A DNA stretch of 43,674 bases from Bifidobacterium breve (lineage in GTDB: Bacteria; Acidobacteriota; Vicinamibacteria; Vicinamibacterales; CAVVIG01). This document shows, piece by piece, positions 1-43,674 of the stretch. Positions within the stretch are counted from its first letter, which is position 1; each line of letters begins with the position of its first letter. Under the pieces are notes generated by a model. The model saw only the letters and a list, made by a program, of their open reading frames with translations. It was not told where the DNA came from and made no database searches. The stretch lies in NCBI GenBank assembly GCA_943328785.2, contig CALQBJ020000004.1:1-43674 (forward strand). The letters are read 5' to 3'. Made by a program: the position numbers and the translations under genes.

Positions 1-274
1 CGATCTTGATCTGTTCACCGGGCACCGACACCCCAAAGCGCTGGAGCATGTTGGCCAGGGTCTGCGCGGAGAAGATGGTCTGCCGCTTGTCGCCGGTCTT
101 GTTCAGGCCGACGACGAGGCCGTAGCCAATCAGCTGCACCGACTCGACGCCCTGGATGGAGGCGACGTCCATCAGGCGGGTGGCCGAATCGGCGGCGCCG
201 GCCGGTGCGGCGGTCAGCCCGCACAGCACCAGCAGCAGACCCGACACGATGCGAGGAAGTGTGGAGGAATGCAT
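1..274 (-). CDS. flgI: Flagellar P-ring protein FlgI (N-terminal part, cut by window edge)
   Basis: FlgI forms the periplasmic P-ring around the distal rod. About 91 codons are present; the 3' end lies outside the window. An N-terminal hydrophobic signal peptide (residues about 8-28, ending APAGAA) is followed by the hallmark segment [20 protein letters not shown] and GLNKTGDK, diagnostic for FlgI. The ATG at 274 lies 6 nt after the flgH stop, and a GAGGA ribosome site overlaps that stop, so the two are translationally linked. It is the last flagellar gene visible in the operon. Identity is seen directly from conserved sequence. Confidence 0.95.
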
Positions 275-280
275 GAATCC

Positions 281-973
281 TCAGAAGATCTTGTTCAGGA
301 CGCGGATGAGCCAGCCCGGCGACAGACTGTCCTTCATGAGACCGCGGCCGAAGTACCGAATCTGGAGTTCGCCAAGCGAGGTGGACAGCACGACGTTGCT
401 GGGACTGATGTCTGCAACGCGTGCCACTCCAGTCAGGACCACCACCTGGCGGTCACCATTGATGGCGATTTCGCGAACACTCTCAATAAACAGGTCACCA
501 TTTGGCAGGACCTCGGCGACGCGGCCGGTGACGATGGCTGTCAGTTCTCCGGCCCGTGTCGTTGTACCGGCACCCTTGAACTGCGTGTCGCTCTTGGCGG
601 CGGCGAGGTTGGCCGGGTCGATGAGGGCCGGCAGCTTCTTCTGCACGCCGAACAGACCGGGCACGGCGGCCGACCCGCTGCTCGACTTCGAGAGGTTCGA
701 ATCGGCCGAACCGGTGGCGGTAATGCTTTCGACCACGCGGATAGTGACCAGATCGTTCACGCGGCCGGCCCGGTTGTCGCCGAGCAGACCGTTCATCCAG
801 TCGTTGCGTCCGTGCGCGGGAGTGCCGGTGGCCTGCTGCCGCGCCGACTCGAGGTAGCGGGACAGCTGCTCGTCGTACTTGTCGCTGGCACCCGGCGGCT
901 GCGCCGCGGCCGGACCGGCCCACAGCGCGCACGCCACGCCCACCACCGCAGCCCACTGCGTCCGTTTAGTCAT
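281..973 (-). CDS. flgH: Flagellar L-ring protein FlgH
   Basis: FlgH forms the outer-membrane L-ring. The 230-residue protein has a signal peptide (residues 1-24, cleavage expected after GPAAA) and the family core: LVTIRVVESITATGSADSNL in the middle, then GVARVADISPSNVV and the C-terminal YFGRGLMKDSL...PGWLIRVLNK. Most FlgH proteins are lipoproteins with a lipobox cysteine. Here the only cysteine near the signal (C15) lies inside the hydrophobic segment in a poor context (GVAC), and the AAA-Q junction looks like a signal peptidase I site, so the protein may be non-lipidated. It sits between flgA and flgI, the usual order for ring assembly. Confidence 0.95.
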   Translation of the reverse strand: MTKRTQWAAVVGVACALWAGPAAAQPPGASDKYDEQLSRYLESARQQATGTPAHGRNDWMNGLLGDNRAGRVNDLVTIRVVESITATGSADSNLSKSSSGSAAVPGLFGVQKKLPALIDPANLAAAKSDTQFKGAGTTTRAGELTAIVTGRVAEVLPNGDLFIESVREIAINGDRQVVVLTGVARVADISPSNVVLSTSLGELQIRYFGRGLMKDSLSPGWLIRVLNKIF

Positions 974-985
974 GCATCACCTCGA

Positions 986-1675
986 CTACGCCGGCCCGGC
1001 CCTGAGCACGCGTGCACGGAGTTCGCGACGCGTCTCGCGATTCACCACCCGCACGACCGCCCCTTCGGCGCCGTTGTCCACTGCCGTCAATTCCGCCCAT
1101 ACCTGGACCGTGCCGATCGTGGCCAGCGCCTGCACGGTGTCACCCGCGCGGACAGCCAGCGGCAGCACCGCTTCCTGGAGGGTCAGCACTTCCCCGCTCG
1201 CCGTATCGCGACGCAGCGTGGCGCCGATGAGATCCATCGCCGTCGGCAGCCGCTTCAACGGCACGCCGCCCGGGTCGCCGGTGATCGACACGAGGTCGTC
1301 AGGCGTCAGCACGCTGCCGCGCACCAGTGTTCGCGCCGCCTGCACATGCGGCATCGACACGAACACGTCGGCGCGTCCGCGCCCCACCTGCATCGGCTTG
1401 CCGCTCGCTCCCGCCCCGACGATCACGAACTCCACCGGCGCATCGAGCGTCGCCCGCGGCGACGGCACCACGGCCAGCGACCCGGCCTTGTCCTCGCGCA
1501 CCGACACGTGGACGTTGCCGATCGTGATCTCCGCGCTGCTCCCGAGCCGCGAGCGCAGCTCCGCGACGAACGCGGTGGCCACGCGCTGCTGCAGCGCGGC
1601 GCTTGCCGGCGCCTGCGCATACACCGGCGACACGCCAGCCACGACCAGGAGGAGCGGAAGAAGGCGCTGCATCAC
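986..1675 (-). CDS. flgA: Flagellar P-ring formation chaperone FlgA
   Basis: FlgA is the periplasmic chaperone that assists polymerisation of FlgI into the P-ring. The 229-residue protein has a signal peptide (residues 1-20, ending SPVYA). In the second half an SAF-type domain is visible: ARTLVRGSVLTPDDLV, then DTASGEVLTLQEAVLPLAVR and GDTVQALATIGTVQVWAELT, closing with VVRVVNRETRRELRARVL. The start codon overlaps the flgG stop by 4 nt (ATGA), indicating translational coupling. The neighbours flgG, flgH and flgI confirm the role. Confidence 0.92.
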   Translation of the reverse strand: MMQRLLPLLLVVAGVSPVYAQAPASAALQQRVATAFVAELRSRLGSSAEITIGNVHVSVREDKAGSLAVVPSPRATLDAPVEFVIVGAGASGKPMQVGRGRADVFVSMPHVQAARTLVRGSVLTPDDLVSITGDPGGVPLKRLPTAMDLIGATLRRDTASGEVLTLQEAVLPLAVRAGDTVQALATIGTVQVWAELTAVDNGAEGAVVRVVNRETRRELRARVLRAGPA

Positions 1676-2460
1676 CGCACCATGTTGTTGACCTGCGAGA
1701 GCATCTCGTCCGCCGCCTTGATGACGCGCGAGTTGGCCTCGTAGGCGCGCTGTCCGAGGATCATGTTCACCATCTCCTCGACCACGCTGACGTTCGAATC
1801 TTCGATGAAGCCCTGCTGCACCGAGCCCTTGCCGTCGACACCCGGGGCGCCGGTCTGCGCGTCGCCCGACGCGGTCGTCACCTCGAAGAGGTTGCCGCCG
1901 AGCGGGCGCAGGCCCGCGGCATTCTGGAAGGTGGCGAGCTCGATCGTGCCGAGCTGCTGCGTGGCGGTCTGCCCGGCAATCTGCGCCGACACGACGCCGT
2001 CCTTCGAGATGGTGACGGTCGAGGCGTTCGCCGGAATGGTGATCTGCGGTTCGAGGCCGTAGCCGTCCGCGGTGACGAGCATCCCCTGCGCGTCGCGGTG
2101 GAAGGCACCGGTGCGGCTGTAGGCCGTCGTGCCGGCGGGGGTGGTGATCTGGAAGAAACCGTCGCCTTCGATGGCGAGGTCCAACTGTCCGCCCGAGGCG
2201 CGCAGATTGCCGGCGCTGAAGTCGCGCGAGCTGCCGACCGGACGCGTGCCGAGGCCCACCTCGAGGCCGATGGGCGCTTCTCCTACCGAGGAGGTGGCGG
2301 AGCCGGCCGCGCGGGTCTCCTGATAGACGAGGTCCTCGAACTCCATGTGGCTCTTCTTGAACCCGGCGGTATTCACGTTGGCCAGGTTGTGGGCCACGGT
2401 GTCGATGTTGGCCTGCTGGGCGTTCATGCCGCTGGCGGCCGTATAGAGGGCGCGGATCAT
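1672..2460 (-). CDS. flgG: Flagellar distal rod protein FlgG
   Basis: FlgG builds the distal rod of the flagellar axial structure. The 262-residue protein begins with the rod/hook signature (MIRALYTAASGMNAQQANID, then NLANVNTAGFKK), has the central DLAIEGDGFFQI and YSRTGAFHRDAQG motifs, and ends with the conserved helix (EEMVNMILGQRAYEANSRVI, AADEMLSQVNNMVR). Length matches the family. The start overlaps the flgF stop by 4 nt. No signal peptide is expected because rod proteins leave through the flagellar type III export apparatus. Confidence 0.97.
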   Translation of the reverse strand: MIRALYTAASGMNAQQANIDTVAHNLANVNTAGFKKSHMEFEDLVYQETRAAGSATSSVGEAPIGLEVGLGTRPVGSSRDFSAGNLRASGGQLDLAIEGDGFFQITTPAGTTAYSRTGAFHRDAQGMLVTADGYGLEPQITIPANASTVTISKDGVVSAQIAGQTATQQLGTIELATFQNAAGLRPLGGNLFEVTTASGDAQTGAPGVDGKGSVQQGFIEDSNVSVVEEMVNMILGQRAYEANSRVIKAADEMLSQVNNMVR

Positions 2461-3179
2461 CTCAGTCTCCCCAGTTGGTCGATGGCGCGGCCATCGATGT
2501 CGTTCATCATCAGCGTCATGGCTTTCTGGAGCGCCTCGAAGCTGCGGCTCACGCCGGTCAACTGCGCGACGCGGTCGACGAGGGAGACGTTGGATTGCTC
2601 CAGGGTTCCCATGCGGACACCCGGCTGCGCCACATCGATGGGCACAGCCGTCCCGGCGCGCAGCTTGGCACCGCTCTCGGCGGCAAGGCCGCTCGGATTC
2701 TCGAAGCTCACGACCCTCAGCTTGCCCGCGGCGACGCCGCCGGCCTTGATGGTGCCGTCGCCGTCGACGATGACCTCACCCTGCCCGAGCCGGATGGGAC
2801 CGTTGGTGCCCTGCACGGCGGAGCCGTCATCGGTGACCAGCGTGCCGTCGGTGCTGCGGTTGAAGTGGCCGTTGCGGGTGTAGCGCGCGCCTTGCGGCGT
2901 ATCGACCACGAAGAAGCCGTTCCCCTCGAGCGCGAAGTCGAGGTCGCGGCCGGTCGAGGCCATTGTGCCCGGCGCCACGTCGAGCCGGCGGTCGCCGGTC
3001 GTGACGTCGATCGCCGACTGCAGCACGGTCGAGAACTGCGGACGATCCGCCTGCGCGTCGGCTGCCCGCTCGCTCTTGTATCCCGCGGTGCCGACATTCG
3101 CGATATCCGCCGCCAGCCGATCGAGCTGGTCGAGGCGGGCGCGCATGCCGCTCAGTGCGATGTATTGGCTGCCTGCCAT
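2457..3179 (-). CDS. flgF: Flagellar basal-body rod protein FlgF
   Basis: FlgF is a rod component of the FlgF/FlgG family. The 240-residue protein shows the N-terminal motif ALSGMRARLDQLDRLAADIA and NVGTAGYKSE, the core DFALEGNGFFVVDT and YTRNGHFNRSTDG, and a C-terminal helix LVDRVAQLTGVSRSFEALQK. It is shorter and more diverged than FlgG, as FlgF usually is. Its start lies inside the end of the upstream zinc-finger/MshEN gene (28-nt overlap), an unusually long overlap that argues for co-translation. Confidence 0.93.
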   Translation of the reverse strand: MAGSQYIALSGMRARLDQLDRLAADIANVGTAGYKSERAADAQADRPQFSTVLQSAIDVTTGDRRLDVAPGTMASTGRDLDFALEGNGFFVVDTPQGARYTRNGHFNRSTDGTLVTDDGSAVQGTNGPIRLGQGEVIVDGDGTIKAGGVAAGKLRVVSFENPSGLAAESGAKLRAGTAVPIDVAQPGVRMGTLEQSNVSLVDRVAQLTGVSRSFEALQKAMTLMMNDIDGRAIDQLGRLR

Positions 3180-3985
3180 GACAACTCCTGCGTGGTCGGG
3201 CGGGCGAACAGGACGTCGTTCACCATGGCCTCCCCATGTACACGAACCCAGATGTAGGGGTCCCAGTGCGCTTCGGCGAGCCGTGCGCGGCGGCCCGAGG
3301 CGGCGAGGGTCGCAATGCGCGTCGCCGCTTCGCCTTCACTGTTCACGATGACGACGCGTGTGGTCGACCCGTCCTCGGCCTGTGCGGTGCCGTAGTTGGT
3401 GAACAGGCCGGCCCACACCTCGTCCTCGACGAGATACGGCTCGGGCTTCCACCCGGCCAGCGTGCTCAGCGCGGTGACCGCATCCCAGCGCACCGGCGCC
3501 ATCGACGCCACGCGCACGCGACCATCGCGGTCCGGCTTCGAGAACGGAATGAGTCCGAGCGCGGCCATGGCTTCGTGCGGCAGCCCGCCTGGGCCGTCCT
3601 GCACGGTGGCCGGGTCGATCGCGGTGAGGTAGCGTGTGCCGGCCTGCGCCGCCAGCGCCCTCAGCACCATGCCGGCGTCGAGGCCGAACATGGCGCGCGC
3701 CTGCGCACCGAGCCTGAGGCCGCTCTTCCGCTGCGCCTCCAGCGCGTCGTGCAACTGGTCGGCTGAGAGCGCACCGTGATGACGCAGCAGCACGCCAAGG
3801 CGCAGGTGCGGAGCCGACGCCAGGATCGGCTGTTCGACTCGGACCGCGCCGGCGAGCCGCTTCTGGACCATGTGCTCCACACAGGTCTTCGAGCAGAACC
3901 AGCCGGCATCGACGGAGAGTCCTGAGACGCCAGCCAGCACATCGGGGCGCCAGCGACCGCACGACTCAGACGCGCAGCGCGCCAT
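3152..3985 (-). CDS. Zinc-finger plus MshEN-domain protein, predicted c-di-GMP receptor of the flagellar operon
   Basis: Predicted 277-residue cytosolic protein. I chose the ATG at 3985, which gives an N-terminus MARCASESCGRW and a 20-nt overlap with the upstream gene; an upstream start at 4069 would only add low-complexity sequence. Residues 4-35 hold C4, C9, C31 and C35 (WFCSKTC), an FCS-like treble of zinc ligands. Residues 62-85 read RLGVLLRHHGALSADQ followed by LHDALEAQ, a complete match to the 24-residue MshEN motif. After a 5-residue spacer (RKSGL) a second 24-residue copy (91-114) starts RLGAQARAMFG and ends LRALAAQ. Two such motifs with a 5-residue spacer are the known c-di-GMP-binding signature of MshE/GspE-type N-domains. 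Unlike MshE there is no ATPase domain; the rest resembles a GspE N-terminal fold. c-di-GMP binding is inferred. Confidence 0.75.
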   Translation of the reverse strand: MARCASESCGRWRPDVLAGVSGLSVDAGWFCSKTCVEHMVQKRLAGAVRVEQPILASAPHLRLGVLLRHHGALSADQLHDALEAQRKSGLRLGAQARAMFGLDAGMVLRALAAQAGTRYLTAIDPATVQDGPGGLPHEAMAALGLIPFSKPDRDGRVRVASMAPVRWDAVTALSTLAGWKPEPYLVEDEVWAGLFTNYGTAQAEDGSTTRVVIVNSEGEAATRIATLAASGRRARLAEAHWDPYIWVRVHGEAMVNDVLFARPTTQELSWQAANTSH

Positions 3986-4355
3986 GGTCTGCCTCCGTTG
4001 ACCGGGCTGCCGCATCGAGTCCGAGGTGCAGCCGGATTTCGCTTTCGGAGATCGACTCGTCGGCGGCAATCGCCGTGACGGGACGCCCCTTCGTCGCGGC
4101 GCTGACGATGCGGCGCGTGGTCGCGCGGGTGGTACCGCGCGTCGAGGTCTTCGTGCCGAACGCGGTCAGGCCAGCCGCGACATTCGCGAGCCCCTGTTCG
4201 GTGGTGTCGGTCAACAGCGACAGCGCCTCGGAGAAGTGCGCGAGCCGGTCGTGCATCCGTTCGGCACCGGTGACGCGACGCGCCAGGCGGACGAGCAGGA
4301 CCAACTGCAGGGCGCTGATCACGGCCATCGCCGCGAGTACGTAGGTGAGGATCAT
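3966..4355 (-). CDS. Small membrane-anchored coiled-coil protein of the flagellar operon
   Basis: A 129-residue protein starting ATG at 4355, overlapping the stop of the FliY/N-like gene by 4 nt (ATGA). Residues 4-23 form one membrane helix (LTYVLAAMAVISALQLVLLV), followed by a predicted cytoplasmic helix (ARRVTGAERMHDRLAHFSEA), a basic Ser/Thr-rich linker and a C-terminal SISESEIRLHLGLDAAAR segment. One N-terminal helix plus a short C-terminal HTH-like tail is the architecture of small DUF2802/DUF6115-type proteins often found in flagellar loci, but I cannot confirm the family. Its function is unknown; basal-body tethering of the following MshEN protein is only a guess. Confidence 0.7.
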   Translation of the reverse strand: MILTYVLAAMAVISALQLVLLVRLARRVTGAERMHDRLAHFSEALSLLTDTTEQGLANVAAGLTAFGTKTSTRGTTRATTRRIVSAATKGRPVTAIAADESISESEIRLHLGLDAAARSTEADHGALRV

Positions 4356-5092
4356 CGTGTCTCCAAGGCACGGAAGCGGTCCGTGCGGCTGACCAGGTCG
4401 GTGATGCGCAGCCCGTAACTGCCGTCGACAATCACCACTTCCCCGTACGCCACGACCTTGTCGCTGACCAGCAGTTCGACCGGTTCGTCGGGGGAGCGGC
4501 CCATATCGACAATCGAGCCTGGCCCGAGCCCCGACAACGCCTTCAGCGACAGCGTCGTCCGGCCGAAACGGACCACCAGCGGCAGTTCGACATCGAGCAC
4601 CAGGTCGAGATTGCCGCTCTGGCGCACGTTCTGGGCGTCGCCGACGGCGGAGAGGCTGGCGGACACGGCGACGAGGCCGACGGTCTCTGCGGTCATCGGG
4701 AACTGCAGCAGGCCGGCCGATGCCGGCGCGTTGCCAGGCGTGATGGCCGACATCGAGAAGCGCAAGCCGCTGAAGTCGGGTGCGAGCGAGACGATGGCGC
4801 ACGCATGCGTCGCCATCTCGCGCACGAGGTTGATGACATCTTCGAGGGCCGGTTCGCCCTCGGCTCCCGTCGCGGCGCGCACCGCGGCATCGGCGACGGC
4901 CGACTCGATCCAGGCGACGACGACACCGCTTTGCGAACCGGCGACCTTGACCGAGAGGAGCAGGCCGCGCCCCACGGCTGGACCGCTGGCCGGTTCCACG
5001 GTCACGGTGGCCCCGATGGCGGCGGCCAGCGCCGCGACCAGTTCGTGGCCGAACCGCGAGGCAAGGCGAGTGGACAGTTGTTGATCGGTCAT
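4352..5092 (-). CDS. Flagellar motor switch protein, long FliN/FliY-like
   Basis: The 246-residue protein has a C-terminal SpoA (FliN-type) domain at about 160-240: DLVLDVELPLVVRFGRTTLS, IVDMGRSPDEPVELLVSDKV and YGEVVIVDGSYGLRITDL. The first 150 residues look like a CheC/CheX-like fold, so the architecture is closest to FliY. The helix LEDVINLVREMATHACA sits where CheC/CheX would carry a phosphatase signature, but the expected Glu and Asn are not evident. It directly follows fliM (stop and start adjacent, 0 nt apart) and belongs in the cytoplasmic C-ring. A second, short FliN lies at 13928-14239. Confidence 0.85.
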   Translation of the reverse strand: MTDQQLSTRLASRFGHELVAALAAAIGATVTVEPASGPAVGRGLLLSVKVAGSQSGVVVAWIESAVADAAVRAATGAEGEPALEDVINLVREMATHACAIVSLAPDFSGLRFSMSAITPGNAPASAGLLQFPMTAETVGLVAVSASLSAVGDAQNVRQSGNLDLVLDVELPLVVRFGRTTLSLKALSGLGPGSIVDMGRSPDEPVELLVSDKVVAYGEVVIVDGSYGLRITDLVSRTDRFRALETR

Positions 5093-6070
5093 TTAGCCCT
5101 CGGACATTCCCGCCTCGGCGCGGCGTTCGATTCGAACCCCCACGCGTCCGGCGTGCTTGGTCAAGCGCCCGGTGTATTTGCGCGTGTCGCCGACCCGGAT
5201 TTCGACCGGTTCGTCCGCGCGGACCCCGAGCGTGAGGATGTCGCCCGGCTGCAGGGCCACGAGTTCGCTGGTGCGTAGCCGCGCCTCGAGCATCGCCGTC
5301 AGCCGCATCGGAACGCGCTGCAGGTTCTCCCGCAGCCACAGCTTCTCGACATCGTTCGGCTCTCGGCGCTGGCGATGCCAGGCCTGGCCGAAGTGGGCAC
5401 CGACCGACTCGATCAGGCTGGCCGGCAGGCACAGATTCATCATTCCGCGCGCGGTGCCGATTCTCATATCGAACGCGATCATGACGACCACTTCATTCGG
5501 CGCAGACACCTGCAGCATCTGGGGACGGGTCTCTCGACCGCGCACGGTGAACTGCAGCGGGGTGAGCGCACGCCAGGTGTCGGACAGGCTGTCGAGCAGC
5601 AACTTCACGACCGATTCGATCACGTTCTGCTCGATGTCGCTCAGCGCCCGGGTTGGCGCCACGCCGTTGCCGGTGCCGCCGAGGATGCGGTCGACGATCG
5701 AGAACGCAATGGCCGGGTTCACTTCGAGCGCGCCCAGATCCTCGAACGGCGCCATCGACAGCGCATAGAAGGCGGTCGGATCGGACAGCGACATCAGGAA
5801 CTCGGAATATGAGAACTGCTCCACCGACACCACCGACAGCTCGGTGATGGCACGGAGGTACGCGGAGAGCGACGTCGCCACGTTGCGCGCGAACCGGTCG
5901 TGCAGGAACTGCAGCGAGTGAATCTGTTCCTTCGAGACGCGGTCCGGGCGGCGGAAGTTGTACCGCGCTGCCTCGCGCGACGACGCCCTGCGCGGCGACG
6001 AGTCGTATGGGGTCTCGTCCTTGGCGAAGAGCAGCGCGTCGATTTCTTCCTGCGAGAGAATCGTGCTCAT
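5093..6070 (-). CDS. fliM: Flagellar motor switch protein FliM
   Basis: FliM is the C-ring middle protein that binds phospho-CheY and couples it to switching. The 325-residue protein starts with the CheY-P-binding peptide ILSQEEIDALL (residues 4-14). The middle domain shows LQFLHDRFARNVATSLSAYL, SLSDPTAFYALSMAPFEDLG and FSIVDRILGGTG. The C-terminal SpoA domain includes LRTSELVALQPGDILTLGVR. Its start overlaps the fliA stop by 4 nt. The intact CheY-binding motif implies a functional chemotaxis output, although no intact cheY is present in this window. Confidence 0.97.
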   Translation of the reverse strand: MSTILSQEEIDALLFAKDETPYDSSPRRASSREAARYNFRRPDRVSKEQIHSLQFLHDRFARNVATSLSAYLRAITELSVVSVEQFSYSEFLMSLSDPTAFYALSMAPFEDLGALEVNPAIAFSIVDRILGGTGNGVAPTRALSDIEQNVIESVVKLLLDSLSDTWRALTPLQFTVRGRETRPQMLQVSAPNEVVVMIAFDMRIGTARGMMNLCLPASLIESVGAHFGQAWHRQRREPNDVEKLWLRENLQRVPMRLTAMLEARLRTSELVALQPGDILTLGVRADEPVEIRVGDTRKYTGRLTKHAGRVGVRIERRAEAGMSEG

Positions 6071-6813
6071 GCGACCGCTCCCGGCTGGCGCATCCGCGTC
6101 GCCAGCCTCGAGCGGAGCCGGCCGATCGCCTGCGTCCGCAACTGCGAGACGCGTGACTCACCCACCCCGATGACCTGGCCGATTTCGGCGAGCGTCAACT
6201 CTTCCTGGTAATAGAGCGCCAGAATCTGGCGTTCGCGGTCGGGTAGTTCCGTGATGGCCTCGGCCAGCAACTGCCGGAGTTCCTCGCGTTCGAGCCGGGC
6301 ATACGGGCCTTCACCTGGGTCGACGGCCACTTCGAGGGAGCTGGTGCCGTCGCCGTTGGTCGCCTGGCGGATGACCGCCAGTTCCGCCGTCTTCAGCTGG
6401 TCGAGGATGCGGCCGTACTCCGATTCGGAGACGTTGAGCGCCCCGGCCACTTCCTTCTCGCCGGGCTCGCGCCCGAGTTCGTGACGCAGGCGGGCCATCG
6501 TGCCGTCCATCGTCCGTCCGAGCTTGCGGACCGACCGCGGCGCCCAGTCGAGGTCGCGCAGCGCGTCGAGCATCGCGCCATGGATACGGCGGCGAGCGAA
6601 GGCGTCGAACGGCACGCCGAGGGTTGGCTTGAACCGGCTGGCGGCGTCGATCAACCCGAGCACACCCACACTGATCAACTCGGACACTTCCACCTGCGAG
6701 GGGACGCGGTGCGCGAGGCGCCCCGCCAGGGCCCGTACCAGACCGACGTGGTCCATGACCAGACGGTCACGTGTCTCGAGGTCTGGTTCTGGCATTGCCA
6801 TCGTCATGCGCAT
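6067..6813 (-). CDS. fliA: RNA polymerase sigma-28 factor FliA
   Basis: FliA directs late flagellar gene transcription. Region 2 is visible as LISVGVLGLIDAASRF and FDAFARRRIHGAMLDALRDL, region 3 as LGREPGEKEVAGALNVSE, and region 4 as LPDRERQILALYYQEELT followed by the HTH EIGQVIGVGESRVSQLR. I chose the ATG at 6813 (248 residues) because a GGAGG lies 7 nt upstream; the ATG at 6807, which forms an ATGA overlap with the flhG stop, is a close alternative. The flhF-flhG-fliA order is classical. No anti-sigma factor flgM is seen in the window. Confidence 0.95.
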   Translation of the reverse strand: MRMTMAMPEPDLETRDRLVMDHVGLVRALAGRLAHRVPSQVEVSELISVGVLGLIDAASRFKPTLGVPFDAFARRRIHGAMLDALRDLDWAPRSVRKLGRTMDGTMARLRHELGREPGEKEVAGALNVSESEYGRILDQLKTAELAVIRQATNGDGTSSLEVAVDPGEGPYARLEREELRQLLAEAITELPDRERQILALYYQEELTLAEIGQVIGVGESRVSQLRTQAIGRLRSRLATRMRQPGAVA

Positions 6814-7658
6814 GACCGCGCCTCCGTCCGCGCAAAGCCGTCCGCGGTCATCACACTGCTCTGCACAGCCGGTGCCGCCGTCTCGATCGGAGGCGTCCAC
6901 AGGGCGATCCGCCGTGCCAGGCGTTGAAAGGCACGGGTCGCCGGGCTGTCCACGAACTGCGTCATGAGCGGTCGCTGCGCCTGGACTGATTCCGACACGC
7001 GAGGGTCGAGTTCCACGTGTCCGTAGTAGCGGATGGTGCCGCCGAGGAACTGCTGCACCGCCGTTCCGAGCTTCCGCGCAGCGAGCCACCCCTGCTCGGC
7101 ATCGCGCGCCATGTTCACCACGAGCCCCACCTCGCGGCCTGGGGCCGCACCGATGAGCAACTTCGTCATCGCGTAGGCATCCACCAGCGCCGTCGGGTCG
7201 CACGTGGTGACCACAATGGCTTTATCCGTGGCGTCGGCCACCATCAAGGCGGTGTCGCCGATGCCTGGGCCGGTGTCGACGAGGAGGTAGTCGAAGGTCG
7301 ACCCGAGCTGGTCGATACCGGCTTGCACACGGGCCCAGTGGTCGGTGGGCAACGCGGCCATGCCCTTGATGCCGGTGCCGGCCGGGAAGACCCGCACGCC
7401 CCACGCCGTGCTCGCTTCGATCTCGCCCAGCGCCTTCTCGCCGGCCAGGACCGAACCCAGATGCGACTCTGGGGAGAGGCCCAGCATCACGTCGACATTG
7501 CCCAGTCCGAAGTCGGCGTCGAGGATGCCGACGCGGACCTGCAGGCGGGCCAGGGCTATCGCCAGGTTGACGGTGAGCGTCGTCTTGCCGACACCGCCCT
7601 TGCCGCTGGTGACCGCGATGGTGACGCCGCGGCGCACAGACTGCACAGGACTACTCAT
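6804..7658 (-). CDS. flhG: Flagellar number regulator FlhG (MinD-like ATPase)
   Basis: FlhG (FleN/YlxH) is a MinD-type ATPase that controls flagellar number and placement with FlhF. The 284-residue protein has the deviant Walker A SGKGGVGKTT (18-27), ILDADFGLGN (45-54), and DYLLVDTGPGIGDTALM for Walker B, followed by VTTCDPTALVDAYAMTK. The N-terminus is only about ten residues before the first beta strand, and the usual DQAxxLR FlhF-activating helix is not recognisable. The start overlaps the flhF stop by 4 nt. Family assignment is firm; loss of FlhF activation is inference. Confidence 0.94.
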   Translation of the reverse strand: MSSPVQSVRRGVTIAVTSGKGGVGKTTLTVNLAIALARLQVRVGILDADFGLGNVDVMLGLSPESHLGSVLAGEKALGEIEASTAWGVRVFPAGTGIKGMAALPTDHWARVQAGIDQLGSTFDYLLVDTGPGIGDTALMVADATDKAIVVTTCDPTALVDAYAMTKLLIGAAPGREVGLVVNMARDAEQGWLAARKLGTAVQQFLGGTIRYYGHVELDPRVSESVQAQRPLMTQFVDSPATRAFQRLARRIALWTPPIETAAPAVQSSVMTADGFARTEARSCA

Positions 7659-8650
7659 GACCGAACCGCCGTTTCGTCGTACGACTCAGACAGGATGGCG
7701 CTGGCCAGCAGCACCGGCGTGGCCCGCTCGAGGTCTTCGGGCACGCACTGGCCTGTCGTGATGTAGGAGATGGGAATCCCCCGCTCCCGCAGCAGGCTGC
7801 TGAGCGGCGCCAGTGAATCGCTCTCATCGAGCTTGGTGATGACGACGCGTGTCGGCCGGGCCTCGGCGTAGGTGTCGAAGATGCGCCGGGCGCTCGACAC
7901 ACTGGTGTCCGCGGCCAGCACCAGGTGCGTGCGGACGCTGCGGTGCCGCGCCAGCGCGTTCAGTTGCTCGGCCACCGAGCCATCCTTCGGCGAGCGGCCG
8001 GCGGTGTCGACGAGCACGGTGTGGCGGGCGCCGGAGAGGGCCCGGTCGAGTTCCTCGGAGGTGCGTGCCACCGTGAAGGTCGACCCGATGATGTCGGCGT
8101 AGGTGCGCAGTTGCTCGACCGCGCCGGCGCGGAAGCCGTCGGCCGCGATCATCCCGAGCGCCCGGCCGTGCGCGGCCCGCTCTCGCGCCGCGATCTTCGC
8201 AATCGTCGTGGTCTTGCCGACGCCGGGCGGTCCGATGAAGACCTCGGCGCGAGCGAATTGGTCCGCCGCCGCGGTGAGCGGCGTCACTTCGTCGACCAGC
8301 GCCCTGAACAGGCGGCTGGCCGTGGCGCCGCGGCGCATCGACTCGGGGATGCCGCGGACGATGTCCGCCGCCATCGGCTGGTCGAGACCGCTCGCGACGA
8401 GGCGGGCCACCAGGGCCTCCCCCTCGCGGTCGATGACGGGTGGCCGACGTTCCTCGGGCAATGGTCGGGGGGCCGACACGTCCTGAGCGAGGGCCGCCGT
8501 GAGCTGAACCTCGCGGGCGCCGAGCAGGCCGCGCAGCCCGGGGGCCGGCACCATCTCGGTTTTCAGCACGAAGGCGTCGGGGCCAAGGGTTTCGCGAGCC
8601 TCCCGAAGAGCCTCGCGCACAGTAGATTGACGGAATGTCTTCAGCTGCAT
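7655..8650 (-). CDS. flhF: Flagellar biosynthesis GTPase FlhF
   Basis: FlhF is an SRP-type GTPase that sets where the flagellum is built, often at a pole. The 331-residue protein begins MQLKTFRQSTVREALREARE (B-domain), then a short proline-rich linker and an N domain. The G domain shows FIGPPGVGKTTTIAKIAAR (G1), DGFRAGAVEQLRTYADII (G2), VLVDTAGRSPKDG (G3) and TKLDESDSLAPL (G4), and closes with PISYITTGQCVPEDLERA. It is encoded immediately after flhA (3-nt gap) and overlaps flhG, which fits a single translation-coupled flhA-flhF-flhG unit. Confidence 0.95.
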   Translation of the reverse strand: MQLKTFRQSTVREALREARETLGPDAFVLKTEMVPAPGLRGLLGAREVQLTAALAQDVSAPRPLPEERRPPVIDREGEALVARLVASGLDQPMAADIVRGIPESMRRGATASRLFRALVDEVTPLTAAADQFARAEVFIGPPGVGKTTTIAKIAARERAAHGRALGMIAADGFRAGAVEQLRTYADIIGSTFTVARTSEELDRALSGARHTVLVDTAGRSPKDGSVAEQLNALARHRSVRTHLVLAADTSVSSARRIFDTYAEARPTRVVITKLDESDSLAPLSSLLRERGIPISYITTGQCVPEDLERATPVLLASAILSESYDETAVRS

Positions 8651-8653
8651 GAC

Positions 8654-10714
8654 TCAGTCAAGGGTCGCCAGTGCCGCAATGTTGATCTGGGCCGGAATCT
8701 CGTTGTGCGACAGCACCCCGAGGTGCGGAAGCACCCGTGAGAAGAGACGCCACAGGTGCGGCCGCAGCGCTGGTGAGCACAAGAGCACGGGCTGTGCCAC
8801 TGCGCTGGCGAAGACGTCGGCGATGCGCGAGGCCAGCCGCTGTGCCTGCGTCGGGTCGATGGCCAGCACGCTCCCCTGATCGGTGCGGACGACCGCCTGC
8901 AGTAACCGCTCTTCGAGCGTCGGCGACAGCGCGATGACCGGCACCTCGCCCTTCTCGTTCTGGAACGGTCGGCAGATCGCGCGGCCCATGGCGGCGCGCA
9001 CGGCCTCGGTCAGCTGGTCCTGGTCCTTGGTGACCATCGCCGCATCGGCGAAGGCTTCGAGGATGGTCGTCAGGTCGCGCACCGATACCCGCTCGCGGAG
9101 CAACTGCCGCAGGATGCGCTGGACGTCGCCGATGGAGGCGAGCTTGGGAATGAGTTCCTCGACCAGCTTCGGCGAGGTCAGGGCGACGCGGTCCACCAGT
9201 TCCTTGGTCTGCTGACGGCTCAGCAGGTCGGGCAGGAAGGCACGGATGGTTTCGGACAGGTGCGTCGACAGTGCGGTGGTCGGGTCGACCACCGTGAAGC
9301 CGGCGGCGGCCGCCTTCTCGCGCTGGTCCTGGCCGACCCAGGTGGCCGGCAGGCCGAACGCCGGTTCACGCGTCTGCACGCCGTCGAGCGATACGCCGAC
9401 GCCACCAGGGTTGATGGCCAGCAGGCGCTCCGCATACAGCTCGCCCCGCGCCACTTCGACCCCCTTCACCAGGATGGCGTAGGCGCGCGGCGGCAGTTGG
9501 AGGTTGTCGGCCACGTGCACCGACGGCACGACGATGCCGGTCTCGTTCGCCACCTGACGGCGGATGGCACGCACGCGGTTCAGCAGCGTGCCGCCCTGCT
9601 TCTCGTCGACGAGCGACACGAGCGCATAGCCCACCTCCACCGCCAGCGCGTCGACCGTCGTCGTGGCGTCGAGCGCATCGGGCGACGGCGCCGATGCGGC
9701 CGCGCTCTGAGCGGCCACATCGCCCTCCACCGCCGGTCCACCGGCCGCTGCCTTGTTCGCATACGCGGCTGCCGCCAGCAGTCCCGCGACCACCAGGAAC
9801 GAGAACTTCGGCAGGCCGGGGATGAGCGCGAGGCCGACGAGCACAGCGGCGGCGACGGCCAGCGGACGGGCGCGCGCCAGCAACTGCACCGCGACGTCTT
9901 CGCCGAGATTCGACTCGGAGGCGGCGCGGGTGGTGATGAGACCACCTGACATCGAGACGAGCAGCGCGGGAATGGCCGTCACCAGTCCTTCACCGACCGT
10001 CAGAATGGTGTAGTTCTGCGCGGCGGTGGCGGCGTCCATGTTGTGCTGGACGATGCCGATGATGAGCCCGGCGACGATATTGACACCGGTGATGAGGATG
10101 GCGGCCAGCGCGTCGCGCTGGGTGAAGCGGATCGCACCGTCCATCGAGCCGTAGAAGTCGGCTTCACGCCGCACCCGCTCGCGACGCTGCCTCGCTTCCT
10201 TGTCGTCGATGATGCCGGCGTTGAGGTCGGCGTCGATCGCCATCTGCCGGCCGGGCATCGCGTCGAGGGTGAACCTGGCCGTCACTTCCGAGATGCGGAC
10301 GGCGCCGTGGTTGATCACCAGGAACTGGATCGCGATCAACACGAGGAACACGACGATGCCGACGACGAAGTTGCCGCCGACGACAAACTGGCCGAAGGCC
10401 ATGATGACGTGCCCGGCCGCATCAACGCCGTCCTGGCCGTTCATCAGGATCAGACGGGTCGACGCCACGTTCAGCGAGAGCCTGATCAGGGTGAGCAGCA
10501 GGAGCAGCGACGGAAAGACCGAGAACTCGACGGGCTGCCGGATGTAGATCACCGTCAGCAGCAACACGACCGAGAGGCCGATGTCGACCGACAGCAGCAG
10601 GTCGAGGATGAGCGGCGGCAGCGGCACAATCATCAGCAGCACCACCGCCATGACGGCGATGGGGGCCAGCAACTGCGCGCCGGGGCGTGCGGTGGGTGCG
10701 TGTTCTGTGCTCAT
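8654..10714 (-). CDS. flhA: Flagellar export gate protein FlhA
   Basis: FlhA forms the nonameric export gate of the flagellar type III secretion system. The 686-residue protein has about eight N-terminal membrane helices with the FHIPEP-family segments VEFSVFPSLLLLLTLIRLSL, NVASTRLIL and AVRISEVTARFTLDAMPGRQ. The cytosolic domain starts near residue 340 and includes LLSRQQTKELVDRVALTSPK and ILRQLLRERVSVRDLTTILE, typical of the C-terminal substrate-docking ring. Length and order (flhB-flhA-flhF) match the family. Confidence 0.97.
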   Translation of the reverse strand: MSTEHAPTARPGAQLLAPIAVMAVVLLMIVPLPPLILDLLLSVDIGLSVVLLLTVIYIRQPVEFSVFPSLLLLLTLIRLSLNVASTRLILMNGQDGVDAAGHVIMAFGQFVVGGNFVVGIVVFLVLIAIQFLVINHGAVRISEVTARFTLDAMPGRQMAIDADLNAGIIDDKEARQRRERVRREADFYGSMDGAIRFTQRDALAAILITGVNIVAGLIIGIVQHNMDAATAAQNYTILTVGEGLVTAIPALLVSMSGGLITTRAASESNLGEDVAVQLLARARPLAVAAAVLVGLALIPGLPKFSFLVVAGLLAAAAYANKAAAGGPAVEGDVAAQSAAASAPSPDALDATTTVDALAVEVGYALVSLVDEKQGGTLLNRVRAIRRQVANETGIVVPSVHVADNLQLPPRAYAILVKGVEVARGELYAERLLAINPGGVGVSLDGVQTREPAFGLPATWVGQDQREKAAAAGFTVVDPTTALSTHLSETIRAFLPDLLSRQQTKELVDRVALTSPKLVEELIPKLASIGDVQRILRQLLRERVSVRDLTTILEAFADAAMVTKDQDQLTEAVRAAMGRAICRPFQNEKGEVPVIALSPTLEERLLQAVVRTDQGSVLAIDPTQAQRLASRIADVFASAVAQPVLLCSPALRPHLWRLFSRVLPHLGVLSHNEIPAQINIAALATLD

Positions 10715-10723
10715 GACGACGGC

Positions 10724-11797
10724 CTACAGCACCAGCTCCCTGATGCGAACGAGATACGCGAGAACTTCCGCGACCGCCCCGAACAGCGGCCCGGGAATGA
10801 CCTCACCGATTTCGGCGCTCTTGTAGAGCGCCTGCGCGAGCGGCACGTTCTCGACCATCGGGATCCCCTTCTCGCGGGCGATGGCCTTGATGCGCTGCGC
10901 CATGTAATCGGCGCCCTTGGCGATGACGATCGGGGCGGCCATGGTGGCGCGGTGATACTGCAGCGCGACGGCGAAGTGGGTCGGGTTGGTCACCACCACC
11001 GTGGCGGTCTCGACCGACTTCAGCATGCGGCGCTTGCTCATCTCGCGCTGGATCTGGCGCACGCGAGCCTTGAGCTGGGGCGAGCCTTCGGAGGAGCGCG
11101 CTTCGTCGCGGACCTCCTGCTTGGTCATCTTCAGCTGCGACGTCGTCTTCCACTTCTCGACGAGGAAGTCGGCGACACCCAGCACCATCATCGCGAGGGC
11201 GCCCTGCCACAGCAGCTGCCGTACTGATTCCCAGCCGAAGCGAGCGGCTTCGGCCGGCGCCATGCGCGCCACCATGCCGCCGTCGTGCAACTGCGCGTCG
11301 ATGATCTTCCAGGTGATCGTCGAAAGGACCGTGACGGCGATGAACGCCTTCAGGAACTCCATGCCGCCGTGCGACGGCTTCAGCCGCTGCAGCCCCTTCG
11401 AGGGGCTCAGCCTGGTGAAGTCCCACTTCAGCGACTCGGTGGCGAAGTTGAACCCGGTCTGCCCGACGGTGGTCAGCACGCCAACGGCGGCGGCAATGCA
11501 GAGGAGCGGCCCGACCGCCACGGCCATCATGCCGCCGTCGGCGAGGATGGCCTGCGTCAGTTCGCCCGGCGAGATCGCCTGGAGCGGGTGGTCGCCGATG
11601 CGCTGCAGGCCGAGCACCATCCGGTTGGCCATCCGCATGACGATCGACGGTCCCCAGGCGCCGAGCGCCAGCGTCAGTGCCAGCGACGAAATCGCCGTGC
11701 TGAGATCGCGGCTGCGCGCCACCTGACCGCGCTGGCGCGCGTCCTTGATGCGCTTCTGCGAGGGTTGTTCTGTTTTTTCGCCCTGTTCGTCAGCCAT
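10724..11797 (-). CDS. flhB: Flagellar export switch protein FlhB
   Basis: FlhB switches export from rod/hook to filament substrates through self-cleavage. The 357-residue protein starts with the conserved GEKTEQPSQKRIKDARQRGQ and SRDLSTAISSL, followed by four membrane helices. The autocleavage motif NPTH begins at residue 271, within VVVTNPTHFAVALQY, and the C-terminal domain continues VIAKGADYMAQRIKAIAREK and PMVENVPLAQALYKSAEIGE. All residues needed for cleavage are present. It lies 9 nt before flhA in transcription order. Confidence 0.97.
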   Translation of the reverse strand: MADEQGEKTEQPSQKRIKDARQRGQVARSRDLSTAISSLALTLALGAWGPSIVMRMANRMVLGLQRIGDHPLQAISPGELTQAILADGGMMAVAVGPLLCIAAAVGVLTTVGQTGFNFATESLKWDFTRLSPSKGLQRLKPSHGGMEFLKAFIAVTVLSTITWKIIDAQLHDGGMVARMAPAEAARFGWESVRQLLWQGALAMMVLGVADFLVEKWKTTSQLKMTKQEVRDEARSSEGSPQLKARVRQIQREMSKRRMLKSVETATVVVTNPTHFAVALQYHRATMAAPIVIAKGADYMAQRIKAIAREKGIPMVENVPLAQALYKSAEIGEVIPGPLFGAVAEVLAYLVRIRELVL

Positions 11798-11807
11798 CCT
11801 CGGTCCG

Positions 11808-12566
11808 TCAGCGGAAGGCCACGGCGGCGCGCATGCCCGCTTCGAGGGAGGGCGTGATGTAGCGCGCCACCAGGCCTGGCGCCATAGCGAGAATCGAGGC
11901 GACGACCAACAGGCCGATCACGATGCGCAGCGGTTGCGACACCACCATCAGGTTGATGCCGGGGGCGGCGCGCGCGATCAGGCCGAGCGCCATCTCGACC
12001 ACGAGCAGAACGAGGATGAGCGGCATCGCCAGGCGGACGCCGAGTACGAAGATGATGCCGAGCATGCCGGTGACCGCGGCCACCAACGAGCCGTCAACCC
12101 GGCCGAGGCCGAGCGGAATCTGCGTGTACGAGGCGGCGACCGCCCGCAGCAGCATGTGATGCCCGTTCAGCATGAAGAAGGTGATCAGCGCCAGGTTGGC
12201 GTACAGCGCGGCGAACATCGAGTTCCGGACGCCGCTCTGTGGGTCGACGATCGAGCCGTAAGAGAAGCCGAGCTGAAAGCTCGTGAGGTGACCCGCGAAT
12301 TCCGCACCGGCAATCAGCGCGCGGATGCCGAACGCGATCGACAGCCCGACGGCCATCTCGCGCGTGACGACCAGCGCCAGGTCGATGAGCCCGACGCTGA
12401 CCGGCACGGCAATCACCGGCGTGAGGGCGAGCGTGAACAGCAGCGTGAGACCGAGCCGTACGGGCATCGGCGCGTACGCCGCGCCAAAGGGCGGCGCCGC
12501 CGCGATCAGCATGCCTGGGCGCACGAGCAGCAGCCCGAAGCGCACCAGCGGCTCGAACTCGCTCAC
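11808..12566 (-). CDS. fliR: Flagellar export protein FliR
   Basis: FliR is part of the FliPQR export channel. The 252-residue, very hydrophobic protein has about six membrane spans and conserved FliR stretches: LLVRPGMLIAAAPPFGAA near the N-terminus, FGIRALIAGAEFAGHLTSFQ and the following SIVDPQSGVRNSMFAALYA in the centre. The start overlaps the fliQ stop by 4 nt. It completes the order fliP-fliQ-fliR-flhB. Confidence 0.95.
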   Translation of the reverse strand: MSEFEPLVRFGLLLVRPGMLIAAAPPFGAAYAPMPVRLGLTLLFTLALTPVIAVPVSVGLIDLALVVTREMAVGLSIAFGIRALIAGAEFAGHLTSFQLGFSYGSIVDPQSGVRNSMFAALYANLALITFFMLNGHHMLLRAVAASYTQIPLGLGRVDGSLVAAVTGMLGIIFVLGVRLAMPLILVLLVVEMALGLIARAAPGINLMVVSQPLRIVIGLLVVASILAMAPGLVARYITPSLEAGMRAAVAFR

Positions 12567-12832
12567 CGCACCAGCTCCGGCAACCGGTGAATGAGCCCGG
12601 CCGAGAACCCGGTCACCACACGGAGCATCCAGGGGAACGTCAGGGCGAACACCGCGAAGATGGCCGCGGCGCGCGGGATGAACGCCAGCACGTTGTCCTG
12701 GATGGAGGTGACCGTCTGGAAGACGCTGACCAGCACACCGGCCAGCAGACCTGCGGCGAGCATCGGCAGGGTGACGATCACCGCTGTCTCGATGGCCTGC
12801 CGCACGATTCCGACAATGAGCGCTTCAGACAT
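12563..12832 (-). CDS. fliQ: Flagellar export protein FliQ
   Basis: FliQ is a small two-helix subunit of the FliPQR export channel. The 89-residue protein matches the family length and shows AIETAVIVTLPMLAAGLLAG, LVSVFQTVTSIQDNVLAFIP and FALTFPWMLRVVTGF, with the conserved Q-T-x-x-Q motif. It lies 8 nt after fliP and overlaps fliR by 4 nt. Confidence 0.96.
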   Translation of the reverse strand: MSEALIVGIVRQAIETAVIVTLPMLAAGLLAGVLVSVFQTVTSIQDNVLAFIPRAAAIFAVFALTFPWMLRVVTGFSAGLIHRLPELVR

Positions 12833-12840
12833 GACGGACC

Positions 12841-13587
12841 TCAGGCGAAGCTGCGCACGATGGAGCCGACGATCAGGTTCCAGCCGTCGATCATCACGAA
12901 CAGCAGGACCTTGAACGGCAGCGAGATCATCGCGGGCGGGAGCTGCATCATGCCCATCGAGAGCAGCGTCGTGGAGACGATGAGGTCGATGAGCAGGAAC
13001 GGGATGAACAGGAAGAAACCCATCTGGAAGCCGGTCTTCAGCTCCGAGATGGCGTAGGCCGGAATGACCACGCGCATCGGCAGGTCACTCGGAGTGTTGG
13101 GACGGGGCAACCGCGCCAGATCGACGAACAGCGCGAGGTCGGCCTGCCGCGTCTGCTTGAGCATGAAGTCGCGAACCGGCGGCGCCCCGGCCTCGAGCGC
13201 CTGCATCACATCGATCTTGCCGGCGATGGCGGGCTGCACCGCGAGCACGTTCACGCGGTCGGCGACCGGCGCCATGATGAACGCGGTGAGAAAAAGTGTG
13301 AGGCCGACCAGCATCTGGTTGGACGGCACTTCCTGCGTGCCGAGGGCCTGCCTCAAGAAATGGAAGACAATGGCGATTCTAGTAAAAGACGTCATGATGA
13401 CGAGCGCCGCCGGCACGAACGACAGCAACGTCAACAGGAGCACGATCTGCAGCGGTGCCGACACGGTGCCGACGCCGTCGATCCGGAGATTCATCTGGCC
13501 GGCCGGGTCCTGCGCGAACACGGCCGCCGACGACAGCAGCAGCATTGCCGCCACGACGAGCACGACCCGGCGAGTACGAACCGTCAT
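12841..13587 (-). CDS. fliP: Flagellar export protein FliP
   Basis: FliP is the main subunit of the FliPQR export channel. The 248-residue protein has a cleavable signal peptide (residues 1-25, ending SSAAVFA) and the family motifs LLTLLSFVPAALVIMTSFTR, IVFHFLRQALGTQEVPSNQM and VVIPAYAISELKTGFQMGFF, ending with LPFKVLLFVMIDGWNLIVGS. The start overlaps the fliO stop by 4 nt. Length is typical. Confidence 0.97.
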   Translation of the reverse strand: MTVRTRRVVLVVAAMLLLSSAAVFAQDPAGQMNLRIDGVGTVSAPLQIVLLLTLLSFVPAALVIMTSFTRIAIVFHFLRQALGTQEVPSNQMLVGLTLFLTAFIMAPVADRVNVLAVQPAIAGKIDVMQALEAGAPPVRDFMLKQTRQADLALFVDLARLPRPNTPSDLPMRVVIPAYAISELKTGFQMGFFLFIPFLLIDLIVSTTLLSMGMMQLPPAMISLPFKVLLFVMIDGWNLIVGSIVRSFA

Positions 13588-13931
13588 GACCGCGGCTCCG
13601 CGAGCGAGGCGTCCAGCCGGTCGCCGAACGCCGGAGGTGCGGCGGTGAGCTCGGTGACGAGCGCAATGCTCTGCGGCGTCAGCCCGAGCAGCAGGCGGCG
13701 TCCCTCGACCGACACCACGACCAGCGTGCGGCGTTCCCCGAGCGCCACCGCTGTTTCGACGACGATCGGCAGCGCGCCGCGCCGCAGGGTGTTGGTCCGC
13801 TTCAGCGCCCAGGCCGCGCCGGCCAGAAGCGCCAGCACGACGAAGACCGACAGGTAGGCCTGTCCCGAGATCGAGGGTCCCCCGCCGACGAGCGCCTCAG
13901 CCTGGCTGAGCGCCACCACCTGCAGGCTCAT
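13584..13931 (-). CDS. fliO: Flagellar export assembly protein FliO
   Basis: FliO is the small membrane protein that helps FliP assemble. The ATG at 13931 overlaps the fliN stop (ATGA) and gives 115 residues; a longer upstream extension only reads through the neighbouring gene out of frame. One membrane helix is visible (about 27-43, YLSVFVVLALLAGAAWAL), followed by the cytosolic SpoA-adjacent region ALGERRTLVVVSVEGRRLLL and GLTPQSIALVTEL, which matches the FliO core. Position between fliN and fliP is classical. Confidence 0.88.
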   Translation of the reverse strand: MSLQVVALSQAEALVGGGPSISGQAYLSVFVVLALLAGAAWALKRTNTLRRGALPIVVETAVALGERRTLVVVSVEGRRLLLGLTPQSIALVTELTAAPPAFGDRLDASLAEPRS

Positions 13932-14239
13932 GACACCTCCACGCCAACGGGCGGCACGATGTGCGTGACGCGGAGCGCGGCAGCGTTGTCCACCACCACC
14001 ACTTCCCCGGTCGCCAGCGTCACGCCGTGCACGCGGATGCTGAGGTCGCCGCCCGCTGGCTCGACGAGCTTCACGACGTACTGGGGCTGGAGTGTCAGAC
14101 ACTCGCGCAGCGTGAGGACGCCGGTGCCGATGATGACATCCACCTGACAGCGGATGTCCTGCAGCGGCGTCGTCAGGTCGGGCGCCTCGAGCACCTGCGC
14201 CGGCTCAGTACTGGATGACGAAGTCGGAGAAGAGGACAT
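13928..14239 (-). CDS. fliN: Flagellar motor switch protein FliN (short form)
   Basis: A 103-residue SpoA-domain protein with a Ser/Thr-rich N-terminus, then DIRCQVDVIIGTGVLTLREC, LVEPAGGDLSIRVHGVTLAT and GEVVVVDNAAALRVTHIVPP, the compact FliN fold that forms the base of the C-ring. Its start lies 35 nt inside the end of fliL, so the true start could be a little downstream, although no other ATG is available. It is one of two FliN-like genes in the window; this copy is in the canonical fliL-fliN-fliO position. Confidence 0.87.
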   Translation of the reverse strand: MSSSPTSSSSTEPAQVLEAPDLTTPLQDIRCQVDVIIGTGVLTLRECLTLQPQYVVKLVEPAGGDLSIRVHGVTLATGEVVVVDNAAALRVTHIVPPVGVEVS

Positions 14240-14690
14240 CGACCACCTCGATCTCTTTCAGGGCTGCCGAGACTTTTTCCTTGAGCGCCGCGCGGAGTTC
14301 GGCCTTGCCTTCCACCGACCCGAGATGTCCGGAGGTCTGCTCCGTGAGCGCATTCACGATGGCGGAGCGGGCGCCCATCATCAGCACCGGCTTCTCCTCG
14401 AACTCCTTGGCCTCCACTTCGTCCTCGACCACGAGCTGGATCGAGGCGCGCAGGAAGCGCTGGTTCCCCTCGTCCGCCAGGTTGACGACGAACGGCTCCA
14501 TCTTCACGAGCCCGTGTTCGCTCAACTTCTTCTCCACCACAACGGCTGGACCCTTGTTGCGCAGGAAGAACCAGGCACCGCCGCCGGCGGCACCGGCCGC
14601 CAGCACCGCGATGGCCACGATCATCATCACAGGCGATTTCTTCTTCCCGGTAGCTCCGGCTGCGGCTGGCGTTGGGTCGCTCATGGACAT
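14205..14690 (-). CDS. fliL: Flagellar basal body-associated protein FliL
   Basis: FliL is an inner-membrane protein that supports stator function at the basal body. The 161-residue protein (ATG at 14690, with an equally possible ATG at 14684) has a short Lys-rich cytosolic start, one membrane helix at about 22-44 (MMIVAIAVLAAGAAGGGAWF), and a periplasmic domain with HGLVKMEPFVVNLADEGNQR, FLRASIQLVVEDEVEAKEFE and a C-terminal VVDVLFSDFVIQY. It is the first gene after the sigma-54 promoter at 14732-14747. Confidence 0.93.
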   Translation of the reverse strand: MSMSDPTPAAAGATGKKKSPVMMIVAIAVLAAGAAGGGAWFFLRNKGPAVVVEKKLSEHGLVKMEPFVVNLADEGNQRFLRASIQLVVEDEVEAKEFEEKPVLMMGARSAIVNALTEQTSGHLGSVEGKAELRAALKEKVSAALKEIEVVDVLFSDFVIQY

Positions 14691-14731
14691 TCTGTAAAAA
14701 GTGGCGCCATCAGTGGCGACACCCATGCGGG

Positions 14732-14747
14732 AGCAAGCCGGGTGCCC
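14732..14747 (-). promoter_or_regulatory. Sigma-54 (-24/-12) promoter for the fliL operon
   Basis: On the minus strand the sequence reads GGGCACCCGGCTTGCT, with GG and GC separated by exactly 10 nt and matching the sigma-54 consensus TGGCACG-N4-TTGCW except at the outer bases. Predicted start of transcription is near 14721, about 30 nt before fliL. The -24 and -12 hexamers are nearly the same as those of the flgB promoter at 25206-25221. Confidence 0.75.
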
Positions 14748-14851
14748 GCGACAACCGCGGAAATGCTCAGGATTTCGAGAGGGGAGACTGAAGCAGGAGG
14801 TCGGGGCGCCGGACGCGGTGACGGCGCAGCGACAGGGCAGGGGCGGCGGGT

Positions 14852-14876
14852 GGAGGCTGGACAGGGTCCAACCTCC
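14852..14876 (-). terminator. Hairpin after the EF-hand gene, possible terminator
   Basis: On the minus strand an 11-bp stem (GGAGGTTGGAC pairing with GTCCAGCCTCC, one G-U pair) with a 3-nt loop begins 9 nt after the stop of the EF-hand gene and lies upstream of the fliL promoter. There is no following T-run, so it may act as a weak terminator, a pause or an mRNA 3' stabiliser rather than a classical intrinsic terminator. Confidence 0.45.
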
Positions 14877-14885
14877 GTCATTCAA

Positions 14886-15392
14886 CTACGTCGTCGGCAG
14901 CCATTGCCAGCGGGCGTCGGGGTCGCCCACCGAGAAGATGACGTCGACCGAGCCGAAGCCGTCGCCGAAGTCGATCGTGTCGTCGCCGGTGACCTTCGCG
15001 GTGCCCCCCTTCGCGTTGAGGTGGTCGACGACCGCCTGCAGGTTGCCGCTGGTCGGTGGCAGCGAGAGGTCCTGCACGGCGCGTCCGAAGGTGTACTTGG
15101 TGGTGACGTGCGACGGGTCGTTCAACTTGCCGAGGTCGAAGCCCGGAATCGGGTCGTAGTTGGTGCGGGGGGTGACCGCGGCGGCGTTCGCCGACACCGG
15201 CCTCATCAGCGGCGCCGTGTTGGCGGTGCCGGTCGACCCCATCTTCTGCTGGAGCCCGCCGAGCAGTGACGTCAGGAACGTGCCGAACTCGTCCTTCGAG
15301 AGCTGGCCGTCCTTGTTCGCGTCGACGCGGTCCATGAGGCCGGTGATCAGCTGGCCGACATCCGGCGTGCTTCCGATGCTGTTGATAGACAT
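14886..15392 (-). CDS. EF-hand calcium-binding-like protein of the flagellar operon
   Basis: A 168-residue protein with one canonical EF-hand loop at residues 24-35 (DANKDGQLSKDE, with acidic or polar ligands at positions 1, 3, 5, 9 and 12). A low-complexity Thr/Ala/Asn linker follows, and then a C-terminal domain of about 80 residues containing KYTFGRAVQDL, AVVDHLNAKGGTAKVTGDD and TIDFGDGFGSVDVIF. No signal peptide is seen. It is tucked between fliK (9-nt gap) and the fliL promoter, so it is co-transcribed with hook genes. Calcium binding is inferred from the loop. The function is unknown; an export-system substrate or a hook-stage regulator are possibilities. Confidence 0.8.
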   Translation of the reverse strand: MSINSIGSTPDVGQLITGLMDRVDANKDGQLSKDEFGTFLTSLLGGLQQKMGSTGTANTAPLMRPVSANAAAVTPRTNYDPIPGFDLGKLNDPSHVTTKYTFGRAVQDLSLPPTSGNLQAVVDHLNAKGGTAKVTGDDTIDFGDGFGSVDVIFSVGDPDARWQWLPTT

Positions 15393-15401
15393 GCGTTCCT
15401 C

Positions 15402-17210
15402 TCAGAAGACGAGTTCGAAGGTTCCCTGATCGGCCGTTCGGCGCTGACGCCGTGGCGCCTGCTGCTCGCGCTCGTCGCGCGGGCCGGCGGCCTCGTCATC
15501 GGTGGACGTCGGCGCGTCCTCCTCCACGATGACCAGCCGGTCGAGCTGCAGCCCCTGGTCCGCCAGCGCTTGACGCAGCATCGATTCGTTGGTGCGCATC
15601 CACTCCCGGACCTCGGCGCTGGCGGCCTGCAGCGATGCGGTGACCGAGCTGCCGTCGATCTGCACCCCGACGGTCACGCCACCGAGGAAGCCGGGGTTCA
15701 ACCGGATGCGCGCTTCCCCGCTGCCCTGATCGCACTGGACCCGGATGGCGTGAATGAGCTGCGTCGGCAGCTCCGCGTCGAGCAGCGGTGTCGACGCCAC
15801 CCCGGCACTCATGACCGCGGCGTTCACCGCCGCAGGCGTCGTCGTGGCGCCGATGGTCGCCGCGGCGTGGAAGGCGGCAATGGCCTGCGCCGCTCGCGCC
15901 GTGGGACGCGCCACCGGCGCCGGCACGTCGTCGTGCGTCGCCTTGCGGCTGGGCAGAGCCTGGACGTTCTCCTCCGCCGGCCCCCCCTGCGTCACTGCCG
16001 AGTTCGGCATCCGTATCTGCGGCTGTGCCGAGGCCTGTCTGGCTGACCGCGGTGTCCGGATGGACGCCGCGTCGGTCGAGACCTGCTCAGGGGTGACCGC
16101 GGCGCCGAGCGCCGGGCGCTCCGGCTCTGACGTCTGTGGTGCGTCCGGCGAGAGCGCCGCGATCGGCACATCGCTGGGCGGTGCCTGGACGGCGGCATCG
16201 TTGAGCACCGGTGTCGCCATGCGGCCAGGTGCGGCCGGGACCGGGACCTGGCCCGACTGCTGGACCGACTGCTGGACCGACTGCTGGACCGACTGCGGCT
16301 CCGACTGCGTCAGCGTCGACGGTGTCGACACGGGACGGTTCCCGTCCACCGACTGCGCCAGCGCCTCGCGCACGGCGGCCATGGCCACCTCGCGCGGACC
16401 GGACGGTGGCGTGGGACCAACTGCCTGAACCGGTCGTGCGGCCCGGTTCGAGGCCTCGGCCGACACAGCGTCGCCCAGATCGGGCGAGCCCGACGGGTTG
16501 GTGGTCCGGACAGCGCGCAGCGCCGCGAGCACCTCGGGGCTGGCCGCTTCGGGCGGCATCCCTTCGGGCAGGTGGAACTCGACCAGCGGCGGCGCGGGTG
16601 CCGTCGCGGACGGTGCGACCGCCTCGGTGGGGGCGAGCCGAGGCGCATCCGCCGGCGGCGCCGCGAACGGCGTTCCGGCGGCGGCAGCCACCGGCGGGGG
16701 CCAGTGCTGTGACAGGACCGGCATGGCGGCCATCGGTGTGCCGCCACCTCCGGTCACAGTCACGGCCACTGTCAGGTCGGTGCCGGTGCCGGTGCCACTT
16801 GTCGCAACCGGCAGGGGCAGCGGGACGTCGAACACCGTGGGCATCTGCGGCACGACAAGGTCAGTGCGGCTGGCGTCTTCCGCCGCCGGCACCGCGACGA
16901 CGGGCGGGGCGACGTCGGCGGGGCGTGGCTGCGACTTCACGCCAGGCATGGCAATGCCGACAGCCGGCGCATCGGCCACAGGCATCTGTGCTTGCGGTGG
17001 CGCGGTGGTGGCCTGACGGGCCGCTGGCCGCGCATTGCGCTGGGTAGGTGCGGCGGCCGGCTCGGCCTCGTCGGCGTACTGGTCGACGAGTTCGCCGAAC
17101 GGATCCGCCGCTGACGCCTGGCGCTCACGCCTGGCGGCGGGTGGAGTCGAGGATGTGCTCTGGTAGCGCGTGGCCGCCGCCGGAGCGGCGCCCACATCAG
17201 CGGGAAGCAT
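15402..17210 (-). CDS. fliK: Flagellar hook-length control protein FliK
   Basis: FliK measures the hook and triggers the export specificity switch through FlhB. The 602-residue protein is mostly Pro/Ala/Gln-rich and low in complexity (about residues 1-470), as expected of the ruler part. The C-terminal substrate-switch domain is recognisable as GEARIRLNPGFLGGVTVGVQ, VTASLQAASAEVREWMRTNE and LRQALADQGLQLDRLVIVEE. A Gln-Ser-Val repeat (QSVQQSVQQSVQQSGQ) is encoded by 12-nt tandem DNA repeats. It follows flgE by 15 nt. Low sequence conservation outside the last 90 residues is normal for the family. Confidence 0.9.
   Translation of the reverse strand: MLPADVGAAPAAATRYQSTSSTPPAARRERQASAADPFGELVDQYADEAEPAAAPTQRNARPAARQATTAPPQAQMPVADAPAVGIAMPGVKSQPRPADVAPPVVAVPAAEDASRTDLVVPQMPTVFDVPLPLPVATSGTGTGTDLTVAVTVTGGGGTPMAAMPVLSQHWPPPVAAAAGTPFAAPPADAPRLAPTEAVAPSATAPAPPLVEFHLPEGMPPEAASPEVLAALRAVRTTNPSGSPDLGDAVSAEASNRAARPVQAVGPTPPSGPREVAMAAVREALAQSVDGNRPVSTPSTLTQSEPQSVQQSVQQSVQQSGQVPVPAAPGRMATPVLNDAAVQAPPSDVPIAALSPDAPQTSEPERPALGAAVTPEQVSTDAASIRTPRSARQASAQPQIRMPNSAVTQGGPAEENVQALPSRKATHDDVPAPVARPTARAAQAIAAFHAAATIGATTTPAAVNAAVMSAGVASTPLLDAELPTQLIHAIRVQCDQGSGEARIRLNPGFLGGVTVGVQIDGSSVTASLQAASAEVREWMRTNESMLRQALADQGLQLDRLVIVEEDAPTSTDDEAAGPRDEREQQAPRRQRRTADQGTFELVF
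16255..16302. repeat. 12-nt tandem repeat inside fliK
   Basis: Three exact copies of GACTGCTGGACC followed by one diverged copy, in frame within fliK. They encode the repeated Gln-Ser-Val-Gln segment of the ruler region. An in-frame repeat whose unit is a multiple of three could change copy number without breaking the gene and would alter ruler length by four residues per unit. Confidence 0.9.
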
Positions 17211-17225
17211 GGTGTCAGCCTCGAA

Positions 17226-18488
17226 TTAACGCTTGAGCGCGAGCGTGTCCTGCAGCACTTCGTCGGCGACCGTGATGCTCTTCGAGTTCGCCTGATATCC
17301 GCGCTGCGCCAGAATCATCTGCGTGAACTCCTGGGCGATGTCGACGTTCGACTGCTCCAGGGTGTTGCCGACGACCGAGCCGCGGCCGCCGCTGTTGGCA
17401 CCGCCGACGTTGGCCTGGCCGGCTGCGTCGCTGGCGCCGTAGCGGTTGGCGCCGAGCTTCACCAGCCCTTGCGCGTTGTTGAAGGTGGCGAGCGCGAGCT
17501 GGGCAACCACGGCCGACTTGCCGGCGCCGAAGCTGGCCACCAGTTCGCCGTCACTGTTGATCGAGACCGCGTTGACGGTACCGGCGGTGGTGCCGTTGGC
17601 GCTGACCGAGCTCGTGGCCGAGGCGCTGTCGAAGCCGCTCAAGGTAGCGTTGCCGTTCGCCAGCACGAGGTCCCAGGTGAATGACCCCGGATTGGCGCCG
17701 TTCGCCCAGGCCGGGCCGGTGACTACGACGTCGGCCGGCGCGCCCGCGTTGACGCCGGTCAGGACGCCGGAGCCATCGAAGGTGAGCGTACCGGGCGCCG
17801 CCAGCAGCGAGAACGGCGTACCGGGCGTGCCGCCGGTCACTTCCGCACCGGGCACCGTGACGTCGTAGGTCCACGCGCCGTTACCGGTATTCGCGTAGTT
17901 GATCGTGGCGACGTGCGTCGTGCCGAGCGAGTCGATGAGCTGCACCGACGAGGTGAACGTGTCGCCGACCACCGCACTGGCGTCGAGGTTCGACACCGTC
18001 TGGAACTGCGTCGTCCCGATTGGGTTCAGGAGGGCGCCGGGCGGAATGACGATGCTGCTCAGGGCGCCGCCGGTGACGATGTTGCCGGTCAGCGGGTCGA
18101 GCGTGTTGTAGCCCTGCACCGGCAGGCCGTCCGCAGTGACCAGCATGCCGTTGGCGTCGAACGAGAAGTTGCCGGCGCGGGTGTAGGACTGGTTGTTGCC
18201 GGAGCCGACGACAAAGAAGCCGTTGCCTTGGATGGCGACGTTCGTGGCGATACCGGTGTTGTCGAAGCCCCCCTGCGTGAACACCGGCGAGATCGCGCCG
18301 GTGGTGACGCCGAGACCGACCTGCATCGGGTTGACGCTCGAGCCGCCGACCGACTGGCTCACCAGGTCGGAGAACTGCACCGCGCTCGCCTTGAAGCCGA
18401 CCGTGTTGATATTTGCCAGGTTGTTGCCGATGACATTCAGCTTCTGCTGGCTGGCACTGAGCCCAGAGAGGCTAGCTGAGAAACCCAT
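17226..18488 (-). CDS. flgE: Flagellar hook protein FlgE
   Basis: FlgE polymerises into the hook. The 420-residue protein starts GFSASLSGLSASQQKLNVIG and NNLANINTVGFKASAVQFSD, has the core VAIQGNGFFVV and YTRAGNFSFDANGMLVTADG, a variable Gly/Ala/Thr-rich outer domain at about 150-320, and the C-terminal helix SNVDIAQEFTQMILAQRGYQ and ITVADEVLQDTLALKR. The start follows the flgD stop with no gap. Confidence 0.97.
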   Translation of the reverse strand: MGFSASLSGLSASQQKLNVIGNNLANINTVGFKASAVQFSDLVSQSVGGSSVNPMQVGLGVTTGAISPVFTQGGFDNTGIATNVAIQGNGFFVVGSGNNQSYTRAGNFSFDANGMLVTADGLPVQGYNTLDPLTGNIVTGGALSSIVIPPGALLNPIGTTQFQTVSNLDASAVVGDTFTSSVQLIDSLGTTHVATINYANTGNGAWTYDVTVPGAEVTGGTPGTPFSLLAAPGTLTFDGSGVLTGVNAGAPADVVVTGPAWANGANPGSFTWDLVLANGNATLSGFDSASATSSVSANGTTAGTVNAVSINSDGELVASFGAGKSAVVAQLALATFNNAQGLVKLGANRYGASDAAGQANVGGANSGGRGSVVGNTLEQSNVDIAQEFTQMILAQRGYQANSKSITVADEVLQDTLALKR

Positions 18489-18818
18489 TTATGCCTTCCC
18501 TTCAGTCGTGATCGTGGAGGTGTCGGTCTTCGCCACTGAAGAAGCCGAGTCGATTGCCGAATAGAAGTGTGAGATGGTGGCGAGGGACTGGTTCATCTGC
18601 TGCAACTGCTCGAGCGAACTGAACTGCGCGAGCTGCGCGATGAACGCCGAGTTGTCCATCGGCTCCGTCGGGTCCTGATGCTGCATCTGCGTCACGAGCA
18701 GATTGAGGAACGCGTCCTGTCCGAGCGCGTTCATGTCGTTCTTCTTGGTGCCGCTCGTCCCGCTCGCCGGTGCGGCGGATGCGGCGGATGCGGCGGCGCT
18801 GGTTGAATCAATCTGCAC
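18489..18818 (-). CDS. flgD: Hook-capping scaffold protein FlgD (short form)
   Basis: FlgD caps the growing hook. I chose a GTG start at 18818 because a GGGAGG lies 5 nt upstream; earlier in-frame starts lie deep inside fliJ. The resulting 109-residue protein shows the FlgD N-terminal signature [40 protein letters not shown] and LQQMNQSLA. The C-terminal FLN/Tudor domains found in enterobacterial FlgD (about 230 residues) are absent, so this is a minimal form like that of several other phyla. It overlaps fliJ by 11 nt and abuts flgE. Confidence 0.9.
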
Positions 18819-19275
18819 GGGTGCCTCCCTCTTCGGCGATCTGCGCGACGAATCTGAGCGTCGCCAGTTCATTCATGTCGCGGACGTGCTGGTCGTGCTC
18901 GTCCTTCTGAAACTTGCGCCACGAGCGATCGCGGAGCCGCTCGAGCACGCGCCGCTTCTTCATCGCGTCGCGCGTCAGCGCGGCAGCCGCCCCGGCCTCG
19001 ACGGACCGGTCGTTCACCTCGCGAGCCCGCGTGGCCGCGTCGGTGCGCTGACGTTCAATCCAGGCACGGTGCCACTGCACACGCCATGCCTCGGTCCCCT
19101 CGCGCTGCGCGTCCACCAACTTCCGACCTTCATCACTCACCCGGTCGGCGGCCGCTTTGGCCTGCTGCGTCGCCGCGTTCACGGCCTGTTCGGCCACAGC
19201 CAGCGCCAGGCGCGCGGTGTCTTCCTGCTTGCGCCGCATGTCGAGCGCGGCCGCGGCCCGGAAGCGGAACGTCAT
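18808..19275 (-). CDS. fliJ: Flagellar export chaperone FliJ
   Basis: FliJ is the coiled-coil stalk of the export ATPase complex. The 155-residue, highly charged, all-helical protein begins with the FliJ pattern [20 protein letters not shown] and ends with [17 protein letters not shown]. The sequence is rich in Ala, Arg, Glu and Gln, with heptad character throughout. It lies 3 nt after fliI. Assignment rests on position, length and N-terminal pattern, since FliJ is poorly conserved. Confidence 0.85.
18824..18829 (-). promoter_or_regulatory. Ribosome-binding site deciding the flgD GTG start
   Basis: A perfect GGGAGG on the minus strand, 5 nt before the GTG at 18818 and inside the end of fliJ. 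It supports this non-ATG start over longer alternatives. Confidence 0.75.
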
Positions 19276-19278
19276 CCC

Positions 19279-20592
19279 CTAGAGCTTCCCGAGCGACGTC
19301 ACCGCGTCACCAAACGGGGTGGCCATGTCGGACGGCTGACGCAGGAACCCGTCGATCGCGTCCCGCTTGGTCAGCGCTTCGTCGATGTGCGGGTTCGTCC
19401 CGGGCACGTAGGCGCCGACACTCACCAGGTCTTCGCTGTCGCGCAGGGTGGCGAGCCACTCGCGCACCTTCCCCGCCTTCGAGCGGTGCGCCGGCTCGGT
19501 CACGTCGGGCATCGTTCGGCTGACGCTCTGCAGGATGTCGATCGCCGGATAGTGGTTCCGGGACGCCAGGTCGCGCGACAGCACGACGTGGCCGTCGAGG
19601 ATGCCGCGCACGGCGTCGGCGATCGGCTCGTTGTTGTCGTCGCCCTCGACCAGCACGGAGTAGACCGCCGTGATGCTGCCGCCGCTGCGCAGGTTGCCGG
19701 CGCGTTCCAGCAGGCCGGGCAGCAGGGCGAACACCGACGGCGGGTAGCCTTTGGCGGTCGGTGGCTCGCCGGCCGCGAGCCCGACCTCGCGCTGCGCCAT
19801 CGCGAAACGCGTGACCGAGTCCATCATCAGCAGCACGTTGCGGCCGCTGGCGCGGAAGTGTTCGGCAATCGCCGTCGCGCTGTAGGCAGCGCGCAAGCGC
19901 AGCAGCGGCGGGCTGTCGGATGTGGACACCACCACCACCGACCGTTCCAGCCCCTGCGGACCGAGGTCGTGTTCGAGGAACGACCGCACTTCGCGGCCGC
20001 GTTCGCCAACCAGCGCCAGCACCACCACATCGGCTTCGGTGCCGCGCGCCATCATGCCAAGTAGCGTGCTCTTGCCGACGCCGCTGCCGCCGAACAGGCC
20101 GATGCGCTGTCCACGGCCGCACGTCAGCAGCGCGTCCAGCGCCCGCACGCCGGTCCCGATCGCTTCGGAGATCGGGCTGCGGGCCAGCGGGTTGAGTGAC
20201 GGCGGCTTGAGTGGCGCCGATTCATTGACTTGCAGGGGTCCGAGACCGTCGATCGGCTGGCCGAGGCCGTCGATGACGCGACCGATCAGCCGCAGCCCCA
20301 CGGGAATCGACAGTGTGCCGCCGCGCGCCACGATGCGGTCGCCTGGGCGGATGCCGGCCGTGTCGCCAAGCGGCACGCTCAACAGGCGGCCGTCTCGGAA
20401 GCCCACCACTTCGACCGGCAGCGGCGGCGCGTCGCCGCGGCCGCGCAGTTCGCAGACTTCGCCGACCCGCACGCGCGGTCCCAGCGACTCGACGAGCAGA
20501 CCGGTGACGCGAATGACTTCGCCCATGATGGGCGCGGGCTCACACTGCGCCACGCGGTCGAAGTAGCTGTCGAGAACCAGGCCGCTGCTCAT
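19279..20592 (-). CDS. fliI: Flagellum-specific ATPase FliI
   Basis: FliI is the F1-beta-like ATPase that drives substrate unfolding and export. The 437-residue protein has GQRIGLFGGSGVGKSTLLGM (Walker A near residues 165-180), VVLALVGERGREVRSFLEHD, RNVLLMMDSVTRFAMAQREV (Walker B) and GYPPSVFALLPGLLERAG, all diagnostic of the type III export ATPases. It overlaps the fliH stop by 4 nt and is followed by fliJ, giving the complete FliHIJ complex. Confidence 0.97.
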   Translation of the reverse strand: MSSGLVLDSYFDRVAQCEPAPIMGEVIRVTGLLVESLGPRVRVGEVCELRGRGDAPPLPVEVVGFRDGRLLSVPLGDTAGIRPGDRIVARGGTLSIPVGLRLIGRVIDGLGQPIDGLGPLQVNESAPLKPPSLNPLARSPISEAIGTGVRALDALLTCGRGQRIGLFGGSGVGKSTLLGMMARGTEADVVVLALVGERGREVRSFLEHDLGPQGLERSVVVVSTSDSPPLLRLRAAYSATAIAEHFRASGRNVLLMMDSVTRFAMAQREVGLAAGEPPTAKGYPPSVFALLPGLLERAGNLRSGGSITAVYSVLVEGDDNNEPIADAVRGILDGHVVLSRDLASRNHYPAIDILQSVSRTMPDVTEPAHRSKAGKVREWLATLRDSEDLVSVGAYVPGTNPHIDEALTKRDAIDGFLRQPSDMATPFGDAVTSLGKL

Positions 20593-21326
20593 GCCGCCCC
20601 CTTGTTCAATTCGGCGCGTTGCAACACCGGCACGGCGACGCCAAGGGCGGCGGCCATCTCGCCCAACTGGGCATCGATGCCGGCGTCGATGAGGCCGAAG
20701 TCCGACTGCACCAGGCAGCCGCCCGAATTGACCAGCGGGTCGGCGACGACGCGAACCAGGCTGCTGTCGCCGACCTGTAGCTTGGCGCCGATGAAGGCGT
20801 AGTCGTCCGGGTTGAGGCGGATGGTGGCCGAGGTGTTCTCACCCAGCCGCTCGAGCGCGATGCGCGCCATCGTCACGAGCAGTTCGCGGTCGAGCGACAC
20901 TTCGCGGCGCAGGACGCGTCCGGCTATCGCCAGCGCCAGTTCGACGACCTGACGTTCGGTCTTCTGAACCAGTTCGGTGCGCAGGCCGGCCAGTTCCTCG
21001 ACGGTCTGGGCGAGCCGCCGCAGCGTGGCGTCGCCGCGCTTGGCTGCGGCCTCCGCCCCAGCCCGTTCGCCCTGGGCGTAGCCCTTCATGAAGGCGTCCC
21101 GCTCGAGTTCCGCGAACGACGGACGGGCCTCGACCTGCTCCGGTGCCGGTGGCGGCGCTGGTACGGAAGCGCTCTGCGGCGGCCGCTGCTGCTGGCCGTC
21201 GCCGTGCGACACGAACACCGAGCGGTATTCGTGCTCGATCGCGGTGACCGGGGCCTCGTCCCAGAAGCTGGCGATACGCGCCGCAGCGGACACGCGCATC
21301 GCACTGGAGTTCGGTTCAGACCACAT
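20589..21326 (-). CDS. fliH: Flagellar assembly protein FliH
   Basis: FliH regulates FliI and links it to the C-ring. The ATG at 21326 has a GGAG-type ribosome site and overlaps fliG by 11 nt, giving 245 residues. The N-terminus is variable and Pro-rich (about 30-60). The middle helix ELERDAFMKGYAQGERAGAE carries the FliH glycine-spaced repeat, and the C-terminal domain shows RQVVELALAIAGRVLRREVS, TIRLNPDDYAFIGAKLQVGD and GGCLVQSDFGLIDAGIDAQL, typical of FliH/YscL. The last domain is the FliI-binding part. Confidence 0.93.
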   Translation of the reverse strand: MWSEPNSSAMRVSAAARIASFWDEAPVTAIEHEYRSVFVSHGDGQQQRPPQSASVPAPPPAPEQVEARPSFAELERDAFMKGYAQGERAGAEAAAKRGDATLRRLAQTVEELAGLRTELVQKTERQVVELALAIAGRVLRREVSLDRELLVTMARIALERLGENTSATIRLNPDDYAFIGAKLQVGDSSLVRVVADPLVNSGGCLVQSDFGLIDAGIDAQLGEMAAALGVAVPVLQRAELNKGAA

Positions 21327-22347
21327 AGGCCTCTCCGGCGCCGGCGGCGGTGGTGATGAGACCTTCCTCTTCGAGCTTGCGAGCAATGGCGACGATCTCC
21401 TGCTGCGCCTTCTCGACCTCGCGCAGCCGGACCGCCCCCATGATCTCCATCTCTTCCCTCAACAGTTCGGCGGCGCGGTTCGACATGTTGTTGAAGAAGC
21501 GCGCGCGAATCTCCTCGGCGGCGCCCTTCAGCGAGATCGTCAGCGCGCGCTTGTCGGCGCGGTTGATGATTTCGCGGATGCCCGATTCCTCGATGTCCTT
21601 GAGATCGTCAAACACGAACATCAGGTTGCGAATGGCCACGGCCATGTCCGGCGAGGCGGCTTCGATTCGCTCGAGTGCCGGCTGGCTGATGCTGCGGTCG
21701 AGCCGATTGAACAGCTCGGCGACCGCTCGCACGCCGCCCCGCTGTTCGCGCAACGGTCCACCGACGCTCTTGAGCCGCTGCTCGATCACGCTCGAGATGC
21801 GACCGATCACTTCGGGCGAGATCTCTTCGATGCTGGCCATGCGCAGCAGCACGTCGGCGCGGAGCTGTTCGGGCAACTGCGATGCGAGCTGCGCCGCAGG
21901 AATCGGGTTGAGGTGCGCGAGGATGAGCGCAATGGTCTGCGGGTGCTCGCCGAGGATGAACTTCGACAACTGCTGCGGGTTCGTCTTCTCGAGCGCCAGG
22001 AACCCCTCGTTCTGCTTGAACGAGCGCATCACGCGGTCGAACACGCGGCGCGCGACATCGGGACCGAGCGCCTTGGCGAGCAGCCGACGCGCCTGCTCCA
22101 CACCGCCCGACTGGATCAGCTCCGCGGCACTCGCCAGGCTCTGAAACTCTTCGAGCACCTGCTCCCCGATGTCCACCGAGACCTGGCCGAGCGACGCGAT
22201 CTCGCGCACCACCTTCTCGATCTCCTCTTCCTGCATGAAGCGGAAGATGAGAGACGAGCGCTCCTCGCCGAGCGCCATCATCAGGATCGCGGCCTTGCGC
22301 GCGCCGCTCAGCGCTTCGGGGACGACGTGCACGCCTTCCTTACTCAT
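21316..22347 (-). CDS. fliG: Flagellar motor switch protein FliG
   Basis: FliG is the torque-generating C-ring protein. The ATG at 22347 (343 residues) overlaps fliF by 8 nt. The N-terminal FliF-binding part shows GARKAAILMMALGEERSSLI, the middle HPQTIALILAHLNPIPAAQL, and the C-terminal domain FVFDDLKDIEESGIREIINR with the charged torque helix RFFNNMSNRAAELLREEMEI and VEKAQQEIVAIARKLEEEG. These charged residues face the stator in known motors. Confidence 0.97.
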   Translation of the reverse strand: MSKEGVHVVPEALSGARKAAILMMALGEERSSLIFRFMQEEEIEKVVREIASLGQVSVDIGEQVLEEFQSLASAAELIQSGGVEQARRLLAKALGPDVARRVFDRVMRSFKQNEGFLALEKTNPQQLSKFILGEHPQTIALILAHLNPIPAAQLASQLPEQLRADVLLRMASIEEISPEVIGRISSVIEQRLKSVGGPLREQRGGVRAVAELFNRLDRSISQPALERIEAASPDMAVAIRNLMFVFDDLKDIEESGIREIINRADKRALTISLKGAAEEIRARFFNNMSNRAAELLREEMEIMGAVRLREVEKAQQEIVAIARKLEEEGLITTAAGAGEAYVV

Positions 22348-24049
22348 TGTCCGCAATCCAGCTCCGCACCAGGCGGGCAACCGATTCAGGTTCCTTATCG
22401 GCCAGGCTCGACATGTTGCGCGTCAGGGCGGGCAGCTTGCGCTGTTCCGTCGGCGCCTCGGCCTGCTGCTCGAGTTCGGCAATCGTCGGATGCGGCGCAC
22501 CCCTGACGCCGCCAGGCAGCGTCATCGCGACGGCGCCGCCACCGATGCCCGGCAGGGGCGGCACGGACGGTAGTGCAATCGTCTGGCCAGCCGGCGCCAG
22601 GGCGCGGTTCATCACCGGCTTGAGGAAGAGGAAGAACGCGAGCACCGCGAGCAGGATGACGCCGAGGGTGCGGCCGAGCCCCTGCACCTGGTCGGACTCC
22701 ACCACGGTGGTGACGCGCTCGATCATCGTCTTCGGCGCCTCGGGGACGGCGGCCAGGTTGTCGTCGAACGAGATGTTCTCGACCGTCAGTTGGTCGCCGC
22801 GGTCCTCGTCGAAGCCGACGGCACTGGCCGCCACATCACGGATCTTCTTCATCTGTTCCGCGCTGCGGGCGGCAGGAGTACCGGGCTGACCGTCCTTCGC
22901 CGGTTCGGTAGTCCGGTCGTCGTCGACCAGGACGGAGACGGAGAGACGCGCCACCTGCCCGCTCGGCGAGATCGTGTGGACGATGCGGTGCGGAATTTCG
23001 TAGGCGGCCGACTCGGTCGTCCGCTGCGCCGGCGAGCCTGACGGCGCGGAGGTGATGGTGGCGGTCGGGGCGGCGGCGGCGGGCGGCGTGTTGGCACGCG
23101 CACCGGCGATGCCAGGCGCGGTGTTCGGCACGGCCCCGCCCACGGTGCCGCCAGACGGGCTGGCACCGATGTCGGACGAGGTCTGCTTGGTGCGAACGAT
23201 GGCGTCCGACTGCCAGGTCTCCTCGGTCTCCTCCGACGAACTGGCGTTGAGCCGCGCCGCGACATTCACGCGCACGCGCCCTTCGCCGACGACCGGTTCG
23301 ATCATTGCCACCAGCTTGGTGGTGAGGTCGCGCTCGAGCCGCTGCTGCTTGTCCAGGTTCAGGCCCGGGTCGACGTTCGCATCTTCATTGCGCGTCGTGA
23401 GCGACCGACCGAAGGTGTCGAGCACCACGACCGACTCGGGCCGCAGGTCTTCGACGCTCGACGCGACGAGTCCGGTGATGCCGGCGATGGTCTGCGCGGC
23501 GAGCGGCTTCTTCCCGCGCAGCTTGAGGACCACCGAGGCCTTGGCCTGCTGCGTGTCGGCCGCGAAGAGCGAGTCCTTCGCCATGGCGATATGTACGCGC
23601 GCGCTCTGCACTTCGCTGATGGTGGCAATCGTGCGCGCCAGCTCGCCTTCGAGGGCACGGCGGTAGTTCACATGTTCGAGGAATTCGGTGGTGCCGAACG
23701 CTGTGCGGTCGAAGATTTCGAAGCCGATGCGGCCGCTCGACGGCATCCCCTGCGAGGAGAAGTCGAGGCGCAGTTCATCGACGCGTCCGTTCGGCACGCG
23801 CACGGTCCGTCCGCCCTCGTCAAGGACGTACTCCACCTTGGCCGCCTTGAGTTTCGTCACGACCGCGGATGCCGACTCGGAGTCCATGTCCGAGAACAGG
23901 ACCGCATAGGTCGGCGTGTTGATGTAATACGCCGACCCGACGAGGACGCCGACGACCGCGACGAAGACCGCGGCCAGCGAGGCGAGCTGCGTCGTCGAGA
24001 GGGTCGACGTGAGGCGCTTGAAGTGTGCGAAGAGTTGATCGGGATTCAC
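22340..24049 (-). CDS. fliF: Flagellar MS-ring protein FliF
   Basis: FliF forms the inner-membrane MS-ring on which the flagellum is built. The 569-residue protein has a first membrane helix at about 22-43 (ASLAAVFVAVVGVLVGSAYY), ring-building motifs YAVLFSDMDSESASAVVTKL and GFEIFDRTAFGTTEFLEHVN, followed by ALEGELARTIATISEVQSAR. A Gly/Pro/Ala-rich loop occupies about 290-345, a second membrane helix lies near 455-475 and the FliG-binding C-terminal tail reads VARLVRSWIADNE. Length is typical. Confidence 0.97.
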   Translation of the reverse strand: MNPDQLFAHFKRLTSTLSTTQLASLAAVFVAVVGVLVGSAYYINTPTYAVLFSDMDSESASAVVTKLKAAKVEYVLDEGGRTVRVPNGRVDELRLDFSSQGMPSSGRIGFEIFDRTAFGTTEFLEHVNYRRALEGELARTIATISEVQSARVHIAMAKDSLFAADTQQAKASVVLKLRGKKPLAAQTIAGITGLVASSVEDLRPESVVVLDTFGRSLTTRNEDANVDPGLNLDKQQRLERDLTTKLVAMIEPVVGEGRVRVNVAARLNASSSEETEETWQSDAIVRTKQTSSDIGASPSGGTVGGAVPNTAPGIAGARANTPPAAAAPTATITSAPSGSPAQRTTESAAYEIPHRIVHTISPSGQVARLSVSVLVDDDRTTEPAKDGQPGTPAARSAEQMKKIRDVAASAVGFDEDRGDQLTVENISFDDNLAAVPEAPKTMIERVTTVVESDQVQGLGRTLGVILLAVLAFFLFLKPVMNRALAPAGQTIALPSVPPLPGIGGGAVAMTLPGGVRGAPHPTIAELEQQAEAPTEQRKLPALTRNMSSLADKEPESVARLVRSWIADNE

Positions 24050-24082
24050 AGGGGTTCGCCTCGGTCAGCATGCAACCGCCAC

Positions 24083-24394
24083 CTACATGGGCATCCGCAT
24101 GACGTCCTGATAGGCCTGCATCAGCTTGTTGCGGACCTGGACGGTGAGCTGGAGCATCTCTTCCGAACGCTGGAGCGCCAGCATCGCGTGGTGCACGTCG
24201 CCGGTGCCGGTCACCATGTCGTTCACGGCGGTGTTCGCCGTGCCCGCCGAGTCGTTGACCGAGTCGATCAGTTTCGACAGCGAATCGGTGAAGCTGGTCG
24301 CGGCGCCCTGTGCGGCCGCGTCGGGCGACGTTGCACCTCCCGCCTTCTGGACGGTCGATGCGAGCGCACGTGCGGAAATCGGATCGATGGCCAT
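24083..24394 (-). CDS. fliE: Flagellar hook-basal body protein FliE
   Basis: FliE is the small junction protein between the MS-ring and the rod. The 103-residue protein ends with the conserved MLALQRSEEMLQLTVQVRNK and LMQAYQDVMRMPM, the FliE signature. It lies 3 nt after flgC and 33 nt before fliF. Confidence 0.95.
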   Translation of the reverse strand: MAIDPISARALASTVQKAGGATSPDAAAQGAATSFTDSLSKLIDSVNDSAGTANTAVNDMVTGTGDVHHAMLALQRSEEMLQLTVQVRNKLMQAYQDVMRMPM

Positions 24395-24397
24395 GGT

Positions 24398-24823
24398 TTA
24401 CTTTCCGAGTTCGAGCGACCGCTGAACGGTGTCGCGAATAACGTTGATGGCGGTGATGTTGGCCTGGTAGGCGCGCGCCGCACCGATCATGTCCACCATC
24501 TCTTCGGGCACATCGACATTCGGCACGGACACGAAGCCCTCTTTGTCTGCGTCCGGGTGCGAAGGTTCGTAGCGTTTCCGGAACGCCGACTGGTCCTCCA
24601 CGATGTTGTTCACCTGCACGCCGATGGCGCCGGCTTCGCCCAGCGCAGCATTGAACGCCTCCATCGTCTGCGGCGACAGCACGACGTCGCGGCGGCGGTA
24701 CGGGAGGCCGTTTGGCCCGCGCGTCGACTCGGCGTTGGCGATGTTCGAGACAGCGACTTCCAGACGCGAGCGTTCGGCGTCGAGGGCGGAGGCACTGGCC
24801 TTGATGGCGCCTGCAAGTGACAT
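24398..24823 (-). CDS. flgC: Flagellar proximal rod protein FlgC
   Basis: FlgC is a proximal rod subunit. The 141-residue protein carries AIKASASALDAERSRLEVAV and NIANAESTRGPNGLPYRRRD at the N-terminus and the C-terminal VPNVDVPEEMVDMIGAARAY and QANITAINVIRDTVQRSLEL, both standard for FlgC. It is 2 nt after flgB. Confidence 0.97.
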   Translation of the reverse strand: MSLAGAIKASASALDAERSRLEVAVSNIANAESTRGPNGLPYRRRDVVLSPQTMEAFNAALGEAGAIGVQVNNIVEDQSAFRKRYEPSHPDADKEGFVSVPNVDVPEEMVDMIGAARAYQANITAINVIRDTVQRSLELGK

Positions 24824-24825
24824 GG

Positions 24826-25182
24826 TCAGCGTCCTTCGTTGATGGCGTAGCGGACGAGACGGAACTTCGCGGCCAGCGCGGTCTGCGCGGCGCTGAAGTC
24901 GCCCGAGGCCCGGGTGAGATTGAGGAGTTCACGGTCCAGCTGCACGGTATTGCCGTCGCGGCGGGCCGCGAGCCCGTCCGCCTCGGTCACGATCGGTGAA
25001 TCTGGACCGCTGGTCTGCAGCGACGCATCGAGCGTCTCCGCAAACTGGACGTCCCTGGCCCGAAAGCCGGGGGTGTCGAGGTTGGCAATATTGCTGGCGG
25101 CGACCTGCTGGCGCGCCACTGCACGATTCAGTTGGCGACCGAGAGCAGCGACGATGGCGGAGTCGGGGATGGTGTTGTCCAC
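24826..25182 (-). CDS. flgB: Flagellar proximal rod protein FlgB
   Basis: FlgB is a proximal rod subunit and the first gene of the main flagellar operon. The 118-residue protein shows LNRAVARQQVAASNIANLDT and PGFRARDVQFAETLDASLQ, with a C-terminal KFRLVRYAINEG. The predicted start is GTG at 25182 with only a loose AGGCGGA ribosome site. The sigma-54 promoter upstream would give a leader of about 12 nt, so the exact start codon is less certain than the gene. Confidence 0.95.
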   Translation of the reverse strand: MDNTIPDSAIVAALGRQLNRAVARQQVAASNIANLDTPGFRARDVQFAETLDASLQTSGPDSPIVTEADGLAARRDGNTVQLDRELLNLTRASGDFSAAQTALAAKFRLVRYAINEGR

Positions 25183-25205
25183 AGTGAGCGTCCGCCTGAC
25201 AGCAG

Positions 25206-25221
25206 AGCAAGGCTGGTGCCT
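25206..25221 (-). promoter_or_regulatory. Sigma-54 (-24/-12) promoter for the flgB operon
   Basis: On the minus strand the sequence reads AGGCACCAGCCTTGCT, with GG and GC spaced by exactly 10 nt. Predicted transcription start is near 25195, just before flgB. It shares GGCACC-N4-TTGCT with the fliL promoter. A sigma-54-dependent activator is encoded less than 1 kb away. Confidence 0.8.
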
Positions 25222-25271
25222 CAGCTGTTCAGGCGTGCCACGTGTGGTTTTTCCGAGGAAATACGAAAACG

Positions 25272-25293
25272 CCCTGTCGGCTAGCCGACAGGG
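25272..25293 (-). terminator. Intrinsic terminator after the receiver gene
   Basis: A 22-bp perfect palindrome (10-bp arms CCCTGTCGGC and GCCGACAGGG around a TA centre) starts 18 nt after the receiver-gene stop. On the minus strand it is followed by GTTTTCGTATTT, a moderately T-rich tail. It would separate receiver-gene transcription from the flgB promoter. Confidence 0.75.
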
Positions 25294-25310
25294 GAACGTC
25301 GGGGGGACGT

Positions 25311-25856
25311 CTATTTGTCGCGCTTGAGCGCGCGTTCGATCCGGAGCAGGCTCTCCTCGATCGCGCTCAACCGGGTATCGAGTAGCGCCGCAGGGCTCTC
25401 GTTACGTTCGGGGAAATCGGCATTGCCTGGCCCGGGCTTTAATCGCCTGCTCGATTCCTGCAGTTTGATGCGGTCCTGTATGCGGTCGAGAATGAGTTCG
25501 AGCTGGCTGAGGGAGAAGGGCTTGGTGAGGTAATCGTAGGCGCCGACCCGGACCGCGCGAATGGCGGAGTCCAGTGAGGCGTAGCCCGTCACGATCACGA
25601 CGTAGCAGGCGGAATTCGCCTGGCGCGCCGCCTGCAGTACAGCAAAGCCATCCGCCCCTGGCAGGCTCAGGTCGGTCACGACGAGGCCATAGCTTCCGTT
25701 CGAACGCTGGAGCGCAGAGATGGCCGCCCGACCGTCTTGCGCACTAGTGACCGTGAAGCCGCGTGCCTGGAAGAACTCCAGCAGGAGTTCCCGTGCGGCT
25801 GGCTCGTCGTCGACGACCAAGACTTCAAACGCGTTTGCGAGGTGATCCGTCATCAT
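25311..25856 (-). CDS. Stand-alone response regulator receiver protein
   Basis: A 181-residue protein with one receiver domain: acidic pair D16-D17 in VLVVDDEP, phospho-acceptor D62 in VVTDLSLPG, signalling Thr in IVTGYAS, and Lys in LTKPFSL. After residue 125 there is only a Pro/Gly linker and a short C-terminal helix (LSAIEESLLRIERALKR), so no DNA-binding output is visible. ATG-ATG at 25853-25856 gives two possible starts. It is divergent from the FlrC-like activator, whose receiver ends with a very similar TKPFSLS motif. It may be a partner of the nearby kinase or a protein-interaction regulator. Confidence 0.88.
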   Translation of the reverse strand: MMTDHLANAFEVLVVDDEPAARELLLEFFQARGFTVTSAQDGRAAISALQRSNGSYGLVVTDLSLPGADGFAVLQAARQANSACYVVIVTGYASLDSAIRAVRVGAYDYLTKPFSLSQLELILDRIQDRIKLQESSRRLKPGPGNADFPERNESPAALLDTRLSAIEESLLRIERALKRDK

Positions 25857-26033
25857 GTTGCCCGCTACTGCATCGCAAGTCCGCAGGTTCCCGCGTCCAA
25901 CCGCTTCTGTGCTGCGCAGTCGGCCAACATGATCAATACTACCAATCGTCAAATCGTGAAATCTCTTGAGCGCGAGGGCGGGTGGAATTCCCCGCAGACG
26001 CGTGCGGATCACCCGACGATCCTCGGTCAAGTT

Positions 26034-27433
<1,400 letters not shown>

Positions 27434-27437
<4 letters not shown>

Positions 27438-28138
27438 GCCGCCCGCAGCCGCACGACCGCCGTCGTGCCACCGGCACCGGACTGCAGCTCGAACGATCCG
27501 CCCTCACGCTCCGCCAGCCGGCGCACCGCCAGCAACCCGATGCCGAGCAGCGGCGACGCATCCGGCCGCTCCTGCAGCGTCCAGGGCAGCGGCCGCTGCT
27601 CCGGCAGCCCGATGCCGTTGTCGGCAATCGACAGCGTCACCTCGTCCCCCTCACGCACCGCCCGCACCGCAATCGCCGCCCCCGTTCGTCCCTGCAGCGC
27701 CCGTTCCGCGTTCAGCAACAGGTTCAGCACGATCTGCATGAGCGGACGCCAACTGGCGCGCGCCAGCGGCGGACGGTCGCCGGCGTCGACCGTGACGGCA
27801 ATGTGTCCGCGGTTGAGGGCATGCCTGCGCAGGTCGAGGGCCGACGTGATGACCGTGACCAGGTTCGTGGAGTCGGCCGGCTGGATGGGACCGACCTTCG
27901 ACAGATCGCGCAGGGCTCCGATGAGGGCCGACACGCGCTGCGCGTGCTCCGAAATGATGTCGGTGCGCTTGAGGACGCCGGGCGGCAGCCCGCCGTGCAT
28001 CTGGATCATCTCGGCGGAGCCGGTGATGACCTGCAGCATGTTGTTGGCTTCGTGCACGGCACTGGCGAGGGTGTCCGCCACGGTGGCCAGGCAGTTGGCC
28101 GCTTCCACCCACTCGTCGCTTGGCGACCGCTCGGGCAT
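27434..28138 (-). CDS. Soluble histidine kinase, NtrB/FlrB type
   Basis: A 234-residue kinase without membrane segments or sensor domain. The H-box is ASAVHEANNMLQVITGSAEM with H29 as the predicted phosphorylation site. The ATPase domain shows the N-box MQIVLNLLLNAERALQ, the G1 box SIADNGIGLP and the G2-like GIGLLAVRRLAEREGGSFEL. The gene is convergent with the FlrC-like activator, and the two stop codons share the palindrome CTAG (27434-27437). A small cytosolic kinase next to a sigma-54 activator resembles FlrB/FleS, although those usually carry a PAS domain, which is missing here. Confidence 0.85.
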
Positions 28139-28199
28139 GGAGGCAAACGTAGCACGGTTCTGCCGATGACGACGTCAACGGATTCAATCTGGAGCAGCC

Positions 28200-28349
28200 A
28201 TGACGATGCTGGTGGTCGACGACCTGAGCACGATGCGTCGCAGTCATCCCCTCGACGGCGTAGGGCACTATCCGGCAGAGCGGCGGGCAACGGACGCTTT
28301 CCAGCGACTCAGGACCGGCACCTCCGCCCACGTGGATCTGCGGTTCTGA
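28200..28349 (+). pseudogene. Probable remnant of a cheY-like receiver gene
   Basis: A 49-codon reading frame with a GGAG ribosome site 6 nt upstream starts MTMLVVDDLSTMRR, which matches the first strand and helix of CheY (the VVDDxSTMRR motif is very characteristic). After residue 14 the similarity stops abruptly, and neither the phospho-acceptor nor the TKP lysine can be found in any frame before the stop at 28347. It looks like a receiver gene truncated by deletion. A functional micro-protein is possible but less likely. Confidence 0.55.
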
Positions 28350-28408
28350 GCTGACCCGCCGCGAAGAAGCTTGACGGCCCGTTTCACTCGCCGGGATAAT
28401 CGCCCTCC

Positions 28409-28413
28409 GGAGG
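28409..28413 (+). promoter_or_regulatory. Ribosome-binding site for the TTG start of the FMN-binding protein gene
   Basis: GGAGG 6 nt before TTG at 28420. It fixes a rare TTG start that matches the beginning of a clean signal peptide. Confidence 0.75.
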
Positions 28414-28419
28414 ACTTGT

Positions 28420-28959
28420 TTGAAGAGACTTGCCGCACTGGTCGTTCTGCTCCTGACGAGCGGAATTGCCCTCGCCGCCGCCGACCGCATCTTCACGAAC
28501 CCGAAACCTGAGGGACACTTCAAGAAGCTCTTCCCGAACGCCGTGGCCTTCTCGAATGTCGGCGGGAACCCGCTGCACTGGACCGCCTACGGCGCCGACC
28601 CGGCGAAGACGCCGAACGCGCCGGTCCTCGGCTACATTTTCTGGACCACCGATATGGTGCCGCAGGAGCATGGCTACCACGGCGCCATCCATATCCTCGT
28701 GGGGCTGAACACCAACGGCACCATCAGCAACGTGGTCGTCGACTACAACTCCGAGCCCTACGGCTACTTCTCGGTCGATCCGCCCGAGTTTGCCGAGCAG
28801 TTCAAGGGCAAGAGCATCTTCGACAAGTTCCAGGTCGGCGCCGACGTCGACTACGTCTCGCGCGCCTCGCTCAGCGTCGGCAGCGCCAGCCGCGCCATCC
28901 GCGATTCGACCCGCATCGTCGCCCGCGCTCTGCTCGACCCGAACGCGGTGAAGCGTTGA
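28420..28959 (+). CDS. Exported FMN-binding-domain protein (RnfG/NosR-N-like)
   Basis: A 179-residue protein, TTG start, with an N-terminal signal sequence (KRLAALVVLLLTSGIALAAA). The rest is one FMN_bind domain: PVLGYIFWTTDMVPQEHGYH, GAIHILVGLNTNGTISNVVV and KSIFDKFQVGADVDYVSRAS. FMN_bind domains of RnfG and NosR carry FMN covalently on a Thr in an SGAT-type motif. The equivalent here reads S-R-A-S at 147-150, with Ser at the acceptor position, so flavinylation is uncertain. The next gene starts at the overlapping TTGA, and an ApbE flavin transferase is encoded nearby. Likely role: periplasmic flavin electron carrier. Confidence 0.8.
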   Translation: MKRLAALVVLLLTSGIALAAADRIFTNPKPEGHFKKLFPNAVAFSNVGGNPLHWTAYGADPAKTPNAPVLGYIFWTTDMVPQEHGYHGAIHILVGLNTNGTISNVVVDYNSEPYGYFSVDPPEFAEQFKGKSIFDKFQVGADVDYVSRASLSVGSASRAIRDSTRIVARALLDPNAVKR

Positions 28960-30086
28960 ACCGCGCGGCCACCACGCTGCTCCCCATCGCCCTGCTGGTG
29001 CTGCTGAGTGGACCGGCCGTTGCTCGCGCGCAGGAACCGCAGGCGGCACCTCCGGCGAACGCCGCTGCCGCACCGGCCACTCCCGACACACCGGCAGCGG
29101 TATCGGGAGCCGCTGGCGTCCCGGCGCAGCCCGCTGGCGGCGCCGACCCGTGGGCCGCGCTCGGGCTTCCCCCAGCCGGAGCTGCCGGAGCGGGCCAGGC
29201 GGCTGGAAGCGACGACGCCTGGGGCTTCGACACTGAGGCGAAGGTGGAGACCTGGGCCGACATCCTGCGCCCCCAGGCGACCGACCTGGCGCTGATGTCG
29301 CTCTTCTTTGTCTTCGCGCTGGTCAGCTTCTTCCGCAAGAGCCAGCCGCTGAAGTACGCCACGCTCGCGATGTCGGTGGCCTACCTCGGCATCACCAAGA
29401 GCACGCTGATCTCGGTGACCGACATCTTCCGCTTCGTGCACTGGGATTTCCCCGAGTTCAAGTACAGCATCGCCTGGTATCTCATCGGCACCTTCACCGT
29501 GGTGACGACGCTGCTGTGGGGACGGCTGTATTGCGGCCGCATCTGCGCGTTCGGCGCGCTCACGCAACTGCTCGACGCGGTGGTGCCCAAGAAGATCCGC
29601 TGGGAACCGTCGGCAAAGGTCGAGCGCTACGCCGGCTACGTGAAGTATGTGCTGCTGGTGGCGGTCGTCGGCTACTACGCGGTGACCGACCACTTCACGA
29701 TCTACCGCTACGTCGAGCCGTTCTGGATGTACACGCGCCAGGGTTCCGTCCTGCTATGGACGATGCTCGGCACGCTGCTGGTGGCGAGCGTGGTGGTGCG
29801 GAACCTCTACTGCCGCTTCCTCTGTCCGGTCGGCGCGATGCTCGGCCTCATCTCGCAGGTCACCACGCTGTTCCGCATCAAGCGCTGGTCGGAGTGCAAG
29901 ACCTGCAAGATCTGCGAGCGCACGTGCGAGTGGGGCGCCATTCGCGGGCCGCAGATCGTCCGCTCCGAGTGCGTGCGTTGCGACGACTGCGAACGGCTCT
30001 ACGAGGACGAGCAGAAGTGCGTGCACTGGATCGTCGTGCACCGCAAGGCGAAGAACCTGCGGGTCGGCGAGAAAGTCGGAGCGTAA
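28956..30086 (+). CDS. Membrane polyferredoxin, NosR/NapH-like
   Basis: A 376-residue protein, TTG start overlapping the previous stop. An N-terminal signal or anchor and a long Ala/Pro linker (to about 85) precede about five membrane helices. Two YCGRICAFG and YCRFLCPVG motifs of the NapH/NosR type sit at helix ends. The C-terminal cytosolic part has a CxxCxxCxxxC cluster (CKTCKICERTC) and a second, incomplete-looking cluster CVRCDDC followed by Cys eight residues later. Together with the FMN protein this looks like a NosR split into two chains, moving electrons across the inner membrane. The physiological donor and acceptor are unknown. Confidence 0.85.
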   Translation: MNRAATTLLPIALLVLLSGPAVARAQEPQAAPPANAAAAPATPDTPAAVSGAAGVPAQPAGGADPWAALGLPPAGAAGAGQAAGSDDAWGFDTEAKVETWADILRPQATDLALMSLFFVFALVSFFRKSQPLKYATLAMSVAYLGITKSTLISVTDIFRFVHWDFPEFKYSIAWYLIGTFTVVTTLLWGRLYCGRICAFGALTQLLDAVVPKKIRWEPSAKVERYAGYVKYVLLVAVVGYYAVTDHFTIYRYVEPFWMYTRQGSVLLWTMLGTLLVASVVVRNLYCRFLCPVGAMLGLISQVTTLFRIKRWSECKTCKICERTCEWGAIRGPQIVRSECVRCDDCERLYEDEQKCVHWIVVHRKAKNLRVGEKVGA

Positions 30087-30092
30087 GCTCCG
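30077..30092. terminator. Short hairpin at the convergent gene ends
   Basis: CGGAGC-GTAA-GCTCCG, a perfect 6-bp stem with a 4-nt loop, spans the stop of the polyferredoxin gene and the 6-nt gap to the apbE stop. It lacks T-tails, so bidirectional termination is only possible. Confidence 0.35.
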
Positions 30093-31172
30093 CTACGTTC
30101 CCGGCGTCGGCTCGTGGACGATTTCCAGCTTCCCCTGCAGGCCGCTCGACACGTGCACCTGGTTGTCGGCGCCGACGATCACCCCTTCCACGTCCGGTAA
30201 CTGTTCGATCAGCGCCATCCCCTTCTCGGGTCCGAGCAGGAACACGCCGGTGCTCAGGCCGTCGGCGAGAAGCGCCCGCTTCGAGAGGATGGTGACGCTG
30301 CGGCTCAGGCGAGCCGGCTGCCCGGTCGACGGGTCGATGATGTGGTGGTAGCGCACACCGTCCTTGAGGAAGAAGCGCTCGTAGTCGCCCGACGTGCTGA
30401 AGGTGCTGTCCTCGAGTTCGACGCGGGCGAATACCGCTCCGTCCGGCGCGCGCGGGTCGGCAATACCGAGCCGCCATGACCGGTCGCCGTGCTTCCCCGC
30501 CACGTACAGATCGCCGCCCGCCTGAATGGAAAAGTTCTTCAGCCCGGCCTCGCGCAGCAGCGACACCGCATGGTCCACCGCCAGCCCCTTGCCGATGCCG
30601 CCGAGGTGCACCCGCATCCCCTTCCGCGCCAGGTACGCCGTGCCGGCCTGCTCATCGAATTGCAGCTTGCGGTAGTCGATGAGGCCGATGCGCGCGGCAA
30701 TCGCCGCCGCCGACGGAATGGAGTCGTCCTGATCCTGATCGAACTTCCAGACATCGGACAGTGCGCCGAAGGTGACGTCGAACTTCCCCCCCGTCCACTC
30801 ACTTGCCTGCCGTGCAGCAGTGAGTGCCTCCGTCGTCTCGCGGCTGACCGGCACCGGATGCTGCCCTGCCGCTTCATTCAGGCGAACGATGTCGCTCCCC
30901 GGCTTCCAGACACTCATCAGCGCATCGAGCCGGTTGAACTCGGCAAAGACCGCGTCGAACGCGCGGTTGGCCGGGTCGTCGGCGGACGTCCAGGCCATCA
31001 GCGTGAGCGACGAGCCCATGGCGAGCCCGCTGCGCGCCACCATGTGCGCCTCGCTGGCCGGCGCACGGGTCTCGACCGGTGCCGGCGCGTCGTTCCGGCA
31101 GGCCGCCGTGGTGACGAGCAGCCACGCGCCGCCGACGAGCGCGGCGCGCCAGGCATGGGGCTGTCGATTCAT
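30093..31172 (-). CDS. apbE: FAD:protein FMN transferase ApbE (lipoprotein)
   Basis: ApbE attaches FMN covalently to Thr/Ser of FMN_bind domains in the periplasm. The 359-residue protein begins with a lipoprotein signal (LLVTTAAC, lipidated Cys near residue 26). Family motifs are MGSSLTLMAW, FAEFNRLDALMSVWKPGSDI, GGKFDVTFGALSDVWKF, VHLGGIGKGLAVDHAVSLL, FSIQAGGDLYVAGK, ESTFSTSGDYERFF-like (EDSTFSTSGDYERFF) and HHIIDPSTGQPA. The start overlaps the stop of the upstream gene (ATGA). It is convergent with the FMN-binding/polyferredoxin genes, the likely substrates. Confidence 0.93.
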   Translation of the reverse strand: MNRQPHAWRAALVGGAWLLVTTAACRNDAPAPVETRAPASEAHMVARSGLAMGSSLTLMAWTSADDPANRAFDAVFAEFNRLDALMSVWKPGSDIVRLNEAAGQHPVPVSRETTEALTAARQASEWTGGKFDVTFGALSDVWKFDQDQDDSIPSAAAIAARIGLIDYRKLQFDEQAGTAYLARKGMRVHLGGIGKGLAVDHAVSLLREAGLKNFSIQAGGDLYVAGKHGDRSWRLGIADPRAPDGAVFARVELEDSTFSTSGDYERFFLKDGVRYHHIIDPSTGQPARLSRSVTILSKRALLADGLSTGVFLLGPEKGMALIEQLPDVEGVIVGADNQVHVSSGLQGKLEIVHEPTPGT

Positions 31173-33568
31173 TCGCGTACTCCGGACATCGCGGCCTTCA
31201 GGTCGTCCACGGTTCCCTCGGTCGCAACAAAGATATCGTCTGGGTAGGTGCGGTAGTCGAGCATCTCGCGATAGATCTCGTCGCCGCTGTGTTCGTTCAG
31301 ACCGAGACCCGCCAGGTATTGCAACCGGAGGTCGCGGTCGCGGTTCACCTGCGCGTCGGCCAGCCATCCCTTCAGGTCGCGCGCCCGGCCGGCATAGTTG
31401 CCGAACAGGTCGGCGGCGCCGTAGATGCCCGCCTGGATGAGCGAGCTGTCGACCGCCGCGAACGACGGATGCCGCAGCATCCCCTCGATTTCGTCCACCC
31501 AGATCGCCGGCTTCTGCGCCTGCCCCACCAGCACCGTGTCGATGGCGTGCCCCTCGAACACGTTACCGAACACCAGCGCTTCAGGGAACGCCTCGAAGAA
31601 GGTCGCCACTTCGGACTTCACGGCCGCCGGGCTGCTCTCGAACAACTGCACGTAGAGCGTCATCACGCCGCCCGGATTCAGGTGCTGGCGGGCGACGTCG
31701 AAGAACTCCTTCGTGTAGAGCGTGGCGGCGCCCTTCACCCACGGGTCGAGCGGGTCCGACGTGATGGCGTCGAACGTCTCAGTGGTCGTCAGCAGGTAGT
31801 GACGCGCATCGTCGGCAATGACGCGTACTTTCGGGTTCTTCAGCACGTCGTGGTTCACCGAGCCGAGGTAGGCGCGGGCCACCTGCGGCACCAGCGGCTC
31901 GATGTCGACGATGGTGACCTGTTCGACGGCGGGGTTCACGCTCACGGCACCGGCGGTGACGCCAGCGCCGCAGCCGATGACCAGCACCTTGCGCGGCTTC
32001 TCGGGAATCAGCGTCGTGAGGTGCCCCAGCATGCGCTGCAGCCGCATGTCGGCGGGCTGACTCGACGCCTGCACCTTGCCGGCGTTGTGGTAGTTGAGCA
32101 CGCCGTCCTCGGTCCGCGAGATTGCGATCGAGGCATGCATCCCTTCGCCAACATAGATGATTTCGTTCGCGTGGCTCACCCAGTTGGCGGCATGGCGGCC
32201 GTAGGCGATCAGCACCGCAGGCAACGGCGCCACCGCGAACGCCAGCAGCAGCGTCGCCCCGACCGCCGAGACGCGAACCACACGCAGGCGCCAGCTGCCG
32301 GCAGCGTTCCAGAGCATCAGGGCGCCGCCCGACGACCCGACCAGCGTCATCACCTGCTGCGCATGCTGGGAACCGAACCAGGGCACCAGCACCAGGCTGG
32401 TGAAGAGTGCTCCGGCGATGGCCCCGATCGTATTCGCCGCGTAGAGCCGCCCGACCACCTCGCCCTGGTCCGCGGTGTCGTCGCTCGAGGCCGCGAGGGC
32501 CAGCGAGAAGCTCGCGCCCCAGAAGAGCGGCGCCGGCAGAATCGCGAAGACAGCGCGCAGGAAGTCGACCCTGAACACCGCCCAGATGCTGACCGCCCCC
32601 GCATCACTCGGAGGCCAGTACGGCAGGACGTTGGAGAGGGCGTGCGCCGACCACACCATGCCGACCACCGACGCGAGCTGTGCCCAGCCGAGCCAGAGCG
32701 CAGGACGGGTGAGCCGGCGTGCCCATGATGCTGCGGCGGTGCTGCCGATGCCGAGCCCGATGAGGAACACCGCGAGCACGATGGAGAACGTGTAGACCGT
32801 CGCGCCGAACAGCAGCGCCAGGAAGCGCGTCCAGACCACCTCCGCCGCCAGCGCACAGAACCCGGAGCCGGCCACGACCAGGTAGAGGCGCCGCCGTGCC
32901 GCCACCGCTTCCGTCGAGTTGTTCGTCCGCGCAGCGGCCACGGACTGGCAACGTTCTGGCACCGGCGCGGCGCGCCGGCTCGCCAGCCAGGCAAGCGCCG
33001 CCACCACCAGGTTGATCGCCACCGCCACATACGTGGCGATGGCCATGTCGAACACCCGCAGCAGATAGAACCCGGCCAGTAAACAGCCGAAGACCGCGCC
33101 GGCCAGATTACCGGCGTAGAAGAACCCGAGCCTGGCCTTGCCGTCGGCCGTGCCGCCCACCCAGCGCGCCATCACCGGCAGGGTGGCGCCCATCGCGAAG
33201 GTCGGTGGCACGAGGCAGACGCCGGCCACCAGCGCGCGCATCAGCACGCCGCCGGCGCCAAGCCCGCCGACGCTGATGTAGACGCGCGTCACGAGCGGCA
33301 TCGCCCACAGCAGGAGCAGGCCCATCGCGCCGATCGCGGCCTCGAGTGCGGCGTAGACCGCCAGCGGATGACGGCCTCGCGGCACCAGCCGCGGCGCATA
33401 CAGGCTGCCGAGGCACAGGCCCCCCATGTAGGTCCCGAGCAACACGCCCAGTGACACTGTGGACGAGCCGATCACCAGTTGGAGGAGTTGCTGCCAGACC
33501 ACCTCGTAGATGAGGGCGGCAGTACCGCTGCCGACGAACAGCAGGACGAGCGCGAGCGATGAGGTCAT
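31169..33568 (-). CDS. Membrane protein fused to a spermidine-synthase-like domain
   Basis: A 799-residue protein (ATG at 33568). The first two thirds (about 1-470) are hydrophobic with roughly 12-14 membrane helices and start with the polyamine-synthase-associated membrane motif GSGTAALIYEVVWQQLLQLV. The last 330 residues contain a class I SAM-binding fold: KVLVIGCGAGVTAGA, VTIVDIEPLVPQVARAYLG, VIADDARHYLLTTTETFDAI and SDPLDPWVKGAATLYTKEFF. This is the fused transporter-like/spermidine-synthase family. Such proteins are common in Acidobacteriota and related phyla, with no settled substrate. It is translationally coupled to apbE, so it may share a role with the flavin module. Confidence 0.85.
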   Translation of the reverse strand: MTSSLALVLLFVGSGTAALIYEVVWQQLLQLVIGSSTVSLGVLLGTYMGGLCLGSLYAPRLVPRGRHPLAVYAALEAAIGAMGLLLLWAMPLVTRVYISVGGLGAGGVLMRALVAGVCLVPPTFAMGATLPVMARWVGGTADGKARLGFFYAGNLAGAVFGCLLAGFYLLRVFDMAIATYVAVAINLVVAALAWLASRRAAPVPERCQSVAAARTNNSTEAVAARRRLYLVVAGSGFCALAAEVVWTRFLALLFGATVYTFSIVLAVFLIGLGIGSTAAASWARRLTRPALWLGWAQLASVVGMVWSAHALSNVLPYWPPSDAGAVSIWAVFRVDFLRAVFAILPAPLFWGASFSLALAASSDDTADQGEVVGRLYAANTIGAIAGALFTSLVLVPWFGSQHAQQVMTLVGSSGGALMLWNAAGSWRLRVVRVSAVGATLLLAFAVAPLPAVLIAYGRHAANWVSHANEIIYVGEGMHASIAISRTEDGVLNYHNAGKVQASSQPADMRLQRMLGHLTTLIPEKPRKVLVIGCGAGVTAGAVSVNPAVEQVTIVDIEPLVPQVARAYLGSVNHDVLKNPKVRVIADDARHYLLTTTETFDAITSDPLDPWVKGAATLYTKEFFDVARQHLNPGGVMTLYVQLFESSPAAVKSEVATFFEAFPEALVFGNVFEGHAIDTVLVGQAQKPAIWVDEIEGMLRHPSFAAVDSSLIQAGIYGAADLFGNYAGRARDLKGWLADAQVNRDRDLRLQYLAGLGLNEHSGDEIYREMLDYRTYPDDIFVATEGTVDDLKAAMSGVRE

Positions 33569-33603
33569 CAGGATCGTTGCACCGGCTGGAAGGAGAGGAT
33601 AAC

Positions 33604-34344
33604 GTGCGCTCGTTGATGCGACCCACACGCCGCGCGTTTCTCGGCGCCACGCTCGGACTGGCCGCGGCCGCCGCCGGCAGACCGACCGCCGCCGAGCTCG
33701 GCCCCGGCTCGCACCCGCTCGGACTCGATCACGAGCGCGATGGCCTGCTCTACCTGCCGTCCGGCTACACCGCCGGGGTGCCGATGCCGCTGCTGGTGCT
33801 GTTCCACGGCGCTGGCGGCACGGCCCAGTCGGTGTTCTACGCCTTCCCGATGGCTGATGCGCACGGCGTCATTATCCTCGCGCCCGACTCCCGCGACCAG
33901 CGCACGTGGGACATCGTGGTCGGCGGCTACGGCCCCGACGCCGACTTCCTGTCGACGGCGCTCGCGCAGACATTCACCCGCTGCGCGGTCGACCGGGCGC
34001 GGCTGGCCGTCGGCGGACACTCCGACGGCGCGTCGTACGCCCTGTCGTTCGGCATCGGCGCCGGTCACCTCTTCGGCCACATCCTGGCGTTCTCGCCGGG
34101 TGTGCTCGTGCCGGTGGACGTGCAGGGAAAGCCGCGCATCTTCATCTCGCACGGCACCGACGACAGCGTGATGCCGATCGACGACACCAGCCGCCGCTTC
34201 GTGCCGCGGCTGCGCGGGCTTGGCTACGACGTCACCTACCGTGAATATGCCGGCCGCCACGCCGTGCCAGACACCGTGATCAGCGAGGCGTTCGCGTGGG
34301 CTTACGGTGCGCCAGCCGTGCCCGTGCCTGTGCCCGTGCGCTGA
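33604..34344 (+). CDS. Exported alpha/beta hydrolase (PHB-depolymerase/esterase-like)
   Basis: A 246-residue protein with a GTG start (33604) preceded by GGAGAGGATAAC. The N-terminus has a twin-arginine signal (TRRAFLGATLGLAAAAAG). The catalytic core is visible: oxyanion region LLVLFHGAGGTAQSV, nucleophile elbow GGHSDGAS, Asp in HGTDDSVMPID and His in GRHAVP. This is a secreted serine esterase, closest to phospholipase/carboxylesterase or feruloyl esterase types. It is divergent from the membrane/spermidine-synthase gene with a 35-nt gap, so the promoters overlap. Confidence 0.85.
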   Translation: MRSLMRPTRRAFLGATLGLAAAAAGRPTAAELGPGSHPLGLDHERDGLLYLPSGYTAGVPMPLLVLFHGAGGTAQSVFYAFPMADAHGVIILAPDSRDQRTWDIVVGGYGPDADFLSTALAQTFTRCAVDRARLAVGGHSDGASYALSFGIGAGHLFGHILAFSPGVLVPVDVQGKPRIFISHGTDDSVMPIDDTSRRFVPRLRGLGYDVTYREYAGRHAVPDTVISEAFAWAYGAPAVPVPVPVR

Positions 34345-34520
34345 CGCCACGGCCGCGCCCGGAAGCGGCGCCGCGCTGCGTTGCCCCACGCCACCTTGTC
34401 CGCAACGAACTCCACCAGGTACATCGTGAGCGCAATGGCGATGACCGCGCCGTGGCCGACGACGCGGAACTGTTCGGGGAGCGTCGCCAGGCCGAGGCGC
34501 GCGCAGGGCGGCACAGCCAT
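34302..34520 (-). pseudogene. DUF4126-like membrane protein fragment
   Basis: A 72-codon frame contains EQFRVVGHGAVIAIALTMYL followed by VEFVADKVAWGN, which resembles the core of DUF4126 membrane proteins (EFVADKxPWxD). Full-length members are about 180 residues; neither the N-terminal helices nor the rest follow in any frame, and the C-terminal GTGTGT tail is only the antisense of the convergent hydrolase end. It is probably a truncated gene remnant. The surrounding 34345-34705 interval holds nothing else I can support. Confidence 0.4.
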
Positions 34521-34705
34521 TCGCCTGGCGAGGTGCTCGACCTGCGCGACCTCGACAGGCTCGACCGTCTCATCGTCGCGGTCGCGACGACGCCCGATCG
34601 GTAGCGCAACAGCCCGCGTATCGACTTGCGATTATGCTTCACCATACGTTGTTCGGCACTCTGCGGCGCCGGCTTCGCGGAGTGCGACTTCCACGAGGTC
34701 CCGTC

Positions 34706-35230
34706 ATGATGTCCCGCATCGTCTTCGCAACGCTGGTCGCGGCACTGCTCACGCTCACCCCGGCGACGGCCGGCGCGCAGCCGCCAGGGTCGCCAGCCGC
34801 AGCTCGCCAGGTGGTATCGGCCAATCCCTTCGGGCTCCTGATTGGCTGGTTCAACGCGGAGTTCGAACGCCAGGTGTCGGAGTCGGTGACAGCCGGCGCA
34901 GGCGCGTCGACCTTCGACTGGGGCGGCGAACACGGATTCAGCCGCGATGACGCCCGCTACGTGAACGGTGACGTATTCGTGCGCTACTACCCGGGTGGCA
35001 GGACGCTCCAGGGATTTGCGCTCGGTGTGAAGGCGGGGCTTACGAAGGGCGGCAGCGCCAGCGCCCGCTTCGGTGTCGGCCTCGACACCAACTGGAACTG
35101 GCTCCTCGGGAAGCGGGACAACGTGTACGTGGGACTCGGCTTCGGATTGAAGCGGCTGGTCGGGGCCGACAGCGACTATCCCATGGTCATCCCGACCATC
35201 CGGATCATCAACCTGGGCGTCGCGTTCTGA
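34706..35230 (+). CDS. Small outer-membrane-type beta-barrel protein
   Basis: A 174-residue protein (ATG at 34706, or the next ATG at 34709; GAGG about 8 nt upstream). An N-terminal signal peptide ends near ATAGAQP. The rest alternates hydrophobic and polar residues with many Gly and aromatic residues (NPFGLLIGWFNAEFERQVSE, GDVFVRYYPGGRTLQGFALG, VGLDTNWNWLLGKRDNVYVG, GLGFGLKRLV) and ends in a terminal aromatic residue (LGVAF), typical of outer-membrane beta barrels such as DUF3575-like proteins. Function unknown. Confidence 0.7.
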   Translation: MMSRIVFATLVAALLTLTPATAGAQPPGSPAAARQVVSANPFGLLIGWFNAEFERQVSESVTAGAGASTFDWGGEHGFSRDDARYVNGDVFVRYYPGGRTLQGFALGVKAGLTKGGSASARFGVGLDTNWNWLLGKRDNVYVGLGFGLKRLVGADSDYPMVIPTIRIINLGVAF

Positions 35231-35281
35231 GCGAGCGGAGGACGCGCGAGCGCGACCGCTTCCGGTAACATGGCGCCCATC

Positions 35282-36529
35282 ATGTCGCGTCTGACCCGCA
35301 AGGAATTCCTCCGCCTCGCACTGGCTGCCACACCGATGGCGGCGCTGCCCCGGCTTGCCTTCGGCCAGGCCGGCGGCACTGACGCCGTGCGCCGCGAACG
35401 CATCGCCGACGTGTTTCGCATGTATCACCTGCTCGGGTCGCACCGGACGGCGACTGCGCCCGACAACGAGACGGCGGAGTGGCTCGCGGGAGAAGTGTCG
35501 AAGCGCGGCGCCGAGTGCACGCCTCGTCAGTTCGCGCTCGATCGCGTCGAACTGCGCGCGGCGTTTCTCGAAGGCGGCACGGCGAGACGCGAGGGGCTCC
35601 CCTTCTACGACGGCGCCTTCACCACCGCCGACGGCCTGCGCGGACGCATCGGTCTTCCCGGTTCCGGTGCGCCGATCGTGCTCGTGACCCTCAACCAGGC
35701 GGCCATCGGCAGCGAAGGACGCTCCATCGCCGCGCTGCGGCGCGACCCCGCGCTCCGCGGCATTGTGGCCATCACCGAAGGCGGCATGCCTGGCCTGTGC
35801 CCATCGAACGCGGTCGACTTCCTGACGCCGTACGGCGTCCCGGTGCTGCAACTGTCGTCCACGGCGAAGGAGTGGTTGACCGGGCTCGCCACCTCCGGCA
35901 GCGACGTCCGCCTCGTCGCGCACGCCGAGCGGACGAATGGACAGGCGACGAACATCCTCGCCACCGTCCGCGGTCGGCGACCTGACCTGCCGCCGGTCGT
36001 CGTGATGACCCCGCGAAGCGGCTGGTATCAATCGGTGGCCGAGCGCGGCGGCGGACTCGCCTGCTGGCTCGAAACGCTGCAGGCGGTCGCCGAGGCGAAA
36101 CCGGAACGCACGGTGCGTTTCGTCGCCTCGAGCGGACACGAACTCGGGCATCTCGGGCTCGACATGTTCCTGCACGACGAACCGGGTCTCATCAAGTCAG
36201 CATCCGCCTGGGTCCATCTGGGTGCGAACATCGGCGCGCAGGACGGACAGACACGTCTGCAGTCGTCGGCCGACGCCATCGAGGCAGTCGCGCTCGACGC
36301 CATGCGAATGGCTGGCGCCCGCATCGACACGCGTGTGCCGCGCGGCACGGTACCGGGAGGCGAGGCCAGAAACATCCATGTGGGAGGGGGCCGCTACATT
36401 TCGCTGCTCGGCAGCGGCCCGTACTTCCACAACCCGTTCGACCTGTGGCCGCAGGCGGTGGATTTGAGTGCCGTGCTGAACTACGCCGCTGCGACGGTGG
36501 AACTCACGCTGCGCCTCGCGCGCGGCTAG
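35282..36529 (+). CDS. Exported M28-like protein, probable pseudo-peptidase
   Basis: A 415-residue protein. I prefer the ATG at 35282 (MSRLTRKEFLRLALAATPMA), which gives a twin Arg-Lys exported leader; an ATG at 35270 is also possible. A PA-like segment (GAPIVLVTLNQAAIGS) and the peptidase M28 fold follow, with RTVRFVASSGHELGHLGLDM and PYFHNPFDLWPQAVDL matching family positions. The usual metal ligands are lost: the HxDS motif is replaced by TPRSG, the DDN motif by ERGGG and the EE pair by GHE. Only the final His region remains. It may bind rather than cleave peptides. Confidence 0.65.
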   Translation: MSRLTRKEFLRLALAATPMAALPRLAFGQAGGTDAVRRERIADVFRMYHLLGSHRTATAPDNETAEWLAGEVSKRGAECTPRQFALDRVELRAAFLEGGTARREGLPFYDGAFTTADGLRGRIGLPGSGAPIVLVTLNQAAIGSEGRSIAALRRDPALRGIVAITEGGMPGLCPSNAVDFLTPYGVPVLQLSSTAKEWLTGLATSGSDVRLVAHAERTNGQATNILATVRGRRPDLPPVVVMTPRSGWYQSVAERGGGLACWLETLQAVAEAKPERTVRFVASSGHELGHLGLDMFLHDEPGLIKSASAWVHLGANIGAQDGQTRLQSSADAIEAVALDAMRMAGARIDTRVPRGTVPGGEARNIHVGGGRYISLLGSGPYFHNPFDLWPQAVDLSAVLNYAAATVELTLRLARG

Positions 36530-36547
36530 AGCCGTTTCGATTTCGGT

Positions 36548-36616
36548 GGAGCATGTAGTGTCCGGCGTTAGCCGGCCTTTCGGCGGGCCGCCTAAAGGCG
36601 GACACGACACTGCTCC
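36548..36616. repeat. REPIN/BIME-like inverted repeat element
   Basis: A 69-bp element with outer arms GGAGCA and TGCTCC. It contains two inverted copies of a GTGTCCG-type core, each with its own hairpin: CCGGC-GTTA-GCCGG (36562-36575) and CCGCC-TAAA-GGCGG (36588-36601). It lies in the 108-nt gap between two convergent genes. Structure fits REP-pair elements; whether it is repeated in the genome cannot be seen here. A terminator role for both flanking genes is possible. Confidence 0.6.
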
Positions 36617-36637
36617 AGTGCGGTCGGCCGTGACTCA

Positions 36638-36976
36638 CTACTCCACGATGCCGCCGCGAGCGCGGAACGCGGCGATGACCGACTCGAACCGCTCCGCGCC
36701 GTGCACACTCGCCATCCACTCGGGCTCGGCCACGCGCAGCACCTGCGCGTCGCGCATATCTTCAGCGAAGGCCTCGACGAGATGCTCGAGCGACGGACGG
36801 TCGAACACGGCCGGCGGCTCGCCCATGCCCGGGTCCCACTCGAGGTCGGCCGGCACCGGCAGCGTCGCGTCCGCACACCGCATGAACAGCGTGTGACACG
36901 ACACGTCCACCACCTTGCCGCGTTCGGTCCGCCGCAGCCGTAGGAAGTCCCTGCGGCTCACGCGGCCATCGACCAT
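36638..36976 (-). CDS. Small protein of the molybdenum hydroxylase operon, unknown function
   Basis: A 112-residue protein starting MVDGRVSRRDFLRLRRTERG. The SRRDFLRLR stretch looks like a twin-arginine motif but no hydrophobic segment follows, so export is doubtful. It continues with VVDVSCHTLFMRCADATL, with two cysteines, and an acidic C-terminal half. The start overlaps the stop of the FAD subunit gene by 1 nt, so it is co-translated. An assembly or accessory role for the enzyme is inference from position. Confidence 0.65.
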   Translation of the reverse strand: MVDGRVSRRDFLRLRRTERGKVVDVSCHTLFMRCADATLPVPADLEWDPGMGEPPAVFDRPSLEHLVEAFAEDMRDAQVLRVAEPEWMASVHGAERFESVIAAFRARGGIVE

Positions 36977-37959
36977 TACCCGCGCGCCTCGAGGATGGCG
37001 CGGCGCACCACACCTTTGGTGAGCGGCAGCTTATAGGCGTTCTTCGACAGCGCCCTCGCCCCAGCAATCGACGCCGCGCCGGCACGCACCGCCAGATCGT
37101 CAGTGATGCGCTGTCCGGCGAGCAACTGCTCCACCTCGGGCAGCCGCCACGGAATCGGCGCGACACCGCCGAGTACCACGCGCGCCGAGCGGCAGACGTC
37201 GCCGTCCATTTTCAGCACCACCGCCGCACTCACCACCGCGTGCGTCCACGCCTCGCGGTCGAGCACCTTGTGATAACGCCCGCGTGCCCCGGCCATCGCG
37301 GCCGGCAGTTGGATCGACACCAGCACGTCATCGGCACCAAGCACGTTCTCCTGCGCCGCGTTCTGCCGTGGCAGCACGAAGAAGTCTTTCGCACTCACCG
37401 TCCGCTCACCAAACGGTCCGACGATGCGGAACGTCGCGTCGAGCGCCATGAGGGCGGGCGCCGTGTCCGACGGATGGACGATGTAGCTGGGGCCGCCGCC
37501 GAAGATGGCGTGGAACTGGTTCTCTCCGGCGAACGAGAAGCACTGGTTACCGCCGTTTTTGTAGCAGGGGAACCCGTTGCGGTAGTACCAGCACCACGGC
37601 CGCTGCGCGACATTGCCGCCGAGAGTGCCGACGTTACGGATCTGCGGCGTCGCCACGCTGCCGGCCGCCTCGGCCAGCGCCGGGAACTGCGTGCGGATGG
37701 TCTCGTGCCGGCTGAGCGCGTCGAGCGAGATGCCCGCCCCGATGGTCACGGCGCCGCCGGACGACGTCACCTCGCTGGCGTTCTGGAGGCCGCGCAGGTT
37801 GATCAGCACATCGGGCTGGATGATGCGCTCCTTGACGAGCGCCAGTAGGTCGCTGCCGCCCGCGACGAACGACGCGGCCTTGCCGGCGGCGTGTGCATCG
37901 CGCGCCAGCTTCACCGCCTGCTGCGGATCGCGTGCGTTGCTGTTGGTGAAGGTCTTCAT
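36976..37959 (-). CDS. FAD-binding subunit of a periplasmic molybdenum hydroxylase (PaoB/YagS-like)
   Basis: The 327-residue subunit binds FAD and passes electrons from the Fe-S subunit. FAD motifs are FVAGGSDLLALVKERI and TPQIRNVGTLGGNVAQ. A cysteine-rich insertion RPWCWYYRNGFPCYKNGGNQ is typical of the PaoB/YagS branch, which carries an extra 4Fe-4S cluster. The rest shows VLDREAWTHAVVSAAVVLKM and KNAYKLPLTKGVVRRAIL. It overlaps the Mo-subunit stop by 4 nt (ATGA). With its partners it forms an aldehyde or N-heterocycle oxidoreductase; the substrate is unknown. Confidence 0.9.
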   Translation of the reverse strand: MKTFTNSNARDPQQAVKLARDAHAAGKAASFVAGGSDLLALVKERIIQPDVLINLRGLQNASEVTSSGGAVTIGAGISLDALSRHETIRTQFPALAEAAGSVATPQIRNVGTLGGNVAQRPWCWYYRNGFPCYKNGGNQCFSFAGENQFHAIFGGGPSYIVHPSDTAPALMALDATFRIVGPFGERTVSAKDFFVLPRQNAAQENVLGADDVLVSIQLPAAMAGARGRYHKVLDREAWTHAVVSAAVVLKMDGDVCRSARVVLGGVAPIPWRLPEVEQLLAGQRITDDLAVRAGAASIAGARALSKNAYKLPLTKGVVRRAILEARG

Positions 37960-40181
37960 GCCAGCGCTCCCAGCACCTTGTCGCGCGTGATCGGCAGGTC
38001 TTTCAACCGCTTGCCGATGGCGTTGAAGATGGCGTTGTTGATGGCGCCTGGCGACAGGATGATGCCCGACTCGCCGATGCTCTTCGCGCCGTACGCCCCA
38101 TAGCCATCGTCGTTCTCGACGAACGACACCTCGACCGTCGGCGCGTCGAGGTGTGTGGGAATCCGGTCGTAGTAGAAGCCGGCCGACAGCGGTTGTCCCG
38201 ACTTCTGGTCGTAGACCAGGTTCTCGTGCAGCGCCATACCAACGCCCATCGTCGCGGCGCCAAGGATCTGGCTCGTCGCGGTGAGCGGATTCATGATGCG
38301 GCCGGAGTCGTGCACGGCCACGTACTTTGTGAGGCGGACATGCCCGAGCTCGGTGTCGACCTCGACCTCGACGAAGTGGGCGCCGAATGCGTTCCGCACC
38401 TTCCCCTCGAGTCGTGGATTGGGCGACGCCTTCGCCACCAGCGTCTGCGAGCCGGTCGGCATCCCCTTCTCGGCCAACTGCTGCTTGAGATCGCGGACCG
38501 CCTCCATCACCGCGTAGCCGGTCATGATCGTCGTGCGGCTGCCCGATTCACCCACTGAGTACGGACAGCGGTCGGTGTCGCCCCACACCACGGTGACCTG
38601 CGACAACGGCACGCCGAGCGCCTCGGCGGCAATCAGCCCCATCGTCGTCTTCGCGCCGGCTCCCACATCGGTGACGCCGACGAAGAGCGTGTACTTCGCG
38701 TTGGCATCCACCTGGACGACGGCGCTGCTCATGCCGAGTCCCGAGCGGAACAGCATGTAGGTGAAGCCGGCGCCGCGCTTGATCGGGCCCGCGTCGGCAC
38801 CCGGCAGTGGCCGCCAGCGCTGCGTCCAGTCGAACAACTCCGCGCCGCGACGGATGCACTCTTCGAGGGTGAAGTTGGTGAACGGCACCTCGTCGCGGAA
38901 CATGCGCGACATGTTCTTCACGCCGAACTCCACCGGGTCCATGTTCAGCTTGTAGGCGACGTCGTCCATCATCGACTGGATGCCGAAGAACCCCTGCGGG
39001 AACTCGGGCCCGCGGAAGTTGGCCGACACCGTGCGGTTGGTATAGACCGGTGTGACGACATGGTCGACGTTGGGGCACCTGTAGAGTTCGATGCCGCCGA
39101 TCGCGCCGGAGTTCTTGCGGTACGGTCCCATGCCGCTGTAGCCGCGCAGTTGCACTGCCTGCAGCGTGCCGTCGTTATCGACCGCCACCTTGTAGTACTG
39201 CACCGTCGGCCACCGGCCGTGCATGCCGATGAAGTCGTCCTTGCGCGAGAACTCGAGCTTCACCGGCGCGCCCGCCGCCTTCGCCAGCATCGCGGTGATG
39301 AGGTCGCCGTCCTGGTTCTGGTTCTTGTTCCCGAAGTTGCCGCCCATGTAGTGGCACACGACGCGGACCTTCTCGTCGGCGATGCCAAGATCGCGCGCCA
39401 TGTCGTGCTGGCAGTTGCTGATGCCACCGGTCGGCGTATACAGGGTCAGTTTGTCCCCGTCCCAGTGCGCGACCGCGGAGCGCGGCTCCATCTGCGCGTT
39501 GTGCACGAACGAGGTCGAGTAGCGGTCCTCGAAGACGTGCGGCGCGGTGGCGAACGCCGCGTGCGCGTCGCCACGCTTCTGCGTGATCGGCAGCGGTTCA
39601 TTGCGGTTGTTGACCGCGATGTTCCCTTCCGGCCAGATCTTCGGCGCGTCCGACTCGAGCGCGGCCTCGGGTTCGAGCACGAACGGCAGGATCTCGTAGT
39701 CGACCGCAATCAGCCGCAGGGCTTCTTCCGCGATGTGCCGGTTCTCGGCTGCCACCGCCGCCACCGGTTCTCCGACGAAGCGCACCGGGTTGTTGAACGC
39801 GTACCGGCGGTGCTTAGTGATCTTCTTCACCTCGTCGTTGTACTGCTGGCCACCGGCGATGCCGCCGGCACCCCAGACGACCGGCGTCGTCTCGTGCGTC
39901 AGGATCGCTTTCACCCCAGGGAGCGCCTGGGCGCGGGTGGTGTCGATGGACCGGATGCGGGCGTGCGGATGCGGGCTACGCAGCACCTTCGCGTAGAGCA
40001 TCCCGGGCAGTTGAACGTCGTTGGTGTACTTCGCGCGGCCCGTCACGCGCTCGACTGCGTCGATGCGCGGCGTCGAGTGCCCGACCGTGTTCAGTGCGGG
40101 CATCGCGGCTTGGGACGGTGGACTTGTGACTGATGACTGACTGGCGACCTGTGACTGTGGACCTGCGACTACCGTGCTCAC
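37956..40181 (-). CDS. Molybdopterin-binding catalytic subunit of a xanthine dehydrogenase-family enzyme (PaoC-like)
   Basis: The 741-residue subunit holds the Mo-cofactor and catalytic Glu. Conserved pieces include RVTGRAKYTNDVQLPGMLYA, GAHFVEVEVDTELGHVRLTK and GAYGAKSIGESGIILSPGAI with the catalytic GE motif. The start is GTG at 40181 with an ideal GGGAGG 6 nt upstream and a GTGA overlap with the 2Fe-2S gene. The first 26 residues are Ser/Gln/Val-rich and encoded by degenerate heptamer repeats, unlike the rest of the gene. It probably reaches the periplasm by hitch-hiking on the Tat-exported 2Fe-2S subunit. Confidence 0.93.
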   Translation of the reverse strand: MSTVVAGPQSQVASQSSVTSPPSQAAMPALNTVGHSTPRIDAVERVTGRAKYTNDVQLPGMLYAKVLRSPHPHARIRSIDTTRAQALPGVKAILTHETTPVVWGAGGIAGGQQYNDEVKKITKHRRYAFNNPVRFVGEPVAAVAAENRHIAEEALRLIAVDYEILPFVLEPEAALESDAPKIWPEGNIAVNNRNEPLPITQKRGDAHAAFATAPHVFEDRYSTSFVHNAQMEPRSAVAHWDGDKLTLYTPTGGISNCQHDMARDLGIADEKVRVVCHYMGGNFGNKNQNQDGDLITAMLAKAAGAPVKLEFSRKDDFIGMHGRWPTVQYYKVAVDNDGTLQAVQLRGYSGMGPYRKNSGAIGGIELYRCPNVDHVVTPVYTNRTVSANFRGPEFPQGFFGIQSMMDDVAYKLNMDPVEFGVKNMSRMFRDEVPFTNFTLEECIRRGAELFDWTQRWRPLPGADAGPIKRGAGFTYMLFRSGLGMSSAVVQVDANAKYTLFVGVTDVGAGAKTTMGLIAAEALGVPLSQVTVVWGDTDRCPYSVGESGSRTTIMTGYAVMEAVRDLKQQLAEKGMPTGSQTLVAKASPNPRLEGKVRNAFGAHFVEVEVDTELGHVRLTKYVAVHDSGRIMNPLTATSQILGAATMGVGMALHENLVYDQKSGQPLSAGFYYDRIPTHLDAPTVEVSFVENDDGYGAYGAKSIGESGIILSPGAINNAIFNAIGKRLKDLPITRDKVLGALA
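40105..40175. repeat. Degenerate heptamer repeats in the 5' coding end of the Mo-subunit gene
   Basis: On the minus strand a run of units such as AGTCGCA, GGTCCAC, AGTCACA, GGTCGCC and AGTCACA encodes residues 3-26 (Val-Ala-Gly-Pro-Gln-Ser-Gln type) before the conserved domain. The same heptamer family (AAGTCGC) forms the tandem tract at 40846-40878. Confidence 0.65.
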
Positions 40182-40819
40182 TGGTCACCTCCCACGCTGC
40201 TGCGCACGCCGCCGCCGGCCGCCACCACCGAGTCAACGTAGCGGTTGTAGTTACCGCAGCGGCACAGGTTGCCGGCCAGTGCCGCCTTCACGTCCGCAGC
40301 GGACGGCCGCGGATTGCGCTTCAACAGCGCCGTGGCACTCATCAACTGACCCGACGTGCAGAAGCCGCACTGGGCCGCGTCGTGGGCCACGAATGCCTGC
40401 TGCAGCGGCGTCAACGGCCCGCCGTTCGACAGCCCTTCCACCGTCGTCACCCGCCGCCCGTCCATCCAGACCGCCAGATTGCTACACGAGTAGACCGGCT
40501 GATCGTCGACCAGCACCGTGCAGGCGCCGCATTCGCCGCGGTCGCAGCCGATCTTCGTGCCGGTGAGGCCAAGCCGATCGCGCAGCAGTTCCGCCAGCGT
40601 CCAGCGGTCCTCGACCTCCACGTCGCGCGCGACGCCGTTCACCGTGAGACGGATCGTCGAGTGCGGCACGGCCGGGTCGACCGCAATGGCCGGCGCGGCC
40701 CCAGGCGTCTGCGCCTCGAGCGTGCCCGCCGCGGCGGCAGCCACGACCAGCGCGGCGCTCGTGCCGGCGAGGAACTCGCGTCGCGTCCAGTCGGGACTGT
40801 CGGGCAGCTTTTCATTCAT
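40178..40819 (-). CDS. 2Fe-2S subunit of a periplasmic molybdenum hydroxylase (PaoA-like), Tat-exported
   Basis: A 213-residue protein from ATG at 40819. The Tat signal (WTRREFLAGTSAALVVAAAA) places the enzyme in the periplasm. The plant-type ferredoxin cluster is CDRGECGACTVLVDD with a later Cys in VYSC, and the C-terminal helical cluster is CGFCTSGQL and CRCGNY. Both [2Fe-2S] centres are complete. It is the first gene of the operon 2Fe-2S, Mo subunit, FAD subunit, small protein. E. coli paoABC has a different order (Fe-S, FAD, Mo). Confidence 0.93.
   Translation of the reverse strand: MNEKLPDSPDWTRREFLAGTSAALVVAAAAAGTLEAQTPGAAPAIAVDPAVPHSTIRLTVNGVARDVEVEDRWTLAELLRDRLGLTGTKIGCDRGECGACTVLVDDQPVYSCSNLAVWMDGRRVTTVEGLSNGGPLTPLQQAFVAHDAAQCGFCTSGQLMSATALLKRNPRPSAADVKAALAGNLCRCGNYNRYVDSVVAAGGGVRSSVGGDQ
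40188..40193 (-). promoter_or_regulatory. Ribosome-binding site deciding the Mo-subunit GTG start
   Basis: GGGAGG 6 nt before GTG at 40181. It makes this the likely start, so the heptamer-repeat segment is translated rather than untranslated leader. Confidence 0.75.
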
Positions 40820-40845
40820 CAGAGCACCAGCATGGCGAAGACCCA

Positions 40846-40878
40846 CGACTTGCGACTTGCGACTTGCGACTTGCGACT
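40846..40878. repeat. Tandem heptamer tract between the PQQ dehydrogenase and molybdenum hydroxylase genes
   Basis: Four exact copies of CGACTTG on the plus strand (CAAGTCG on the minus strand) plus a partial copy, ending about 27 nt before the 2Fe-2S start codon. Nothing in it looks like a promoter. The tract sits in the leader or promoter region of the operon, where copy-number change could affect expression. Confidence 0.85.
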
Positions 40879-40920
40879 ATTTGGCCGGATTCTACGCGCT
40901 TCGCAGACCGGCTGGCATAC

Positions 40921-42726
40921 CTACTTTGGGCTGAATGCCAGCAGGACGTTGCCGGGCAGGCCAGTGCCGAGGTAGGCGTAGCCCGAGGTGGAGAACAGCA
41001 TGCCGCCGGCAATGACCGGACCCGGGCCGTTCAGCGACCCGCCCTTCCCGGGCACACCGTTCACCGTCTCGAAGTCGCGCGCGGTGTTGAACTCCCACAG
41101 CACGTGGCCGTCGCTGGTCGCGTGCGCGCGCAGCATCCCGGTCGTGGTGCCGGCAAACACGGCGCCAGGGATGACGCTGATCGCGGCCGAGTGCGCCTCG
41201 ATACAGTTGCGCTGTCCAGGCTGGCAGTCGTTCTTCGGGCGCCAGCTCCACACCTCTTCGCCCGTGGCCAGCTTCACCGCGTGCAGCCCGCCGGCCACCG
41301 CCGGACCGTGCTGCGTGTCGGCAATCGGGAAGTAGGCGAACTGGTCGTCGGCTGCCGAGCCCCACTCCATGCCACCCAGCGCGCTCCCCTGCCCCAGCCG
41401 CTTCTGCCACACCACCAGACCTTCGCGGTCCGGGTCCATGCCCCACGCCACGCCCGACTTCTGGCCCAGCGTGATGATGCTCTTCCCGTTCGGCAGCGTC
41501 TTGAGAATCGGCGAATTACCGAAGTCGAAGTCCGGCCCCTCGTCGTCCGGGCAGTTCTCGCGCACCTTCGCAGTGGCGCCGCAGCCGACGATGTAGACGT
41601 CGTTGGGGGTGACCTGCTTCGACCAGCGCAGGCGGCCGGTCTTGAGGTTGTAGGCCACCACCGCGTCGCTGGTCTCGGCGGCCGGATCGTTGTAGCCGTT
41701 GCCGGTGGCCACGTAGAGCAGCCCGCGCTTCGCATCAACCGTTGGCGCCGACCAGATGGCACTGCCCGCCGGCCCCCAGAGCTGCGTGCCCGAGGCGTTC
41801 TTCTTGATCCGCTTGGGTGTGACCGGCACGGTGTAGGTGCGCCACAGTTCGGCGCCCGTGCTGGCGTTGTAGGCGACGACGCCGCCGCGGAACGTACAGC
41901 ACTGATAGTTCGGGTTCGCGCCCGCGCCCTCCTCGAGTGACGAGAGCGGCACGTAGAGACGGCCGTCGGCCAGCGTCGGCGCGCCGGTGATGCGGGTGAG
42001 CGGATGCGGGTCTGCCCGCTTCGTCCACAGTGGCGTGCCCGATGCGGCATCGACAGCGTAGACATTCCCCTTGAGGTCGCCGAAGTAGATGGCCGGCGCA
42101 CCGATGCTGATTGCCGTGCGCACCGCGGCCTGTGCCTGGAACGACCAGTAGACGCAACCGGTCTGCGCGTTCAGCGCGTAGACGAAGCCGTTGTCCGACC
42201 CGACATAGACCCGCCCGTCGGCCACCGCCGGCTGACCAAACGCTGATGAGCCATTCGGAAACGCGAAGGCCCAGGCCAGCGCCAGCGTCGGCACGTCGGC
42301 TGCGGCCAGCCCGCCGTTCGGCTGGTAGCGGGAGTTGCCGCTGTCCGCCCCCCAGCCGCTCCAACGACTGTTCGTCGCCGCCACCGGCGCACCGGCCGCG
42401 CAGCCGTTCTTCATGGCCGACGCCGCGCCTGAGGCCGACGACCCGAGCGGCCGCAGCGCGATCTGCTCGGCGATCACCCGCTTCTGCGCGTCGGTCAGCG
42501 CCTGGGCGTTCACGCGCATCGACCCGGTGGTGATCGCTTCCAGAATCGACTCCGGCGTCCGCTGGCTGAGGGCGATCCGGTCGGGCGCCCGACTGCTGCC
42601 GGTCGACGCCGAGTGGCAACTGCCGCAGTGCTGCTCGAACAGCGCCAGCCCGGTCAGCACCTGCGCGCGCGCTGCCGCGGGGGTCATCATCAGGGCCACC
42701 ACTGCGCCCGCTGCCAGTCGTCTCAT
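40921..42726 (-). CDS. Cytochrome c-fused PQQ-dependent dehydrogenase (polyvinyl-alcohol-dehydrogenase-like)
   Basis: A 601-residue secreted quinohaemoprotein. The signal peptide (1-21, ending AAARA) precedes an N-terminal cytochrome c with haem motif CGSCH at 34-38, distal Met probably in ITTGSMRV. From about residue 120 a beta-propeller follows with W-docking-type repeats (YVGSDNGFVYALNAQTGCVY, YFGDLKGNVYAVDAASGTPL, FAGTTTGMLRAHATSDGHVL) and an adjacent cysteine pair in NYQCCTFRGG like the vicinal disulfide of PQQ alcohol dehydrogenases. Haem before propeller is the PVA-dehydrogenase order. Actual alcohol substrate is unknown. Confidence 0.88.
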   Translation of the reverse strand: MRRLAAGAVVALMMTPAAARAQVLTGLALFEQHCGSCHSASTGSSRAPDRIALSQRTPESILEAITTGSMRVNAQALTDAQKRVIAEQIALRPLGSSASGAASAMKNGCAAGAPVAATNSRWSGWGADSGNSRYQPNGGLAAADVPTLALAWAFAFPNGSSAFGQPAVADGRVYVGSDNGFVYALNAQTGCVYWSFQAQAAVRTAISIGAPAIYFGDLKGNVYAVDAASGTPLWTKRADPHPLTRITGAPTLADGRLYVPLSSLEEGAGANPNYQCCTFRGGVVAYNASTGAELWRTYTVPVTPKRIKKNASGTQLWGPAGSAIWSAPTVDAKRGLLYVATGNGYNDPAAETSDAVVAYNLKTGRLRWSKQVTPNDVYIVGCGATAKVRENCPDDEGPDFDFGNSPILKTLPNGKSIITLGQKSGVAWGMDPDREGLVVWQKRLGQGSALGGMEWGSAADDQFAYFPIADTQHGPAVAGGLHAVKLATGEEVWSWRPKNDCQPGQRNCIEAHSAAISVIPGAVFAGTTTGMLRAHATSDGHVLWEFNTARDFETVNGVPGKGGSLNGPGPVIAGGMLFSTSGYAYLGTGLPGNVLLAFSPK

Positions 42727-42817
42727 CGAACACCTCAGGGTCGCGCCTGCACCGCGCAGCCGCGTTCAGCGCCCGACTATACCCGGCTTGGAGGCTGAAG
42801 GGGGGGAGGTTCGAGGT

Positions 42818-42823
42818 TACAAT
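42818..42823 (+). promoter_or_regulatory. Possible -10 element of the GlcD-type gene
   Basis: TACAAT ends 9 nt before the GTG start, so the transcript may be leaderless or nearly so. No -35 element at the normal spacing is evident. Confidence 0.35.
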
Positions 42824-42832
42824 CCCAGCACC

Positions 42833-43674
42833 GTGGACCCTCGATTTCTCCAGATCCTCGCCGAGGCCCTGCCGCCGGGCTCGGTCGTGCGCGACCCCTC
42901 CGAACTGCTCATCTACGAATCGGACGCGCTGGTGCACCTGCGCAGCACGCCGGGCGCGGTGGTGCTGCCGCGTAGCGCCGCGGAGGTGCAGACCACTGTT
43001 CGGCTCTGCCACGAGCACGGGGTGCCGTTCGTCGCACGCGGACACGGCACCGGCCTCTCAGGCGGGGCGCTCCCGCATCCCGAGGGCGTGCTCATCGTCC
43101 TGTCGCGCCTCAATCAGATCGTCGACGTGGACGCCGCGAACCAGCGCGTTACCGTCGAACCTGGCGTCACCAACCTCGAGATCACCAAGCGCGTGGCGCC
43201 GCTCGGGCTCTACTACGCGCCCGACCCGTCGAGCCAGAGCGTCTGCTCCATCGGCGGCAACATCGCCGAGAACTCCGGCGGCGCGCACTGCCTGAAGTAC
43301 GGCTTCACCGTGCACCACGTGCTCGGCATCGAGGTGGTGCTCCCCAACGGCGACCTCGTGACCATCGGCGGCGCCACGCTCGACACACCAGGGCTCGACC
43401 TGCTCGGCGTGTTCATCGGCTCGGAAGGCACGCTGGGCGTCGTCACGAAGGCGACGTTGCGGCTGCTGCAGAAGCCCGATGCGGTGCTCACCCTGCTGGC
43501 CGCCCTCGACTCCGTGGATCAGGCCGGTGGCGCGGTGTCGGCGATCATCGCGGCCGGCATCATCCCCGCGGCGGTCGAGATGATGGACCGGCTCACGATC
43601 CAGGCGGCGGAGGCGGCGGTCCACCCGAACTTCCCCGAGTGCGAAGCGGTGCTGATCGTTGAACTCGACGGTCC
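42833..43674 (+). CDS. GlcD-type FAD-linked oxidase (N-terminal part, runs off the window)
   Basis: About 280 codons from a GTG at 42833; no stop before the window end. The FAD-binding PCMH fold is clear: VVLPRSAAEVQTTVRLCHEH, GVPFVARGHGTGLSGGALPH, APDPSSQSVCSIGGNIAENS and GGAHCLKYGFTVHHVLGIEV, with FIGSEGTLGVVTKATLRLL. These match glycolate oxidase subunit GlcD and D-lactate dehydrogenases. The substrate is a 2-hydroxy acid, most likely glycolate or D-lactate; glcE/glcF would be expected downstream of the window. Confidence 0.9.
   Translation, partial: MDPRFLQILAEALPPGSVVRDPSELLIYESDALVHLRSTPGAVVLPRSAAEVQTTVRLCHEHGVPFVARGHGTGLSGGALPHPEGVLIVLSRLNQIVDVDAANQRVTVEPGVTNLEITKRVAPLGLYYAPDPSSQSVCSIGGNIAENSGGAHCLKYGFTVHHVLGIEVVLPNGDLVTIGGATLDTPGLDLLGVFIGSEGTLGVVTKATLRLLQKPDAVLTLLAALDSVDQAGGAVSAIIAAGIIPAAVEMMDRLTIQAAEAAVHPNFPECEAVLIVELDG

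Follow-up and report, generated by a model that had tools for sequence, protein, structure and literature searches.

A small EF-hand protein family linked to the flagellar regulon of Vicinamibacteria, with sequence marks of possible export

The window, by which we mean the whole stretch of 43,674 nucleotides analysed here, carries on its minus strand a flagellar gene cluster in the order fliG-H-I-J-flgD-flgE-fliK-EF-fliL-N-O-P-Q-R-flhB-flhA, where EF stands for a gene whose product of 168 residues contains an EF-hand loop. A previous inspection of the DNA letters (hereafter the sequence-only reading) had placed such a gene between fliK and fliL, and we found the open reading frame at exactly this place and the gene order as described. 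The gene, its two neighbours and the parts of its product are the following.

15402..17210, minus strand: fliK, the upstream neighbour, with a Flg_hook domain (Pfam)
14886..15392, minus strand: gene for the EF-hand protein attributed to the flagellar regulon, 168 amino acids (open reading frame, coding signal, family distribution)
15351..15392, minus strand: N-terminal 14 residues, MSINSIGSTPDVGQ, a proposed export signal (AF2 pLDDT, composition)
15288..15323, minus strand: EF-hand loop DANKDGQLSKDE, residues 24-35, inside a helix-loop-helix of residues 10-48 (Pfam, AF2, structure comparison, alignment)
15168..15239, minus strand: disordered low-complexity linker, residues 52-75 (AF2)
14895..15143, minus strand: C-terminal alpha-alpha-beta4 domain, residues about 84-166, of unrecognised family and fold (AF2, family and structure searches)
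14205..14696, minus strand: fliL, the downstream neighbour beyond a gap of 189 bases (Pfam)

The reading frame (15392..14886) has a strong coding signal, with GC contents of 0.59/0.47/0.95 at the three codon positions, and begins 9 nt past the fliK stop codon with an ATG that is preceded by GAGG; it is a real gene. A candidate second copy in the same genome, a weak match on contig C280, was rejected because it falls inside groEL.

Pfam recognised nothing in the 168-residue protein besides the EF-hand, which was matched by both EF-hand_5 (E 2e-5) and EF-hand_1 (E 4e-5) with bit scores slightly under the curated cut-offs (24.3 versus 25.9 and 23.2 versus 25.4, respectively). Scores of this kind are common for a lone EF-hand. 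The loop DANKDGQLSKDE is complete, as the sequence-only reading had it, with oxygen ligands at positions 1, 3 and 5 and a glutamate at position 12. The full set of calcium ligands is present in all 27 aligned relatives, each of which has D at position 1, N, D or S at position 3, D or N at position 5 and E at position 12, while the mean column identity of these members is only 35%. Hence, the motif is not a chance occurrence, and the retention of its ligands at such a low overall identity argues for selection on calcium binding. In the AF2 model, helices 10-23 and 33-48 form the EF-hand helix-loop-helix, and EF-hand chains are found among the structural matches of the model (Z up to 3.7 over about 45 residues). 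The protein very probably binds calcium, although a single EF-hand may do so weakly.

The C-terminal domain, modelled alone, folds with a pLDDT of 87.6 into two helices and four strands. The two segments that had earlier been pointed out as conserved-looking, KYTFGRAVQDL and DFGDGFGSVDVIF, indeed fall within this conserved domain. Searches of Pfam, NCBIfam, PHROGs, PDB sequences and PDB and viral structures returned nothing convincing for its family or fold; the structural matches, with KA1-like and pilin-like entries among them, reached at best Z 4.4 and lie in the range of chance. Outside the EF-hand family, the domain was found in two further proteins. One of them (L134; G053:C166:3354-3626) is a multi-pass membrane protein in which the domain is inserted between apparent transmembrane segments, and its host, a flagellate, yielded no EF-hand gene; the other (L133; G107:C766) has no recognised EF-hand, and neither FliL nor FlhA is present in its genome. 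The longest member of the EF-hand family (L029; G031:C62), with 434 residues, carries in addition a linker rich in Pro and Thr and another C-terminal domain, to which Pfam gave no match.

Relatives were first sought with the single protein in 60 related genomes, where they occurred in 14; FliL was present in 18 of the 60, all 14 included. A profile built from 12 members was then run on 193 genomes of the class and gave 35 matches for the family, as compared to 39 for FliL and 45 for FlhA. When genomes with FliL or FlhA are counted as flagellated (47 of the 193), the family is present in 32 flagellates and undetected in 15, and present in three and undetected in 143 of the 146 other genomes (Fisher p about 1e-21, a nominal value that ignores relatedness). 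The pattern is seen across six or more taxonomic families. Each carrier genome has one copy, which in G157 was read as two pieces, and one distant member (G089) was assigned to the family mainly by its context. Among the three matches in non-flagellates, we rejected that in G161 as spurious, since only a small portion of the frame, 333 residues long, is matched and the bin is 61% complete. The bins of the other two (G102 and G175) are 83% and 88% complete, and no rod or hook protein was found in them; when the incompleteness of the 34 credible carriers is added up, about two flagellar clusters are expected to be missing, a number that these exceptions roughly match. The 15 family-less flagellates yielded no credible match to a missed copy even at E 1. 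In one of them (G140:C71; L097), fliK and fliL are separated by about 4.5 kb of other DNA. A sample of 396 genomes of the phylum contained no member beyond the order, and the sole match in a scan of named genomes was an uncultured Acidobacteria bin (L112).

The family gene follows fliK in ten genomes that belong to three taxonomic families (G000, G001 and G022 of f1; G119, G126, G127, G129, G130 and G154 of f2; G110 of f10), and fliL comes next downstream wherever the contig continues. The homologues are thus physically linked to fliK in part of the class, and in the other genomes the gene has moved. In several families standalone copies adjoin cheA, cheX, cheB, cheW or motAB, and nine genomes (G029, G041, G051, G189, G190, G043, G104, G148 and G089) have che or mot genes next to the family gene or close by. 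The copies of G155 and G157 are located about 3.4 kb from flgB, beside a gene for a histidine kinase, an NtrC-type regulator or both, and apparent glycosyltransferase genes adjoin the family gene in G046, G102, G002 and G019. The neighbours were checked with Pfam in G041, G190, G104, G089, G148 and G155 and judged by eye in the other genomes.

The sequence-only reading had also proposed a new promoter ahead of fliL. A site of the sigma-54 type is present there as a consensus match; no sigma-70-like site was found before fliL. The regulatory features of the window are the following.

14732..14747, minus strand: sigma-54-type site GGGCACCCGGCTTGCT before fliL (consensus match only)
25206..25221, minus strand: sigma-54-type site AGGCACCAGCCTTGCT, 39 nt before flgB, the proposed promoter of the flgB...fliK-EF transcript (consensus match only)
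25276..25289, no strand assigned: inverted repeat GTCGGCTAGCCGAC, a proposed upstream activator site (form of the repeat)
25737..27437, plus strand: gene for an NtrC-type sigma-54 activator (Response_reg, Sigma54_activat, HTH_8), divergent from flgB (Pfam)

Sigma-54-type sites are not enriched across the window (three found versus 1.8 expected) and are telling by their position, not by their number. Of repeats like GTCGGCTAGCCGAC, the window has seven versus five expected by chance, weak evidence when taken alone; repeats of this form are also present upstream of several standalone family genes. The activator encoded at 25737..27437 is a likely regulator. Past the flagellar cluster (28420-31367), inspection by eye points to genes for an FMN-binding protein and for a 4Fe-4S membrane protein; an ApbE-like gene comes next, on the opposite strand.

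For the relatives, we scored a site when it resembled TGGCAY-N5-TTGCW with at least 9 of 11 consensus bases, kept the GG and GC, and lay within 150 bp. Such a site precedes 20 of the 22 standalone copies that have enough upstream DNA, where 0.48 are expected from dinucleotide shuffles, and only five of 183 neighbouring genes; none was present before the nine fliK-linked copies tested. The positions of the sites before flgB, fliL and the standalone copies make it probable that the flgB...fliK transcript ends with the EF-hand gene, that a new transcript begins downstream of it, and that those copies which left the operon have kept flagellar-type control. Downstream of the sigma-54-type site and ahead of the fliL start codon, the minus strand also carries a terminator-like hairpin with a T-run (14703-14723; GGTGTCGCCACTGATGGCGCC ACTTTTTACA), which by its position would fall right at the 5' end of the fliL transcript and may act as an attenuator or as the end of the upstream transcript.

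Taken together, the fliK linkage in ten genomes, the near-exclusive occurrence in flagellates and the sigma-54 sites of the unlinked copies speak against homologues that are scattered without any tie to flagella, and we regard it as highly likely that the family belongs to the flagellar regulon. A gene that merely rides in the operon as a passenger might well be undetected in about a third of the flagellates, as is the case here, but its standalone copies would not be expected to retain a sigma-54 site and to be nearly restricted to flagellates; we therefore consider this explanation highly improbable. The idea that the protein senses calcium for hook assembly is possible but gained no direct support. 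The family went undetected in 15 of 47 flagellates and hence cannot be a general hook-assembly factor, and many members lie away from fliK.

Where the product acts is suggested by its composition. When one member per genus was compared with flagellar proteins from the same set of loci, cysteine made up 0.10% of the family residues versus 0.775% in cytosolic flagellar proteins (p 2e-8), 0.70% in Che proteins, 1.08% in small neighbouring proteins and 0.011% in exported flagellar proteins; the family value is low, yet above that of the true export substrates (p 0.01), and 87% of the members are cysteine-free. Residues 1-8 of the window protein are disordered (AF2 pLDDT below 50), and the N-termini of the family are almost uncharged and rich in Ser, Thr and Asn, with 0.81 charged residues per protein at positions 2-14 as compared to 0.60 in exported and 2.95 in cytosolic proteins. 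N-terminal composition discriminates weakly, since the cytosolic FliN is also Ser-rich at its start, and a trained N-terminal classifier, itself weak in that it misjudged FlhG, gave the window protein a score of 0.49. The linkers of the family are of low complexity, and that of G031 is Pro/Thr-rich; Pro/Thr-rich linkers and inserts between membrane segments are usual in extracytoplasmic proteins. Cysteine depletion, N-termini and linkers are thus three marks that would point outside the cytoplasm. Because no signal peptide of the Sec or Tat type is visible by eye in the family sequences, the flagellar export channel appears to be the obvious route, and it is rather likely that the family protein is exported by the flagellar apparatus. 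The suggestion of the sequence-only reading that the protein travels through this channel thus gains from the cysteine depletion, the apparent lack of a signal peptide and the substrate-like N-termini, with export itself standing as a prediction.

Two other ways of explaining these data have to be weighed against export to the flagellum. The protein could be a cytosolic calcium sensor of motility that, when loaded with calcium, touches a component of chemotaxis, the motor or the export apparatus and so tunes swimming or assembly. This would suit the conserved loop, the apparent lack of a signal peptide and the standalone copies that adjoin genes for cytosolic chemotaxis proteins or motAB in several families; it fits poorly with a cysteine content far below that of Che proteins (0.70%) and cytosolic flagellar proteins (0.78%), with the uncharged, disordered N-terminus and long low-complexity linker, and with a C-terminal half so divergent that it does not resemble a conserved partner-binding sensor. 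We hold such a sensor to be somewhat unlikely. The export-like N-terminus and cysteine content, along with the variable C-terminal domain, would also suit an effector that is released via the flagellar export apparatus and acts on other organisms or surfaces and not on the flagellum, and the only echo in NCBIfam is XopAW, restricted to the EF-hand region (E 0.03). However, the gene is present in a single copy per genome, its linkage with fliK and flagellar genes recurs in three families, and no enzyme motif was recognised in its product, so that we judge a released effector of this kind to be distinctly unlikely.

We thus favor, with a probability of roughly 0.55, a model in which the protein is an accessory of the flagellar regulon that is exported and folds on calcium outside the cell. 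The gene would be transcribed together with the hook-basal-body genes from sigma-54 promoters, and the flexible N-terminus would hand the unfolded, signal-peptide-less product to the flagellar type III export apparatus. Calcium is millimolar outside the cell, and there the single EF-hand and the C-terminal alpha/beta domain would fold on it. The folded protein would then serve as an extracellular flagellar accessory, either associated with the hook or filament or released; the candidates for its task are adhesion, an accessory role at the hook or filament, and action as a released protein. Only tentatively do we extend this model to a calcium-gated flagellar export substrate, whose folding by extracellular calcium would make assembly, adhesion or export responsive to calcium. 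We did not find such a substrate described in the literature searched, which lies outside most subscription journals.

What is known of flagellar accessory genes comes largely from a few model bacteria, and the Vicinamibacteria are widespread soil bacteria. Comparison of their genomes adds to the flagellar regulon an EF-hand family that is specific to this lineage; a promoter signature accompanies the gene where it has moved, and its sequence bears marks of export. An exported protein of this kind would bring its own calcium site to the flagellar substrates, and one could then ask whether external calcium affects flagellar assembly or surface behaviour. In the same body of literature, largely without the subscription journals, we found no paper that describes an EF-hand protein encoded at a flagellar locus of bacteria, and the small calcium-loop protein family of flagellated Vicinamibacteria is apparently undescribed. 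EfhP of Pseudomonas aeruginosa (PMC4053335) and CaBP of Caulobacter (PMC13171946), both regulators with EF-hands, are set apart from it by their descriptions and not by sequence comparison; according to its abstract, CaBP is a periplasmic protein with a Sec signal peptide and three hands, and we found no link to a flagellar locus in the abstract of either paper.

With the rod and hook export substrates FlgD, FlgE, FliK and FliE, the family has in common the operon, the promoter class and the cysteine depletion, and by the look of its sequences it may also share the low-charge N-terminus and the lack of a signal peptide; it differs from them in having an EF-hand, in not being universal, in that no sequence kinship was found and in that its export is only predicted. 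The canonical 12-residue loop in a helix-loop-helix is shared with the Pfam EF-hands PF13202 and PF00036, from which the family is distinguished by its single hand, its sub-cut-off score and its C-terminal domain of unrecognised family. XopAW (NCBIfam NF041410) is an EF-hand type III effector family of Xanthomonas, and thus likewise an EF-hand protein that is sent through a type III system; the match covers the EF-hand only, with 14 bits versus a cut-off of 120, and XopAW uses the injectisome and not the flagellum.
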